A stretch of 64,000 nucleotides of DNA, taken from the NCBI RefSeq assembly GCF_009372235.1, contig NZ_SULL01000015.1:1-64000 (forward strand), in the 5' to 3' direction. The DNA comes from Dickeya oryzae (GTDB lineage: Bacteria; Pseudomonadota; Gammaproteobacteria; Enterobacterales; Enterobacteriaceae). The notes under the pieces were generated by a model. The model ran no database searches. It had not been told where the DNA came from and worked only from the letters and a program-made list of their open reading frames with translations. A program made the position numbers and the translations under genes. This document shows, one piece after another, positions 1 to 64,000 of the stretch. Each line of letters opens with the position of its first letter. Position 1 is the first letter of the stretch.

Positions 1-173
<173 letters not shown>

Positions 174-229
174 TCAAATGCTCTCCCCTTATGGAGAGAG
201 CACGGGATCAATGTGTTGTTAAACCTGAA

Positions 230-2353
<2,124 letters not shown>

Positions 2354-2435
2354 CTATTCCTAGGGCGTTCAAAGTAGTAAACCCGGGCGGGTCAGCCGTT
2401 GAGCGCCCGCCAGGGTATTAACGTCTACGCAGGGA

Positions 2436-2921
<486 letters not shown>

Positions 2922-3002
2922 TTAATTCAGGATTGTCCAAAACTCTACGAGTTTAGTTTGACATTAAAGTTAAAACGTTTGGCCTTACTTAACGGAGAAC
3001 CA

Positions 3003-3377
<375 letters not shown>

Positions 3378-3459
3378 TCAAAAAGCTCCTGGTTTTTGCT
3401 TCGTAAACACGTAATAAATCACCCCATACAGAGACAGAGGCAAAGTATGAGGACGCAGA

Positions 3460-3488
3460 ATTTTAGGGCTGGCCGGGTAAGGAGTCAA
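3460..3488 (-). promoter_or_regulatory. str operon promoter
   Basis: On the minus strand a near-consensus -35 TTGACT (3483-3488) and -10 TAAAAT (3460-3465) are separated by 17 bp, about 83 bp before the rpsL start. The arrangement closely resembles the E. coli str promoter. It lies between tusB and rpsL, so tusBCD read-through may add transcripts. Confidence 0.85.
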
Positions 3489-3509
3489 GAAATATACAAA
3501 AAGGCGAAA

Positions 3510-3797
3510 CTACCAAGCCAGTTGCCGGGAGTGCAGGACTGTTAATTGCACGAATTGAGTATAGTCAATCAGTACAATTGTGGTGGAAATTTGCTCAGAA
3601 AGCCCACGCGCTGCCACATCGTCTTGCAAGGCATACACCGTGGCGCCAGAAGACTGCAGACGTTCGCTAAAGGGCACGCCGCTTAACGCCGCAATCACAC
3701 CATCTTGCAACAGCAAAATAGCGTCATCCGCGCCAACGTTACGCAGCAACGCATCCAGATCGGTATGGTAGGGAGAATGCGCCAAAGTATGCAGCAT
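3510..3797 (-). CDS. tusB: Sulfurtransferase complex subunit TusB
   Basis: TusB is the DsrH-like subunit of the TusBCD complex, which relays persulfide sulfur from TusA to TusE for 2-thiolation of U34 in tRNA. The start at MLHTLAHSPY gives 95 residues, as in E. coli; an ATG five codons upstream was not used. It is the last gene of yheO-tusD-tusC-tusB, 11 bp after tusC. The DsrH family is small and divergent, so context supports the call as much as sequence. Confidence 0.93.
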   Translation of the reverse strand: MLHTLAHSPYHTDLDALLRNVGADDAILLLQDGVIAALSGVPFSERLQSSGATVYALQDDVAARGLSEQISTTIVLIDYTQFVQLTVLHSRQLAW

Positions 3798-3808
3798 GGG
3801 TTCACCGC

Positions 3809-4168
3809 TCAAAAGGTCAGTACAGTATCGTAAGTATTGAGCATGTTACGTAGCGTATCTGCCGCCAGCGGCTCGACATCTAACACCCAGCGGGTGTCCA
3901 CAGACAAGCCTCGCTGGCGAAGCGATGCCTCGCAGACGTAACAACGCTCTATGTCATACAACGGCAGCACACCGAAAGTCGCAATATAATTGCGCATCAG
4001 AATCCGCTCTGGTTGCTGGTTGGGGAGAAGCTGGAATACGCCGTCAGCGATAAAGAAAACCCCGATATCCTCGGTCAATGCCGACATTGCCAGCAATGCA
4101 TCCAGCCCTTCCCGGCCAGAGGCCGAACCATGAGGCGGCTGGGTAAATACAAAGGCAACGCGCTTCAT
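3809..4168 (-). CDS. tusC: Sulfurtransferase complex subunit TusC
   Basis: TusC is the DsrF-like subunit of the cytoplasmic TusBCD sulfur relay for tRNA 2-thiouridine formation. I chose [14 protein letters not shown] as the start (119 residues, the family length); eleven further codons lie upstream in frame. It is followed 11 bp later by tusB and preceded 16 bp earlier by tusD. Confidence 0.95.
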
Positions 4169-4184
4169 CTTCTTTTCCCACGGA

Positions 4185-4574
4185 CTAAAACTGGACGACA
4201 CGATCGCAACACAGAACCGACTGCGACAGATCGCCTAAACCGCTCAGGGTAAACCCTGGCTGAAGATTAGCGCCTGACAGTTGCAACTGCGCCGACTGCG
4301 TTGCATCGGTCACACCGCGCCGCAGCGCCGCCGCGACACAAACGTTCAGTTCCACCTCATAAGACGACGCCAGTTGCTGCCAGGCACGAACCAAATCAAA
4401 CTCATCATTCGCGGGTGCCGTGAACTGGTTGGCGTTCAGTACCCCTTCGCGGTAGAAGAAAACGCTTTGTAACCGGTGCCCTTGCGCCAGTAAAGCCTGT
4501 GCGAACTGAAACGCGCTACTGGCTTGCTGCGTGCCATAAGCAGGCCCGGTCACCAGCAGGCAATAACTCAACAT
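4185..4574 (-). CDS. tusD: Sulfurtransferase complex subunit TusD
   Basis: TusD is the DsrE-like catalytic subunit of TusBCD. It accepts sulfur from TusA on a conserved cysteine, here Cys79 in [11 protein letters not shown] (Cys78 in E. coli). The 129-residue product starts [14 protein letters not shown]. Its start codon overlaps the stop of the upstream regulator gene by one base (TAATG), which suggests translational coupling. Confidence 0.96.
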
Positions 4575-5296
4575 TACCGATCGTGCCCGCTGAAATCGCC
4601 GCTTTTGAACTGGCGGATGTACAGATAGACGGTGTGCTTGGAAATGTTCAGCCGATCAGCGACCTGATTGATAGCATCCTTGATATCAAAAATACCTTTC
4701 TCATAAAGGTTCAACACAATCTGGCGGTTCTTGGCATTGTTGGAAACGTTACGATCGGCATTCACTTCTTCAATCGTGAACTCCAACGTCTGCGCCACCA
4801 GTTCATCCACCGAAGAAGCGAAGTTGACGGAAGACGCCACTTCCTTGATCTCCGGTGGCAGGAAGGTTTGCATGATCTGCGAGAAAGGAACGTCGAGGTT
4901 CATATTGATGCACAACAGCCCGATGACACGCTGTTCGCGATTGCGGATGGCGATGGTGACCGACTTCATCAATACGCCACTTTTGGCGCGGGTAAAATAC
5001 GCTCTGGAAACACTGCTGTCTTCGCCCGCCATGTCATGTAACATACGCAGCGCCAGATCAGTAATGGGCGAGCCGATTTTACGTCCGGTGTGCTCGCCAT
5101 TCGCGATACGAACCGCCGAGCACTTCAGGTCGTCCAGCGAGTGCAAGACTATCTCGCAATGATCGCCGATCAGCATCGCCAGGCCGTCAACCACAGCCTC
5201 ATACGATTTCAGGATTTCATAATCCGTCTGCGTGAACGGACGCTGGTCAAGCAAATCAAGGTCGCTGGATTCGCCAGTAACAAGCGAAGTAGACAT
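4574..5296 (-). CDS. yheO: YheO/DauR-type PAS and helix-turn-helix regulator
   Basis: This is a transcriptional regulator of the YheO family (240 residues from [10 protein letters not shown]). It has an N-terminal PAS-like YheO domain (about residues 20-140, with [20 protein letters not shown]) and a C-terminal helix-turn-helix (about 190-235, with [20 protein letters not shown]). Its ligand is unknown. An in-frame start eight codons upstream exists but would extend the usual N-terminus. It precedes tusDCB in one operon, the conserved enterobacterial order. In E. coli fkpA is the next gene; here about 9 kb of accessory DNA intervenes. Confidence 0.93.
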
Positions 5297-5406
5297 GACA
5301 GGCACCACCCTCAACGTCATTTATCATCGTATTGACAGAATAGCGAGTTTACCAAATAACCCTTGCGTCGTCCTTTGTATTTCGAGAGCGGTCGGGCGTT
5401 TTCCTT

Positions 5407-5423
5407 CTTAAGGTTGAGTTAAT
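5407..5423 (+). promoter_or_regulatory. Candidate PmrA (BasR) box before eptA
   Basis: CTTAAG, five bases, then GTTAAT fits the PmrA direct-repeat operator (YTTAAK-N5-YTTAAK) in 11 of 12 positions. It lies just before the eptA-basR-basS operon, suggesting autoregulation by the encoded response regulator. Because PmrA boxes normally lie near -35, the site implies that transcription starts downstream of the ATG at 5426. This favours a later eptA start. Confidence 0.65.
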
Positions 5424-5479
5424 TTATGCGCTTTAGAGTGCGACGTATCATATTTTCCCGCATGGATAGCCTATCTGCA

Positions 5480-7123
5480 ATGCTCAGAATTTCACGCATT
5501 TCCCGCCCGGTATGGAGCAGCTTTACCTATAATTTTGTCTTCGCGGCTTTTATTGCCTTGATACAAAATATCGCCTACTACCGTCAGGTCTCACACCTGG
5601 TTGCAGTCGACTCCTGGCTGGATGGCGTGTTTATCGCCACCATGCCTATCGTTATCTTTGCGGGACTCAATATCCTGTTCATGCTACTGGTTATCCCCTG
5701 GCTGCGTCAGGGTATCGTCGCGTTGCTCTTAATCGGCGGCGCGGCGGTACAGTATTTCATGATTAATTACGGCATCATCATTGACCGGACCATGATGCAG
5801 AACGTGTTCGAAACCAACATGGCTGAATCGATGGCGCTGGTGACGCCCCAATATGTACTGTGGCTGACCTTATCCGGTATTGTTCCGGCGCTCGGCGCAT
5901 TGTGGGTTAAGATTCGGCCCACACCATTAAGCTGGATAGCCATTGGTTCGCGTATTTTTAGCATCATGGTGTCGATTGTCGCCATTCTGTTGGTGGCCAC
6001 GTTTTTCTATAAAGATTACGCCTCTCTGATGCGTAATAATAAAGAGCTGGTGAAATCATTAACCCCCAGCAATATTATTCTCGCGACTATTTCCTATTAC
6101 CGTCATCACGCACAAGCCAATTTACCGTTGGTGCAAATCGGACTGGATGCACACAAAAACCCACTGCCTGCGGGGGATGTCAAAAAGAATCTGGTGATTC
6201 TGGTGGTGGGAGAAACCTCACGTGCCGAGAACTTTTCACTTGGCGGCTACGGAAAACTCACCAATCCCCGGCTGGCCAACGATAATGTGGTTTATTTTGG
6301 ACAGACCGCATCCTGCGGAACCTCTACCGGGGTGTCCGTTCCCTGCATGTTTTCCGGCATGCCGCGTACTGGCTACGACGAGCAGTTAGCCTCCCATCAG
6401 GAAGGATTACTCGATATTCTGCAGCACGCGGGCGTCAGTGTTCTCTGGCAAGAAAACGACGGTGGCTGCAAAGGTGCCTGCGATCGCGTGCCGACGCGTG
6501 ACATCACCGAGTTGAATCTTCCCGGACAGTGTATTGACGGCGAATGTCACGATGAAGCCCTGTTCCATGGCGTGGACGACTACATTAATCAGTTGAATAA
6601 TGACGGTATTATCGTGCTGCATACCATGGGTAGCCACGGGCCAGCCTATTATCAGCGTTACCCTGAAGCATTTAGACAATTCACGCCAACCTGTGATACC
6701 AATCAAATTCAGACGTGCTCGCGAGAATCATTAATCAATACTTACGATAATACGATTCTCTACGTAGACTATATTGTTGATAAGGCAATTAATGTCTTGA
6801 AAGGGCATCAGGATAAATTTAATACCGCTTTGGTTTATCTTTCTGACCACGGCGAATCATTGGGTGAAGACGGAATGTACCTGCACAGCATACCGTATGC
6901 CGTTGCGCCCACACAGCAAACCCATATCCCGATGTTGATGTGGTTTTCCGGCGGCTACCAGCAGCAGTTTGCCATCAACGACAGTTGTATGCGTAAGCAA
7001 GCCGACCAACAGCGTTTTTCTCAGGACAATCTTTTCCACACCGTTCTGGGCATGTTTAACATTGCGACAAAAGAATATCAGGTACCGCTTGATATTCTTC
7101 AACCGTGTCGGGGCACTTCATGA
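5480..7123 (+). CDS. eptA: Lipid A phosphoethanolamine transferase
   Basis: EptA (PmrC) is an inner-membrane enzyme that transfers phosphoethanolamine from phosphatidylethanolamine to lipid A, lowering surface charge and cationic peptide binding. An N-terminal part with about five membrane segments is followed by a periplasmic sulfatase-fold domain. The catalytic Thr lies in [17 protein letters not shown], and the metal-binding [11 protein letters not shown] is present. Starting at [10 protein letters not shown] gives 547 residues, the exact E. coli EptA length, and the N-termini align. An ATG at 5426 would add 18 residues but lies within two bases of a PmrA-like box. The stop overlaps the basR start (ATGA). 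The operon is inserted between yheO and fkpA, unlike in E. coli. Confidence 0.9.
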
Positions 7124-7788
7124 AACTATTGATTGTTGAAGATGATACGTTGTTACAAGAAGGGCTAATGCTGGCGATGCGTAATGAAGGGTATGTCTGC
7201 GATTGTGCTTCCACAGCCAAAGAAGCGGATGCCCTCATCAACAGCGCCCAATACAGTCTGGTAGTACTGGATCTGGGTTTACCGGACGAAGACGGCCTCA
7301 CCCTGCTAGGCCGCTGGCGCCGCAACCACTACCAGCAACCGGTGCTCATTCTCACAGCCCGGGATACCGTGGATGATCGCGTCACCGGGCTGGATGTTGG
7401 TGCCGACGACTACATGATAAAGCCCTTTGCATTGAGTGAGTTTCAGGCACGGGTTCGCGCGCTTATTCGCCGCCACCAGGGATCCAGCGACAGCTGGATT
7501 CGGGTAGACAACATCACGCTCGATCTCAACAATCAACAGGTTATGCTGGATGACAAGCCTATTGTGCTGACACCAAAAGAATTCGCCATTCTCTCCCGAC
7601 TTATCCTCAAGGCAGGCACACAGGTACACCGCGAAGTGCTGCATCAGGACTTGTACAGTTGGGACGACGACCCCTCATCGAATTCACTGGAAGTCCACAT
7701 CCATAATCTGCGGCAAAAGATCGGCAAAAATCGCATCAAGACGCTACGCGGTTTCGGCTATCTGCTGACCAAGGATGATCAGCCATGA
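7120..7788 (+). CDS. basR: Response regulator BasR/PmrA
   Basis: This is an OmpR-family response regulator of 222 residues. The receiver domain (about 1-115) has acidic residues in VEDD, the phosphorylated Asp51 in [13 protein letters not shown], and the conserved Lys in YMIKPF. The winged-helix domain (about 125-220) includes [10 protein letters not shown] and ends TLRGFGYLL. It starts at MKLLIVEDD; an ATG five codons upstream lies inside eptA. It overlaps eptA and basS by ATGA junctions, giving a tightly coupled three-gene operon as in the E. coli eptA-basRS arrangement. Regulation of lipid A modification in response to Fe3+ or acid is inferred from the family. Confidence 0.93.
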
Positions 7789-8918
7789 AACTGCTCCCTC
7801 ACCCCTCACCGCTGGAGAAAACTGCCAGCATCAGAACCCGGTTGATTCTGACGCTGGGGTGTATTTTGCTGGCATGCCAGTTGCTGAGCGTGGTCTGGCT
7901 CTGGCATGAAAGTGAAGAGCAAATCCAGTTACTGGTAGAACAAACGCTGACCGCGAAAAAGCTCAGTCAGGATATCGAATTAGAAGTTCATGAAGCGATT
8001 GCCTCACTCAGTATTCCCAGCCTGGTGATGATCATCGCCTCTCTCATTTTGTGTGCCCATGCGGTGACCTGGATCACCCGACCACTCTTAAAACTGCAGG
8101 AAGAACTACACAACCGCACAGCGGAAAATCTCGATCCACTACAACAGCACAGTGATGTCACCGAGATTGCGGCCGTCATCACTAGCATGAATCAATTGCT
8201 GGCACGTTTTAGTGAATCGCTATACCGCGACAGGCTTTTCGCCTCAAATGTCGCGCATGAGTTACGCACCCCACTGGCCGGTATCCGGTTAAGCCTGGAA
8301 TTGCATGAACAACTCCACCATATCGATTGCCAGCCATTAATTAAGCGCATCGACCACCTGACAAAAACCATCGAACAGTTGCTGTTACTCGCACGCACCA
8401 GTAATGAGCTGGCAACCGGCCACTATGAATCGGTGTCGCTAGCAGATGATATCATCACGCCGAACCAGCAGGAGCTGGAAGAAATGGCGGCGGCACGGCA
8501 TCAGCAGCTCGACTGGCAGTTAGAAACGCAAAACGCCATCGTGCCGGGCAACGCGACACTGTTGCAGTTGTTGCTGCGTAATCTGGTGGAAAACGCCTAC
8601 CGGTATAGCCCTGAACACAGCACGATTCGCATCAGATTGGCCGATCATCCCGACGGTGGCTACGAGCTGAGCGTGTCTGACGAGGGGCCGGGGATTAATG
8701 AATCTCAGGTGGGAGAGCTCACCAAAGCGTTTGTGCGTATGGATACCCGCTATGGCGGCATCGGCCTTGGCCTGAGTATCGTCACCCGCATCGTGCAATT
8801 ACATCACGGCGAATTCTTTCTGGAAAACCGGCGCGATCGCACGGGTACCCAGGCGCGAGTGGTGTTCAATCATCCCCATAGTGAAGACGCTATCAGTTAC
8901 GAACACGATATTGGCTAA
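7785..8918 (+). CDS. basS: Sensor histidine kinase BasS/PmrB
   Basis: This is a two-transmembrane sensor kinase (377 residues) that pairs with BasR. Membrane helices lie at about residues 20-40 and 75-95, around a short periplasmic loop. The loop holds ESEE at residues 42-45, an ExxE motif like the ferric-iron-binding motif of Salmonella PmrB. A HAMP-like stretch follows. The phospho-acceptor His is in [13 protein letters not shown]. The ATPase part has LVENAYRYS (N box), SVSDEGPGI and [10 protein letters not shown] (G boxes). Its start overlaps the basR stop (ATGA). A strong terminator follows 76 bp downstream. Confidence 0.92.
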
Positions 8919-8994
8919 TTGTGTGTTTATACTTATTGCCACAGCACACTGACCCGATGATGTCATAAGTCGTTCTTCTGCGACAAAAATGACC

Positions 8995-9023
8995 AAACCG
9001 CACCGAACTGGTGCGGTTTTTCG
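8995..9023 (+). terminator. Rho-independent terminator after basS
   Basis: A 10-bp perfect stem (AAACCGCACC / GGTGCGGTTT) with a 5-nt loop is followed by a T-rich run. It ends the eptA-basR-basS operon before the GntR gene. Confidence 0.9.
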
Positions 9024-9148
9024 CTTTATTCTCCCCCATCTTTTCATTTACTCACGCCTGGCCTACGTTGCATCAGCCCTTCACACACTGGCCCACTTCT
9101 TGCTTTAACCAGTTTGTATCTTTGGATCCAAAGTGAAGGGTTTACGAC

Positions 9149-9838
9149 ATGCGACTTTTTACCAACGGTGAAAACGTGGTGTATGCCGCCAGCGGTGATG
9201 GCAGCGACCATAACGGTACTGCGGAAGATCAGGCTTACCAGTACCTGCTGGACGGTATTTGCCGTGGACGCCACCCACAGGGCACCCATCTGGTAGCAGA
9301 AGAGGTTGCAGCCGAACTGCAAATGAGCCGGATGCCGGTACGCGGCGCGTTCAAACGACTGGCAGCAGAAAGCCTGCTGACGTTGCGGCCGAACCGTGGT
9401 GCGGTAGTCAGCGGCCTGAATCGCGAGCAGATGTGCGAAGTGTTTGAAATGCGAAGCGTACTGGAAGGGCTTGCTATCCGCATCGCGGTACCGAAGTTGA
9501 CAGAGAAACACCTCACCCATCTGACGCGGCTGCTGGATAGCATGGATGACACCCACAATGAGCCCTATGAATGGGTGCTCCATCACCGTGTCTTTCATGA
9601 GTACCTGTGCAGCCTGAGCGAACGGCCGCGCCTGCTGCGCCAGATAAGCCTGTTGAATTCGTCGATCTCCCCGTACATGCACCTGTGGCGTCAGCGGGTC
9701 AATCAACCGCAAAACGACCGGGAAGATCACCGGCAGATAATCGATGCGCTACGCACCGGTGATCCCACACTGGCGGAACAGATGATTCGCCACCATGTGG
9801 AAGGCACCATTCCGTTGCTGACCAACATGTTGCCGTAA
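9149..9838 (+). CDS. GntR-family (FadR subfamily) regulator
   Basis: This is a FadR-type regulator of 229 residues. The N-terminal winged helix (about residues 25-95) includes LVAEEVAAELQMSRMPVRGA and LLTLRPNRGAVVSGL. The C-terminal FCD ligand domain (about 100-220) has metal-type histidines in HHRVFHEYL and IRHHVEG. It lies upstream of, and points the same way as, an amino acid ABC transporter and a gamma-glutamyltransferase-like gene. It therefore probably controls them in response to a carboxylate or amino acid ligand. The ligand is unknown. ATG at 9149 was chosen because the frame is open and the helix-turn-helix would be cut by later starts. Confidence 0.87.
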   Translation: MRLFTNGENVVYAASGDGSDHNGTAEDQAYQYLLDGICRGRHPQGTHLVAEEVAAELQMSRMPVRGAFKRLAAESLLTLRPNRGAVVSGLNREQMCEVFEMRSVLEGLAIRIAVPKLTEKHLTHLTRLLDSMDDTHNEPYEWVLHHRVFHEYLCSLSERPRLLRQISLLNSSISPYMHLWRQRVNQPQNDREDHRQIIDALRTGDPTLAEQMIRHHVEGTIPLLTNMLP

Positions 9839-9938
9839 TACCCGATAAGGCCAATTAACCGATAGAACAGACAACAAATAGTGCCATCCCGGCACATCGC
9901 TCCACTGACAATCGCTCCCCCACTTAACGAGGTGAACA

Positions 9939-10760
9939 ATGTTAAAACCTGGTGCTCTTCTCTGTGCTTCGGCGCTTGCTCTCTCCGTCGGCCTGGCTCA
10001 TGCCGCTACGGAGATCCCCGCTCGCCTGAAGTCCGTGGATAAAATCACCCTGTGCGGCGGCATGGATTCCCCCCCCATCGGCTTTTATGACAGTAACCAA
10101 AAGCTACAAGGCGTAGTCGTGGATTTTGGTAATGAAATCGCCAAACGTTTGGGCGGCAAGAAAGTGGAGTGGAAAGTCATCCCGTTTTCCGGGCTGATTC
10201 CGGCACTGGTTGCCAGTCAGTGCGATATGCTGGCCGACCAGCTCTTTGATAAACCGGCTCGTCGGGAAGTGATCGACATGGTCGACTACATGTATTCCAG
10301 CCAGTCGGTGGTGGTAGCGAAGGGCAACCCGAAAGGGATTCATACACTGGACGATCTTTCAGGTAAGAAAGTCGCGGTGTTAAACGGCTCAACCATCCGC
10401 TCCCTGCTGGAAGACCAGAATAAAACCCTGGTGGCCGCCGGAAAAGCGCCGATGACTATCGTGGTATTCAACACCGATACCGATGCGTTTCAGTCGTTGC
10501 GCATCCAGCAAAGCGATGCCTACGGTACTACGGTGGAAACTGCCGGTTATTACCAATCTCTCGCCCCCAATCTGTTTGAAACCGGCGTACCTGCGTTTGC
10601 CCGCATCCTCACCGGGTTCGGTTTTCGTAAAGACGACAACGCCTTCAGCGGCACGGTGGAACAGATTATCAAGGATATGCAGGTGGATGGCAGTTACCTC
10701 AAGCTGCTGGAAAAATGGCACATCACGGGTGACCGGCTGGATGCCGGCCAATCATCATGA
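9939..10760 (+). CDS. Amino acid ABC transporter, periplasmic binding protein
   Basis: This is a family-3 (polar amino acid type) solute-binding protein of 273 residues. A signal peptide of about 22 residues ends GLAHA, followed by ATEIPARL. The fold is the type II periplasmic binding protein, with VVVDFGNEIAKRLG and KKVAVLNGSTIRSL as typical lobe motifs. The next gene, the permease, overlaps its stop (ATGA), so the genes are co-translated. The substrate is not readable from sequence. The adjacent gamma-glutamyltransferase-like gene suggests a glutamyl compound or derived amino acid. Confidence 0.88.
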   Translation: MLKPGALLCASALALSVGLAHAATEIPARLKSVDKITLCGGMDSPPIGFYDSNQKLQGVVVDFGNEIAKRLGGKKVEWKVIPFSGLIPALVASQCDMLADQLFDKPARREVIDMVDYMYSSQSVVVAKGNPKGIHTLDDLSGKKVAVLNGSTIRSLLEDQNKTLVAAGKAPMTIVVFNTDTDAFQSLRIQQSDAYGTTVETAGYYQSLAPNLFETGVPAFARILTGFGFRKDDNAFSGTVEQIIKDMQVDGSYLKLLEKWHITGDRLDAGQSS

Positions 10761-11548
10761 ATTTCAGTTGGGAGGTGTTCTGGCAGTATCTGCTCAAGCC
10801 TAGCGATGTCTATCTCTATGGGCTATGGCTGACCTGCATTATTGCCGTTTCCGCCATGCTACTTGGCAGCGTGTTGGGGTTGATGGCCGCGTTACTGCGG
10901 CTGTCCGCCAGCCCACTATTGCGCTACCCGGTGGGGTTCTATATCTGGCTGATGCGCGGCACGCCATTACTGGTGCAGATCGTGTTTTTGTATACCGCAC
11001 TGGCGGCAGGCGGCCTGTTCCACTTTCAGGATATCACCCTCGGTTCGCTGGTGATCCCGGGTAATATTCAGGCGGCGATTGTGGCGCTCGGGCTGAACGA
11101 AGGCGCATACATGGCCGAAATCATCCGCTCAGGGTTGGGGGCGGTGGATAAAGGCCAGTATGAGGCGGCCAAATCCCTCGGTATGACATTTCCCAGGCTG
11201 ATGCGCCGCATTATTCTGCCGCAGGCGTTCCGGGTCATCATCCCGTCCATCGGCAATGAGTTTAATGTGATGCTGAAAAACACCACGCTGGTGAGCGTTA
11301 TCGGTGTACAGGAATTGCTGTTAAGCACCCAGATGATTACCTCCGCTACGTTCCGGGTATTTGAACTGTACACCGTAGTAGCCATCTATTTTCTGGTGCT
11401 TACGTCACTGTGGGGACTGTTTCAGTACTGGCTGGAAAAACGCTTCAACCAGCCACACGTGCGTGTCAGCGCATCAAGCCGACTGTTTGGCCGTCAAACG
11501 ATGAGCCTGTTTGGTCGCCAGGCGATGAAAACGTTAAGGGGGCGCTGA
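10757..11548 (+). CDS. Amino acid ABC transporter permease (HisMQ type)
   Basis: This inner-membrane permease (263 residues) of a polar amino acid ABC importer has about five membrane helices. It carries the EAA loop that docks on the ATPase, visible as [20 protein letters not shown]. It overlaps the binding-protein gene by 4 bp and is followed one base later by the ATPase gene. Only one permease gene is present, so a homodimeric channel is likely. The C-terminal extension beyond the last helix (about residues 235-263) is basic and repetitive, with two SLFGRQ/RLFGRQ copies. Confidence 0.88.
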
Positions 11549-11549
11549 T

Positions 11550-12329
11550 ATGTCCTATCACGAAAAAGATATCGTTATTTCCGCCCGGGACATCCACAAG
11601 TCTTTTGGCGACCAACCTATCCTCAAAGGCGTGTCGCTGGATGTCCACCGGGGGGAAGTGGTGGTGCTGATTGGCTCTTCAGGCTCCGGCAAAACCACCT
11701 TCATTCGCTGCATCAACTGCCTTGAAGATATTCAGTCAGGCACCATTCGCATCAATGGTGAGCTGATAGGCTTTCGACAGCGCCCGGACGGTAGCCTGAC
11801 GCGCGATACGGAAACCAATATTGCCCGCCGCCGTCGCGATGTCGGCATGGTGTTTCAGCGCTTCAACCTCTTCCCACACATGACCGTGTTGGAAAACATC
11901 ATTGAAGCGCCGACGCAGGTACTGGGTGTGTCGCGCGAAACTGCGGTAGCCGACGCCTACAACCTGCTGGCTCGCGTCGGTTTGCAGGAAAAAGTGGACT
12001 TCTACCCCTCGCAGTTATCGGGCGGACAACAGCAACGTGTCGCTATCGCACGCTCGCTGGCGATGAAACCACAGGCGATGTTGTTTGACGAACCCACCAG
12101 CGCACTCGACCCGGAAATGGTGGGCGAAGTACTGGCCGTCATGAAAGAGCTGGCTCAGGACGGCATGACCATGGTTATCGTCACCCATGAAATGGGATTT
12201 GCCCGTGAAGTGGCGGACCAGGTGGTCGTGCTCCATCAGGGTGAGCTTATCGAACAGGGTTCACCGGAGCAGGTGTTCAGTCATCCCGTACATCCGCGTA
12301 CCGGTGAATTTCTCAGCCGGGTACGCTGA
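11550..12329 (+). CDS. Amino acid ABC transporter ATP-binding protein
   Basis: This is the cytoplasmic ATPase (259 residues) of the same importer. It has Walker [10 protein letters not shown], signature [16 protein letters not shown], Walker [15 protein letters not shown] and the switch His in [10 protein letters not shown]. It belongs to the HisP/GlnQ group. It starts one base after the permease stop, so all three transporter genes form one operon. It is followed 49 bp later by the gamma-glutamyltransferase-like gene, behind three tandem 14-bp repeats. Confidence 0.92.
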
Positions 12330-12336
12330 CGTTCTT

Positions 12337-12378
12337 GTTAAGAAAATCTCATTAAGGAAATCTCGTTAAGGAAATCCT
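12337..12378 (+). repeat. Three tandem 14-bp repeats carrying the RBS of the next gene
   Basis: Three adjacent 14-mers (12337-12350, 12351-12364, 12365-12378) of the form RTTAAGRAAATCYY end directly at the ATG of the next gene. The second and third contain AAGGA, so the ribosome binding site itself is repeated. Copy number change would add or remove a ribosome binding site without altering the protein. Confidence 0.85.
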
Positions 12379-13989
12379 ATGCTGAACTTTTCCACCCACC
12401 ACTACCCTTATGCGTCACAGCGCCAGTGCGTCTTTGCGAAACGGGGAATGGTCGCCACCTCGCAACCACTGGCTGCTGAGGCCGGTATCGAGATGATTCG
12501 TCGGGGCGGCAATGCTATCGATGCCGCCATCGCCACCGCCGCAGCGCTGACCGTGGTGGAACCCACCGGCTGCGCCATCGGCGGCGATGCTTTCGCGCTG
12601 GTGTGGGTGAAAGACACCCTACACGGGCTGGACGCCAGCGGCTACGCCCCTGCCGCACTCAGTATTGACGCTGTCACCTCACGTGGTCACACCGCCATGC
12701 CGTTGTACGGCTGGGAGCCGGTGACGGTTCCCGGTTGTCCGGCTGCCTGGGCGGAACTGTCACGCCGGTTTGGCACACTGCCGTTTGCCGATTTGCTGCA
12801 ACCGGCCATTCAGCTCGCCCGGGATGGCTTTCCGGTGTCGCCGATGGTGGCCTATCAATGGCAGGAAGCACACCGGCTTTATCAACGCCACCGCCTGCCG
12901 ATTTTTGATGCCTGGTTCGACACCTACCTTCATCACGGTCAGGCCCCGGTTGCCGGCGAACTGTTTCGTAATCCCGCACAGGCGAAGACGTTACAGGAAC
13001 TGGCCGAAACCCAGTGCGAGAGTTTCTACCGGGGCGCTCTGGCGCAACGACTGGCAGACTTCGCCCAGTCCACCGGCGGTTACCTGACGCTGGCGGATTT
13101 GAACCGCTATCAACCTGGCTGGGTAGACCCGATTCGCCTCAACTACCGTGGCTATGACATTTGGGAAATTCCACCCAGCGGCCAGGGGCTGATTGCGCTG
13201 ATGACGCTCAATATTCTACAAGGCTTCAGCTTCGATCAGCGCGACAGCCACCAGACCTGGCACCGCCAGTTAGAAGCATTAAAAATGGCGTATGCCGATG
13301 GCCTGCACTACATCACCGACCCGGAACAGATGCGAACCAGCACCGCCGCGTTATTGTCGCCACGTTACGCGGCACAGCGTCGGGTGGAAATCTCCGAGCA
13401 GGCGCAACCACCACGCCACGGTGACCCACACGCCAGCGGCACCGTCTACCTTGCGACCGCCGATGCCGACGGCAACATGGTGTCGTTCATCCAGAGCGCC
13501 TACCACGGTTTCGGCTCTGGCGTGGTGCTACCCGATAGCGGCATTGGACTGCAAAATCGCGGCTCCGAATTCAGCCTCGATCCTCATCATGTCAATTGCC
13601 TCCAGCCCGGTAAGAAGACCTTCCACACCATCATTCCCGGCTTTATCAGTAAGGATGGTCAGGCGGTGGGGCCATTCGGCGTGATGGGGGGGTACATGCA
13701 ACCACAAGGGCATGTACAAATGGCGATGAACCTGATTGATTTCAATCTGAATCCACAGGCAGCGCTGGATGCGCCACGCTGGCAATGGCTGGGTGGCATG
13801 AAAGTCGGCATTGAGCAAAGCGCCCCGCACGCTCTGGCGTTGAGTCTGCTGCAAGCCGGTCATCAGGTACAAATCGACTGTGATTCTGTCGACTACGGCC
13901 GTGGGCAGATTATCGTGCGTCATCCCACCAGCGGCGTGCTGTGCGGCGGGACAGAGCCGCGTGCCGACTCCAGTATCGCGGTGTACTGA
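12379..13989 (+). CDS. Gamma-glutamyltransferase-family hydrolase
   Basis: This is an Ntn-hydrolase of the gamma-glutamyltranspeptidase family (536 residues). Such enzymes self-cleave before a Thr nucleophile and hydrolyse or transfer gamma-glutamyl groups or related amides. The N-terminal RRGGNAIDAAIATAAALTVVEP motif is seen in part as GGNAIDAA. The likely nucleophile is Thr355 in HASGTVYLATADADGN. The oxyanion region and small subunit end in RADSSIAVY. No signal peptide is present, unlike periplasmic Ggt, so it should be cytoplasmic, as in YwrD-like members. It is downstream of an amino acid importer, suggesting import followed by intracellular cleavage. The substrate is unknown. Confidence 0.87.
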   Translation: MLNFSTHHYPYASQRQCVFAKRGMVATSQPLAAEAGIEMIRRGGNAIDAAIATAAALTVVEPTGCAIGGDAFALVWVKDTLHGLDASGYAPAALSIDAVTSRGHTAMPLYGWEPVTVPGCPAAWAELSRRFGTLPFADLLQPAIQLARDGFPVSPMVAYQWQEAHRLYQRHRLPIFDAWFDTYLHHGQAPVAGELFRNPAQAKTLQELAETQCESFYRGALAQRLADFAQSTGGYLTLADLNRYQPGWVDPIRLNYRGYDIWEIPPSGQGLIALMTLNILQGFSFDQRDSHQTWHRQLEALKMAYADGLHYITDPEQMRTSTAALLSPRYAAQRRVEISEQAQPPRHGDPHASGTVYLATADADGNMVSFIQSAYHGFGSGVVLPDSGIGLQNRGSEFSLDPHHVNCLQPGKKTFHTIIPGFISKDGQAVGPFGVMGGYMQPQGHVQMAMNLIDFNLNPQAALDAPRWQWLGGMKVGIEQSAPHALALSLLQAGHQVQIDCDSVDYGRGQIIVRHPTSGVLCGGTEPRADSSIAVY

Positions 13990-14074
13990 TTACAGCTGTG
14001 CAAGGGGCCGCAGATACTCGATAACGGATACTCGATAACGCAGAGGCGGTGATACCACAGGTGTGGTCTGGCGC

Positions 14075-14110
14075 AAAAAAATACCGCCTGTGCAAACGCA
14101 CGGGCGGTAT
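14075..14110 (-). terminator. Terminator of fkpA
   Basis: Read on the minus strand, a hairpin with an ATACCGCC / GGCGGTAT stem is followed by seven Ts. It lies 43 bp after the fkpA stop. It also separates fkpA from the convergent gamma-glutamyltransferase-like gene. Confidence 0.9.
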
Positions 14111-14152
14111 CGAGACCGGTTTACACGCCCCGAACTGGCGGCGTACAAGGCA

Positions 14153-15010
14153 TTACTGAGCGGCTTTCTTCGCTTTGTCGTCAGCCGGTTTTTCTGCTTT
14201 CGGTGCAGCAGCGCCTTTCGCGTCGGCATCCGACTTGATATCCAGCAGTTCGACGTCGAACACCAGCGTAGAGTTAGCCGGGATCCCCGGAACACCCGCT
14301 TCGCCGTAAGCCAATGCCGGTGGGATAACCAGCTTGATCTTACCGCCTTTCTTCACGTGCTTGAGGCCTTCAGTCCAGCCCGGGATAACGCCATCCAGAC
14401 GGAAAGACAGCGGCTCACCGCGTTTGTAGGAGTTATCGAACTCGGTGCCATCAACCAGCGTACCCTTGTAGTTCACCACGACGGTATCGCTGTCTTTAGG
14501 TGCCGCGCCGGTCCCTTCCTTCTCTACCTGATAAAGCAGGCCGGATTCCGTTTTCTTCACGCCTTTTTCTTTGGCGAAGGCATCACGGAATTTGGTGCCT
14601 TTATCCGCATTGTCTTTAGCGTCCTGCTGCATTTTTGCCTGAGCCGCTTCTTTCACGCGGCCTTCAAACGACTGCAGGGTTTTCTCGATTTCTTCGTCAG
14701 ACAATTTGCTCTTGTCAGCAAACGCATCCTGAACCCCCTGGATCAACTGTTGTTTATCCAGTTTGATACCCAGTTTTTCCTGCTCTTTCAGGGAGTTGTC
14801 CATGTAGCGACCCAAAGAGGCGCCCAGCGCATACGCGGCGGCTTCTTCATCGCTCTTAAATTGACCTGCCGCTGCTTTCGCGGCGTCCGCTGCCGCAGGA
14901 GCGGTAGCTGCTGCATCAGTGGTCTTGGCCGCATCCGCTGCCATAACACCCGTACTCAGCGCCAGTCCCATGGCCGCCGTCAGCAGTGTGACTTTAAACA
15001 GTGATTTCAT
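14153..15010 (-). CDS. fkpA: FKBP-type periplasmic peptidyl-prolyl isomerase FkpA
   Basis: FkpA is a periplasmic prolyl isomerase and chaperone. From MKSLFKVTLL the product has 285 residues, with a signal peptide ending GVMAADAA. An alanine-rich linker and a dimerising N-terminal domain (about 60-150) follow. The C-terminal FKBP domain (about 155-265) includes VVVNYKGTLVDGTEFDNSY and GVIPGWTEGL. A lysine- and alanine-rich tail extends beyond residue 265. Nine upstream in-frame codons were not used. In E. coli it adjoins yheO; here it is displaced by inserted genes but keeps slyX as its divergent partner. Confidence 0.95.
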   Translation of the reverse strand: MKSLFKVTLLTAAMGLALSTGVMAADAAKTTDAAATAPAAADAAKAAAGQFKSDEEAAAYALGASLGRYMDNSLKEQEKLGIKLDKQQLIQGVQDAFADKSKLSDEEIEKTLQSFEGRVKEAAQAKMQQDAKDNADKGTKFRDAFAKEKGVKKTESGLLYQVEKEGTGAAPKDSDTVVVNYKGTLVDGTEFDNSYKRGEPLSFRLDGVIPGWTEGLKHVKKGGKIKLVIPPALAYGEAGVPGIPANSTLVFDVELLDIKSDADAKGAAAPKAEKPADDKAKKAAQ

Positions 15011-15219
15011 CCATCTCTCCAACATTCGGAGCACCATGCCCCGGCAACATTAACATTTCGCCAGCTACTATAACGTTGCGTGCAAAGACAATACAACGAC
15101 ACGCCGCACCAGATAGCGAAAAATTCTGAATACCAGGATTTACGCCCGATGGCGTAGGGTTTTACTACCAGAACTTTCCGCTTTCTGACACACTTTGCAC
15201 TCACTGCACGGGAGGAAAA

Positions 15220-15441
15220 ATGATGTCACTGTCACCACTGGAACAACGGCTCGAATTGCTGGAAAGCCGACTGGCTTTTCAGGAGATAACGATTGAGGAA
15301 TTGAACCAGACCGTCGTGCACCATGAACTGGAAATGGCCCGGTTGCGCGAACAATTACGGCTGCTCACCGACAAACTGCGGGCGACGTCCCCTTCCATGA
15401 TTGCCTCGCAGTCGGAAGAAACACCGCCGCCGCATTATTAA
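15220..15441 (+). CDS. slyX: SlyX family protein
   Basis: SlyX is a small (73-residue) coiled-coil protein of unknown function, conserved next to fkpA and slyD. Heptad-like [20 protein letters not shown] forms the coil, and the C-terminus PPPHY matches the family ending. A strong GGAGG lies just upstream of two adjacent ATG codons, so the second (15223) may be the true start. Here slyX and slyD are split by a 5.7-kb accessory block. Confidence 0.92.
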
Positions 15442-15471
15442 ATACCGGCAAGCCCGATAACCACCAGCGTG

Positions 15472-16512
15472 TTATGCCTTGCGCCACTGCCGTGGGCTGA
15501 TGCCAAACCAGCGGCGGAAGGCGCGGGAAAACGCGCTCACCTCGGAGTACCCCAGCAGGAATGCCATCTCGGAAATCGACAGCTGGCGTTGCTGTAAATA
15601 GTGGGTGGCCATCTCGCAGCGCACCTTTTCCACCAGTTGGGTGAAGGTGATACCTTCGTCTTTCAGCCGACGTTGTAGTGACCAGCTCGATAACCCGATG
15701 CTCTCCGCCACCTCGTCCAGCGACGGTTCCCCCTGCGACAACACCTGACGTAGCCGGGCGCGCGCCAGCTCCACTACGCTCTGCTGGGGGGCATCGTTGT
15801 TAAGCCGACGCAACGCGTCCTGTACCACCAGCAGCAACAGCGGGTCATTGTCCGGCATAGACCGCGTTACATCACGTTTGGGGATCAACAACGAGTTGAA
15901 CGGCTGATCGAAATACACTGGCGCGTCAAACACTTTACAATGCTCATGCCACTGCTCGGGACGAGGATGTTCAAAATGGACCTCCCGCGGTGCCCAGTTT
16001 TTGCCTGCCGCATGACGAATCAGGTTTAATATCATCCCCAATGTCAGCTCGGCATCCTGCCGACAATGCAGGATAGCGCCGTGACGCACCTGATAGTCAA
16101 AGCGCCAGCAGTCGCCTTTATCGACCAGACGAATCAAGGTGTCGTGTTGATGGAACGGGAAGGCATTGACTACGTTATGCAATGCCTGCTCCAGAGTGGC
16201 ACTGCATAACCCAACATAGCCTATCAACCCCAACGCCTGCGGCTTGAACTGTCGGCCGTAATGCAGCCCGAAATTATCACAGTCCGAATAGCGGGCCGCC
16301 TCCTCCAGTACCCGGCAATAATTGACCAGTCCGACGCTAAGCGTCGGGCAGGCCAGCATTTCCGGGTTGATACCACTGATACCGAGAATGCGATCCGCAT
16401 CGCCGCCTTTTTCACCGATAAAATCGGTCAGACCTGATGCCGCCGCCGCCAGAACCCCCCGATGCCCGGATAGCTCGGCCACCGGCGGTAACCGAAAAGA
16501 CGTGGTTTCCAT
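15472..16512 (-). CDS. AraC-family regulator with OruR-type N-terminal domain
   Basis: This is an AraC/XylS-type activator (346 residues from METTSFRLPP, preceded by AGGCAGGA). The N-terminal domain is of the 'arabinose-binding' OruR/ArgR kind (about 20-210, with GLIGYVGLCSATLEQAL). The C-terminal double helix-turn-helix (about 250-345) includes LDEVAESIGLSSWSLQRRLK and FLLGYSEVSAFSRAFRRW. It is oriented like the next kinase gene and opposite to the ethanolamine-type permease beyond it. These genes are its likely targets. The inducer is unknown. Confidence 0.88.
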   Translation of the reverse strand: METTSFRLPPVAELSGHRGVLAAAASGLTDFIGEKGGDADRILGISGINPEMLACPTLSVGLVNYCRVLEEAARYSDCDNFGLHYGRQFKPQALGLIGYVGLCSATLEQALHNVVNAFPFHQHDTLIRLVDKGDCWRFDYQVRHGAILHCRQDAELTLGMILNLIRHAAGKNWAPREVHFEHPRPEQWHEHCKVFDAPVYFDQPFNSLLIPKRDVTRSMPDNDPLLLLVVQDALRRLNNDAPQQSVVELARARLRQVLSQGEPSLDEVAESIGLSSWSLQRRLKDEGITFTQLVEKVRCEMATHYLQQRQLSISEMAFLLGYSEVSAFSRAFRRWFGISPRQWRKA

Positions 16513-16662
16513 GATTCCTGCCTCACACAACCGATTCAATATCATAAACCTGCAAATTCCATACCATTCACAAGTCACTGATTTCTATCGCGTCGAAAGG
16601 CAAAGTGGCACCACGACGATCCCGTGGTGCGCTATCATGGTGCACAGTTCGCTACGGCAGAG

Positions 16663-17697
16663 TCAGGCACCCACCGGCAGTGCGGCGTTCTCCAGATAAC
16701 GTCGACATAACCGCACGGTGTGATCGCTCCAGTCGGTTCCCAGGCTGATGGCCTGCTCAGTCTGGCTATGGGATCCCGCCCAGGCCATTAACTGAATGCG
16801 CCGCTGGATCAGCAATGAGGGGATCACCGCCCGGTCTGCCTCGCCCAGTGGGCAAATTTTCTGGTAACCATTGATCCAGCCCTCCACCCATGACGGTGCG
16901 CTGGGGTGATGCTCCACAAAGCTGATGGCTGCCGCCAGATCGTGCAGATACCAGCTAAAGCCGCAATCATCAAAGTCGATCACCCGGGTTTCGCCGTTTT
17001 GCAGCAACAGGTTGGTCAGCCGTAAATCCGCGTGGATCAACCCATAACGCTGGCGATCCTTGCCGTAATGGGTCAGCGCCTGATGCACCTGTGTCAGCGT
17101 TTCTTCGATGACGCCGTGATCCGTTGCCTTCAGGTTGGGTGCATCCTGCCAACGCCCCCAATGCCCTTGCGGCCCGACCATGGTGTCATGATCCCAGACC
17201 AGCCGACGAAAACCGTTGGGGCGCTCCCAACGACGGCTGTGTTGATGCAAACGGGCAGTAATCATCCCCAGTTGTTCAAAAGCAGCGGCGTCGACCTCGG
17301 TGGTCGGCATTTCACCGTCAATCCAGTGGAACAGCACCACATTGCGCACCGTGCCATCACGCATCGTCACGGTTTGCACGGCTTCGCCATCCAACCCGTT
17401 CAGGGCCTGCGGCACGGTAATACCTTCTTCGCGCAACGCGTCCAGCCAGGCCAGTTCACCGGCGATGTCCTCACGCTGATGATAGCCGGGACGGTGAATA
17501 CGCATCGCGTAGCGTTTACCACCGGCGATCAGCCGATAGGTGGCATTTTCCGAACGACACAACAGGCTGAGCTGCCCCTGCTGCGCCGATGGGTAACGTT
17601 GCATAGCCAGTGCGGCCAACTGGTCCAGCGTGGTGTTATCAAGGGTATCGTACTGTTCTGCCATATCCTGCTCTGCCATAGGTGTTATCTCATCCAA
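16663..17697 (-). CDS. APH/choline-kinase-fold phosphotransferase
   Basis: This is a soluble kinase (about 344 residues) of the aminoglycoside phosphotransferase / homoserine kinase II fold. The catalytic loop is YGLIHADLRLTNLL (Brenner-type HxDxxxxN), and the metal-binding Asp lies in TRVIDFDDCGFSWYLHDLA. The N-lobe has YRLIAGGKRYAMRIHRP. It is divergent from the ethanolamine-type permease gene and beside an AraC regulator. An amino-alcohol or small amine kinase role is therefore plausible; erwinias are known to phosphorylate aminopropanol and ethanolamine before lyase cleavage. That link is inference, and no phospho-lyase gene is adjacent. The start is uncertain, with internal ATGs at codons 7 and 12. 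Confidence 0.75.
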   Translation of the reverse strand: MDEITPMAEQDMAEQYDTLDNTTLDQLAALAMQRYPSAQQGQLSLLCRSENATYRLIAGGKRYAMRIHRPGYHQREDIAGELAWLDALREEGITVPQALNGLDGEAVQTVTMRDGTVRNVVLFHWIDGEMPTTEVDAAAFEQLGMITARLHQHSRRWERPNGFRRLVWDHDTMVGPQGHWGRWQDAPNLKATDHGVIEETLTQVHQALTHYGKDRQRYGLIHADLRLTNLLLQNGETRVIDFDDCGFSWYLHDLAAAISFVEHHPSAPSWVEGWINGYQKICPLGEADRAVIPSLLIQRRIQLMAWAGSHSQTEQAISLGTDWSDHTVRLCRRYLENAALPVGA

Positions 17698-18049
17698 AGA
17701 GGGCCAAACCGGGTGGTGTCCAGCGGACAGGGCACCGCCTGACTATCAGAATGAGATCACTCCGGCGATGATGCTTGACGTCACAGTGCCGCAAATTGAC
17801 CTTGCACGACACCGCCCCAGCGAATCCTCCCGGTTTGACCGTAGAGCGCAAAAATCTACGGGCAGAGGTCAAGTCGCCGACGAACCCCAGGCGGCATTAT
17901 CGAAAGCGTACCACCCTGTCGGACAGACCTGGCACAGCACGCAACCGTACCGTTTTCTGACGCGGTCATTTTTATAAACACATGATTTTTATACACAGAG
18001 GTGATGAAAAGCCGCTATTTTCATCCCACGACTTGTAGGGGAGACCGTC
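17698..18049. other. Divergent intergenic region, kinase / permease
   Basis: These 352 bp separate the kinase gene (minus) from the permease gene (plus) and must hold both promoters. A ribosome binding site TAGGGGAG precedes the permease ATG. I see no gene, strong hairpin or repeat, and no promoter that I would single out. Confidence 0.6.
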
Positions 18050-19432
18050 ATGACAATGCAGCTAAAACCCACGCAGTTAAAACCCACCCTGGGTACGCTT
18101 CATCTGTGGGGGATTGCCGTCGGCCTGGTGATTTCCGGCGAGTACTTTGGCTGGAGTTACGGCTGGGGTGTGGCGGGAACGCTAGGCTTTCTCGTCACCA
18201 CCCTGATTATCGCCGCCATGTACACCTGCTTTATTTTTAGCTTCACCGAACTGACCACCGCCATTCCTCATGCTGGTGGCCCCTTCGCCTATAGCCGCCG
18301 CGCCTTTGGCGAAACCGGCGGCCTGATTGCCGGTATGGCGACCCTGATCGAATTTGTGTTCGCGCCACCGTCGATCGCGATGGCTATCGGCGCTTATCTC
18401 AATGTGCAGTACCCGTCGTTGGATCCGCGCTACGCCGCCACCGGCGCTTACCTTATCTTTATGACACTGAATATTTTGGGCGTGAAACTGGCGGCGATGT
18501 TTGAACTGTTCGTCACCGTGTTGGCGGTCATCGAATTGCTGGTGTTCATGGGGGTAGTCGCGCCCGGTTTCAGCATCAGCCACTTCGTCGCCAACGGCTG
18601 GGCCGGTAGTAGTGATTTCGGTAGCCCGGCCATTTCCGGCATCTTCGCCGCCATTCCTTTTGCTATCTGGTTCTTTCTGGCAATTGAAGGTGCCGCAATG
18701 GCTGCCGAAGAAGCCAAAGACCCACAACGCACCATTCCTAAAGCCTACATCAGCGGCATTATCACGCTGGTGGTGCTGGCGCTCGGCGTCATGGTGATGG
18801 CAGGCGGTGTGGGTGACTGGCGTACGCTGTCTAACATCAACGACCCGCTGCCGCAGGCGATGAAAGCCGTGGTGGGATCAAACTCGGGCTGGATGCACAT
18901 GCTGGTGTGGATCGGTCTGTTCGGGTTAATCGCCAGCTTCCACGGCATTATCCTCGGCTATTCACGTCAATTCTTCGCGCTGGCCCGGGCCGGTTATTTA
19001 CCTGCCGGACTGGCGAAGCTATCCCGGTTCCAGACACCGCATCGCGCTATTCTGACTGGCGGCGTGATTGGCATCGCCACCATCTTTAGCGATAGCTGGA
19101 TCAACCTGCAGGGAATGACGTTGACCGCCGCAATGATCACGATGGCGGTGTTCGGGGCCAACGTGATGTACATGATGAGTATGCTGAGCCTGTTTCGTTT
19201 ACGCCGCAGCGAACCGGAGCTGCATCGTACGTTCCTGGCACCGGGTTATCCGATAATCCCGGCTATCGCACTGGTACTGTCGGTGGTGTGCCTGATTGCG
19301 ATGCTGTGGTTCAACCCGGTTATTGGCGGCCTGTTTATTGTGCTGATGCTGATGGGTTACAGCTATTTCCTGATGACCCGCGCCCAGCGAGACAATGCCC
19401 CTCAAGACGCCATGCTGGTAGGGAAGGAGTAA
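18050..19432 (+). CDS. eat: Ethanolamine permease-like APC transporter
   Basis: This inner-membrane transporter of the amino acid-polyamine-organocation family (460 residues) has about twelve hydrophobic helices. It has the features of the ethanolamine permease group: GIAVGLVISGEYFGWSYGW near the N-terminus, GGPFAYSRRAFGETGG in the third segment and AEEAKDPQRTIPKAY. The start at 18050 follows GGGGAG. A protein of this kind imports ethanolamine for use as nitrogen or carbon. No eut operon is in the window, but an adjacent kinase could act on the imported amino alcohol. Substrate identity is inferred from family resemblance. Confidence 0.85.
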   Translation: MTMQLKPTQLKPTLGTLHLWGIAVGLVISGEYFGWSYGWGVAGTLGFLVTTLIIAAMYTCFIFSFTELTTAIPHAGGPFAYSRRAFGETGGLIAGMATLIEFVFAPPSIAMAIGAYLNVQYPSLDPRYAATGAYLIFMTLNILGVKLAAMFELFVTVLAVIELLVFMGVVAPGFSISHFVANGWAGSSDFGSPAISGIFAAIPFAIWFFLAIEGAAMAAEEAKDPQRTIPKAYISGIITLVVLALGVMVMAGGVGDWRTLSNINDPLPQAMKAVVGSNSGWMHMLVWIGLFGLIASFHGIILGYSRQFFALARAGYLPAGLAKLSRFQTPHRAILTGGVIGIATIFSDSWINLQGMTLTAAMITMAVFGANVMYMMSMLSLFRLRRSEPELHRTFLAPGYPIIPAIALVLSVVCLIAMLWFNPVIGGLFIVLMLMGYSYFLMTRAQRDNAPQDAMLVGKE

Positions 19433-19893
19433 TCTGTCTTTCTCACCGGAATGATTCAACACCATATTATTCAACGCTATATTATTCAACGCCTCCCTCG
19501 GGAGGCGTTGAACGGTGAGGTGACAATAACTCAACCTGTAAACAAGCATTACAGCACATCCGCCGTCCGGCACAGCCATACCGCTTCCCTGCCCTCGCTA
19601 TTTTTTTGCCAAAACACGCATTGAGAGAAACAAAAACGAAACATTGGCGAAACAAATAGCAAACACGGCCATTTCCTCACCCTTTCTCACTGGTAATACA
19701 TAAATATTATTTATATTTATTACCAATAACTCCTTACAAGTCACCCGCAGAGAAAGTGAGCTGCTGTTATAAAAATACAGGATGTCTGACTGCGACGAGA
19801 TAGCACAGCATCAGCCTACATCACGAGCAGGCCCGATGCGAATGGTATCCGCCGTCATGATGACATCACATTTAACTTAGCAAGGAGTCGCTC
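19433..19893. other. Intergenic region between permease and oxalate decarboxylase
   Basis: These 461 bp contain no convincing gene. Two ATTATTCAACGC copies lead into a strong hairpin (19485-19512). The stretch around 19680-19790 is AT-rich and probably carries the promoter of the oxalate decarboxylase gene. A ribosome binding site AAGGAG lies just before its ATG. Confidence 0.6.
19485..19512. terminator. 12-bp perfect hairpin after the permease gene
   Basis: TTCAACGCCTCC pairs with GGAGGCGTTGAA around a CTCG loop, 52 bp after the permease stop. There is no T tract, so it may stabilise the 3' end or act with Rho rather than terminate by itself. The left arm continues a short repeat of ATTATTCAACGC. 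Confidence 0.6.
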
Positions 19894-21144
19894 ATGAATG
19901 CATTAACACGTCGAAACTTTATGGCGTTTACTGTTGGCGGAACCGTGGCGCTGGCAGCCGGGAAACTGCACGCACAAGATAACGCCATTCCATGGACTGG
20001 GAACGGCCTGGGAGGGAACGACCCCGGCCCGCAAAACCGACAGCGGCAAATGCAGAACCCCGATCTGGTCAACCCACCATTAACCGATAACGGGACCTTA
20101 CCCAATCTGCGTTTTTCTTTTAGCGACGCCCATATACGCAAAGGCAGTGGCGGCTGGACACGTCAGGTGACGCAACGCGAGCTGGGAATATCCACCACCA
20201 TCGCTGGCGTGGATATGCGCCTCAACGCAGGTAGTATCCGTGAGCTACACTGGCATAAAGAAGGTGAATGGGCCTACATGCTGTACGGTAACGCCCGAAT
20301 TACCGCCATCGATGCTGAAGGCCGTTGGTTTGTTGATGATCTGGGTGTCGGTGACCTGTGGTATTTTCCACCCGGTGTGCCGCACTCGATTCAGGGCCTG
20401 GGGCCTGATGGCTGTGAGTTCCTGTTAGCTTTTGACAGCGGTAACTTCGATGAAGACAGTACCTTTTTGCTGAGTGACTGGTTTAAACATATACCGCCGG
20501 AGGTACTGGCGAAGAATTTCGGCGTACCGGTGGAGACCTTCAGCCACCTACCCAGCCCATCCGACGAGTACATTTTTGCCGCGCCGGTACCGGGAAACAT
20601 CGACAAGGGCGCGTTTGGCGGCGCAGGTCAGGTAGTCAACCCATTCAGCCACCGTATGCTGGCGCAGACCCCCATCAAGACCAAGGGCGGTACCGTGCGT
20701 ATTACCGACTCGTCGGTGTTCAAGGTATCCAAAACTATCGCGGCAGCACTGGTAGAACTGGAGCCCGGTGCCATGCGAGAACTGCACTGGCATCCGAATA
20801 ATGACGAGTGGCAATACTATCTTGAAGGAGAGGGGCGGATGGGGGTGTTTGCCTCATCCGGGCAGGCGCGCACCTTCGATTTTCGTGCGGGTGATGTCGG
20901 TTACGTCCCCTTCGCGATGGGGCATTACGTGGAAAATACCGGCACGACGCCACTGCGTTTTCTGGAGTTGTTTAAGAGCGACCACTATGCGGATATCTCG
21001 CTCAATCAATGGCTGGCACTGACACCACCAGCCCTGGTGGAGCAGCATCTGCACCTGAACAACGCCTTCATGCAGTCATTACAAAAAAGCAAAACACCGA
21101 TTGTTCCGGACTACCCGGCAACAAAGACGGGTACCAAACGCTAA
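19894..21144 (+). CDS. oxdC: Tat-exported bicupin oxalate decarboxylase
   Basis: This bicupin enzyme (416 residues) converts oxalate to formate and CO2 with Mn2+. The N-terminus MNALTRRNFMAFTVGG is a twin-arginine signal, predicting folded export to the periplasm. Cupin 1 ligands are His119, His121, Glu125 and His164. Cupin 2 ligands are His298, His300, Glu305 and His344. The lid segment DEDST (186-190) corresponds to SENST of Bacillus OxdC and keeps the catalytic Glu187, favouring decarboxylase over oxidase. It stands alone between an ethanolamine-type permease and slyD. Plant hosts are rich in oxalate, so detoxification or acid resistance is a likely role. Confidence 0.9.
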   Translation: MNALTRRNFMAFTVGGTVALAAGKLHAQDNAIPWTGNGLGGNDPGPQNRQRQMQNPDLVNPPLTDNGTLPNLRFSFSDAHIRKGSGGWTRQVTQRELGISTTIAGVDMRLNAGSIRELHWHKEGEWAYMLYGNARITAIDAEGRWFVDDLGVGDLWYFPPGVPHSIQGLGPDGCEFLLAFDSGNFDEDSTFLLSDWFKHIPPEVLAKNFGVPVETFSHLPSPSDEYIFAAPVPGNIDKGAFGGAGQVVNPFSHRMLAQTPIKTKGGTVRITDSSVFKVSKTIAAALVELEPGAMRELHWHPNNDEWQYYLEGEGRMGVFASSGQARTFDFRAGDVGYVPFAMGHYVENTGTTPLRFLELFKSDHYADISLNQWLALTPPALVEQHLHLNNAFMQSLQKSKTPIVPDYPATKTGTKR

Positions 21145-21218
21145 CGCATTCGACAGCGCCACCACAACCGCCAGACGGGGGCAGGGAAAAATCACCCTCC
21201 TCCCACAAGGGGAAATAG

Positions 21219-21247
21219 CAAAAAAAAAGCCGCGTTCACACGCGGCT
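21219..21247 (-). terminator. Terminator of slyD
   Basis: On the minus strand AGCCGCGT / ACGCGGCT with a 4-nt loop is followed by a run of Ts, 20 bp after the slyD stop. It also lies at the end of the convergent oxalate decarboxylase gene. Confidence 0.92.
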
Positions 21248-21267
21248 TTCTCTGAAACAGGGAAATA

Positions 21268-21879
21268 TCAGTGTTGGCAACCGCAACCGCCGTGGCCGCC
21301 GCAACCGCCTTTACCCTTTTCATGGTCATGATCGTGATCATGGCCGTGGCCACCGCAGCAACCGTCGTGATCATGGTCGTGACCACCGCAGCAGCCTTCA
21401 TGATCATGGTCGTGCGCGCCATGCACATGGCCGTGGGCCAGCTCTTCTTCCGTAGCTTCACGGATAGCAACCACTTCCACGTTGAATTTCAGGTTCTGGC
21501 CTGCCAGCATGTGGTTACCGTCAACCACAACGTGGTCATCCTGCACCTCGGTGATTTCTACCGGTACCGGACCCTGATCGGTATCAGCCAGGAAACGCAT
21601 ACCAACCTGCAGCTCATCCACACCGACAAATACGTCTTTCGGTACGCGCTGAACCAGATTGTCGTCGTATTCGCCGTAGGCATCGTTAGCACCGACGCTA
21701 ACGTCAAAACGCTCGCCCACATCGCGGCCTTCCAGCGCTTTTTCCAAACCGGAAATCAGCGAACCGTGACCATGCAGATAGTCCAGCGGTGCGCTCACCG
21801 GAGACTCATCAACTAATACACCATCTTCTGTACGAACCTGATAAGCCAGGCTGACCACCAGGTCTTTTGCTACTTTCAT
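21268..21879 (-). CDS. slyD: FKBP-type peptidyl-prolyl isomerase / Ni metallochaperone SlyD
   Basis: SlyD is a cytoplasmic FKBP with an inserted chaperone flap and a metal-binding tail that supplies Ni to hydrogenase maturation. The 203-residue product starts MKVAKDLVVSLAYQV. The FKBP core occupies about 1-70 and 130-150, with the flap between. The tail from about residue 150 is exceptionally rich in His and Cys: 16 His and 7 Cys, in DHDHEGCCGGHDHDHDGCCG-type repeats. The tail DNA is itself repetitive and could change in length. In E. coli slyX is adjacent; here it is 5.7 kb away. Confidence 0.96.
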   Translation of the reverse strand: MKVAKDLVVSLAYQVRTEDGVLVDESPVSAPLDYLHGHGSLISGLEKALEGRDVGERFDVSVGANDAYGEYDDNLVQRVPKDVFVGVDELQVGMRFLADTDQGPVPVEITEVQDDHVVVDGNHMLAGQNLKFNVEVVAIREATEEELAHGHVHGAHDHDHEGCCGGHDHDHDGCCGGHGHDHDHDHEKGKGGCGGHGGCGCQH

Positions 21880-22027
21880 GATATCTCCTAGCGTTGGAAA
21901 TCAATTTGCGCAAATTGTAGCGGAAAAACATCCCCATGTATTGCCCGGGATAAAAAACTGTCTGGAAGACCTGTTCCACCGGCGTACCGTGCATCATCCA
22001 CCGCCATTACAGCGGCTTTCAGCCTGG

Positions 22028-22222
22028 CTATTCCGGTCGAAACAGGCCGATGATTTCACCGGCAGGCGGCGTGGCCGCCTTGGGTGGCGCTTCCGACTGG
22101 CTTTGCTGATACCCGCAGTGCACACACACCACGACCTCGTCATCGCCTTCGCGTCCTACCGCCAGCGTATCCTGTGAATGACACTTTGGACACACCGCTC
22201 CGGCAATAAAGCGTTTACGCAT
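22028..22222 (-). CDS. yheV: YheV family putative zinc ribbon protein
   Basis: This is a 64-residue protein with two CxxC pairs (CPKCHSQDT and CVHCGYQQS), a rubredoxin-like zinc ribbon. It is conserved beside kefB in enterobacteria. No function is established. It lies 73 bp after kefB on the same strand and probably shares its transcript. Confidence 0.9.
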   Translation of the reverse strand: MRKRFIAGAVCPKCHSQDTLAVGREGDDEVVVCVHCGYQQSQSEAPPKAATPPAGEIIGLFRPE

Positions 22223-22295
22223 AGTTGTTCTCCGGCTCCTGGTTAATCAGGTCTGCATTCACTTACGACAGACAACTTGTACACCTTGTCCCTGC

Positions 22296-24110
22296 TTAAT
22301 GGTCGTCGTGCTCATCCCAGTCATCCGGGCGACGCCGTTCACGCTGCATTTCTCGCTCAAAGATCTCCTCAAGCTCGCGGCGGGCCTCTTTGACGCGGGA
22401 AATCTGCGCCACATCGCTTTTATGCTGCGGCATCAGTTCACGCAGCATACGCATATCCAGCCGACGAAAATGCTGCTGAGCCCGGTACGCCTGATGGGGA
22501 TGCATGCCGAGTGTAATCAGCGTCTTGCGTCCCAATTCCAGCGCACTCGAAAACGTTTCACGTGTAAACAGGGTGACACCTGCCTGCAGCAGTTCATGCG
22601 CTTCCACACGCCCGCGGGCACGCGCCAGAATCTCCAGATGGGGGAAATGCTGCTGACACAAGTGCACAATCGTCATAGAGTGCTCTGGGTTCACACAGGT
22701 AATCACGATAGATTGCGCCTGATCTGCCCCGGCAGCACGCAGTAATTCGAGCTGAGTCGCGTCACCGTAATACACTTTATAGCCATAGGAGCGCATCAGT
22801 CGCACCGCGCTGATATCACGATCCAATACCGTGATGCGCATTTTGTTGGCCATTAATAAACGCGCGACAACCTGCCCAAAACGCCCGAACCCCACTACGA
22901 TCACCTGAGGCCGGTCATTCTCCACATAATGCTTTTCATCCACCTCTTCCTGATGGTTAAAGCGGCGCGATAACAGTTTGTCGATCAGCGTCATCAGCAG
23001 CGGCGTCAGCATCATCGACAGAGTGACCGTCACCAGTAACAACGGCAGTTGTGACCCTTTCAGTACCCGATACGTCGCCGCAGAAGAAAACAGCACGAAA
23101 GCAAATTCACCGCCCTGACTGAGCACACAGGCAAACTGCAATCGTTCAGAGGAACGCAGCCCGTACATCCATGCCAGCAGGTACAAAATAATCCCTTTCA
23201 CCACCACCAGAATCGCCACACCCGTCAACACCATCAGGATATTGGCGTACAGTATCCCGAGGTTGAGCGACATGCCGACCGAAATGAAAAACAGCCCCAA
23301 CAGCAACCCTTTAAATGGCTCGATGGCGATTTCCAGTTCATGGCGGTATTCGCTCTCCGCCAGCAGCACACCGGCGATAAACGTGCCGAGCGCCATCGAC
23401 AGGCCGAGCGCATCCATAAACAGCGCCGAACCTAACACCAGCAACAGCGCAGCGGCGGTGAACACTTCACGCACACCGGAGGCGGCGATAAACCGGAACA
23501 GCGGGCGCACCAGATAGCGACCGCCAATCAGCATGCCGCCAAATGCCACCACCTTCAGCACCACCTGCCGCCAGTCATCCAGTTCGCCTTGTACCCCCGC
23601 CAGTACCGGGATCAGCGCTAACGCTGGGATAACCGCCAGATCCTGAAACAGCAGCACAGAAAAGCCGAGCTGACCGGCCTCGTTACGGTGCATGCCTTTT
23701 TCCCGCATCAGCTGTAACGCGATAGCCGTAGAAGACATCGCCAGCCCAATGCCGCCGATCATCGCCGACTGCCAGGAAAAATGACTCAGATACAACGCGC
23801 CACCCAATAGCGTCGCGCTCAGCAAAACCTGCGCCGCACCGGTACCGAAGATAGACCGCCGCAGCCGCCACAATTTGGCCGGGTCCAGTTCCAGGCCAAT
23901 GATAAACATCAGGAAGACCACACCCAGCTCGGAAAAATGCAGGATGGCTTCCACATCACGGATGAATCCCAGCCCCCACGGGCCAATGGCGATACCGGCC
24001 AGCAAGTAGCCCAGCACCGCACCAATCCCCAGCCGTGCGGCAATCGGCACCATCAACACGGCGACAAACAGGAACAACACCCCGGCGTTCAATAACGAAG
24101 ACGTTTCCAT
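22296..24110 (-). CDS. kefB: Glutathione-gated K+/H+ antiporter KefB
   Basis: KefB is an inner-membrane potassium efflux system of the CPA2 family that is opened by glutathione adducts and protects against electrophiles. The 604 residues from [10 protein letters not shown] hold about 12-13 membrane helices (about 1-380). Next comes an RCK/KTN regulatory domain with the nucleotide motif [14 protein letters not shown] (about 400-520) and a charged C-terminal tail rich in Arg and Glu. An upstream in-frame ATG, 13 codons earlier, lies inside kefG and was not used. It forms a kefG-kefB-yheV unit. Confidence 0.95.
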
Positions 24111-24112
24111 GT

Positions 24113-24667
24113 TTAGTAATCCCCATGGGGAAACGGTGACGCCAGCCAATCGCTGTAGGCTTTAGCGTGTTCCCGTAATACATCAGGCGGCAAACGCCGG
24201 GCCCAGTAAATCACCAGCGGCGATAGCCAATTCATGTGGCACATGGCCGCCGTCATCTCAAACGGTCGCAGGACGTCATCCATCGAGTAGCGGTTCACGC
24301 CCGACGCACGGTAGGCGTCTTGCGGCTCACCGGTCGTGACCACCGAGCGCCAATATTTTCCGGCCAGCGCATTACCGCCGACCCCGTTGGCAAAGCCACG
24401 CGTCAGTACCCTGTCCAGCCACTCTTTCAGCAATGCCGGACAACTGTAGGTATAAAGCGGGTGCTGGAACACAATCAGTTGGTGATCACGCAGCAACTGC
24501 TGCTCATGATGAATGTCGATAAAAAAATCAGGATAGTGTGCATACAGGTCGTGCACCGTGACATGCCCAAGTTGCCGGGCATAGTGCAGTAGCAGCTTAT
24601 TCGCGACCGAATCCTGAGATTCCGGATGGGCAAACAGCAGCAAAATCTTTGGTGGCTGCGACATCAT
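24113..24667 (-). CDS. kefG: KefB ancillary flavoprotein KefG
   Basis: KefG is a flavodoxin-fold quinone-reductase-like subunit needed for full KefB activity. From [10 protein letters not shown] it has 184 residues with [19 protein letters not shown] (FMN-binding loop) and [20 protein letters not shown], as in E. coli KefG. It ends three bases before kefB, in one operon. Seven further in-frame codons upstream were not used. Confidence 0.95.
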
Positions 24668-24787
24668 TCCCCTCCAGGGCGTCGTCATTGCAGGTATTTT
24701 CGGCTACCATGCGTAGTGCAATACAACAGGACACGGCAGTCCTGATACCCGATCGGTAATTTAACATATTTGAACATTTGGCGCGTT

Positions 24788-26707
24788 ATGATTGTTTTCT
24801 CCTCTTTGCAAATTCGACGCGGTACACGGGTACTGCTGGACAACGCCACTGCCACCATCAACCCAGGTCAGAAAGTCGGTCTGGTAGGTAAAAACGGCTG
24901 TGGCAAATCAACCCTGTTGTCATTACTGAAAGGGGAAATCAGCGCCGACGGCGGCAGCGTCACCTTTCCGCAAAACTGGGCACTGGCATGGGTGAATCAG
25001 GAAACCCCGGCGCTGGCGCGCTCGGCGCTTGATTATGTGATAGACGGCGACCGTGAGTATCGCCAGTTGGAAGCCGACCTCGACGCCGCCAACGCCCGCA
25101 ACGACGGCAACGCTATCGCCACTCTGCACGGCAAACTGGACGCGATTCAGGCCTGGTCGATCCAAGCCCGCGCCGCCAGCCTGCTCAACGGGCTGGGTTT
25201 TCAGCAAGACCAGTTACAACGATCCGTCAGTGATTTCTCCGGTGGCTGGCGTATGCGTCTGAATCTGGCGCAAGCGCTGATTTGCCGCTCCGACTTACTG
25301 CTGCTTGATGAACCGACTAACCACCTGGATCTGGATGCGGTGATCTGGCTGGAGAAATGGCTGAAAAATTATCCGGGTACGCTGGTGCTGATATCCCATG
25401 ACCGGGACTTTCTTGACCCGATCGCCAACCGCATCCTGCACATCGAGCAGGAAACCCTGTTCGAGTACACCGGCAACTACACCTCGTTCGAGCAACAGCG
25501 CGCCACCCGTCTGGCCCAGCAACAGGCGATGTACCAGCACCAGCAGGAGCGGGTCGCGCATCTGCAGCACTATATCGACCGTTTTCGCGCCAAAGCCAGT
25601 AAAGCCAAACAGGCCCAAAGCCGTATCAAGATGCTCGAACGCATGGAGCTTATCGCCCCGGCGCATGTCGACAACCCGTTCCGCTTCAGCTTTCGTGAAC
25701 CGCAAGCGCTGCCCAACCCACTGTTGCGGATGGAAAAGGTCAGCGCGGGCTACGGCGACCGGTTGATTCTTGATTCTATCAAACTCAATCTGGTGCCCGG
25801 CTCACGCATCGGGTTACTGGGCCACAATGGCGCTGGTAAATCGACGCTCATCAAACTGCTGGCGGGCGAACTGCAGCCGTTTAGCGGCGACATCGGCCTG
25901 GCCAAAGGCATACGGCTGGGGTATTTCGCTCAGCACCAGTTGGAGTTTCTGCGCCCCGACGAGTCACCGTTACAGCACCTGACCCGACTGGCAGAGCGCG
26001 AGACCGAGCAGCAACTGCGTGATTATCTCGGCGGTTTCGGCTTTCGGGGCGACAAGGTCACCGAGTGCACCGAGCGTTTTTCCGGCGGCGAAAAAGCACG
26101 GCTGGTGCTGGCGCTGATTGTCTGGCAGCGCCCTAACCTGTTGCTGCTCGATGAACCGACCAACCATTTGGATCTCGACATGCGTCAGGCGCTAACCGAA
26201 GCGTTGATCGACTTCGACGGCGCGCTGGTGGTGGTATCGCACGATCGTCACCTGATCCGATCTACCACCGACGATCTCTATCTGGTGCACGACGGTAAAG
26301 TCGAGCCGTTTGACGGCGATCTGGAAGATTACCAGCAGTGGCTATTGGATGCCCAGAAGCAGGATAACGCGGCAGAATCCGCCCCCAAAGACAACGCCGC
26401 CAACAGTGCGCAGTCGAGGAAGGATCAAAAACGGCGTGACGCCGAACTGCGCGCTCTGACCCAACCGCTGCGTAAGCAGATAACCCAACTGGAACAACAG
26501 ATGGAGAAGTTGCAGGCAACGCTGAGTGCGGTAGAAGAGCGCCTTGCCGACAGCGGGTTATATGACGTCAGCCGCAAAAGCGAATTGACCGACTGCTTGC
26601 AAAAACAAAGCGCGACGAAGGCCGAACTGGAGAACACCGAAATGGCCTGGCTGGATGCGCAGGAACAACTCGAACAGTTGCTGCGCGACGCAGAGACGCA
26701 GGGTTAA
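24788..26707 (+). CDS. yheS: ABC-F ATPase YheS
   Basis: YheS is a soluble ABC-F protein (639 residues) with two ATPase cassettes, without membrane segments, thought to act on the ribosome. Cassette 1 has GLVGKNGCGKSTL and signature FSGGWRMR. The linker (about 245-305) is helical and charged. Cassette 2 has GLLGHNGAGKSTL and FSGGEKAR. A C-terminal coiled coil follows (about 530-639, with LRKQITQLEQQMEKLQ). The start MIVFSSLQIRRG matches the family; six upstream codons were not used. It is divergent from kefG. Confidence 0.95.
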   Translation: MIVFSSLQIRRGTRVLLDNATATINPGQKVGLVGKNGCGKSTLLSLLKGEISADGGSVTFPQNWALAWVNQETPALARSALDYVIDGDREYRQLEADLDAANARNDGNAIATLHGKLDAIQAWSIQARAASLLNGLGFQQDQLQRSVSDFSGGWRMRLNLAQALICRSDLLLLDEPTNHLDLDAVIWLEKWLKNYPGTLVLISHDRDFLDPIANRILHIEQETLFEYTGNYTSFEQQRATRLAQQQAMYQHQQERVAHLQHYIDRFRAKASKAKQAQSRIKMLERMELIAPAHVDNPFRFSFREPQALPNPLLRMEKVSAGYGDRLILDSIKLNLVPGSRIGLLGHNGAGKSTLIKLLAGELQPFSGDIGLAKGIRLGYFAQHQLEFLRPDESPLQHLTRLAERETEQQLRDYLGGFGFRGDKVTECTERFSGGEKARLVLALIVWQRPNLLLLDEPTNHLDLDMRQALTEALIDFDGALVVVSHDRHLIRSTTDDLYLVHDGKVEPFDGDLEDYQQWLLDAQKQDNAAESAPKDNAANSAQSRKDQKRRDAELRALTQPLRKQITQLEQQMEKLQATLSAVEERLADSGLYDVSRKSELTDCLQKQSATKAELENTEMAWLDAQEQLEQLLRDAETQG

Positions 26708-26734
26708 GCTAATACCGTTAAGCACCATCCTGAG

Positions 26735-26769
26735 TGAACGGCGGGCGCCATACGGTGGCCCGCCGTTCA
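26735..26769. terminator. Bidirectional hairpin between yheS and lysE-type gene
   Basis: TGAACGGCGGGC pairs perfectly with GCCCGCCGTTCA over 12 bp around an 11-nt loop, between two convergent genes. No long T tract follows on either strand. Confidence 0.7.
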
Positions 26770-26786
26770 GGTTCTCTTGACGATGA

Positions 26787-27392
26787 TTAATGCCAAATCA
26801 TCAGCACGCAGGTCGCCGTCAGTAACCCCATCGCAAGATTAAACACCTTCCAGGCACGCGGACTTTGCAGCAGGCGGCCGATCATCGCACCAAATCCCAG
26901 CCAGATAACCCCGGCCACGAAATTAACGCACACCATCGCCACGCTGATAGCCACCACCGACCCAACATAGCCATCACCAGACAGGCTAAACCCAGCCACC
27001 GCACCCAACGACATCAGCCAGGCTTTGGGGTTGAGGAACTGCAACAATCCACCCTGATACAACGGAATCGGCCGCGGTGGTGCCGTTTCGGTATCCAGCT
27101 TTTCGTAAGCCGCGGTGGCAATCTTCCACGATAACCACAGCAGATAGGCACTACCCAGCACCTTCAGCGCCAGATGCAGCGAGGGATAAAGCAGGATAAG
27201 ACTACCCAACCCCAGTGCCACCAACAGCAGTATGCTTTGCATACCGATCATAATGCCCAGCATCAACGACATGGAACGTAATACGCCAAAGTTGGCTGCG
27301 GAGGCAGTAAGTAGCATATTATTGGGCCCTGGTGTAATGGCAGCGACCCACAAGAAACCGAGCATTGAAAGAAACAGGCTGACGTGCTCCAT
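26787..27392 (-). CDS. LysE/RhtB-family amino acid exporter
   Basis: This is an inner-membrane exporter of the LysE/RhtB superfamily (201 residues from MEHVSLFLSM), with about six hydrophobic helices. The family signature AAITPGPNNML is near residue 20, and FLNPKAWLMSLG is near the middle. Family members export amino acids, homoserine lactones or analogues; the substrate here is unknown. It is inserted between yheS and yheT, which are adjacent in E. coli, and is transcribed opposite to both. Confidence 0.88.
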   Translation of the reverse strand: MEHVSLFLSMLGFLWVAAITPGPNNMLLTASAANFGVLRSMSLMLGIMIGMQSILLLVALGLGSLILLYPSLHLALKVLGSAYLLWLSWKIATAAYEKLDTETAPPRPIPLYQGGLLQFLNPKAWLMSLGAVAGFSLSGDGYVGSVVAISVAMVCVNFVAGVIWLGFGAMIGRLLQSPRAWKVFNLAMGLLTATCVLMIWH

Positions 27393-27510
27393 GAAACGAC
27401 GATCCTTTAACATAAGGGACGTTAAACCTAGCAGCGCAGCAGGATGCAGACAAGTGCTTCGCCATGCCGCGACGGGCTCCCATGCCTCTTTTCATCATGG
27501 CTCTCTTTTT

Positions 27511-28509
27511 ATGAATAATTCTTCTTACCGTAGTGCGTGCTTTCAGCCCCTGCCGGGTGGGCGCAACCCGCATATTCAGACACTATTGCCACGTCTGCTT
27601 CGTCGTCGTGCGGCCCTGAAACCCGTCTGGCAGCGTCTGCCCCTGCCAGACGGCGATTTTATCGACCTGGCCTGGAGCGAAGCGCCACAACAGGCGGCAC
27701 ATAAACCCCGTGTGGTACTGTTTCACGGGCTGGAAGGTAGTTTTCACAGCCCTTACGCTCACGGACTGATGGCAGCCTGCCAACAGCGCGGCTGGCTGGC
27801 GGTGGTGATGCACTTTCGTGGTTGCAGCGGACAACCGAACCGCCTGCCACGGGCGTATCACGCCAGCGAAACCGAAGATGCGCGCTACTTCCTGCACTGG
27901 CTGCGTCAGACGCTGGGTGAAGTCCCTACCGTCGCGGCGGGGTTTTCTCTGGGCGGGAATATGCTGGCTTGCCTGCTGGCACAACAAGGTGCCGCCTGCC
28001 CGTTGGATGCCGCGGCGGTGGTCTCCGCGCCGTTGATGCTAGAACCGTGTAGCACCCGTCTGGAGCAGGGTTTTTCACGCATTTACCAGTTCTATCTGCT
28101 GAATTCACTGCGTCGCAACGCCTTGCACAAGCTGACGATGTACCCCGATTGCCTGCCGGTGTCCGCCAGTCGGTTACGTCGGGTGCATCACCTGCGGGAG
28201 TTTGACGAGCTGGTCACATCGCCTCTGCACGGTTTTACCGACGCAACCGATTATTACCGGCGCAGCAGCGCCCTGCCGTTGCTGCCGCGTATCCGCCAGC
28301 CATTGCTGGTCATCCACGCCAAAGACGACCCGTTTATGACGCCGGAGGTCATCGCTGATGTCTCGCAACTCCCTGCCAATATCGACTATCAGTTGACGGA
28401 GCATGGTGGTCATGTCGGGTTTGTTGGCGGATCCTGGCGGCGGCCTGAATTGTGGCTGGAGCACCGTATTCCCGAGTGGTTTACCCCTTATCTGGAGCAG
28501 AACGCATGA
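27511..28509 (+). CDS. yheT: YheT family alpha/beta hydrolase
   Basis: This is an alpha/beta-hydrolase fold protein of the YheT/ABHD1-3 group (332 residues from [20 protein letters not shown]). The nucleophile elbow is [12 protein letters not shown], the catalytic His lies in [12 protein letters not shown], and [14 protein letters not shown] forms the oxyanion region. Its natural substrate is not established. The stop overlaps the yheU start (ATGA). Confidence 0.92.
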
Positions 28510-28751
28510 TCATTCCCTGGCAAGAATTGGCACCGGAAACACTGCAAAATCTGATTGAATCATTCGTCCTGCGTGAAGGCACCGACTACGGCGAGCAGGA
28601 GCGCACACTGGAAGAAAAAGTGGCGGAGATAGGTCAGCAACTGGCAAACGGCGAGGTCGTCCTGGTGTGGTCGGAATTACACGAAACCGTCAACATCATG
28701 CCCCGCCGCCAGCTCAGCAATAATGAACGGAATGAACGGTATCAGCCCTGA
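28506..28751 (+). CDS. yheU: YheU family protein
   Basis: This is an 81-residue protein of the UPF0270 (YheU) family, starting [13 protein letters not shown]. Its function is not established. It overlaps the yheT stop by four bases and belongs to the conserved yheT-yheU-prkB series. Confidence 0.93.
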
Positions 28752-28808
28752 ATCAATCGCTTAAAAACGTAAATTGCCGTGTCAGTGTGCGATAAACATG
28801 CTAACAAT

Positions 28809-28856
28809 GATCAGATATTACATGGATCAGATACAACATGGCTCAGATATAACATG
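28809..28856 (+). repeat. Three tandem 16-bp repeats before prkB
   Basis: Three adjacent imperfect 16-mers of the form GMTCAGATAYWACATG lie 86 bp upstream of the prkB start. Each carries an ATG and a GATC or near-GATC. They do not encode a recognisable product. They may be a slippage-prone part of the leader. Confidence 0.8.
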
Positions 28857-28941
28857 GCCTGATGGCTCTGCACGGCATTGCTCTTACGCATCGAATGATG
28901 ACTTCACCGAAGATTGCCCTACACATCGGAGGTTACACACC

Positions 28942-29811
28942 ATGTCGCACCAGCACCCGATTATCGCGGTCACCGGCTCCAGCGGCGCGGGAACCACGAC
29001 CACCAGCCTGGCGTTTCGCAAGATCTTCCAGCAACTGAATCTGCGCGCCGCACTGGTGGATGGCGACAGCTATCACCGCTATACCCGACCGGAAATGGAT
29101 ATGGCGATCCGCAAGGCTCGGGACCTGGGGCGTCACATCAGTTATTTCGGGCCAGAAGCCAATGACTTCAGCCAACTGGAAAACACCTTTATCGAATACG
29201 GTCGTAGCGGCACCGGGCAGACCCGCAAATACCTGCACACCTATGATGAAGCCATCCCCTACAATCAGGTGCCGGGGACGTTCACGCCCTGGGAGCCAAT
29301 GCCAGAGCCGACCGACCTGCTGTTCTATGAGGGATTACACGGCGGCGTGGTCACCGCGCAGCATGATGTTGCCCGGCATGTCGACCTGCTGGTCGGCGTG
29401 GTGCCAATAGTCAACCTGGAATGGATTCAGAAGCTGGTACGTGATGTCAACGAACGCGGCCACTCCCGCGAGGCGGTGATGGATTCTGTCGTGCGCTCGA
29501 TGGAAGACTACATCACCCATATCACGCCGCAGTTTTCCCGCACCCATATCAACTTCCAGCGCGTACCGACGGTCGATACCTCTAACCCGTTCGCCGCCAA
29601 AGCCATTCCCTCAATGGACGAAAGTTTCGTGGTGATCCACTTTCAGGGGCTGGACCGCATCGATTACCCCTATCTGCTGGCCATGTTGCAGGGCTCGTTC
29701 ATTTCCCACATCAATACGCTGGTAGTGCCGGGTGGCAAAATGGGGCTGGCGATGGAGTTGATCATGATGCCGCTGGTACAGCGGTTGATGGAGGGCAATA
29801 AAATCGACTGA
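28942..29811 (+). CDS. prkB: Phosphoribulokinase-like protein PrkB
   Basis: PrkB is a phosphoribulokinase/uridine-kinase-family protein (289 residues) found near crp in enterobacteria that lack RuBisCO; its true substrate is unknown. The P-loop region is TGSSGAGTTTTSLAF, where the usual GKT/S lysine is Thr, a feature shared with E. coli PrkB. RYTRPEMDMAIRKARD and LFYEGLHGGVV are also family motifs. The start at MSHQHPII follows GGAGG. Three tandem 16-bp repeats lie upstream. Confidence 0.93.
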   Translation: MSHQHPIIAVTGSSGAGTTTTSLAFRKIFQQLNLRAALVDGDSYHRYTRPEMDMAIRKARDLGRHISYFGPEANDFSQLENTFIEYGRSGTGQTRKYLHTYDEAIPYNQVPGTFTPWEPMPEPTDLLFYEGLHGGVVTAQHDVARHVDLLVGVVPIVNLEWIQKLVRDVNERGHSREAVMDSVVRSMEDYITHITPQFSRTHINFQRVPTVDTSNPFAAKAIPSMDESFVVIHFQGLDRIDYPYLLAMLQGSFISHINTLVVPGGKMGLAMELIMMPLVQRLMEGNKID

Positions 29812-29911
29812 CATCGGCGATAAAACCGATGATAAGCACCAATAATAAGCGCCGATGAACCGGCGCTTAACGACGCGGCGGCCACGACAGCACGCCGCCG
29901 CGAGCAGGCGC

Positions 29912-30319
29912 TTAATCCAGCGCGATCACTTCATGGCTATGGGTGATGTTCACCGCTTTTCCCAGCATCAACGCCACAGAGCAGTATTTTTCGGCTGACA
30001 GCGACACCGCACGTTCCACGGCTTTATCGCCCAAGCCCTTGCCAGTGACGATAAAATGCAGGTTGATGGCAGTGAACAGACGCGGTGCTTCCTCGCGGCG
30101 TTCAGACGTCAGGCGGACTTCACAATCCACCACGTCATGGCGGCCTTTTTGCAGGATAGACACCACATCGATGGCGCTGCATCCGCCTGCGGCCATCAGT
30201 ACCATTTCCATCGGGCTGGGCGCTTTATCGCCTGCGTTGCCGTCCATCAACAGTTGATGCCCGGAAGCGGATTCACCAAGAAACGTTAACCCTTCAACCC
30301 ATTTCACCCGCGCCTGCAT
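29912..30319 (-). CDS. yhfA: OsmC-family protein YhfA
   Basis: This is a 135-residue OsmC/Ohr-family protein from MQARVKWVEG. It has the two family cysteines, in AAGGCSAIDVVS and EKYCSVALMLG. OsmC-fold proteins reduce organic hydroperoxides, but YhfA itself is not well characterised. It is divergent from crp as in E. coli. Six upstream in-frame codons were not used. Confidence 0.93.
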   Translation of the reverse strand: MQARVKWVEGLTFLGESASGHQLLMDGNAGDKAPSPMEMVLMAAGGCSAIDVVSILQKGRHDVVDCEVRLTSERREEAPRLFTAINLHFIVTGKGLGDKAVERAVSLSAEKYCSVALMLGKAVNITHSHEVIALD

Positions 30320-30648
30320 AATTTTGTCCTCAATCAATTATTTTTGAAATTTTACATCGCTTATGTACAAAAAAGCCTGATAATCAGAGCCTAATCATGC
30401 TGAAGCGAGACAACACAAGACACTACACTCAACCTGTGTTACAAACGAAAGCGTAAACCGGCATGTGTTGTTGCGTCGATACCTGACCCACCACCGGCTT
30501 ACTGGCGTCATCTGATAGACAGCCTCAGTATATTCCCTGACGTCATTCCGCCAGGACGGAATTGAATTATAACTATGTTATCACGCCGTACAGGGAACTC
30601 TGAGCCCTGTGATTTGCGCAGTGAATTAACAACAGAGGATAACAGCGA
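30320..30648. promoter_or_regulatory. yhfA-crp divergent regulatory region
   Basis: These 329 bp separate yhfA (minus) and crp (plus). The segment near 30400, including GAAGCGAGACAACACAAGAC, resembles the E. coli crp leader. GAGGATAAC precedes the crp ATG. In E. coli this region holds autoregulatory CRP sites and a divergent RNA promoter; I did not find full-consensus CRP sites here. Confidence 0.5.
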
Positions 30649-31281
30649 ATGGTTCTCGGCAAACCGCAAACAGACCCGACTCTCGAATGGTTCCTTTCTC
30701 ATTGCCACATTCACAAGTACCCATCGAAGAGCACCCTAATCCACCAGGGTGAAAAAGCAGAGACGCTTTACTACATCGTGAAAGGCTCGGTTGCCGTGCT
30801 GATCAAGGATGAAGAAGGCAAGGAAATGATTCTGTCTTATCTGAATCAGGGCGATTTTATTGGCGAACTTGGCTTGTTTGAAGACGGGCAGGAACGCAGT
30901 GCGTGGGTGCGGGCAAAAACAGCCTGTGAAGTTGCTGAAATCTCCTATAAAAAATTCCGCCAGCTCATCCAGGTCAACCCGGACATTCTGATGCGCTTGT
31001 CCTCACAGATGGCACGTCGTCTACAGGTTACTTCGCAAAAAGTCGGCAACCTGGCGTTCCTCGACGTGACGGGCCGCATCGCGCAAACCCTGCTTAATCT
31101 GGCTAAACAGCCGGATGCCATGACCCACCCGGATGGGATGCAGATTAAGATCACCCGTCAGGAAATCGGCCAGATCGTCGGCTGTTCCCGCGAAACTGTC
31201 GGCCGTATTTTGAAAATGCTGGAAGACCAGAACCTGATCTCCGCCCACGGTAAAACCATCGTGGTATACGGTACTCGCTGA
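30649..31281 (+). CDS. crp: cAMP receptor protein
   Basis: CRP is the global cAMP-responsive activator, 210 residues, starting [20 protein letters not shown]. The cAMP pocket [20 protein letters not shown] (about residues 72-91) is intact. So are the recognition helix region [20 protein letters not shown] and the C-terminus [11 protein letters not shown]. In Dickeya CRP is a major activator of pel genes, and a full-consensus CRP site lies before pelC in this window. Confidence 0.99.
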
Positions 31282-31308
31282 TCCCATCAGCAACCCCGTT
31301 ATCGGACA

Positions 31309-31333
31309 GGGCGGCCAGATGGCCGCCCTTTTT
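31309..31333 (+). terminator. Terminator of crp
   Basis: GGGCGGCC / GGCCGCCC with an AGAT loop and five Ts follows the crp stop by 27 bp. This is a textbook rho-independent terminator. It marks the left edge of the inserted ascorbate locus. Confidence 0.95.
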
Positions 31334-31402
31334 GTCTCACATAATCTCACATGGTCCACACCGTTCCCCGGCTCAAACACCGTCGCCTGACGGCATCCGG
31401 TA

Positions 31403-32050
31403 TTACCAGTACTTGTCGATCTCGGTGCGCAGGGCTTCTGCGGTAGCGCGGCCGCTCTCTGACGCCAGGGCGCGACCGGCGATAAACACTTTCGCGCGAA
31501 TGCCATCGAACAGGTGGATATCCTCCGGCACGATACCGCCAGTGATAGACAGCTCAAGCCCCAGTTCAGACAGCGCCCGCATTTTACCGAGATCAGCCGC
31601 AGTCCAGTTAACCCCAGCCAGTTCCGCATCGCGGGAACGGTGATAGATAGCCTGGGTAATCCCCCTATCACGCCACGCTCTGGCATCATCCAGGTTCCAG
31701 TTACCGTACAGCTCAATCTGGATTTCGCCGCCAAACTCATCAGCCACTTTCTTACAAGCCTCGATCGTCGCCACATGCGCGGCGGCAGACACCGTAATCC
31801 AGTTAGCACCAGCGGAAAACGCCATTCGCGCCAGAATCGCACCGCCATCCGTGGTTTTCATATCACAAACGATAATATGGTTCGGGTGGCGTTCACGTAG
31901 TGTGCGCACCGCCGCCATCCCTTCGGCAAAGGCCAGAATGGTTCCCACCTCAATCACCTCAACAAAGCCGCTGACCCGGTCAGCCACCTCCACAGCCGTG
32001 GCCAGATCGGTCGAATCAAGGGCAATTTGCAGCATAGGTTTAGTCATCAT
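31403..32050 (-). CDS. ulaD: 3-keto-L-gulonate-6-phosphate decarboxylase
   Basis: UlaD decarboxylates 3-keto-L-gulonate 6-phosphate to L-xylulose 5-phosphate in anaerobic ascorbate breakdown. It belongs to the orotidine phosphate decarboxylase suprafamily. The product is 215 residues from MMTKPMLQIA (the second Met may be used), with catalytic-type residues in EVGTILAF and VCDMKTTDGG, and phosphate binding in FIAGRAL. The middle motif differs from E. coli UlaD (DAKIADAG) but keeps Asp, Lys and Asp. It is the last gene of the minus-strand ula operon. Confidence 0.9.
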   Translation of the reverse strand: MMTKPMLQIALDSTDLATAVEVADRVSGFVEVIEVGTILAFAEGMAAVRTLRERHPNHIIVCDMKTTDGGAILARMAFSAGANWITVSAAAHVATIEACKKVADEFGGEIQIELYGNWNLDDARAWRDRGITQAIYHRSRDAELAGVNWTAADLGKMRALSELGLELSITGGIVPEDIHLFDGIRAKVFIAGRALASESGRATAEALRTEIDKYW

Positions 32051-32176
32051 GCGATTTCCTTTCCAATCGTTAAAATATCGGGATCTCTGACTTGAGGGCG
32101 AGCGCCGCCCGTGGCCCATTGCCACTGTTTATTTCAAGCCATTATTACCTTGTCATCGTGTTACGTGTGCGGCCGC

Positions 32177-32869
32177 TCAACGCTGGCCGTAATAGGCATT
32201 CGCACCGTGTTTTCTGAAATAGTGTTTATCAGACAGCGCCTGCGCGATATGAATGTCTGGATTAAGTAATCGGGTCGAGAACGCCATGGCGGCCACCTCT
32301 TCAAGCACCAGCGCATTATGCACCGCATCCAGTGCATTTTTTCCCCAGCAGAAGGGAGCATGACCGGTAATCACCGCCCCCGGCACCGCGAGTGGGTCGA
32401 GATGGCGGCGATGAAACTCCTCCACAATCACCAGACCGGTATTTTTTTCATAATCCTGAGCGATTTCGTCTTCACGCAACGAGCGGGTACAGGGAATGTC
32501 ACCATAGAAATAGTCGGCATGGGTGGTGCCGAGCGCGGGAATATCCTGACCGGCCTGCGCCCAGACCGTGCCGTGGCGTGAATGGGTATGCACAATACCG
32601 CCGATGTGCTCGAAGGCACGGTACAGCACCACGTGGGTCTCGGTATCACTGGAAGGATTAAGTCGCCCTTCGACCACCCGCCCTTCCATATCGACGACGA
32701 CGATATCGTCGATGGTCATCTGCTCATAAGAGACCCCGGAGGGTTTAATCGCGATAACACCCTGCTCGCGATCAATCTGGGAGACATTGCCCCAGGTCAG
32801 CGTCACTAAACCATGACGGGGGAGCAGCAGGTTGGCTTCCAGTACGATAGCCTTCAATTGCTGATACAT
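32177..32869 (-). CDS. ulaF: L-ribulose-5-phosphate 4-epimerase
   Basis: UlaF is a zinc enzyme of the class II aldolase family that converts L-ribulose 5-phosphate to D-xylulose 5-phosphate, the last step joining ascorbate to the pentose phosphate pathway. The 230 residues contain [19 protein letters not shown], the zinc ligands in [12 protein letters not shown] and a later His in [10 protein letters not shown]. AraD is a close relative, but the ula neighbours decide the symbol. It sits between the EIIA gene and ulaD. Confidence 0.9.
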
Positions 32870-32911
32870 CGTTGTTTCTCCTGCGCCCCTGCCGGAGCGC
32901 CTTGTTGCCGC

Positions 32912-33388
32912 TCAGGCGGTTTGCGCCAGTACCTTATCAATCACACGGAACACATCTTCACAGCTGGTGCAAACCCGCAGTTTGTCGAGGTTGATTCCGG
33001 TATCGCTGTGCTCGTCTTCCAGTATCTGGGTCACCTCCATCAACCCTTCCATATGCTCATCGGAGGTACTCCCTGCCAGGGTGATAAGCACATCCACCGG
33101 TTCGTCTTCTCCCTCAAATTTGACCGGTGTGGTGAGCGTCACCAACGCAAACGCAGTGCGATTCACACCGTTCTCCGGGCGGGCATGGGGCATGGCGAAC
33201 TGCGGCGCAATCACGATGTAAGGCCCCATCTTTTCAATACTGCTGATGATCGCCTCATGGTAACGGGGCTCGACGGCGCCGGAGGCAATCAGCATATCGG
33301 TACCGAGCTTGATAGCCTCGCGCCAGTCCGCCGCACTGGCGTGAAGCAGTACAGAGTCATTGTCGATTAACGATTGTTTGAATTTCAT
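32912..33388 (-). CDS. ulaC: PTS ascorbate-type EIIA component
   Basis: This is the EIIA domain protein (158 residues from MKFKQSLIDN) of the L-ascorbate phosphotransferase system. It passes phosphate from HPr to EIIB. The phospho-acceptor His is in PQFAMPHARPENG. A longer frame upstream, 48 codons, overlaps the leader and was not used because the family starts here. It lies 46 bp after the EIICB gene. Confidence 0.93.
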   Translation of the reverse strand: MKFKQSLIDNDSVLLHASAADWREAIKLGTDMLIASGAVEPRYHEAIISSIEKMGPYIVIAPQFAMPHARPENGVNRTAFALVTLTTPVKFEGEDEPVDVLITLAGSTSDEHMEGLMEVTQILEDEHSDTGINLDKLRVCTSCEDVFRVIDKVLAQTA

Positions 33389-33434
33389 CTGCGTCTCCTT
33401 GCCTGTCCCCTCGCAGAGGGGAAGGCGTGATTGA

Positions 33435-35180
33435 TTAACCGGCAAAGTTTTTCCTGATAAGCCCCAGCAACTCGTCACCGAAAGAGTGTGGGTTAAGCAT
33501 GTTTTGCACCCCCAACACAAATTTGCCGTCACCGGGACTCATTTCCCCAGCCAGATGCCTGGACGAGACAATAATGTCGGTTGTCGGGAGTTTGGACTTG
33601 TAATCTGCCACGGCGCAGGAGTCCATGATGTGCGGCACTCCCTGTTGTTCAAGAAACTTGCCGATCTTCATCTTCATCATCATGGAAGAGCCCTGCCCGT
33701 TGCCGCACACCGCCAGAATACGCACAGCACGTCCCTCAGTCGGCATCGCTGATTGCGGCTCGATGGGGTCGATGTCGGTCTGCTCGGTGACCGGCTGCGC
33801 ATTGTCTTCTTCCTGACGCAGGGTACGTGACGCGAAGTACATGTAGACACCAGCCCCCGCCAGCAACACAAAGAAGAACAGGGATGAGAACGACAGCGCT
33901 TGCATAATGGGCGGGAACACCAGCGCCCAGTCCGCCATCCCCATCCAGCCGTTGAAGCTGGTACCGTTATGGGCAAACAGGTGAATCGCCCAGGCCGCCC
34001 CCAGCACCTCGATAATCCCCATGACGAAGCAGATCTTCATCACCGCACGCCAACCGCCAAAGTGGTTGGCAAACACCCCAATAGTGGCGTTAGAGAAGAA
34101 CATCGGGATAAAACCGGGGATGATCATGATAGAGGAGTTGAGCAACAGCAGACCGAGCACCGCCAGGAACTGCCCCAGCGTCCCCCAGATAAAACCAAAC
34201 ACCATCGCATTAGGGGAATAGGCATAGATAGCGGCGCAATCAATCGCCAGCACGGCATTGGGGATAACGCGCTCGGAAATCCCTTTAAACGCTTCAGACA
34301 GTTCGGCCACGAACATACGCACACCGGCCACAATCACCTGAATCGCCACCGCGAAGCGAAGGCCGGTTTCCAGAATATAAATGGTCCAGTGAGTCGACCC
34401 GGCCATTTTTTGCAGGTTATCCAGGCCGAACGACAGCAGGATAATGCCGAAAAAGACCGTCATCACGATGGCGGTAGCGGTAATACTGTCGTGGAAAATA
34501 TGCAGCCATTTCGGCAGCTTGAGCTGATCAACACTGTCTTCCTTGTCGCCCAGTTTAGGCGCCAGCCGGGTGGCTATCCAGGAAGCGACCTGCTGCTGAT
34601 GGCCGATAGAAAACCCCGCCCCACCGGTTACGGCCTGGGTCGGCTTAAACATAATGTTGGAGGAAATCCCCCAATAGAGCGCCATAATAACCGCGGTATA
34701 CAGGATGGTTTCCCACATGGAAGCCCCCATCACCACATAGAACACCGCCACCAGCCCAACCTGCTGAAACATGATGTGACCGGTGAGCATGATGGTGCGG
34801 ATGCCGGTCACACGGCGGAACACCACCAGCAGGATATTCAGACCGAGCGCCAGCAACACCGCATACCCTACCCAGGAATAACGGCTCCCCATGGTTTCCA
34901 TGGTCGCCATCATGGTGGTGTAAGGGTCGATGACCGAACCGGTCAGGTGGTGGTACTCAGAGATTTTGTCTATCACCGGCTTAAAGCCAGACACCAGGGT
35001 CGTTGACCCGACCTGCACCAGCATGAAACCAACGATGGTTTTCACCGTGCCTTTCACCACGGTGGTGCCGTCACGTCTAAGCAGCAGATAACCGATACAG
35101 GTTACCAGCCCCAACAACAACGGGGCCTTGGTCATCACCTGGCTATAAAAAATATAAAAAATGCTGTAGAGGGTTTCCAT
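33435..35180 (-). CDS. ulaA: Fused ascorbate PTS EIIC-EIIB permease
   Basis: This membrane permease phosphorylates L-ascorbate during uptake. Residues about 1-450 form the UlaA-type EIIC domain (about 10-12 hydrophobic segments, with [19 protein letters not shown]). After a charged linker (about 450-485), residues 487-581 form an EIIB domain with the phospho-cysteine in [14 protein letters not shown]. In E. coli these are separate proteins, UlaA (about 465 residues) and UlaB (101); here they are one chain. It is the first gene of the minus-strand operon, with ulaC, ulaF and ulaD after it. Confidence 0.93.
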
Positions 35181-35720
35181 AACGTTGCTCCGTCCGACAT
35201 AAGGACACTGACACTGCTATTGGATTGCTATTGGAGTAGTGGACTCGATCACCACCCGTCCAGGTATGGGTTGCTTACATTCTGTGGGCGGAGGACAGCA
35301 TAGGCCGTCGCCCTGGCAAACTCACAAACAATCATATTTCATCATAAAATGATTTTTTGTGATGAATGTCTTGCCAATAAAATCTCACTAAATCCGAAAT
35401 GTCAGCGATATCAGGTAGCATTTGCGAATGATTTTTCCTGTCACTCAGCGACTCCTTCATGGATTACGCAGTGGGAAAACATAAAAATAAAATAAAAAAC
35501 AGATAAATAGGCTCATGCATGCATGGAGCCGGTCATAAAAGATTCGTCCATATCACAAAATAATCATTGCAATCATTGATAATCAAAAAAACCATTGTTA
35601 TAGTCACGAAAAATCACAACCAATCATAGACGCGCAGCCATGTGCGTCATGTCATTGTCCGATGACCCGCTGCCGGGTTCGCTATCGCAGTGCGGCATCC
35701 AAACCAGAAAGGTACGTCCG
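35181..35720. promoter_or_regulatory. Divergent ula control region with AATCAT repeats
   Basis: These 540 bp separate the two ula operons. The region is AT-rich and holds AATCAT-type words: an inverted pair (35330-35335 and 35349-35354), a direct pair AATCATTG-C-AATCATTG (35562-35578) with a further AATCA after it, and another near 35622. These are candidate operators for UlaR, the DeoR-type repressor encoded at the end of the plus-strand operon. Weak TGTGA-like half sites occur, but no consensus CRP site. No gene is seen. Confidence 0.6.
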
Positions 35721-36788
35721 ATGAGCAAGATTGATGAGATCACCCGTGAATCCTGGATACTGAGCACCTTCCCTGAATGGGGCACGTGGTTAAACGAAGA
35801 GATTGAGCAGGAAAACGTGAAACCGGATACCTTTGCCATGTGGTGGTTGGGGTGCACCGGCATCTGGTTGAAATCAGCGGGCAATACCAATATTTCTATC
35901 GATTTCTGGTGCGGTACCGGCAAGAAAACCCACGCCAACCCTTATATGAACAAGCAGCACCAGATGATGCGTATGGGCGGGGTTCGCAAGCTACAACCCA
36001 ACCTGAGAACCTCACCGTTCGTGCTTGATCCCTTCGGCATCAAGCAGATCGACGCAGTACTGGCGACCCACGACCATGCCGATCACATCGATGTGAATGT
36101 GGCGGCGGCAGTACTGAAAAACGTCGGTGACCACGTGAAATTCATCGGCCCCAAAGCCTGTGTGGATCTTTGGCTGCGCTGGGGTGTGCCGGAAGATCGT
36201 TGCATCGTCGCCCGCGTCGGCGATGAAATTCCGGTCGGCGACATCGTTATCCAGGTGCTGGATGCGTTTGACCGCACCGCACTGGTGACGCTGCCTGCCG
36301 GGGTGTCGTCAAAAGACAAGAGCATTCTGGATGGCATGGACGACCGGGCCGTCAACTATCTGGTCAAGACATCGGGCGGCAACCTCTACCATTCGGGTGA
36401 CTCGCACTACTCCAACTACTACGCCAAACACGGCAACGACTACCAGATTGACGTCGCCCTGCTCTCCTATGGCGAGAACCCGCGCGGTGTCACCGACAAA
36501 ATGACCTCGTCAGACATTCTGCGCGCTGGCGAGTCGCTTAATGCTCAGGTGGTTATCCCGTTCCATCACGATATCTGGGCCAACTTCCAGAGCGACCCAC
36601 GTGAAATTGAAGTGCTGTGGAACATGAAGAAAGACCGGCTTGGTTATCGCTTCCGCCCGTTCTTCTGGCAGGTGGGCGGGAAATACACCTTCCCAACCGA
36701 TAAAAACACGCTGCATTACCAGCATCCACGCGGCTTTGACGACATCTTCGTCGACGAACCGGAGTTGCCTTACAAATCCTTCCTGTAA
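35721..36788 (+). CDS. ulaG: L-ascorbate-6-phosphate lactonase
   Basis: UlaG is a Mn2+-dependent metallo-beta-lactamase-fold enzyme that opens the lactone of L-ascorbate 6-phosphate to 3-keto-L-gulonate 6-phosphate. The product is 355 residues from [20 protein letters not shown], closely like E. coli UlaG (354). The metal motif reads [11 protein letters not shown] (E. coli has Asn in place of Ala). [14 protein letters not shown] and [11 protein letters not shown] are also conserved. It leads the plus-strand operon, divergent from the permease genes, as in E. coli. An upstream in-frame ATG (35640) was rejected on length. Confidence 0.96.
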
Positions 36789-36873
36789 CGCACAGGCACG
36801 GGCCATGAACCGTCCTGCGGGCATTCATGGCCTTGACCACACAGCAAGGCAGAACCGCAACAGAGGGAGCAAC

Positions 36874-37746
36874 ATGCACAACTTTGACAAGCCCTTTCGC
36901 CTCGGGCTTTACGAAAAGGCGCTACCCGCCGCGTTCACGTGGGAAGAGAAGATTCTGGTCGCCAAAGAACTGGGGTTTGATTTCATTGAGATATCCGTCG
37001 ATGAATCGGACGAAAAATTGCAACGACTTGAGTGGAGCGATAACGAAACCTACCAGTTGCGACATTTGTGCGAGAAAAACAACTTCCCGTTACAGTCCAT
37101 GTGCCTGAGTGCCCACCGCCGCTTTCCCTTCGGCTCACACGACCCGGCTATCCGTGAAAAAGCCCATGAGATCATGGAAAAAGCGATAAACCTGGCTTAC
37201 AAGCTGGGCATTCGTTGTATTCAGTTGGCGGGCTACGACGTCTACTACGAGTCACCCTCGGCTGAAACCCACCAGCGGTTTATTGAGGGCATGAAAGCCT
37301 CTACCCGGATGGCAGAACGGGCCGGTGTCATGCTGGGGGTCGAAATCATGGATACGCCGTACCTCAATTCGCTGAGCAAATTTGAGGTGCTGAAAAAAGC
37401 CATCCCTTCCCCTTACTTTATGGCGTACCCGGATGTGGGCAACATTACCGGCTGGAACTACGATACCTGCACCGAGCTAAAGCTCAGTTGCGATCACATC
37501 GTACAAATCCACCTCAAAGACACCCGCAAGGTTTCCGCGCACAGTCAGGGGCAATTCCGCGACCTGGTGATTGGTGAAGGTGAGGTGGATTTTGCCGCCA
37601 TCTTCCGCACCCTGGCCGAAATGGGTTACAACGGCCCGCTGGTACTGGAGATGTGGGCCAAAGACGAACAATGGGCGGCTAACCTGAAACTGGCCCGCGC
37701 ACGTCTGGCCGAAATAGGCCGTCAGGCCGGTTTGGCACTGGCCTAA
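36874..37746 (+). CDS. ulaE: L-xylulose-5-phosphate 3-epimerase
   Basis: UlaE is a TIM-barrel epimerase that interconverts L-xylulose 5-phosphate and L-ribulose 5-phosphate. The 290 residues start [19 protein letters not shown] after GAGGGAG. Metal-binding and catalytic acidic residues lie in [43 protein letters not shown] and GPLVLEMW. In E. coli ulaE is in the permease operon; here it follows ulaG on the other arm. Confidence 0.93.
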
Positions 37747-37843
37747 ACCGATGTCGTCAAAAGAATCCGAGGAACGGCTGTCATTCACGCGCATGCGGGA
37801 TATAATCATAAAAAAATCAGATTCAATCACTATCAGGCACGAT

Positions 37844-38617
37844 ATGACGGAAGCCCAGCGCCACAGCGCCATCCTGGAATTGCTCAATCAAAAACGCCAT
37901 CTGTCGGTTACGGGTATCATGCAGGCCTTTGATATTTCCCCCGCCACCGCCCGCCGCGACATCAACAAACTCAACGATTCCGGCAAGCTGCGTAAGGTGC
38001 GCAACGGTGCAGAAGCACTCACGCAAACCAAAACCCACTGGTCGCCGCTCAACAGCCATGAACCTGTCAGTCGCGGCGAATTCTCTCATCACAGTGAGAA
38101 AATGCGTATCGCGCAAGCAGCGGCAGCCTTGATAAAACCGGGTGAAAGCGCCGTGATCAACTGCGGCTCAACCGCCTTTGTGCTGGGGCAGGAAATCTGT
38201 GGGCAGGATGTTCAGGTCATCACCAATTATTTCCCGCTGGCGAATTACCTGATTGAACATGACCATGACGGCGTGGTGATCATTGGCGGGCAGTACAATA
38301 AATCGCAATCCATTACGTTGGCCCCACAGGATGAAATCTCCTCGCTTTATGCCGGACATTGGATGTTCACCAGTGGTAAGGGGATTACTGCGGACGGCCT
38401 CTACAAAATGGATATGCTAACGGCCATGGCCGAGCAAAAAATGCTTAACCACATCGGCAAACTGGTGGTGCTGGCCGACAGCAGCAAAGTGGGACAGCGT
38501 GCCGGTATGCTGTTCTGCGCAGCGGATCGGATCGATATTCTGATCACGGGCAAAGACGCCGATCAACAGGTGATCGCCCAACTGCAAGACAAAGGGGTCA
38601 GCGTCATGTTGGTGTGA
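37844..38617 (+). CDS. ulaR: DeoR-family ascorbate repressor UlaR
   Basis: UlaR is a DeoR-family repressor of ascorbate genes that releases DNA on binding L-ascorbate 6-phosphate. It has 257 residues from [14 protein letters not shown]. The N-terminal helix-turn-helix reads [20 protein letters not shown]. The DeoRC sensor domain has [12 protein letters not shown] and [19 protein letters not shown], very like E. coli UlaR. It ends the plus-strand operon ulaG-ulaE-ulaR. Likely targets are the AATCAT repeats in the divergent region. Thirty-one upstream in-frame codons were not used. Confidence 0.94.
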
Positions 38618-38698
38618 CAGGCCCTTCACACCATGCAAGGGTTTACTGATACATCACTCCCGTATGGGTAGTCTGGGATATGGGATAGCACGAAAACA

Positions 38699-38725
38699 AA
38701 GAGGGTGACCGTTGGTCACCCTCTT
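38699..38725 (-). terminator. Terminator between ulaR and argD
   Basis: A 12-bp perfect stem (AAGAGGGTGACC / GGTCACCCTCTT) with a GTT loop lies between the convergent genes. On the minus strand it is followed by TTTGTTTTCG, suiting argD. It may also stop ulaR transcripts. Confidence 0.85.
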
Positions 38726-38786
38726 GCTGTTCATGCGCCTCACGCTCTTCGCAGAAACGTGTTGCCGTGATGCGTAAAAGCGCGGC

Positions 38787-40052
<1,266 letters not shown>

Positions 40053-40067
40053 TTAAGTGAAAATATA

Positions 40068-40083
40068 ATCAATAAATATGCAT
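40068..40083 (-). promoter_or_regulatory. Candidate ARG box before argD
   Basis: On the minus strand ATGCATATTTATTGAT matches the ArgR half-operator wTGAATwwwwATTCAw at 14 of 16 positions, upstream of argD. A clear second box at the usual 3-bp spacing was not seen. ArgR repression is inferred. Confidence 0.65.
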
Positions 40084-40143
40084 AAAAAATCAAAAATAGG
40101 CAATCGATAATCCGATGCACCTGGCCTGACCTGCGCTATCCGA

Positions 40144-40719
40144 CTATAAATCAAGGAAATTTTTCAATAACTGGTGCCCTTGCTGGCTGAGGATGCTTTC
40201 TGGATGAAACTGCACACCTTCCAGCGGCAACGAACGATGACGTATTCCCATGATCTCGTCGGTATCACCATCAAGCTCAGTCCAGGCTGTGACCTCAAAA
40301 CAGTCAGGCAGCGTATTTTTTTCCAACACCAGCGAATGGTAACGCGTGACAGTGAGCGGATCTGCCAGCCCGGCGAACACACCACGCCCGGTATGCCGCA
40401 CTGGCGAGGTTTTGCCGTGCATCACCTGACGGGCGCGTACCACCTGTGCGCCGAAGACCTGTCCCAACGCCTGATGCCCCAGACAGACCCCCAGAATCGG
40501 CAGTTGACCAGCAAAATGGCGAATCGCCGCCAGCGAGATCCCGGCGTCATCCGGTGTACAGGGGCCGGGAGAAATCACCAGTCGTTGCGGCGATAACCGC
40601 TCGATGTCCGCCAGCGTCAGCGCATCATTACGCCTGACCAGCACCTCTGAACCCAGTTCGCAAAAATACTGGTACAGGTTGTAGGTAAAGGAGTCGTAGT
40701 TATCGATAAGTAGCAGCAT
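40144..40719 (-). CDS. pabA: Aminodeoxychorismate synthase, glutamine amidotransferase subunit
   Basis: PabA releases ammonia from glutamine for PabB in p-aminobenzoate (folate) synthesis. The 191 residues from [19 protein letters not shown] have the class I amidotransferase triad: Cys in [15 protein letters not shown] and His/Glu in [10 protein letters not shown]. Twenty-one in-frame codons upstream were not used. pabA precedes argD, as in E. coli, but the fic gene usually upstream is absent, replaced by the 13-kb accessory block. Confidence 0.95.
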
Positions 40720-40907
40720 ATCTTTATTGATCAGCAGATAAATGACGCCAGATGCGTCGTCGATATCATGCTGACCGCGCATGATGTCGAATGAATGTGC
40801 CGAGTCTGAAGAGTTGGGAGGCGGATGTCCAGATACGAGGTGGAAACAATCGGTACAGAACGTAAATGTGGTGCAGAAAGCGGGGGTAAAAACCTGACGA
40901 CTTCACG

Positions 40908-40936
40908 GGAAAACCCCGGCCAGTCACGACCGGGGC
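40908..40936 (-). terminator. Terminator after the AAA/AraC regulator
   Basis: On the minus strand a CCCCGG / CCGGGG stem with a 10-nt loop is followed by TTTT, 21 bp after the stop of the regulator gene. It separates that gene from pabA. Confidence 0.75.
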
Positions 40937-40956
40937 GTTTCGTGACAACCTGGCTC

Positions 40957-42162
40957 TCACCCGGTTTCATTACGCAGCAGCATCGGATTGAACTGTTTGC
41001 GAAACTCGATAGGGGTGGCACCGGTGTAGCGCTTAAACATCTTTTCAAAATGGCTCAGGTCGCCATAGCCGCAATCCAGATAGAGGTTGGTAATGCGGCT
41101 CATGGGGTGGCACTCCAGCCGCTGGCAGGCATAGAAAATGCGGGTCTGGTTCAGAATCTGTTTAAACGATAAGCCAAGACTGTGCTTGAGCAGATAAGAA
41201 AGATGCGACGGACTGATATGCGAATTCTCCGCCAGTTCAATCAGCGTCACTTCACGTTGAAAATGCTCGCCCAGATACAACAGCGCTTTGATCACCGAGG
41301 GGTGAAACTGCTGCAACGCGTCCTGATCACGGCTGAGTACCGCGTCACACAATGAGCGGTTAATCCGCCGTCCTTCCTCCCTCTGTGCCAGCTCCGTTGG
41401 GGGGATAATATGCGGCAGAATACGGCTGGCCTGAGCCAGGCTAATCTCAGCATCCTCACTGAGCATTAATAGCCGGGCGACGCTGTGCCACAACTGCCTG
41501 ACATTGCCGGGCCATTCGTAATGGTGCAGATAAAACAGCACGTCAGGATGCAGCGTCTGCCGGACAGATTGACGATACGCCTGCCAGGCCGCGTGCACCA
41601 ATTCGACTATCTCCGGCGTTTTGCCTTTCAGGGCCGAAACAGGTAATAGCTGGCACCCAAAGGTCGACATCAGTTGTGCGCCGGGTTGTGTCGGCAACGC
41701 ACCGCGCTCTGTCGGCGTGGCTATCAATCCGAATACCAGCCGCAGCGCATTGCGACCGGTATGCTCATCCTGCAATTGTGTCAGCAACGTCTGTTGTTGT
41801 TGCTCAGTCAGGGCGTCAAAGCCCGGTATGCACAGCGTCAACCGATGGCCGTCAGGCAGTGAGGCCAACATCTCCCTCACCTGTTTCGTTGGGTCATCCT
41901 CACCGCTGAGCTCGACATAACGTCCTTGTGATGCCAGCAGCCTGGCACGAATATAGCTGGTGATATCAGACAGATCGGCACCCGGTTCGCCATACAGCAG
42001 AATCGGCCTGCCGGACAGCAATAACCGATCGATTTGCCCACGCAGCACAGAGGGTAAAAAGATGAACTCAGGAATATGCCTTCCTACCGAATAACCCGCC
42101 AGAGGGATCTTTTCAGCAGGAATATTTCTTAACTTACCAGGTAGTATATTTTCTGTTTTCAC
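40957..42162 (-). CDS. Chimeric regulator: degenerate AAA+ domain with AraC helix-turn-helix
   Basis: This is a 401-residue regulator with a GTG start behind AAAGGA. Residues about 45-260 resemble the AAA+ domain of sigma-54 activators (ILLYGEPGADLSD, YEWPGNVRQLWHSVARLL). Key parts are missing: the Walker A lysine (GEPGAD), the GAFTGA loop, the Walker B acidic pair (LCIPGFDAL) and the arginine finger. Residues about 300-395 form an AraC DNA-binding domain (VTLIELAENSHISPSHLSYL and YLDCGYGDLSHFEKMFKRY) instead of the Fis-type helix-turn-helix. It probably binds DNA as an AraC protein, with the AAA-like part as sensor or oligomeriser. No targets are known; the nearby peptide-protease locus is a candidate. 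Confidence 0.82.
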   Translation of the reverse strand: MKTENILPGKLRNIPAEKIPLAGYSVGRHIPEFIFLPSVLRGQIDRLLLSGRPILLYGEPGADLSDITSYIRARLLASQGRYVELSGEDDPTKQVREMLASLPDGHRLTLCIPGFDALTEQQQQTLLTQLQDEHTGRNALRLVFGLIATPTERGALPTQPGAQLMSTFGCQLLPVSALKGKTPEIVELVHAAWQAYRQSVRQTLHPDVLFYLHHYEWPGNVRQLWHSVARLLMLSEDAEISLAQASRILPHIIPPTELAQREEGRRINRSLCDAVLSRDQDALQQFHPSVIKALLYLGEHFQREVTLIELAENSHISPSHLSYLLKHSLGLSFKQILNQTRIFYACQRLECHPMSRITNLYLDCGYGDLSHFEKMFKRYTGATPIEFRKQFNPMLLRNETG

Positions 42163-42672
42163 GGGAAAATCCTTTATTCAACTCCTGCCAGCGTACATTT
42201 CACAACAATGTACTCCTTCATAAGAACGGGGTTGGCTTATGCACGCTACCGTCTTATTTCAACCGCTACTCCAACCATAAAAACACCTATCCCTATCCCA
42301 ATAATTCGGGTTGCCAAAAACAGCAATACAGCAATTACCCAGGTGTTGACGCAAGTGAATGGCTGGGGGAACCCCATCAATACACACCGGCAACCTGAAA
42401 TGTGATAGCGATATACCCTGTAAAAAAACGTCCTGACGACACCCTGGCAAAATAAAGTAAATCCCTTTACTGTTTTTATTCATTATCACCGCAAACATGG
42501 GATAAAAATAAAATGCTTTCCCTGCAGGCACTCAAACTCAATTCACAACGCCAACATTGGTGATGTGACCGCTACAGTGCATGCCTGTGCTTATCTATAA
42601 TCACCCACCCTCACAACAATCATTCGAGGGTTAATATGGCCTTCATTAAAATATTATTTTCTATGTCTACAA
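42163..42672. other. Intergenic region with a degenerate repeat element
   Basis: These 510 bp between the AAA/AraC regulator and the XRE remnant hold no convincing gene. The only structure seen is the inverted-repeat element at 42288-42415. The flanks are AT-rich, unlike the backbone genes, which fits acquired DNA. Confidence 0.55.
42288..42415. repeat. Degenerate short element with TATACCC/TTGCAGG-type ends
   Basis: The left end (TATCCCAATAATTCGGGTTG around 42293-42312) and the reverse complement of the right end (TATATCGCTATCACATTTCA then GGTTGCCGG, 42387-42415) resemble each other. Both resemble the terminal repeats of the 342-bp element at 51537. It is about 128 bp and looks like a decayed relative without the internal hairpin series. 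The match is imperfect. Confidence 0.5.
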
Positions 42673-43004
42673 TCAGGTCTTATTCGCCTCATTCATAACC
42701 AACATGTTATATATTCCGGCAAAAATAAACGCGATACATTTACACTCATCGTGAGTCACGTCACGAGAAACCCGCTCATGCGAGGGTAAGATGAGGTTGT
42801 CTACCGTGACATCAAAGAATTTCGCGAATTTACACAACGTTTGCCGGGAAATAGGCTTGCCCAACTCAGCTCTTTTTATTGTAGAGATAGAGATATAACA
42901 CTTCGACTCAAGACTTTGCTCCGACAATTCCTCCTGACTTAATTTTTTTTTAGCCTCAGGTCTTTGATCACTGCGGTGTTCAAGAAAAATCCATTGTTAG
43001 ACAT
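42673..43004 (-). pseudogene. XRE-type regulator split at an A9 tract
   Basis: An ATG at 43004 behind AGAGGGG begins MSNNGFFLNTAVIKDLRLKK and then stops after 21 codons, because nine As put the frame on TAA. One more A would continue in frame into SQEELSEQSLESKCYISIST and the rest of a Cro/CI-type helix-turn-helix protein of about 110 residues ending NEANKT. The second part alone can start only at a poor TTG (42927). It may be a pseudogene, a phase-variable or slippage-expressed gene, or a sequencing error in a homopolymer. It lies 273 bp downstream of the peptide gene on the same strand and could be its regulator. Confidence 0.72.
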
Positions 43005-43240
43005 ACATTCCCCTCTGCAATAAAAATTAATACGTTCTTTTTATGGCACTATTTTCATCACACACTTTAAACATCAACCCTCATTTACTGTGGGTTGATA
43101 TTCATGCACATGAATCATGCAGAGCCACAATCGAACCTATTAATTCGTTATGATGTACATTCACCGAACGTCATATCCCCTGATTTTGACAATATAATTA
43201 TTACCGTATTACATCACTGTATTTTTTCTTATTATGAAGA

Positions 43241-43272
43241 AATGGTGCATGGCCATATGGCCATGCACCATT
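43241..43272 (-). terminator. 32-bp perfect palindrome after the peptide gene
   Basis: AATGGTGCATGGCCAT and its exact complement form an uninterrupted 32-bp inverted repeat, 5 bp after the stop of the peptide gene. On the minus strand TTTCTTC follows. It most likely ends the protease-peptide transcript or protects its 3' end. Confidence 0.75.
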
Positions 43273-43277
43273 GTCGA

Positions 43278-43427
43278 TTAGCTCAGTACGCCGCTCAGCG
43301 CGCCCTGGCCTGCTTTTTTCAGCAGATTCAGTGCTTCACCCCAGAAAGCCGGGTTAACGCCAGAGGCTTTGGCTTCAGCAACACGGTTAGCGCGGTTCAC
43401 ATTCTGTGCTTGGGTTGGAAGTTTCAT
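43278..43427 (-). CDS. Putative RiPP-type precursor peptide (49 residues)
   Basis: This small gene, 106 bp after the PatG-like protease on the same strand, has AAGGAG seven bases before ATG and a TAA stop. The 49-residue product begins MKLPTQAQNVNR, has a middle AEAKASGVNPAFWGEA and ends KKAGQGALSGVLS. It lacks Cys, so disulfides, lanthionines and thiazolines are excluded. The C-terminal 21 residues (from Trp29) could form an amphipathic helix with Lys-Lys at 37-38. The polar N-terminus and glycine-rich end look like a leader and core, but no cyanobactin recognition motif is seen. Its role as protease substrate is inferred from gene order. It could alternatively be an antimicrobial or a signal peptide acting unmodified. 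Confidence 0.75.
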   Translation of the reverse strand: MKLPTQAQNVNRANRVAEAKASGVNPAFWGEALNLLKKAGQGALSGVLS

Positions 43428-43533
43428 GGTATTTCTCCTTGAGTGTATTTACATCGTATTTTGGGGATATCCCCAGGTTAATGCCCCCGACTGGCGGCAA
43501 ATCTTAAAACCGAGAACAAACGGCAAGCCGGTA

Positions 43534-45498
43534 TTAATAGGCATGCCAGCTACGCAGCGTGCCGATGGTGACCGGCATGACATCGCTGACGTCAATGGTG
43601 TAGCGATACAGTTTGCGGGCAGCGGTAAGGCGTTCTTTCGGGTTGAAGAACTCCAGTACCACGTCCCAGCAATCGGATTCCGGGCGGCTGACCGGGCTGC
43701 GCTCTGCGCTGATTTTGTTCAGGAATAACCCTTCAGCGAAGGCATCATCGAAGATTTCTTTCATCTGATACGCGTTGGTGGCCGCATAGTTAATCGCACG
43801 CTCATTCGACTCGTAACCACGGTTACGCAGCTCGTAGTAAATACGGTTGATGAAGTTGATCAGCTCTTTGGATTTCGGCGTACCGACGGCGCTTTCGCCC
43901 ATCAGCATTTTCGAAATATCCTGGGATTCCCAGTTGAACATGCCGCGTAATACCGGGCTGATGGTCGGAATCACCTGGCCGTTGAACAGCCGCGTTTCAC
44001 CGCTGATAATCCCGGCGATGGAAACACGTTCCACGCCTTTGGTTTCCTGCTCATACAGGAACTCCACCAGACGGGCGTATTCCAGCACCGCGAACTGTGC
44101 ATCCGGTTTAATGGCGTACACCGGAATACCGTCGATTTTTAATGTCCAGATCAACGCGTTGGATTGCTCCGCGTTATCGCCGGTATTCAAATGTTCGGCC
44201 ATTTGCACCGGATCAAACGGATAGCCGCTTTTATTACCCATGACCTGGGTGAAGTAATCCAACCGTGCTTCTGTACCGAAGTCATAGCCAACCTGGCCGA
44301 TAACAAAAATCTTTTCCTGATCACGCACTGTGCGCGCATCCAGCGCAGAAGACTGCGGCATAATCCGCCGGGCAGGCGCATGCACATAATGGTTGGCCGC
44401 CGGGTCGCTGATTTTGGGGAACGCCAGGCCAGCGTCACGCGATGGCGCACTCACTTCGGTACTCAGGCTGGAAGGCGCCAGTACAGCATCATCGCCCAAC
44501 GCCACATCCTGACTCTCCTGATGGGTGTCGATAATCGAGGGAACCAGCAGCTCCACAGCGGCAGGCTCAATATTTTTTTCTTCAGTTGACATGGTCATGA
44601 TCCTTTTGGGTGGTTGGTGAGAGAATTCCTGTGCTATTTGCCGGAATACTTTCTGAATATTTAATCGGTATATCACTGACTCCCGATTAGCTGCCGTTGA
44701 CAACACCAGTGGGGTCGCTGTAGTAAACAGCAGCTCCCGAATAATTTGTGGCGCACGACAATGCCCCGCCACATTTACTGCCCTCATGATTAACGCCGAT
44801 ATTGCCGACACCACCGGGGCAGAAAAACTGCTGCCAGATACAACAGACAGATCATAATTCGGCGTAGCAACAGGAATGGATACACCGGATGCCAGCAACA
44901 TTTTCTTTCTCAGTTTCAACCCATAGTTATTAAATGGAGCGGGCAACCCTTCTTTATCACAGGCACCAACAGCCAGAACAAAATCCATTGATGCCGGCAA
45001 GGATTCACTATTACGGCCTTCATTACCGACAGCGGCAACAATCAACACGCCTTCTTTTTCACAATCGTCAATGGCTTTACGTAATTCATCCGTTCCCTGG
45101 CCATTTATCGATAATGATGCACCACTCACGTTAATAATATGACAGCCATGTAAACGGGCATCACGAATCGCTTTTGCCAGGGTGCGTTCAGAGCAGCCAT
45201 GAATATTCCCCCTTTCATCCTCATGAAATACCGGGATACTCAAAACAGTGACGGCCGGAGCAATACCCACACCTTTTCCGCCAATAATACTACTGACAGC
45301 CGTTCCGTGTGAGGTCGTTTTATTTTGCTGTGCAGTCAGGTGTTCAATGGTTAAATGGTTTAATATCGGGTGATGACTATCAATCGCACCATCAATAATA
45401 CCGATTTTCACTCCCTCTCCATTTACCCCTAATTGCTGCAATCCCGACAGTGGATTATCAACGAATACATCACGAGTGTTCGACGAGTGCATCATCAT
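43534..45498 (-). CDS. Subtilisin fused to PatG-like C-terminal domain
   Basis: This 654-residue protein has two domains. Residues about 10-285 are a subtilase of the PatA/PatG type, with Asp36 in KIGIIDGAIDSHHP, His64 in TTSHGTAVSS, oxyanion Asn159 in AAVGNEG and Ser224 in SGSSFSAP. No secretion signal is seen, so it should be cytoplasmic. A linker (about 286-395) is followed by a domain like the C-terminal part of cyanobactin PatG: IFVIGQVGYDFGTEARLDYF, ALIWTLKIDGIPVYAIKP, RVSIAGIISGETRLFNGQV and YYELRNRGYESNERAINYAA. Cyanobactin enzymes of this type cleave and macrocyclise precursor peptides. A 49-residue peptide gene follows. An internal start with its own ribosome binding site lies in the linker. 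The first three codons are all ATG. Confidence 0.86.
   Translation of the reverse strand: MMMHSSNTRDVFVDNPLSGLQQLGVNGEGVKIGIIDGAIDSHHPILNHLTIEHLTAQQNKTTSHGTAVSSIIGGKGVGIAPAVTVLSIPVFHEDERGNIHGCSERTLAKAIRDARLHGCHIINVSGASLSINGQGTDELRKAIDDCEKEGVLIVAAVGNEGRNSESLPASMDFVLAVGACDKEGLPAPFNNYGLKLRKKMLLASGVSIPVATPNYDLSVVSGSSFSAPVVSAISALIMRAVNVAGHCRAPQIIRELLFTTATPLVLSTAANRESVIYRLNIQKVFRQIAQEFSHQPPKRIMTMSTEEKNIEPAAVELLVPSIIDTHQESQDVALGDDAVLAPSSLSTEVSAPSRDAGLAFPKISDPAANHYVHAPARRIMPQSSALDARTVRDQEKIFVIGQVGYDFGTEARLDYFTQVMGNKSGYPFDPVQMAEHLNTGDNAEQSNALIWTLKIDGIPVYAIKPDAQFAVLEYARLVEFLYEQETKGVERVSIAGIISGETRLFNGQVIPTISPVLRGMFNWESQDISKMLMGESAVGTPKSKELINFINRIYYELRNRGYESNERAINYAATNAYQMKEIFDDAFAEGLFLNKISAERSPVSRPESDCWDVVLEFFNPKERLTAARKLYRYTIDVSDVMPVTIGTLRSWHAY
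44590..44606 (-). promoter_or_regulatory. Internal ribosome binding site and ATG in the protease linker
   Basis: Within the protease gene AAGGA (44602-44606) lies about nine bases before the ATG of codon 303 (44590-44592). It would yield a separate 352-residue protein beginning MSTEEKNIEP and containing only the PatG-like domain. Codon 301 is also ATG. The strength and spacing are those of a genuine start. Confidence 0.55.
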
Positions 45499-46016
45499 TC
45501 TCTTTCCTGAATGTGGAATGTAAAATCCCCGGTGTTTTCAGACCATTTCTAGTCGCAAGAGAATAACAACCGCTACTATTGCATGAATGATAACCATGCT
45601 GTCCGGTTATATTTTCTTTCACTCTGAAACTGGCGTAGTACTTTCACACAGCAAACACGACTATCGCACCAGACTATCGCAATAAATATTATCGCCACTG
45701 ATGATTTAAACGACCTGCGATGTGTCATTTATTTATCCTGAACGAATAAATTCATACTAACCTTACTTAAAAAATATTTTGGTATCACTTTAGTATCAGT
45801 TTTATCAGCTTAAGGTAACTCAATAGGTTACCCATAATCGCCCAATAAAATACTGAAATCTTATTGAACAAAAAAACCATTTTAAAAACGGTCGTTAACA
45901 CTGTTACGGCAAATATCGGTTCCAGATGAACCGGCACCACATTTCATAGCCGACCTGGCCTCTGGCACCGGTATTGTCCGCATGTCATCATATTTATCAG
46001 TTAAAAACACATTTAA
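45499..46016. other. AT-rich region upstream of the protease operon
   Basis: These 518 bp lie between the GH19 gene and the protease gene, both on the minus strand, so they should contain the protease promoter. The base composition is clearly more AT-rich than the backbone. AGGAAAGAGA precedes the protease ATG. A 19-codon hydrophobic frame (about 45538-45597) has no good ribosome binding site. No other gene is seen. Confidence 0.55.
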
Positions 46017-46030
46017 TCAGTTAAAAACGC
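45991..46030. repeat. 20-bp tandem duplication over the GH19 stop codon
   Basis: Two adjacent 20-mers (45991-46010, 46011-46030) share ATCAGTTAAAAAC and differ at four or five positions. The right copy contains the last codons and stop of the GH19 gene; the left copy repeats them downstream. Confidence 0.75.
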
Positions 46031-46643
46031 GTTTAGCCTTCGCCAGATAGTTTTTACGATCAACCAGGCCATTCAAGCCGCCATTAATCCTACGTGTGAT
46101 CCCGTTGATATCATCCTGATCGGCCAACTCGTTGAGACCGTTCTTTTTCCAAAACCAAATTGCCGCCGCCACCGAAACGTCCGGATTTTGGCTAATCAAG
46201 TCAGGATTGGTCACCAAATCCTGTCCAATAGCGCTGCCACAGGCACGATAGTTATCCCGTCCCGTCAGTTGAATCAGCCCACGGCCGCGATACTTCCAGC
46301 CATCGCCGGTTTGCGTCGCGCCATTACCCAGTCGGTTGGCATAAACAATATTGGCGATGGCTTCGGGGTTGCGTTCACACTGTGCGGCCATCTCATCCGT
46401 GGTGAAATAGCGCCCGAACACCGAGCGCAGCCCTTTAGCGCTGTAATTCAGGTTCTCCACCCGGGCGCGCAATTCATTGCTCTCATGCGCAATCTGGGCA
46501 ATAAAATGCGCAAAACGCAAAGGTGTGTCGATCTGCGCCGCGTTGCATTCCTGCTGTAACGCCGGCTGGAATTGCGCGAGATCGTCAGCACCTGCGGCCG
46601 TCATTACCTTTTTTAACTTTTCCTGACTAATTTCAAGAGTCAT
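46017..46643 (-). CDS. GH19-family endolysin-like lysozyme
   Basis: This is a glycoside hydrolase family 19 (chitinase/phage endolysin type) protein of 208 residues, preceded by GGAGGAAAC. The catalytic region includes FIAQIAHESNELRARVENL, whose Glu in AHESNE is the expected acid. YRGRGLIQLTGRDNYRACG is the family signature, and RRINGGLNGLVDRKNYLAKA ends the fold. There is no signal peptide and no holin or spanin neighbour. Phage endolysins of this family cut peptidoglycan, and plant-type relatives cut chitin. It may be a prophage remnant, a lysis factor for the adjacent peptide locus, or an antibacterial effector. Confidence 0.87.
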   Translation of the reverse strand: MTLEISQEKLKKVMTAAGADDLAQFQPALQQECNAAQIDTPLRFAHFIAQIAHESNELRARVENLNYSAKGLRSVFGRYFTTDEMAAQCERNPEAIANIVYANRLGNGATQTGDGWKYRGRGLIQLTGRDNYRACGSAIGQDLVTNPDLISQNPDVSVAAAIWFWKKNGLNELADQDDINGITRRINGGLNGLVDRKNYLAKAKRVFN

Positions 46644-47019
46644 TCGGTTTCCTCCTCAATGGCTTGACGCAGTCAGTTTGCAGAGGAAGACGCTTCCCTC
46701 TCTTGGGGAAACCTCGGTAAAAAGCAGGAGAACATGCAGCAAAATTGGAGGAAATCAGGACATCATGAGCCTGAGCCACGGTCATCAACCGGGGCAACGA
46801 AGCAAAACGGCGGTATTCTTGTGCCTGCAACGAGACCAGGCATCAAGAAGCAGTATTTATTGAAACGGCGTTTGGTGATCAACTAATTCCCACACCAGAT
46901 AACAGAGGAACGCGCAGCCGACCACCAGCGCGGCTGTTCAACGTGGAAATACGGCGAAATGCGGGAGAGAAACCACCGGGTGGCACAACCGGGTCAGCGA
47001 ACGGATCGGCCACCGTGCC

Positions 47020-47035
47020 TGTGAACGACTTCACA
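47020..47035 (+). promoter_or_regulatory. Full-consensus CRP site upstream of pelC
   Basis: TGTGA-ACGACT-TCACA matches both CRP half sites exactly. It lies 137 bp before the pelC -35, far for a class I activator but within the range seen in multi-regulator pel promoters. It could also serve the divergent GH19 gene. Confidence 0.7.
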
Positions 47036-47151
47036 ATTCATTCCAAACCAAAACTATGAAGATTTACTGAATAGTTATTACCAAAACTGTAACCGAAACC
47101 CGTTAGCGTGAGCCTGCTCAAAACTATTAAAAAATCTATTCGATCCAGATA

Positions 47152-47199
47152 GTGAAATGGCATTTCGCTTGTTGAAGTGTTCGATTTTCACACTAAAAC
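47152..47199 (+). promoter_or_regulatory. pelC promoter with KdgR-like operator
   Basis: The palindrome GTGAAATGGCATTTCGC (47152-47168) has the GAAA-N5-TTTC form of KdgR operators. It abuts a -35 TTGAAG (47172-47177). A -10 TAAAAC follows at 47194-47199 after 16 bp. pelB has the same -35/-10 spacing and following ACTGAG, which supports the assignment. KdgR would repress until pectin breakdown products bind it. Confidence 0.65.
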
Positions 47200-47327
47200 T
47201 GAGTCTGGTGACCGGCATGCATGGCCAGCGTTCATCTACCGGCATACCGGCCAACGTCCACTACGGGCGCAGGGAAAAACTCATGCCCACAAACTTATTG
47301 ATGGTTTAGAGAAAAGGAATACAGGCT

Positions 47328-48455
47328 ATGAAATCACTCATTACCCCGATTACCGCTGGACTATTACTGGCACTCAGCCAACCCGTGCTGGCTGCCACCA
47401 ATACCGGCGGTTACGCCGCAACTGCCGGGGGCAACGTGACAGGTGCCGTCAGCAAGACGGCTACATCGATGCAAGATATCGTCGATATCATCGCGGCGGC
47501 CCGTCTGGATGCTAACGGCAAAAAGGTGAAGGGTGGCGCGTACCCACTGGTCATCACCTATACCGGTAATGAAGACTCGCTGATCAACGCCGCTGCCGCC
47601 AATATCTGCGGTCAGTGGAGCAAAGACCCCCGCGGTGTGGAAATCAAGGAGTTCACCAAAGGGATCACCATCATCGGCGCTAACGGCTCTTCCGCTAACT
47701 TCGGTATCTGGATTAAGAAATCCTCTGACGTGGTGGTACAAAACATGCGTATCGGCTACGTCCCGGGCGGGGCTAAAGATGGCGACATGATCCGCGTGGA
47801 TGATTCGCCGAACGTCTGGGTTGACCATAACGAATTGTTCGCCGCCAACCATGAGTGCGACGGTACGCCAGACGGCGACACCACCTTTGAAGCCGCGGTA
47901 GATATCAAAGGGGCGTCAGATTACGTCACCGTTTCCTACAACTACATCCACGGTGTGAAAAAAGTGGGGCTGGACGGTTCCAGCAGCAGCGACACCGGTC
48001 GCAACATCACCTATCACCACAACCGCTATAACGACGTGAACGCCCGCCTGCCGTTACAACGCGGTGGCCTGGTGCATGCTTACAACAACCTGTACACCAA
48101 TGTCACCAGTTCCGGTCTCAACGTGCGTCAGAACGGCCAGGCCTTGATCGAAAACAACTGGTTCGAAAACGCGGTGAATCCGGTGACATCCCGTTATGAC
48201 GGCAAGAATTTCGGCACCTGGGTGCTGAAAAACAACAATATCGCCAAACCGGCTGACTTCTCGACCTACGGCATCACCTGGACGGCAGACACCAAACCTT
48301 ACGTGAATGCGGATAGCTGGACCTCTACCGGTACCTTCCCGGCGGTGAGCTATAGCTACAGCCCGGTTAGCGCGCAGTGTGTGAAGGACAAACTGGCTAA
48401 TTACGCTGGTGTAGGTAAAAACCTGGCCACGCTGACCAGCGCAGCCTGTCAGTAA
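47328..48455 (+). CDS. pelC: Pectate lyase PelC
   Basis: PelC is a secreted endo-pectate lyase of polysaccharide lyase family 1 that cleaves polygalacturonate by Ca2+-dependent beta-elimination. The 375-residue precursor has a signal peptide ending QPVLA before ATNTGG, and export beyond the outer membrane is by the Out type II system. Calcium and catalytic residues lie in VDHNELFAANHECDG, TTFEAAVDIKG and ARLPLQRGG (the catalytic Arg). A disulfide pair is in the N-terminal region and another at the end. Sequence closely follows published E. chrysanthemi PelC. The adjacent pelB product is its close paralogue. Confidence 0.95.
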   Translation: MKSLITPITAGLLLALSQPVLAATNTGGYAATAGGNVTGAVSKTATSMQDIVDIIAAARLDANGKKVKGGAYPLVITYTGNEDSLINAAAANICGQWSKDPRGVEIKEFTKGITIIGANGSSANFGIWIKKSSDVVVQNMRIGYVPGGAKDGDMIRVDDSPNVWVDHNELFAANHECDGTPDGDTTFEAAVDIKGASDYVTVSYNYIHGVKKVGLDGSSSSDTGRNITYHHNRYNDVNARLPLQRGGLVHAYNNLYTNVTSSGLNVRQNGQALIENNWFENAVNPVTSRYDGKNFGTWVLKNNNIAKPADFSTYGITWTADTKPYVNADSWTSTGTFPAVSYSYSPVSAQCVKDKLANYAGVGKNLATLTSAACQ

Positions 48456-48471
48456 CCCAGCAATCAATAAC

Positions 48472-48509
48472 CCGGTAATCGAGCAGGCAACCGCCTGCTC
48501 GATTACCGG
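48472..48509 (+). terminator. 17-bp perfect hairpin after pelC
   Basis: CCGGTAATCGAGCAGGC pairs fully with its complement around an AACC loop, 16 bp after the pelC stop. No T tract follows, yet the stem is strong enough to end or stabilise the pelC transcript. Confidence 0.75.
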
Positions 48510-48610
48510 TATGGATCAGCCTGTCACTCATCTGGCGAATGAATTTAATAATCAGCAGGTTTTTAATTATTAAAGGTTATAACCAGCAGGTCAGAACTCC
48601 GTCCACAAAG

Positions 48611-48702
48611 AGTGATGCCTGTCAAAATTTGAAAAAACATAACCGTTACTAATAATGAACTGCTGTTTCATCTATTGAAATGTCGTCTTTTTGAGCTAAA
48701 AC
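48611..48702 (+). promoter_or_regulatory. pelB promoter with CRP-like and KdgR-like sites
   Basis: AGTGA-TGCCTG-TCAAA (48611-48626) matches 8 of 10 CRP half-site positions. AATGAACTGCTGTTTCAT (48654-48671) is a KdgR-type palindrome. It directly precedes -35 TTGAAA (48675-48680) and -10 TAAAAC (48697-48702) with a 16-bp spacer. Layout and spacing match pelC. Confidence 0.65.
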
Positions 48703-48894
48703 TGAGCGCAGGTTGATTCATGCGATTCGGTTTTACTTATGTGTACCCTGCATGAGTTGTGTGACTGAACGGCAGTTAATGCCCCTGCAACATGAAGCAT
48801 GACGGGAATATCGCGGCTGCATCAACCACCAATAAGGGCATGTGGAACGATAAATGCCCATTTCACATTTTTTTTAAAAACAGGAACACGACTC

Positions 48895-50022
48895 ATGAAA
48901 TCATTCATTACTCCCATTGCTGCCGGTCTGCTGCTGGCATTCAGTCAATCCAGCCTGGCCGCGGATACCGGCGGTTATACCAAAACGGACGGTGGTAACG
49001 TCACGGGTGCGGTCAGCAAAACGGCGACGTCCATGCAGGACATTGTGGATATCATCAATGCCGCCAAAGTGGATGCCAACGGTAAGAAAGTGAAAGGCGG
49101 TGCCTATCCGCTGATCATCACCTATACCGGTAACGAAGACAGCCTGATCAACGCGGCAGCCGCCAACATTTGCGGTCAGTGGAGCAAAGATGCCCGTGGC
49201 GTGGAAATCAAAGACTTCACCAAAGGTATCACTATCATCGGCGCTAACGGTTCTTCCGCGAACTTCGGTATCTGGATAGTCAATTCCTCCGACGTCGTGG
49301 TACGCAACATGCGTATCGGCTACCTGCCGGGCGGCGCTCAGGATGGCGACATGTTCCGTATCGACAACTCGCCAAACGTCTGGCTGGACCATAACGAGCT
49401 GTTCGCTGCGAACCACGAATGTGACGGTACCAAAGACGGCGATACCACCTTTGAATCCGCCTTCGATATCAAAAAAGGCGCGACTTACGTCACCATCTCC
49501 TACAACTACATCCACGGTGTGAAGAAGGTCGGTCTGGCAGGCTTCAGTTCTTCTGACACCGCTGAACGCAACATCACTTACCACCACAACATATACAACG
49601 ACGTCAACGCCCGTCTGCCGTTGCAGCGTGGGGGTAATGTCCATGCGTACAACAACTTGTACACCAACGTCACCAGCTCCGGCCTGAACGTCCGCCAGAA
49701 CGGCAAAGCGCTGATCGAAAACAATTGGTTCGAAAATGCGGTAAGCCCGGTAACGTCACGCTATGACGGCAGCAATTTCGGTACCTGGGTACTGAAAAAC
49801 AACAACATCACCAAACCGGCCGATTTTGCGACGTACAACATTACCTGGACAGCCGACACCAAGGCTTACGTTAACGCCGACAGCTGGACGTCCACCGGTA
49901 CTTTCCCGACCGTGCCTTACAGCTACAGCCCGGTTAGCGCCCAGTGTGTGAAAGACAAACTGGCTAACTACGCCGGGGTAGGCAAAAACCTGGCAACACT
50001 GACCAGTTCAGCCTGTAAGTAA
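48895..50022 (+). CDS. pelB: Pectate lyase PelB
   Basis: PelB is a secreted PL1 endo-pectate lyase, 375 residues from MKSFITPIAAGLLLAFSQ, with a signal ending SQSSLA before ADTGGY. The calcium and catalytic motifs match those of PelC: LDHNELFAANHECDG, TTFESAFDIKK and ARLPLQRGG. It differs from PelC by one extra residue in the FSSSDTAERNITYHH loop and by charge changes. Long blocks are identical to PelC, as expected of a tandem duplication. Thirty-two upstream in-frame codons lie in the leader and were not used. Confidence 0.95.
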   Translation: MKSFITPIAAGLLLAFSQSSLAADTGGYTKTDGGNVTGAVSKTATSMQDIVDIINAAKVDANGKKVKGGAYPLIITYTGNEDSLINAAAANICGQWSKDARGVEIKDFTKGITIIGANGSSANFGIWIVNSSDVVVRNMRIGYLPGGAQDGDMFRIDNSPNVWLDHNELFAANHECDGTKDGDTTFESAFDIKKGATYVTISYNYIHGVKKVGLAGFSSSDTAERNITYHHNIYNDVNARLPLQRGGNVHAYNNLYTNVTSSGLNVRQNGKALIENNWFENAVSPVTSRYDGSNFGTWVLKNNNITKPADFATYNITWTADTKAYVNADSWTSTGTFPTVPYSYSPVSAQCVKDKLANYAGVGKNLATLTSSACK

Positions 50023-50189
50023 TACGTTCCCGTCGGCCTGACTGTGTCAGGAGCGTCCTTCGCCCGGTTTTGCCGGGTGGAGGACACCGGATTAGTTCTG
50101 GGTGGGAGGGCCATCATTACTCACCCGCCTTTCGTTTGAAACGCCTCGCTATCAGGCAGAACACGCCCCGGCATAGGGATCAAGCCATC

Positions 50190-51452
50190 ATGAGACACAC
50201 CCTGCTATTTACATTGCTATTCAGTACCTGCATGCTGACCGCTCAGGCCGCCAGCACGGCCGCCCCGGACCTGAAAGGCTTCGGCACCGAGACGGTAGCC
50301 GGCAGCGGCGGCAAAGTTATCCGCGTCACCACGCTGGCTTCCAGCGGTGCCGGTTCGCTGCGCGAAGCGCTGGCCACCAAAGGCCCGCGAGTTATCGTGT
50401 TCGAAGTGGGCGGTATTATTGATCTCAACGAGCAGGACATTCGGCTCGCTGAGCCTTACGTGACCATTGCCGGGCAAACCGCGCCATCACCAGGTATTAC
50501 CCTCGTCAAGGGCGGCATGATGATCACCACTCATGATGTCCTGATGCAGCATATCCGCTTTCGCATTGGCGATAACGGTCACGCCAAAAAGAGTGGTTTT
50601 GAGAAAGACGTATCGCTGTATGGACCGAATGCCTACAACGTCGTCGTGGATCACTGTAGCTTTGCCTGGGGCACCGATGAAAATCTGTCGGTTTCAGGCC
50701 CACGTTACGACGGCCAGTCCGGCACCGCCCATAACGTGACCTTCTCAAATAACATTATTGCGGAAGGGCTGTACGACTCCAGCCACGCCAAAGGCATTCA
50801 CTCGATGGGGACGCTGGTACACGATAACGTGACCAATGCGGCGATCATCGGCAACCTGTATGCCCACAACAATGAACGCAACCCATGGTTTAAAGGTGCA
50901 ACCACCGGCGTTGTGGTCAATAACCTGATCTACAACCCGGGGATTTGGGGTATCCGTATCGGGGCGATACAAAGTGAGTGGGAAGGCCGCACGTTGCCGG
51001 TTAACGCCAAAGTCGCGATCGCCGGTAACGTGATGTATTACGGCGCCAACACCAAATCCGATCTCGCACTGGTCGGCAGCAATACCACTGGCGGCGATGT
51101 CTGGATGAGCGACAACCTGGCCTTCGATAAAGCCGGCAAAGCCGTCGCGCAGACCTCCGGTACCGGCATTAACGTGCTGAAATCCGCCCCCGTCTGGCCC
51201 ACCGGGTTGACAGCGCTCAGTTCCTCATCGGTAGCCAGCCAGGTGACGCAGCACGCCGGTGCCCGTCCGAAAGACCGCGACGCGGTGGATAAACGCATCG
51301 TTAGTGATTTCCAGAAACGCAGCGGCACCTTCGTCAACAGCCAGAGCGAAGTGGGTGGTTATCCCACCGCGACCACGACTACGCGTACATTGACGGTGCC
51401 ATCCAGCGGTGTTGACAGCTGGCTGCAACAGATGGCGAAAGACCTGGAATAA
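50190..51452 (+). CDS. pelZ: Pectate lyase PelZ
   Basis: PelZ is the third, weaker and more divergent PL1 pectate lyase of the cluster. The 420-residue precursor from MRHTLLFTLLFSTCMLTAQA has a signal peptide and a parallel beta-helix fold. VVDHCSFAWGTDENLSVSG occupies the calcium-binding position. HNVTFSNNIIAEGLYDSSHA and HNNERNPWFKGATTGVVVNN are further helix turns. A frame open for 40 codons upstream was not used. A terminator follows at 51490. It follows pelB by 167 bp without a clear promoter and may be partly co-transcribed. Confidence 0.92.
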   Translation: MRHTLLFTLLFSTCMLTAQAASTAAPDLKGFGTETVAGSGGKVIRVTTLASSGAGSLREALATKGPRVIVFEVGGIIDLNEQDIRLAEPYVTIAGQTAPSPGITLVKGGMMITTHDVLMQHIRFRIGDNGHAKKSGFEKDVSLYGPNAYNVVVDHCSFAWGTDENLSVSGPRYDGQSGTAHNVTFSNNIIAEGLYDSSHAKGIHSMGTLVHDNVTNAAIIGNLYAHNNERNPWFKGATTGVVVNNLIYNPGIWGIRIGAIQSEWEGRTLPVNAKVAIAGNVMYYGANTKSDLALVGSNTTGGDVWMSDNLAFDKAGKAVAQTSGTGINVLKSAPVWPTGLTALSSSSVASQVTQHAGARPKDRDAVDKRIVSDFQKRSGTFVNSQSEVGGYPTATTTTRTLTVPSSGVDSWLQQMAKDLE

Positions 51453-51489
51453 TCCCCCCAAGATTCATCACCAACGCGTTAAAAAATAG

Positions 51490-51518
51490 AAGGGAACCGA
51501 TTATAGGTTCCCTTTTTT
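51490..51518 (+). terminator. Terminator of pelZ
   Basis: AAGGGAACC / GGTTCCCTT with a 7-nt loop runs into six Ts, 37 bp after the pelZ stop. A typical rho-independent terminator. Confidence 0.93.
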
Positions 51519-51536
51519 CTGGCAGCATGACGCGCG

Positions 51537-51878
<342 letters not shown>

Positions 51879-52342
51879 TGACAACAACCATCGCTAAACC
51901 GTATATCAATACTATCAAAACAGCGAAAAAGACCGACATCGCGAAAACAGACACACAGCAAAATAGGCCGGACAGGTCATCATCAGGATGACAATGCCAT
52001 TGCGTTGCCGAACGACACCTATTCGGCCCTCCTGATTCTCACCCTGGTCAGGCATTATTCCGCCACGCTACGCGGTATCCTGCCATCGGACGGCAATAAA
52101 CAAGCCTGCAACGAGTACAGACTTTCAGACACGCTTTTTATATCGTGTGCCTGCCTTGTCATGCTCTTGTACTGCAAATTCAATATATTTGTATTGGCTA
52201 CTGTGTCAGCATCAATAAAATCGATGGCAGTGACGCAAGGAAAGAGAATAAAACCCAACTGCTATTCCGCTGAGCACGCACGAATAACAACGAATGCCAG
52301 TGACAGTCACACTTTTTGCTTTTTTTTATTTTGAGGTGATAC
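51879..52342. other. Intergenic region before the diguanylate cyclase gene
   Basis: These 464 bp contain no convincing gene. A 109-codon plus-strand frame (52005-52334) lacks a good ribosome binding site and has no recognisable family. The AT-rich end, with GAGGTG before the next ATG, should hold the promoter of the diguanylate cyclase gene. Confidence 0.55.
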
Positions 52343-53911
52343 ATGCGAGTCGATGTCCCCACAATGTTTATGATGATCATCGTCTCAAGTTTTGCCCTGG
52401 CCCTGTGTGTGCGCTGGGCAGCGCATAGCCACCGGGATCGAGAACTGATTATTTGTACCTGGGCATTACTCTTTCACGGAATCGCCTACATATTGTATGC
52501 ATTACGCGGCCAAATTCCTGACACACTCTCCATCGTCCCTTCGAACATCCTGATTGCTCTGGCTTACTCATTACTGCTTCTTTCCGTCACCACGTTCCAA
52601 CAACGGCGTGTCCCGCACTGGTTGCTGTGGATGCCAGCGGTATTTGCCGCCGTGTTCTTTAGCATCATGCTGGATAACCAGAAAGCCCGTACGCTGGTCA
52701 GCGGCATTCTGTGTATGCTGCAAGCCAGTGTGGTGATTGGGTATTTGTTGACACAGGCAACCGATCAGCCCGTTCGTGGGCGTAACCTGATGGTGTTAGG
52801 GTTGGGCGTGAATATCCTCAGCCTTATCCATCGACTCTTCTTGTTACTATCCAGCGGCAATTATCCTACCTCATTACTCTCCAGCGCCCCGGCACTGACG
52901 ATTATCAATGTGGCAAGTCTCGCCACACTGCTTTTCATTGCTAACGGACTGATCATGATGGCGAAAGATCGTTCAGACCATCTCAACAACCTGACGTTGC
53001 GTCAGGACAGCCTGACAGGTTGCTGGAACCGCATCCGGGTACAAGAGATAGCGCGTCAGGAAATGGACCGGCTGGAGCGATATGGCTATCCCGTGTCGTT
53101 GCTGATGTTCGACCTGGACCATTTTAAGAAAGTAAACGACGATTACGGCCACGCAACGGGAGATGAAGTGCTCAAAGCATTCGCCCACATTGCCCGCACC
53201 ACGTTGCGCTCCACCGACGTACTCGGGCGGTGGGGAGGCGAAGAGTTTGTCGCGATCCTGCCGTCCACCGGCATCGGCGGTGCGATACTGACCGCTGAAC
53301 GCATCAGGCAGGCACTCGAATCACAACGTTTTTCCAACGGCCTGCAGGTTACAACCAGCATTGGCATCGCTGTTTGTCAGTCCAGCGATCATTGGGAAAG
53401 CTGGCTAAGCCGGGCCGACTCCGCGCTCTATCGCGCTAAAGCGGCAGGCCGTAACCGTATCGAGACAGAAGCACTGATTGTCGATAATTCGCTGATGGTG
53501 TTACCGGATACCAATCTGGTTCATCTGACCTGGCACTACAGCTACGCCACCGGTCATCCGGATGTCGACCGGGAACACCAGCACCTGTTTCGTCAGGCTA
53601 ATGCGCTGTTACAGATAATACTGCGTAGCGGAACACGGGAAGAATTCTCACAGCAGGTCAGCCAGCTTATCGATTTACTGCACGAACACATGCAGCATGA
53701 AGAGCAAATGCTGCGCGAAAAGCAGCACCCGGACGTCGGCTATCATGCCCGCTTACACAGCCACCTGCTCTATCGGGCAAGCGAACTACTACAGCGGTTT
53801 GAGCAGCAACAGATTGGCATGTCAGAACTGTTTCACTATGTGGTGTACGAAGTGATTACCCAGCACATGCTGATTGATGACAAACAGCTGGCGCTGTCTA
53901 AAAATAAATGA
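52343..53911 (+). CDS. Membrane diguanylate cyclase with C-terminal hemerythrin domain
   Basis: This 522-residue protein makes c-di-GMP. Residues about 5-205 form about six to seven membrane helices. The GGDEF domain (about 215-375) has the active motif GGEEF (298-302) and an intact inhibitory site RSTD (289-292). Residues about 392-518 form a bacteriohemerythrin domain with all seven expected ligands: His412, His449, Glu453, His468, His472, His508 and Asp513. The di-iron centre would bind O2, so cyclase output is probably oxygen- or redox-controlled. A hemerythrin-linked cyclase is known in Vibrio cholerae. No phosphodiesterase is adjacent. Flanked by pelZ and ppiA. Confidence 0.92.
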   Translation: MRVDVPTMFMMIIVSSFALALCVRWAAHSHRDRELIICTWALLFHGIAYILYALRGQIPDTLSIVPSNILIALAYSLLLLSVTTFQQRRVPHWLLWMPAVFAAVFFSIMLDNQKARTLVSGILCMLQASVVIGYLLTQATDQPVRGRNLMVLGLGVNILSLIHRLFLLLSSGNYPTSLLSSAPALTIINVASLATLLFIANGLIMMAKDRSDHLNNLTLRQDSLTGCWNRIRVQEIARQEMDRLERYGYPVSLLMFDLDHFKKVNDDYGHATGDEVLKAFAHIARTTLRSTDVLGRWGGEEFVAILPSTGIGGAILTAERIRQALESQRFSNGLQVTTSIGIAVCQSSDHWESWLSRADSALYRAKAAGRNRIETEALIVDNSLMVLPDTNLVHLTWHYSYATGHPDVDREHQHLFRQANALLQIILRSGTREEFSQQVSQLIDLLHEHMQHEEQMLREKQHPDVGYHARLHSHLLYRASELLQRFEQQQIGMSELFHYVVYEVITQHMLIDDKQLALSKNK

Positions 53912-53988
53912 GGCTGTTTCCCCACTCCACAGCATCCTGCTGCGGGAATGGGGAAATAATGCACAAGACATGTCAAACCAACAGGCGA

Positions 53989-54561
53989 TTACTTCTTAAT
54001 CACTTTTGCTGACTGAATGATAATAGGCTTCGTCGGTACATTCTGGTACGGCCCGACATTGTCTGTCTGGACTTGAGAAATCTTGTCCGCGACCTCCATG
54101 CCTTTGACCACTTTACCAAATACCGCATAACCAAAATCACGCTGGCCGTGATCCAGAAAAGCGTTGTCCGCCACATTGATAAAGAACTGACTGGTGGCGC
54201 TATCTTTTTCACTGGTGCGCGCCATAGCGATAGTGCCGCGCAGATTACGCAGACCATTATCCGCTTCATTCTTGATAGGCGAATTGGTGGCTTTCTGTTT
54301 CATATCACTGCTAAAACCGCCAGCCTGAACCATGAACCCTGGGATAACCCGGTGAAAAATAGTGCCATTGTAAAAACCGCTGTTGACATAATCGACAAAG
54401 TTTTTCACGGAAATCGGCGCTTTTTGATCATCCAGCGCCAGTTCAATGTTACCTGCGGTGGTTGTCAGCAACACGTGAGTGGACGTGGTAGCGGCAAAAG
54501 CCGGTGAAAAGGCGGTCAGGGCAAATACAGTCACTACCGCTGCCAGTATACGTTTTGACAT
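53989..54561 (-). CDS. ppiA: Periplasmic cyclophilin PpiA
   Basis: PpiA is a peptidyl-prolyl isomerase of the cyclophilin type. The 190-residue precursor has a signal peptide ([18 protein letters not shown] up to SPAFA). The catalytic-type motif [15 protein letters not shown] and the conserved [13 protein letters not shown] follow. It marks the return to the E. coli-like backbone after the accessory block; in E. coli it lies close to fic and pabA. Confidence 0.96.
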
Positions 54562-54801
54562 GAAGCATTCCTTTTGAGGATCAACGACAGAAAGCGTACC
54601 GATTTTAAATAGCCGTACCTTTCTACGCCACCCATTTACCTTTTTTTACGCGATCACGGCCACCCATTGGCGAAAAAAAGAGCACTATTTGCTCTCCCAC
54701 CCGCCGACTCAACATCATGACAGCCGCCATCGCTCCCCCGGAGTCGGAACATCATAACCGGGGGAGAGAAAGGGTCAAAAGAATGATGTGCTACCTGGCG
54801 A

Positions 54802-55956
54802 TTAATGTTGGCTTAGCGTGTGCGCCTCGATCCAGTCAAAGTTGATATCTTCGCCCAGGCCAGGACGTTGCGGCAGGTGAACGAAACCGTCTTCGTCCAT
54901 CGGGTCCACCAGTGAATTGAGGTAAGCGGCGGGTTCATCGTAGTTCATGAATGGATGCAGCAGACCACGTTCATACCAGCGACAGTTTTTAATCGCTCCC
55001 ACAACGGCCAGATTGGGTGCGCCGTTGCCATGGATTTCACAATCCATGCCGAAGGCTTCCGCCAGATGTGCCACTTTAAGGCACGGTGAAATACCGCCTA
55101 CACCCTGCACCCCGGCACGCAGGATGTCACAGGCCCCCTCCTTCACCCAGTCGGCACGGCTGAAATATTTCCCGCCCAGACTTTCCGGCCCGATGACATC
55201 GATATCCAGATTTTTGTTCAACCAACTGTAGGATGCCATGCTCTGCTCCTCCATCGGCTCTTCGAACCAGGTGAAGTTCAGTTTTTGCAGCTCACGACCG
55301 ATATACAGTGCCTCGCTACGGCTGTACCAATGGTAGCCATCCAGCATCAGGTTGATATCCGGCCCGACCGCTTCACGCACCGCCGCACAGGCTTTCACAT
55401 CCATTTGCGGACTGGGTGCGAATGAGACCGGCGGCATCCAGGTATGCAGTTTAATGGCCTTGTAACCGCGCGCGACCAGCTTTTCGGCGAACTGACCGTA
55501 CTCATCCGGCGTCGACAGGCCACCTTTGAGTTCATCACCACACATGGTGCTACCGTATGCCAGTACTTTGTCACGGTAACCTCCCAGCAGTTTATAGACC
55601 GGCGTGTTCAGCGCCCGCCCGGCCAAGTCCCACAAGGCTTGCTCGACGATAGCCAGCGCCCGATCAGTTAACTGGTTAGCACTGCCGCGCTGCCAGTGCA
55701 CCAGATCCTGCCATAAACGCTCACGATCAAACGGATCCTGCCCAATCAGTACCTTGCGGAAAAAACTGTTCACCACATAGGGCCGAATGACTTCCGGCGG
55801 TGCAAACGCATACCCTTTGTGCCCATCCTCTGTACTGATGGTCAGCAGCGCCATGCCAGCCTGATGCTCATCGCCTGGGTGGGAATGTCCTGCGCTGTCA
55901 GAAACGCGGCGAGTGGGATAAGTGAAGACGGTGACGTCAATGGATTCAATTTTCAC
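54802..55956 (-). CDS. Enolase-superfamily (mandelate racemase group) enzyme
   Basis: This is a 384-residue enolase-superfamily protein, probably a sugar-acid dehydratase or epimerase. The barrel shows Lys169-x-His171 in YKAIKLHTWMPP. Metal ligands are Asp206 (NLMLDGYHWY), Glu232 (TWFEEPMEE) and Glu258 (DVIGPESLGG). A His309 base is in CEIHGNGAPN. The combination places it in the mandelate racemase subgroup, but the substrate is not readable. It stands alone between ppiA and trpS, where E. coli has the nir, frl and yhf genes. No transporter or regulator is adjacent. Confidence 0.85.
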   Translation of the reverse strand: MKIESIDVTVFTYPTRRVSDSAGHSHPGDEHQAGMALLTISTEDGHKGYAFAPPEVIRPYVVNSFFRKVLIGQDPFDRERLWQDLVHWQRGSANQLTDRALAIVEQALWDLAGRALNTPVYKLLGGYRDKVLAYGSTMCGDELKGGLSTPDEYGQFAEKLVARGYKAIKLHTWMPPVSFAPSPQMDVKACAAVREAVGPDINLMLDGYHWYSRSEALYIGRELQKLNFTWFEEPMEEQSMASYSWLNKNLDIDVIGPESLGGKYFSRADWVKEGACDILRAGVQGVGGISPCLKVAHLAEAFGMDCEIHGNGAPNLAVVGAIKNCRWYERGLLHPFMNYDEPAAYLNSLVDPMDEDGFVHLPQRPGLGEDINFDWIEAHTLSQH

Positions 55957-56284
55957 GTTGATTACCTGCCTGAAGGTGAAGCGCCCGCCAGCATCGGTTT
56001 TATGAATTGATAAAAATAAAAAAACAGTGCTGATTTAATAAAACTTCGTTTTATTTATATCGATTATTGAGGAAGTTTACCGCGAGGTCATTAGGCAATT
56101 TATAACATTTGTGAAAATTATCCGCCCGATGATTATGCAATTGCCCTATTTACAATCTCTATTTTTATTATCTTTATTTTCCTTATCCATCGCTCAGACT
56201 AACATCAATAAAAAAACGCCGCTTCCGATAAGAAGCGGCGCTGTCTGAATAAAAATAACTACGACCAGATAACGAACGATCAGA
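55957..56284. other. Intergenic region between enolase-type gene and trpS
   Basis: These 328 bp hold the leader of the enolase-superfamily gene in the first part, which is AT-rich, and the trpS terminator at the end. No gene is seen. Confidence 0.6.
56210..56240 (-). terminator. Terminator of the aroKB-damX-dam-rpe-gph-trpS operon
   Basis: On the minus strand a 9-bp stem CGCCGCTTC / GAAGCGGCG with a 6-nt loop runs into seven Ts, 44 bp after the trpS stop. Confidence 0.93.
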
Positions 56285-57289
56285 TTACGGGCGAGCGACA
56301 AACCCCACCACGTCATAGGCTTTGCGCAGTGTTTCCTGCGCACGGGCGCTGGCTTTTTGTGCCCCATCACGCATCACCTGCTGCAAGAAGGCTTCGTCAT
56401 CACGGAAACGGTGATAACGCGCCTGCAGTTCGCTCAGCATGCCGGAAACAGCATCGGCCACTGCGCCTTTCAGGTGGCCATACATCTGCCCTTCAAACTC
56501 TTTCTCCAGATCAGGGATGGCTTTCCCCGTCACCCCGGAGAGGATATCCAGCAAATTGGACACCCCGGCCTTGTTTTGCAGATCGTAACGCACCACTGGT
56601 GGCTCGTCGGAGTCAGTAACTGCGCGTTTGATCTTCTTCACCACCGATTTCGGGTCTTCCAACAGGCCAATGACGTTATTGCGGTTGTCATCCGACTTAG
56701 ACATCTTCTTGTTCGGCTCCAGCAAAGACATCACCCGTGCGCCGGATTTCGGAATAAACGGTTCAGGAACACGGAACACCTCACCGTAAATCGCGTTGAA
56801 GCGCTGGGCGATATCCCGGCTCAGTTCCAAATGCTGTTTCTGGTCTTCGCCTACCGGTACCTGGTTGGTCTGGTAGAGCAGAATGTCAGCCGCCATTAAT
56901 ACCGGGTAGTCAAACAATCCGGCATTGATGTTTTCTTCATAACGGGCCGATTTGTCTTTGAACTGGGTCATGCGGCTCAGTTCGCCGAAATAGGTATAGC
57001 AGTTGAGCAACCAACCCAGTTGTGCGTGTTCCGGCACGTGCGACTGGACAAAAATCGTGCTCTTTTGCGGGTCGATACCGCAGGCCAGATAGAGCGCCAG
57101 CGTATCCAGCGTCGCCTTGCGCAGTTGCTGCGGATCCTGACGCACGGTGATCGCATGTTGATCCACGATGCAATAAATGCAGTCAAAATCATCCTGCATG
57201 TTGACCCACTGACGTAACGCACCCATGTAGTTACCAATGGTCAACTCGCCTGACGGCTGTGCGCCGCTAAATACAATGGGCTTACTCAT
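56285..57289 (-). CDS. trpS: Tryptophanyl-tRNA synthetase
   Basis: TrpRS is a class I aminoacyl-tRNA synthetase that charges tRNA-Trp. The 334 residues from [20 protein letters not shown] match E. coli. The HIGH-like TIGN is present, and the KMSKS loop reads KKMSKSDDN. The start lies one base after the gph stop; 13 upstream codons inside gph were not used. It is the last gene of the dam-containing operon. Confidence 0.97.
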
Positions 57290-57290
57290 G

Positions 57291-57989
57291 TCATGCTTCC
57301 TGATCGTGTAAAAGGGGTAACCCGACAAGGGTCAATAAATCCGCAAAGCGATCCAGCACCACGTCAGGGTGACTTAACGCGATCGCCTCACCATAGTTAT
57401 AACCATACGTCATGCCGACGCACGGGCATCCGGCGGCTCGGGCTGCCTGAATATCATTACGAGAATCGCCGATAAACAGCAATTCGTTTACCCGTAAACC
57501 CAGTTTACCCAACACCATGTACAACGGTGCCGGATGTGGCTTTTTCTCGGTAACGTCATCGCCGCCTAAAATCAGCGAGAAATAGTGCCCAATCCCCAGC
57601 ACATCCAGCAGCGGCGCGACGAAAGGTGTCGGTTTATTGGTGACAACAGCCATACGAAAGCCACGTACGGCAAGCGCAGCCAGCGTCTCCTTCACCTCGG
57701 GAAACAGCAGGCTGCCGCTATCTACCGTGCGGGCATAGTACTTATCAAACAGCGAACGGGTATCCTGAATCTGCTGGCTCGTTGGCTCTACCCCCGCCCA
57801 GCGTAACGCCCGCTCCATCAATACATCGGCACCGTTACCAATCCAGGTGGATACTCGCTCTTCGCCCGCACGTGGCAGCGACAATGCGCCTAATGCCATA
57901 TCCACCGCTTCGGCCAACCCTGGCGCACTGTTGACCAGCGTACCATCCAGATCAAACGCCAGCCCGCGAATCGCAGCAAAATCAGTCAT
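57291..57989 (-). CDS. gph: Phosphoglycolate phosphatase
   Basis: Gph is a HAD-superfamily phosphatase that removes 2-phosphoglycolate formed in DNA repair. The 232 residues from [20 protein letters not shown] show motif I DLDGTL, motif II VVTNKP and motif [11 protein letters not shown]. Its start overlaps the rpe stop by eight bases. Confidence 0.95.
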
Positions 57990-58659
57990 GCCGTACCGTC
58001 TCCAACTCCTGACGCATCTTATCAATCACCGCACGGTAATCCGGCTGGCCAAAAATCGCCGAACCGGCGACGAACATATCCGCACCGGCTGCCGCAATCT
58101 GCGCGATGTTATCGACTTTGACGCCACCATCGACCTCAAGACGGATATCATAGCCGCTTTCATCAATCCGCTGACGTACCTGGCGTAATTTATCCAGCGT
58201 AGAAGGAATGAATGACTGACCGCCGAAGCCTGGATTCACGGACATCAGCAAAATGATATCCAGCTTATCCATCACATAATCAAGATAACTCAGTGAGGTG
58301 GCAGGGTTAAACACCAGACCTGCCTTACAGCCATGACTCTTGATCAGTTGCAGCGTCCGGTCGACATGTTCGGATGCCTCGGGATGAAACGTAATGAAGC
58401 TGGCACCCGCCTCGGCAAAATCAGGTATCAGCCTGTCCACCGGTTTTACCATCAGATGCACATCGACCGGTGCGGTAATGCCGTAGTTGCGCAAGGATTT
58501 CAACACCAGCGGGCCAATAGTCAAATTGGGGACATAGTGGTTATCCATCACATCAAAGTGGACGACATCGGCTCCGGCAGCCAGAACACGTGCGGTATCC
58601 TCGCCAAGACGGGCAAAATCAGCCGACAAAATAGACGGGGCGATTAAAAACGGTTTCAT
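57982..58659 (-). CDS. rpe: Ribulose-phosphate 3-epimerase
   Basis: Rpe interconverts ribulose 5-phosphate and xylulose 5-phosphate in the pentose phosphate pathway. The 225 residues from [20 protein letters not shown] have the metal-binding [23 protein letters not shown] and [11 protein letters not shown]. Twenty-four upstream codons were not used. Its product pool also receives the end product of the ula pathway in this window. Confidence 0.97.
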
Positions 58660-58799
58660 GCGTTTCTCCAAACCATCAAGTCTGCATTCCGCTGCCGGGT
58701 ACGCCCACTGATGACACACCTTCGCAGCCACTCTGTTAGGGGAACAAGGGTGAGGCTTTTCTCACCGTTATTCCCCCTGCCCACCGCCTCTCGTCACAC

Positions 58800-59624
58800 T
58801 CAAGACGCCCGGCAGTACAACGCCAGCAGTTCATTGACCTTACTGCGGCCCGAAATATTGCGGCTGATGGTGCGACGCGCCTTGACCACATACAACGATG
58901 ACGCATCACGATACCACTCGCGAGTCAGTACCGTATCATGGTTGGAAATCAGCACCGGGATCTGGTTCTGCGATGACAACTGCTGTGCCAACTGCGCCAG
59001 ATTTTGCTGATCCTGATGGTTAAAGTTGTTGGTGTGGTACGCCGTGAAATTGGCCGTAGCCGACAGCGGCGCATAAGGCGGATCGCAATACACCACCGAG
59101 CCTGAGGTCGCATTGGTCAACGTCTGCTGATAATGCTCGCAAACGAACGTGGCATTTCGCGCCTTTTCCGCAAACCAGTAAAGTTCTTCTTCCGGAAAAT
59201 AGGGCTTTTTATAACGCCCGAACGGCACATTGAATTCACCCCGCATGTTATAGCGGCACAAGCCGTTATAACAATGTCGGTTCAGATACAGAAACAGCAA
59301 CGCGCGGCGATAATCATCGGTGCAGACGTTAAATTCCGTTCTCAACTGATAAAAAACATCCGAGGTATTCACCTCATCGATAAACAACTCGCGGGCATCG
59401 CTAATGAATGTATCGGTCTCAGTTTTGACAATTTTATAAAGATTAATGAGATCGCTGTTAATATCCGCCAGAATATAGCTGTCGTAGTCGGTATTGAGAA
59501 ACACAGAACCCGCACCCACGAAAGGCTCGATTAATCGCTCTCCCGCTGGCAGATATCGGCGAATCTCCTCCACCAGCGGATATTTCCCACCGGCCCATTT
59601 TAAGAACGCGCGGTTTTTCTTCAT
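58800..59624 (-). CDS. dam: DNA adenine methylase Dam
   Basis: Dam methylates adenine in GATC for mismatch repair, replication control and gene regulation. The 274 residues start MKKNRAFLKWAGGKYPLVEE. The SAM-binding PFVGAGSVF and catalytic VVYCDPPYAPLS are in the alpha-class order. It lies between damX and rpe as in E. coli, 140 bp before rpe. Confidence 0.97.
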   Translation of the reverse strand: MKKNRAFLKWAGGKYPLVEEIRRYLPAGERLIEPFVGAGSVFLNTDYDSYILADINSDLINLYKIVKTETDTFISDARELFIDEVNTSDVFYQLRTEFNVCTDDYRRALLFLYLNRHCYNGLCRYNMRGEFNVPFGRYKKPYFPEEELYWFAEKARNATFVCEHYQQTLTNATSGSVVYCDPPYAPLSATANFTAYHTNNFNHQDQQNLAQLAQQLSSQNQIPVLISNHDTVLTREWYRDASSLYVVKARRTISRNISGRSKVNELLALYCRAS

Positions 59625-59701
59625 GCCGTCGTTAGTTACTCACACAGTTCAGAGCCACGGATTGTACTCTGTTAAGACAGCACATCAGGGCCAATTTGGT
59701 C

Positions 59702-60778
59702 TTACTTGGTCGAGTCCTGCTTCACCTGACGGATCGGCCTGACCCATGGTTTTTTCGCCTGAACATCAGCAGGCAGGGACGCAATAGCACGCTTGGCATC
59801 TTCCGGTGTGGCGTAAACACCATTCACCAGCACATACCAGGGCCGCCCGTCACGTTTCGTTTCATACACCCAGTAGTTCGCCAGTCGCTGTTCCCGAGCA
59901 TAAGCCTTGAGAGAATCTTCGCGGGACGCACTGCTGAGCTGCAAGGTAAAGTGGCTGGCAGGCGCACTCTGGATAGCTGTACTGCTCTGGCTTGCGGCTG
60001 ACGCCGCAGGTTTACCTACTGCAACTGGTCTGCTCGATGGTGCGGGCATCACAGCGGTCGTAGGGGCACGATGTGTATTCGTAGCGGGTTTCGCCGCTTC
60101 TTTAGCTTCTGCGACCCTTTTATGGGATGGCGTAGTTTCATGGAATGGCACAGTAGAAGGCTGCTTTTCAGCCTGCACACGCGAAGGCGCCTTCTCTACA
60201 AGCTGCGTGCGCCCACCTTTGGTCGTCGGCGAGAATACAGTAGCCGGTTCGGTCGGCAATCCCGCCGACAAGGCATTTACCCTGTCTTGCTGCAGAGGCT
60301 GAGACAAGGCATCGGTGATATTACCCGGCAGCTCAATGCGCTGCTGGTTGTTACTCTGTGCGGACAAGGGTGCCTGCGTAGGGGTGCCGGAAACCGGCTG
60401 GCCGCTTAACGCCTGCGGAGCACCACTTCTTCCTGCATTCGGGTTATTGCTTACCGGTACAGGGGAAGAAGGCTGAGATACCGCCGGTGATGCACTCTGG
60501 GTCTGGCTGGAAGACATCGACGATGACAGATCGATATTCTTACCAGAACCTGCTGCGGGTGACGACGCTGAAGGCGTATTCTGGCTGGGTGACTGCAAGG
60601 CAGAGCCGATACCAATGATCAGCAGCACCAATACCACAATACCGATACCAATCATGGTGTGTTGTCTGGATAGCGAAACACTCGGAGCAGATAAACTTTT
60701 GCTTCTTCTCTGCTGACGCACGGGGCGTCGATCACTGGCATCCGGTTTCAACTCTTCTTCCGGGTTGAACTCATCCAT
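59702..60778 (-). CDS. damX: Cell division protein DamX
   Basis: DamX is an inner-membrane protein with a C-terminal SPOR domain that binds denuded septal peptidoglycan. The 358 residues from MDEFNPEEELKPDASDRRPV have one transmembrane segment (IGIGIVVLVLLIIGIGSAL, about 45-65). A long Ser/Pro/Thr/Gln-rich periplasmic linker follows (about 70-270), then SPOR (about 275-350, with FTLQLSSASREDSLKAYARE). Twenty-three upstream codons were not used. Confidence 0.94.
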   Translation of the reverse strand: MDEFNPEEELKPDASDRRPVRQQRRSKSLSAPSVSLSRQHTMIGIGIVVLVLLIIGIGSALQSPSQNTPSASSPAAGSGKNIDLSSSMSSSQTQSASPAVSQPSSPVPVSNNPNAGRSGAPQALSGQPVSGTPTQAPLSAQSNNQQRIELPGNITDALSQPLQQDRVNALSAGLPTEPATVFSPTTKGGRTQLVEKAPSRVQAEKQPSTVPFHETTPSHKRVAEAKEAAKPATNTHRAPTTAVMPAPSSRPVAVGKPAASAASQSSTAIQSAPASHFTLQLSSASREDSLKAYAREQRLANYWVYETKRDGRPWYVLVNGVYATPEDAKRAIASLPADVQAKKPWVRPIRQVKQDSTK

Positions 60779-60911
60779 TTTACCCTCCCACTGAAAGGCT
60801 AGCTTTCGCACACATCCGACGCTGCGAAAGTCTAAATCATAAGGCATTGTATTTTAAACGTAAACCACCGCGACTCCACCTGCTGGCTATTCAGCCAGCT
60901 CAGTGAAGGGT

Positions 60912-61997
60912 TTAGGGAAGGCAGTCGGCGATGGATGCCAGCACCAGTTCGTGCGATACACCCGACCGGACTTCAGACTGACCAATTGCCGTAGGCAGAA
61001 CCAGACGCAACTCTCCGGCCAGAACCTTCTTATCCCTCATCATGTGCGGTAAATACGCTTGCGGGACCATTTCGCGCGGTCCGGTAACAGGCAAACCAGC
61101 CCGCAGCAACAGCGCCTTGATACGCTCAACATCGTCAGCGCTCAACTGCCCGAGCCGACGAGCCGCATGAGCCGCCATCACCATTCCAGCCGCTACGGCT
61201 TCGCCATGCAGCCAGTTACCGTACCCCATCTCCGCTTCAATGGCATGTCCATAAGTGTGGCCTAAATTCAGCAAGGCGCGCAGCCCGGACTCACGTTCAT
61301 CTGCGGCCACTACCTCTGCCTTAAGCTCACAACAACGACGGATGCAGTAGGCCAGCGGCACACCCTCCAGTCGACGAATCTCGTCGATATGCGCTTCCAG
61401 CCATTCAAAAAAGACGCGATCGAGGATAACGCCATACTTGATCACTTCGGCAAGCCCGGAGGAGAGCTCGCGTGCAGGCAATGTTCGCAGGCAATCCAAA
61501 TCGACAACCACCGAGGCGGGCTGATAAAACGCGCCAATCATGTTTTTGCCAAGCGGATGATTGACTGCCGTTTTACCACCGACAGAGGAGTCAACCTGTG
61601 ACAACAGCGTGGTGGGAACCTGAATGAAGCGAACACCGCGTTGATAACAGGCGGCAGCAAAGCCGGTCAAATCACCGATGACACCGCCGCCCAACGCTAC
61701 CAGCGTGGTATCACGACCATGCGGTTTAGCCAGTAATGCGGAAAAGACCTGCTCCAGCACCGCTAACGACTTGAACTGCTCGCCATCAGGCAAAATAACC
61801 TGATCCACCCGCACACCGCTGTTCTCCAGCAGGCTACGTACTCTGTCCAGATACAGCGGAGCCAACGTTTCATTGGTCACCAGCATGGCCTGATCACCAG
61901 CCTTCAGCGGCATAAAAGAAGCCGCGTCGTTGAAAAGATCGGCGGCGATCGTAATGGGGTAACTGCGTTCCCCGAGAGTTACGGTGACTCTTTCCAT
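60912..61997 (-). CDS. aroB: 3-dehydroquinate synthase
   Basis: AroB makes 3-dehydroquinate from DAHP, the second shikimate pathway step, with NAD+ and a divalent metal. The 361 residues start [35 protein letters not shown] binds NAD, and [14 protein letters not shown] and [10 protein letters not shown] hold the metal ligands. It follows aroK by 53 bp. Confidence 0.97.
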
Positions 61998-62050
61998 GCT
62001 CGTTCCATTGATCTGTCAGAGACCTGCGGTATACAGGAGATTACACAAAA

Positions 62051-62572
62051 TCAGTTGTTTTCCAGCATGCTGATAATCTGGTTGGCAACGACTTTGGCGC
62101 TTTGTTCATCGGTGCGAATCGTAACATCGGCGATCTCTTCATACAGCGGATTACGTTCTCTCGCCAATGCCTCCAGCACTTCGCGTGGTGGGGCTTCAAC
62201 CTGAAGCAACGGACGTTTTTTATCTCGTTGAGTACGGGCCAACTGTTTTTCAATCGTGGTTTCCAGATACACCACCACGCCACGTGCTGACAGGCGATTG
62301 CGAGTTTCGCGTGATTTTACCGAACCACCGCCGGTTGCCAGCACAATGCCCTGCTTTTCCGTCAATTCATTAATGACTTTCTCTTCGCGCTCGCGGAAGC
62401 CTTCCTCGCCTTCCACATCAAATACCCAGCCCACATCAGCCCCGGTACGACGCTCAATTTCTTGATCGGAGTCGAAGAATTCCATATTGAGCTGCTGAGC
62501 TAACTGACGGCCAATAGTGCTTTTGCCGGCACCCATAGGCCCAACCAGAAAGATATTGCGTTTCTCTGCCAT
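62051..62572 (-). CDS. aroK: Shikimate kinase I
   Basis: AroK phosphorylates shikimate. The 173 residues from [20 protein letters not shown] show Walker [29 protein letters not shown] for shikimate binding and the lid region. Sixteen upstream codons were not used. It is the first gene of the long aroK-aroB-damX-dam-rpe-gph-trpS operon. Confidence 0.97.
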
Positions 62573-62909
62573 TTTTTTGGTATTACTAAGAAATTCGTTA
62601 ATGATAACCCGCCCCGCCATGTAACCTGCGGCGGAACCTAAACTGAAACCTCATGAGCGATAGTGCGAGAATCAGACAAAAAATTATCTCAATACTCAGG
62701 GTGGTTTGGCAACCGAATAAAACGCCACACAAACCAGGTCGTCATAAACCGTGCGTTTTATCTACACTGCTGATGTAACACCACTTCCGTGCTCAAGCCG
62801 CTATCCTTGTATGCTAAAACGACGGTATCGTCAAACAATGAAGGACACTATTTCACAAAGCGAGTGTATAAAGCAGGCTGACACATCGCACCCCACCGTT
62901 TTGAGATAA
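62573..62909. other. hofQ-aroK intergenic region
   Basis: These 337 bp between hofQ and aroK, both on the minus strand, hold the aroK leader and the candidate promoter at 62806-62834. No gene and no strong terminator hairpin is seen. Confidence 0.6.
62806..62834 (-). promoter_or_regulatory. Candidate aroK promoter
   Basis: On the minus strand TTGACG (62829-62834) and TACAAG (62806-62811) are 17 bp apart, about 235 bp before the aroK start. The -35 is near consensus and the -10 moderate. Other promoters in this operon are likely but were not resolved. Confidence 0.5.
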
Positions 62910-64000
62910 TCAGGCTGCTGGTGCGCGTTTAGCCGCCTGAATCAGTGTAGGCGTGATAAAGATGACCAGCTCGCGGCGCGTATGCTGCTGACTTGTGGCG
63001 CGAAACCACTGACCAATGCCCGGTAACGACCCCAAGCCCGGCACCTGACGCTCCCCTTGATTTTTTTGTTGTTGGAAAATCCCACCCAGCACAATGGTTT
63101 CGCCATCCTGCACGGTGACCTGAGTCTGGATCTCCTGTTTATCGATCGCCAGGATTTCGCCCCCTTCCCCCTGCTTGATAGCCCGTCCCGGCATATTCTG
63201 GCTAATTAGCAGGTTGAGCGTAATCTGCCCACCATGCAGAATCCTGGGGGTGACTTCCATGCCCAACACCGCTTCCTTGAACTCGATCGATGTCGAACCG
63301 CTGGCACCGCTGGATACCTGATACGGGATTTCCGTGCCTTGCTTGATGCTGGCTGTTTGTTGATGCGCAGTAAACAGGCGCGGACTGGCGATAATCTCCA
63401 CCTCGTTTTCCTGCTCCAGCGCCATTAGTTCCAGGTCAAGCAATCGTCCATTGAGCTTTGCCAGATGAAACCCGGCGTTAACAGCGGGCGATTCAACCGG
63501 GAGGCTAACCGTGAAGTTATTCATCTGCATCGCCTGCCCTGCAATGGAAGCGTCCCCCAGCCCCCAGTTAACGCCCAACGCTTTCAAATGCTCGCTGCTG
63601 ATGGTGACGATGTGCGCTGCCAGTTGCACCTGCGACAATGGCTTATCCAACGCGTCAATCCAGGGCCGAATTTGTTCCAGCGCGGAAGCGACATCCCGAA
63701 TCAGCAGCGTGTTGGTGCGTTTATCGACGGTGACGTTACCGCGTTCTGTCAGCAACGTACCGCGCTGGCTTTGCAGATTCGCCACCACCTCAGTCGCTTC
63801 CGCGTACTGCAAGGTGACGGACAGATTTTGCAACGGCAGTTGCAAACGCTGCTTAGCCGCTTGTTCCTCCTGTTTCTGCTGGCGGTCTTTCACATAGGTA
63901 TCGGGGTAAACCATCATGACGCTATTTTGCTGTTCAACCGTCAATTGCCCCATTCGCAGAATAATATCCAGCGCCTGCTGCCAGGGAACCTGCTGTAAAT
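62910..64000 (-). CDS. hofQ: HofQ/PilQ-type secretin (N-terminus beyond window)
   Basis: This is the C-terminal 363 codons of an outer-membrane secretin of the type IV pilus / DNA uptake class. The reading remains open to base 64000, where VPWQQALDIILRMGQL belongs to a secretin N-terminal repeat. N-domains follow, then the secretin core (about 62910-63450) with VLGMEVTPRILHGGQITLNL and GETIVLGGIFQQQK. It ends ITPTLIQAAKRAPAA. In E. coli hofQ (with hofMNOP) likewise precedes aroK and is linked to use of DNA as nutrient. Confidence 0.93.
   Translation of the reverse strand, partial: LQQVPWQQALDIILRMGQLTVEQQNSVMMVYPDTYVKDRQQKQEEQAAKQRLQLPLQNLSVTLQYAEATEVVANLQSQRGTLLTERGNVTVDKRTNTLLIRDVASALEQIRPWIDALDKPLSQVQLAAHIVTISSEHLKALGVNWGLGDASIAGQAMQMNNFTVSLPVESPAVNAGFHLAKLNGRLLDLELMALEQENEVEIIASPRLFTAHQQTASIKQGTEIPYQVSSGASGSTSIEFKEAVLGMEVTPRILHGGQITLNLLISQNMPGRAIKQGEGGEILAIDKQEIQTQVTVQDGETIVLGGIFQQQKNQGERQVPGLGSLPGIGQWFRATSQQHTRRELVIFITPTLIQAAKRAPAA

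Follow-up and report, generated by a model that had tools for sequence, protein, structure and literature searches.

Closest described systems

According to the accessible parts of the sources cited here, cyanobactin precursors carry the leader motif KKNxxPxxxxPVxR (PMC3428304), cleavage by PatA-like enzymes follows G(L/V)E(A/P)S (PMC10885120), and the C-terminal domain called the DUF is present in PatA as in PatG (PMC4259220). A subtilisin of the S8 family that removes the leader from a dedicated precursor is also known from the lantibiotic leader proteases, such as NisP (PMC10885120). In the accessible text of a 2015 review, cyanobactin clusters are described as identified only in cyanobacteria (PMC4663559). 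Meanwhile, antiSMASH cyanobactin clusters are reported in Dickeya genomes (PMC6329079, PMC8386352, PMC8864124, PMC7356628, PMC10319131, PMC11231085), and cytotoxicity is attached to them in two of these papers, as far as their accessible text goes.

The locus studied here lies in a window of 64,000 nucleotides of Dickeya oryzae (contig NZ_SULL01000015.1), and its features are collected in Table 1. Like the cyanobactin PatA/PatG/PatE system, it has a PatA-type protease that carries this DUF at its C-terminus; it differs from cyanobactin clusters in that no PatG macrocyclase, C-terminal recognition sequence or nearby heterocyclase is found, no B gene was seen, and the predicted product is linear. 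As described in the accessible part of PMC3428304, the piricyclamide cluster likewise lacks the PatD heterocyclase; unlike the Dickeya locus, it keeps protease G, and its peptides are cyclic and sometimes geranylated. The likeness to NisP is in the removal of a leader from a dedicated precursor, whereas NisP-type substrates are heavily modified. To our knowledge, lantibiotic leader proteases such as NisP carry no PatG-type DUF.

The locus probably encodes a stand-alone PatA-type leader protease together with its own precursor, which would be cut after GVNPA to give a linear amphipathic peptide. In this mechanism, the protease, through its S8 domain and perhaps also its C-terminal DUF, would recognize an N-terminal block MxLPxQxxxVxR and cleave after GVNPA. 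The product would be a linear peptide of about 22 residues with no other modification, and no macrocyclization is expected. More speculatively, the peptide may be membrane-active or secreted, serving in competition.

Table 1. Features of the protease/peptide locus and the adjoining regulator (positions in the window).
Feature	Position	Strand	Remarks
Protease, best called solo PatA-type	43534..45498	-	654 aa; S8 aa 27-264, PatG_D 396-496, PatG_C 545-651
Ribosome binding site of the peptide, AAGGAGA	43434..43440	-	6 nt before ATG
49-aa precursor peptide gene	43278..43427	-	conservation, profile match, purifying selection
Leader block 1, MKLPTQAQNVNR	43392..43427	-	typical family form MxLPxQxxPVxR
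Leader block 2, GVNPA	43347..43361	-	aligns with GVxP(S/A) of relatives; predicted cleavage after it
Predicted core, FWGEALNLLKKAGQGALSGVLS	43281..43346	-	conservation, amphipathicity; inferred start
Perfect 30-nt palindrome directly after the peptide	43242..43271	-	after stop; hairpin kept in the enteric relatives folded
First half of small XRE-type HTH regulator	42939..43004	-	short ORF ending just past the A-run
Run of nine A (minus strand)	42943..42951	-	regulator halves in different frames; A9 in 10 of 11 loci, A8 in one
Second half of HTH regulator	42673..42942	-	HTH_3 from profile position 11, 22.2 bits, cut-off 23

The protease and its class

The protease possesses the Pfam domains Peptidase_S8, PatG_D and PatG_C, the last two forming the cyanobactin DUF, and scores 465.6 bits against the NCBIfam model TIGR03895 (cut-off 421.05), which places it in the PatA/PatG family. 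The residues D36, H64, N159 and S224 are invariant across a ten-sequence alignment of relatives. Regarding solved structures, the S8 domain is closest to the PatA-type proteases 4h6w, 3zxx, 4h6v and 3zxy (best E 1.5e-36), aligned from residues 21-30 to 285-286, nearly its whole length; the PatG macrocyclase 4h6x matches residues 69-264 only (E 3.4e-19). An identity as PatG macrocyclase is not supported, as the match to that domain is not full-length, starts at residue 69 and is weaker than that to PatA. The C-terminal part is matched by the solved PatG DUF 4uvq (E 1.3e-47). Since the S8 domain is PatA-like and PatA also has a DUF, solo PatA-type leader protease is the most fitting name for the enzyme. 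Thus, the original prediction of a subtilisin with intact catalytic residues and a domain like the C-terminus of PatG is borne out, and the label "PatG-like" stands for the C-terminal domain, common to PatG and PatA, but not in the macrocyclase sense.

Cyanobactin clusters have two proteases, A and G, whereas the whole Dickeya genome yielded a single match at E<=0.001. The nearest named relative found is from Dickeya undicola, with 88% over the protease. Phage records match the S8 domain only (12 records, query 24-238), and plasmid matches in Sinorhizobium, Pararhizobium, Paenibacillus, Tolypothrix and Microchaete are limited to the S8 part among the matches listed (40 of 43 records). Nine neighboring ORFs were scanned against Pfam, eight with matches and one without; none matched YcaO, LanB/C, radical SAM, methyltransferase or exporter families, in agreement with what had been predicted. 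An Rfam search of positions 42500-46000 returned nothing. Two pectate lyase genes lie close to the locus.

The precursor gene

The peptide gene lies downstream of the protease on the same minus strand, after a gap of 106 bp; coordinates, strand and gap were correct on re-check, and the good ribosome binding site, the palindrome and the lack of Cys described originally were all seen. The peptide is present in eight of nine Dickeya genomes searched, and in the ninth (G003) the protease is reduced to a 68-residue remnant. Variable sites at codon positions 1/2/3 number 6/4/30 among six distinct Dickeya sequences, and the comparison with Yersinia frederiksenii gives dN 0.168 and dS 1.71. Placing the observed changes at random yielded so few amino-acid changes in no more than 1.7% of trials, and this held for every one of five comparisons. 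The 49-codon frame is under purifying selection, and a chance ORF is ruled out by these patterns and by the match to a profile of non-enteric peptides given below.

No peptide scored over a cut-off in Pfam or NCBIfam, and the Dickeya peptide has no match to TIGR03678, the cyanobactin precursor family. A literature search, mostly of papers outside subscription, returned no prior description of the 49-residue peptide in the text accessible.

A two-block leader

In 20 peptides aligned without the enteric/Vibrio sequences, the Q and R of block 1 are invariant and the P nearly so, while block 2, typically GVxP(S/A) or GVEA, follows about 8-14 residues later. Block 1 of the family corresponds to PxxxxPVxR in the motif of cyanobactin leaders (PMC3428304, accessible part); Dickeya departs from it by an N in place of P, with NVNR rather than PVxR. 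Compared to the PatA site (PMC10885120, accessible part), block 2 fits as GVEPS and GIEPS, partly as GVEA, GVQPS and GVLPS, and loosely as the Dickeya GVNPA. Among nine relatives' peptides scanned, only one from Thiotrichaceae matched TIGR03678 (residues 3-15, E 0.09), and among ten, one from Acidobacteriota matched the PatB family TIGR04220 (residues 1-12, E 0.1), both weakly and far under the cut-off.

Across the 4.59 Mb of the Dickeya genome, profile A3, built from the 20 non-enteric peptides, picked out nothing at E<=10 except the 49-residue peptide itself (E 1.9e-5; 150 of 163 first-look candidates scored). With a position matrix of 17 leaders, the peptide ranked first of 2174 ORFs over 204 kb, scoring 29.1 against 20.4 for the next. 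In a leave-one-group-out scan, a two-block ORF in the orientation of the protease was found no more than 2.5 kb downstream of it in 23 of 30 loci; these are non-independent, including eight Dickeya and four Streptomyces. For this count, L027 of D. undicola was left out, being the same contig as L006; L032 and L037/G089 are one contig; for L034 and L029 the protease was taken to begin where the match begins, with the start codon unchecked; and protease ends are approximate for L070 and L038-L040. The non-Dickeya training peptides had been chosen for the motif beside a protease, which is circular; the Dickeya test and the left-out groups are free of that.

Among the loci outside the 23, L044 is a true cyanobactin cluster with a PatB match of 21.3, 2507 nt past the protease; L047 has its protease cut by the record start and a peptide, MLLPKQLKPIKR, under the threshold; L038-L040 have S8 and DUF in separate genes and a different leader; and L035 and L036 have S8-part matches only and nothing downstream, with one stray match of 18.4 elsewhere in L035. 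Over-threshold matches beyond the 2.5-kb zone were three in L033, upstream in the same cluster, one in L070, overlapping the protease end, and two in L068, on the opposite strand and 4.2-4.5 kb away.

When 369 genomes of the class were scanned with the leader profile A4 (at most 16 candidates per genome scored), strong matches (E<1e-9) occurred only in G000 and G089, which both have a full-length protease and both supplied training rows. Four weak matches (7.5e-4 to 8.3e-3) fell in genomes without PatG_C, about the chance number at E<=0.01, and these co-occurrence figures are informative on the negative side only. The protease/peptide pairing and its leader grammar are well supported. Several points count against the proposed mechanism: block 2 starts with G in only 12 of the 17 matrix leaders, Dickeya lacks the usual P of block 1 (NVNR), GVNPA has N and A at the positions of E and S in the classic PatA site, and the four weak matches lie in genomes lacking PatG_C.

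Relatives across phyla

When a collection of 84,980 species was scanned for two peptide patterns only, 10 loci were returned, eight matching beyond the S8 part. The same Cys-free peptide occurs in Yersinia (two), Enterobacter (one) and Vibrio penaeicida (one locus, two copies), whose proteases form one clade with those of Dickeya (100/100 in a midpoint-rooted tree of 20). Farther relatives are found in Thiotrichaceae, Ancylobacter, the proteobacterium G726, Acidobacteriota, and cyanobacterial and Streptomyces plasmids, with one to several small ORFs beside the protease, mostly Cys-rich except in Streptomyces, where GVEA or GIEPS is followed by short hydrophobic tails. All nine relatives' proteases scanned passed TIGR03895. 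PatG_C is rare, being found in six of 369 genomes of the class and two of 398 of the phylum, with the genome of the window counted in both. The Nostoc protease of L065, annotated at 458 aa and so probably without the whole DUF, counts against the preferred mechanism. A Gloeocapsa ORF in L045 is an example of an unannotated precursor gene.

The same protease/peptide pair, with a common predicted two-part leader, is present in several distant phyla. The locus had been placed in soft-rot enterobacteria, a limit that no longer applies given the Vibrio, Acidobacteriota, cyanobacterial and Streptomyces relatives, and conserved precursor genes do stand beside other proteobacterial proteases of this family. 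Both refuting outcomes set out with the original prediction were checked, and neither was obtained. The idea of a reduced RiPP-like system is supported, with a dedicated precursor, a conserved leader and proteolysis as the only visible maturation step; a RiPP in the strict sense would carry a further modification, and no modifying enzyme was found among the nine neighbors scanned.

Proposed recognition of block 1

YcaO (PF02624) was absent from 10 of the 16 solo-protease genomes or plasmid records searched, namely three whole genomes (G726, Thiotrichaceae and Ancylobacter, two of them draft or MAG) and seven whole plasmids, for which the plasmid sequence only was covered. In five (Dickeya, two Yersinia, Enterobacter and Vibrio) YcaO lies elsewhere, either on a separate contig or 85 kb or more from the locus; the one Dickeya match is on a different contig from the protease locus. 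The Acidobacteriota MAG has three, two of which could share the contig of the locus, outside the stretch examined. In the true cyanobactin plasmid of Gloeothece, YcaO is inside the cluster. As block 1 is kept without YcaO, it is more likely to be read by the protease/DUF module. As would be expected of a substrate-docking module, the DUF is also encoded separately next to such peptides (two of these genes scanned in L033), and in Gloeothece it is joined to methyltransferase domains. However, according to the accessible part of PMC4259220, the isolated PatG-DUF did not bind the full precursor PatE' in NMR titrations, making recognition by the DUF alone doubtful for PatG.

The PatB of Gloeothece, a member of the PatB/AcyB/McaB family (TIGR04220, 130 bits), begins MRLPKLAPPVKR, much like block 1; unlike the Dickeya peptide, it sits in a full cyanobactin cluster and has no cleavage block established. 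It is possible, with more doubt than confidence on our part, that a cross-phylum class of peptides is matured solely by a PatA-type protease/DUF, with P-x-x-x-x-P-V-x-R docking there rather than on a heterocyclase, and PatB itself being a substrate.

The predicted core

GVNPAFW and LKKAG are invariant in seven aligned enteric/Vibrio peptides. The hydrophobic moment exceeds that of shuffled sequences in the Dickeya core (p 0.0065), in the seven enteric/Vibrio cores tried (p 0.002-0.017) and in five Streptomyces tails (p 0.012-0.040), and is no higher than shuffles in two leaders (p 0.35, 0.65), these p-values being modest, uncorrected and based on cut points of our choosing. The suggestion that the C-terminal half can form an amphipathic helix is supported by these values. 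The core could be a membrane-active or antimicrobial peptide; its charge of only +1 and the fact that no obvious exporter or immunity gene was seen count against the proposed mechanism.

In 13 enteric/Vibrio sequences, the conserved tail is followed by a single residue at most, a G in L007 and L008, and no AYDG-like recognition sequence was found after the core in these 13. Therefore, a C-terminal macrocyclization signal of known kind appears to be absent, and macrocyclization, which the original prediction had raised as a possibility, is not supported in view of this absence and of the PatA-like S8 domain.

The adjoining regulator and other readings

The palindrome after the peptide folds as a hairpin (z -4.4 for 121 nt around it), which is found at the same place in all ten loci folded (seven Dickeya, two Yersinia, one Enterobacter; L005 left out), with compensatory changes, judged by eye; the two Vibrio copies differ. 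An HTH gene follows the peptide in all eight Dickeya loci with the pair, two Yersinia and one Enterobacter, and no HTH match lies beside the pair in the Vibrio, Thiotrichaceae and Ancylobacter loci. Since the HTH_3 match begins at profile position 11, the downstream frame lacks the start of the domain, and in 11 of 11 loci the A-run is where the two regulator halves, each in its own frame, come together (A9 in ten, A8 in one Dickeya). Variable sites fall mostly on third codon positions in both halves, with 6/1/9 and 13/6/38 by codon position (seven Dickeya). The A-run looks like a putative programmed slippage site.

This neighbor, together with a BTAD-type regulator beside the protease in four of four Streptomyces loci examined, would fit a peptide that is a signal, or a pair controlling the adjacent regulator, with the product acting in the cell or as a pheromone and not as a weapon. 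Such a role is unlikely, as no comparable HTH match was obtained at the Vibrio locus, the regulator is a small protein with no further Pfam domain, and the relatives' tails are diverse and often Cys-rich.

Bacterial gasdermins are protease-activated. By analogy, the leader might silence a membrane-disrupting tail until the protease is triggered, making the locus a self-killing or anti-phage device, as could be read from its two genes (protease and amphipathic tail), its patchy distribution, and matches to the PADLOC models subtilase (2.3e-17) and IetS (9.9e-9), both in the S8 domain, and HTH_VI (3.9e-4), in the regulator half. These matches, however, cover generic S8 and HTH parts only, the score with IteS, the NCBIfam model for anti-phage S8 proteases, is 22.6 where 900 is the cut-off, and relatedness to cyanobactin precursors suggests products that are released, leaving this role quite improbable.

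Still less credible, and indeed very improbable, is a true cyanobactin-type pathway in which the protease also macrocyclizes the peptide, as the antiSMASH label implies. The TIGR03895 score and the Dickeya papers speak for it, but the PatA-like S8 domain, the single protease in the genome and the short tails do not, and a leave-one-group-out matrix scan of the window turned up no two-block small ORF besides the peptide gene. That the small gene is an unrelated peptide merely adjoining the protease can hardly be believed given the co-distribution in Dickeya, the non-enteric profile match, the purifying selection and the 23 of 30 loci with a two-block ORF.

Implications

The cyanobactin clusters published for Dickeya are likely this locus, because only one such protease was found in the genome. 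If so, the label "cyanobactin cluster" misleads, and the likely product would be a linear 22-mer. For the leader protease and its precursor, the locus offers, in two small proteins, a heterocyclase-free setting for the reader of the cyanobactin leader motif and for the role of the PatA/PatG DUF. In addition, overlooked precursor genes, some of them unannotated, are indicated in Streptomyces, cyanobacteria and Proteobacteria. This suggests a cyanobactin maturation theme reduced to leader cleavage, and broader in distribution than was originally thought.

Genes flanking the pair

In all eight Dickeya loci that carry the protease–peptide pair (the window and L002-L008), the protease is accompanied by a GH19 chitinase/lysozyme-like gene; no credible match to this gene was found in the 16-kb stretch of G003, a Dickeya genome without an intact pair. 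On the other side, the two halves of a small HTH gene lie in different reading frames, with the junction at an A-run; this holds for all 11 of the loci compared, which span three genera (the window, L002-L008, the Yersinia and Enterobacter loci L028, L029 and L030). This run comprises nine A, or eight in L008, and is a candidate programmed slippage site.

Features in the window and in related loci
Feature	Position	Strand	Remark
GH19 chitinase/lysozyme-like gene	window 46017-46643	-	adjoins protease
Small XRE-type HTH gene	window 42673-43004	-	downstream of peptide gene
Acidobacteriota cluster	L033:50-6356		two PatG-DUF-only genes (scanned), four peptides with the block 1 leader motif, one protease-DUF gene
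DUF plus methyltransferase domains, no protease domain	L044:10053-12452		Gloeothece cyanobactin cluster
ORF with LSEEEL and GVTPS motifs	L044:7306-7551		near DUF-methyltransferase gene
Nostoc plasmid gene annotated as DNA methyltransferase	L046:7245-8801		C-terminal end is PatG_D + PatG_C

Related clusters in other bacteria

Inspection by eye shows a PCDGC...LNRW region common to one Acidobacteriota peptide (L033 3605-3799) and a proteobacterial ORF (L024 693-893). A third DUF-like stretch lies at the edge of L033, the domain scan having covered the two DUF-only genes.

On the Streptomyces plasmids L066-L069, an S8-DUF protease and a BTAD regulator occur together with annotated small ORFs in arrays of three to six. 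In several of these ORFs GVEA is followed by a short hydrophobic tail that may resemble frog temporins. Two further two-block ORFs are found in L068, on the opposite strand and 4 kb away.

A second leader type, MxxPxFxAxxSL, is carried by peptides, most of them rich in Cys, that are encoded close to PatG_D/PatG_C genes (L038-L041); in L038-L040 those genes are separate from the S8 gene. Its profile matches only four of 369 class genomes, all with PatG_C and the same genomes from which the profile was derived.

The motif-bearing ORF of the Gloeothece cyanobactin cluster may be the precursor for the DUF-methyltransferase protein.
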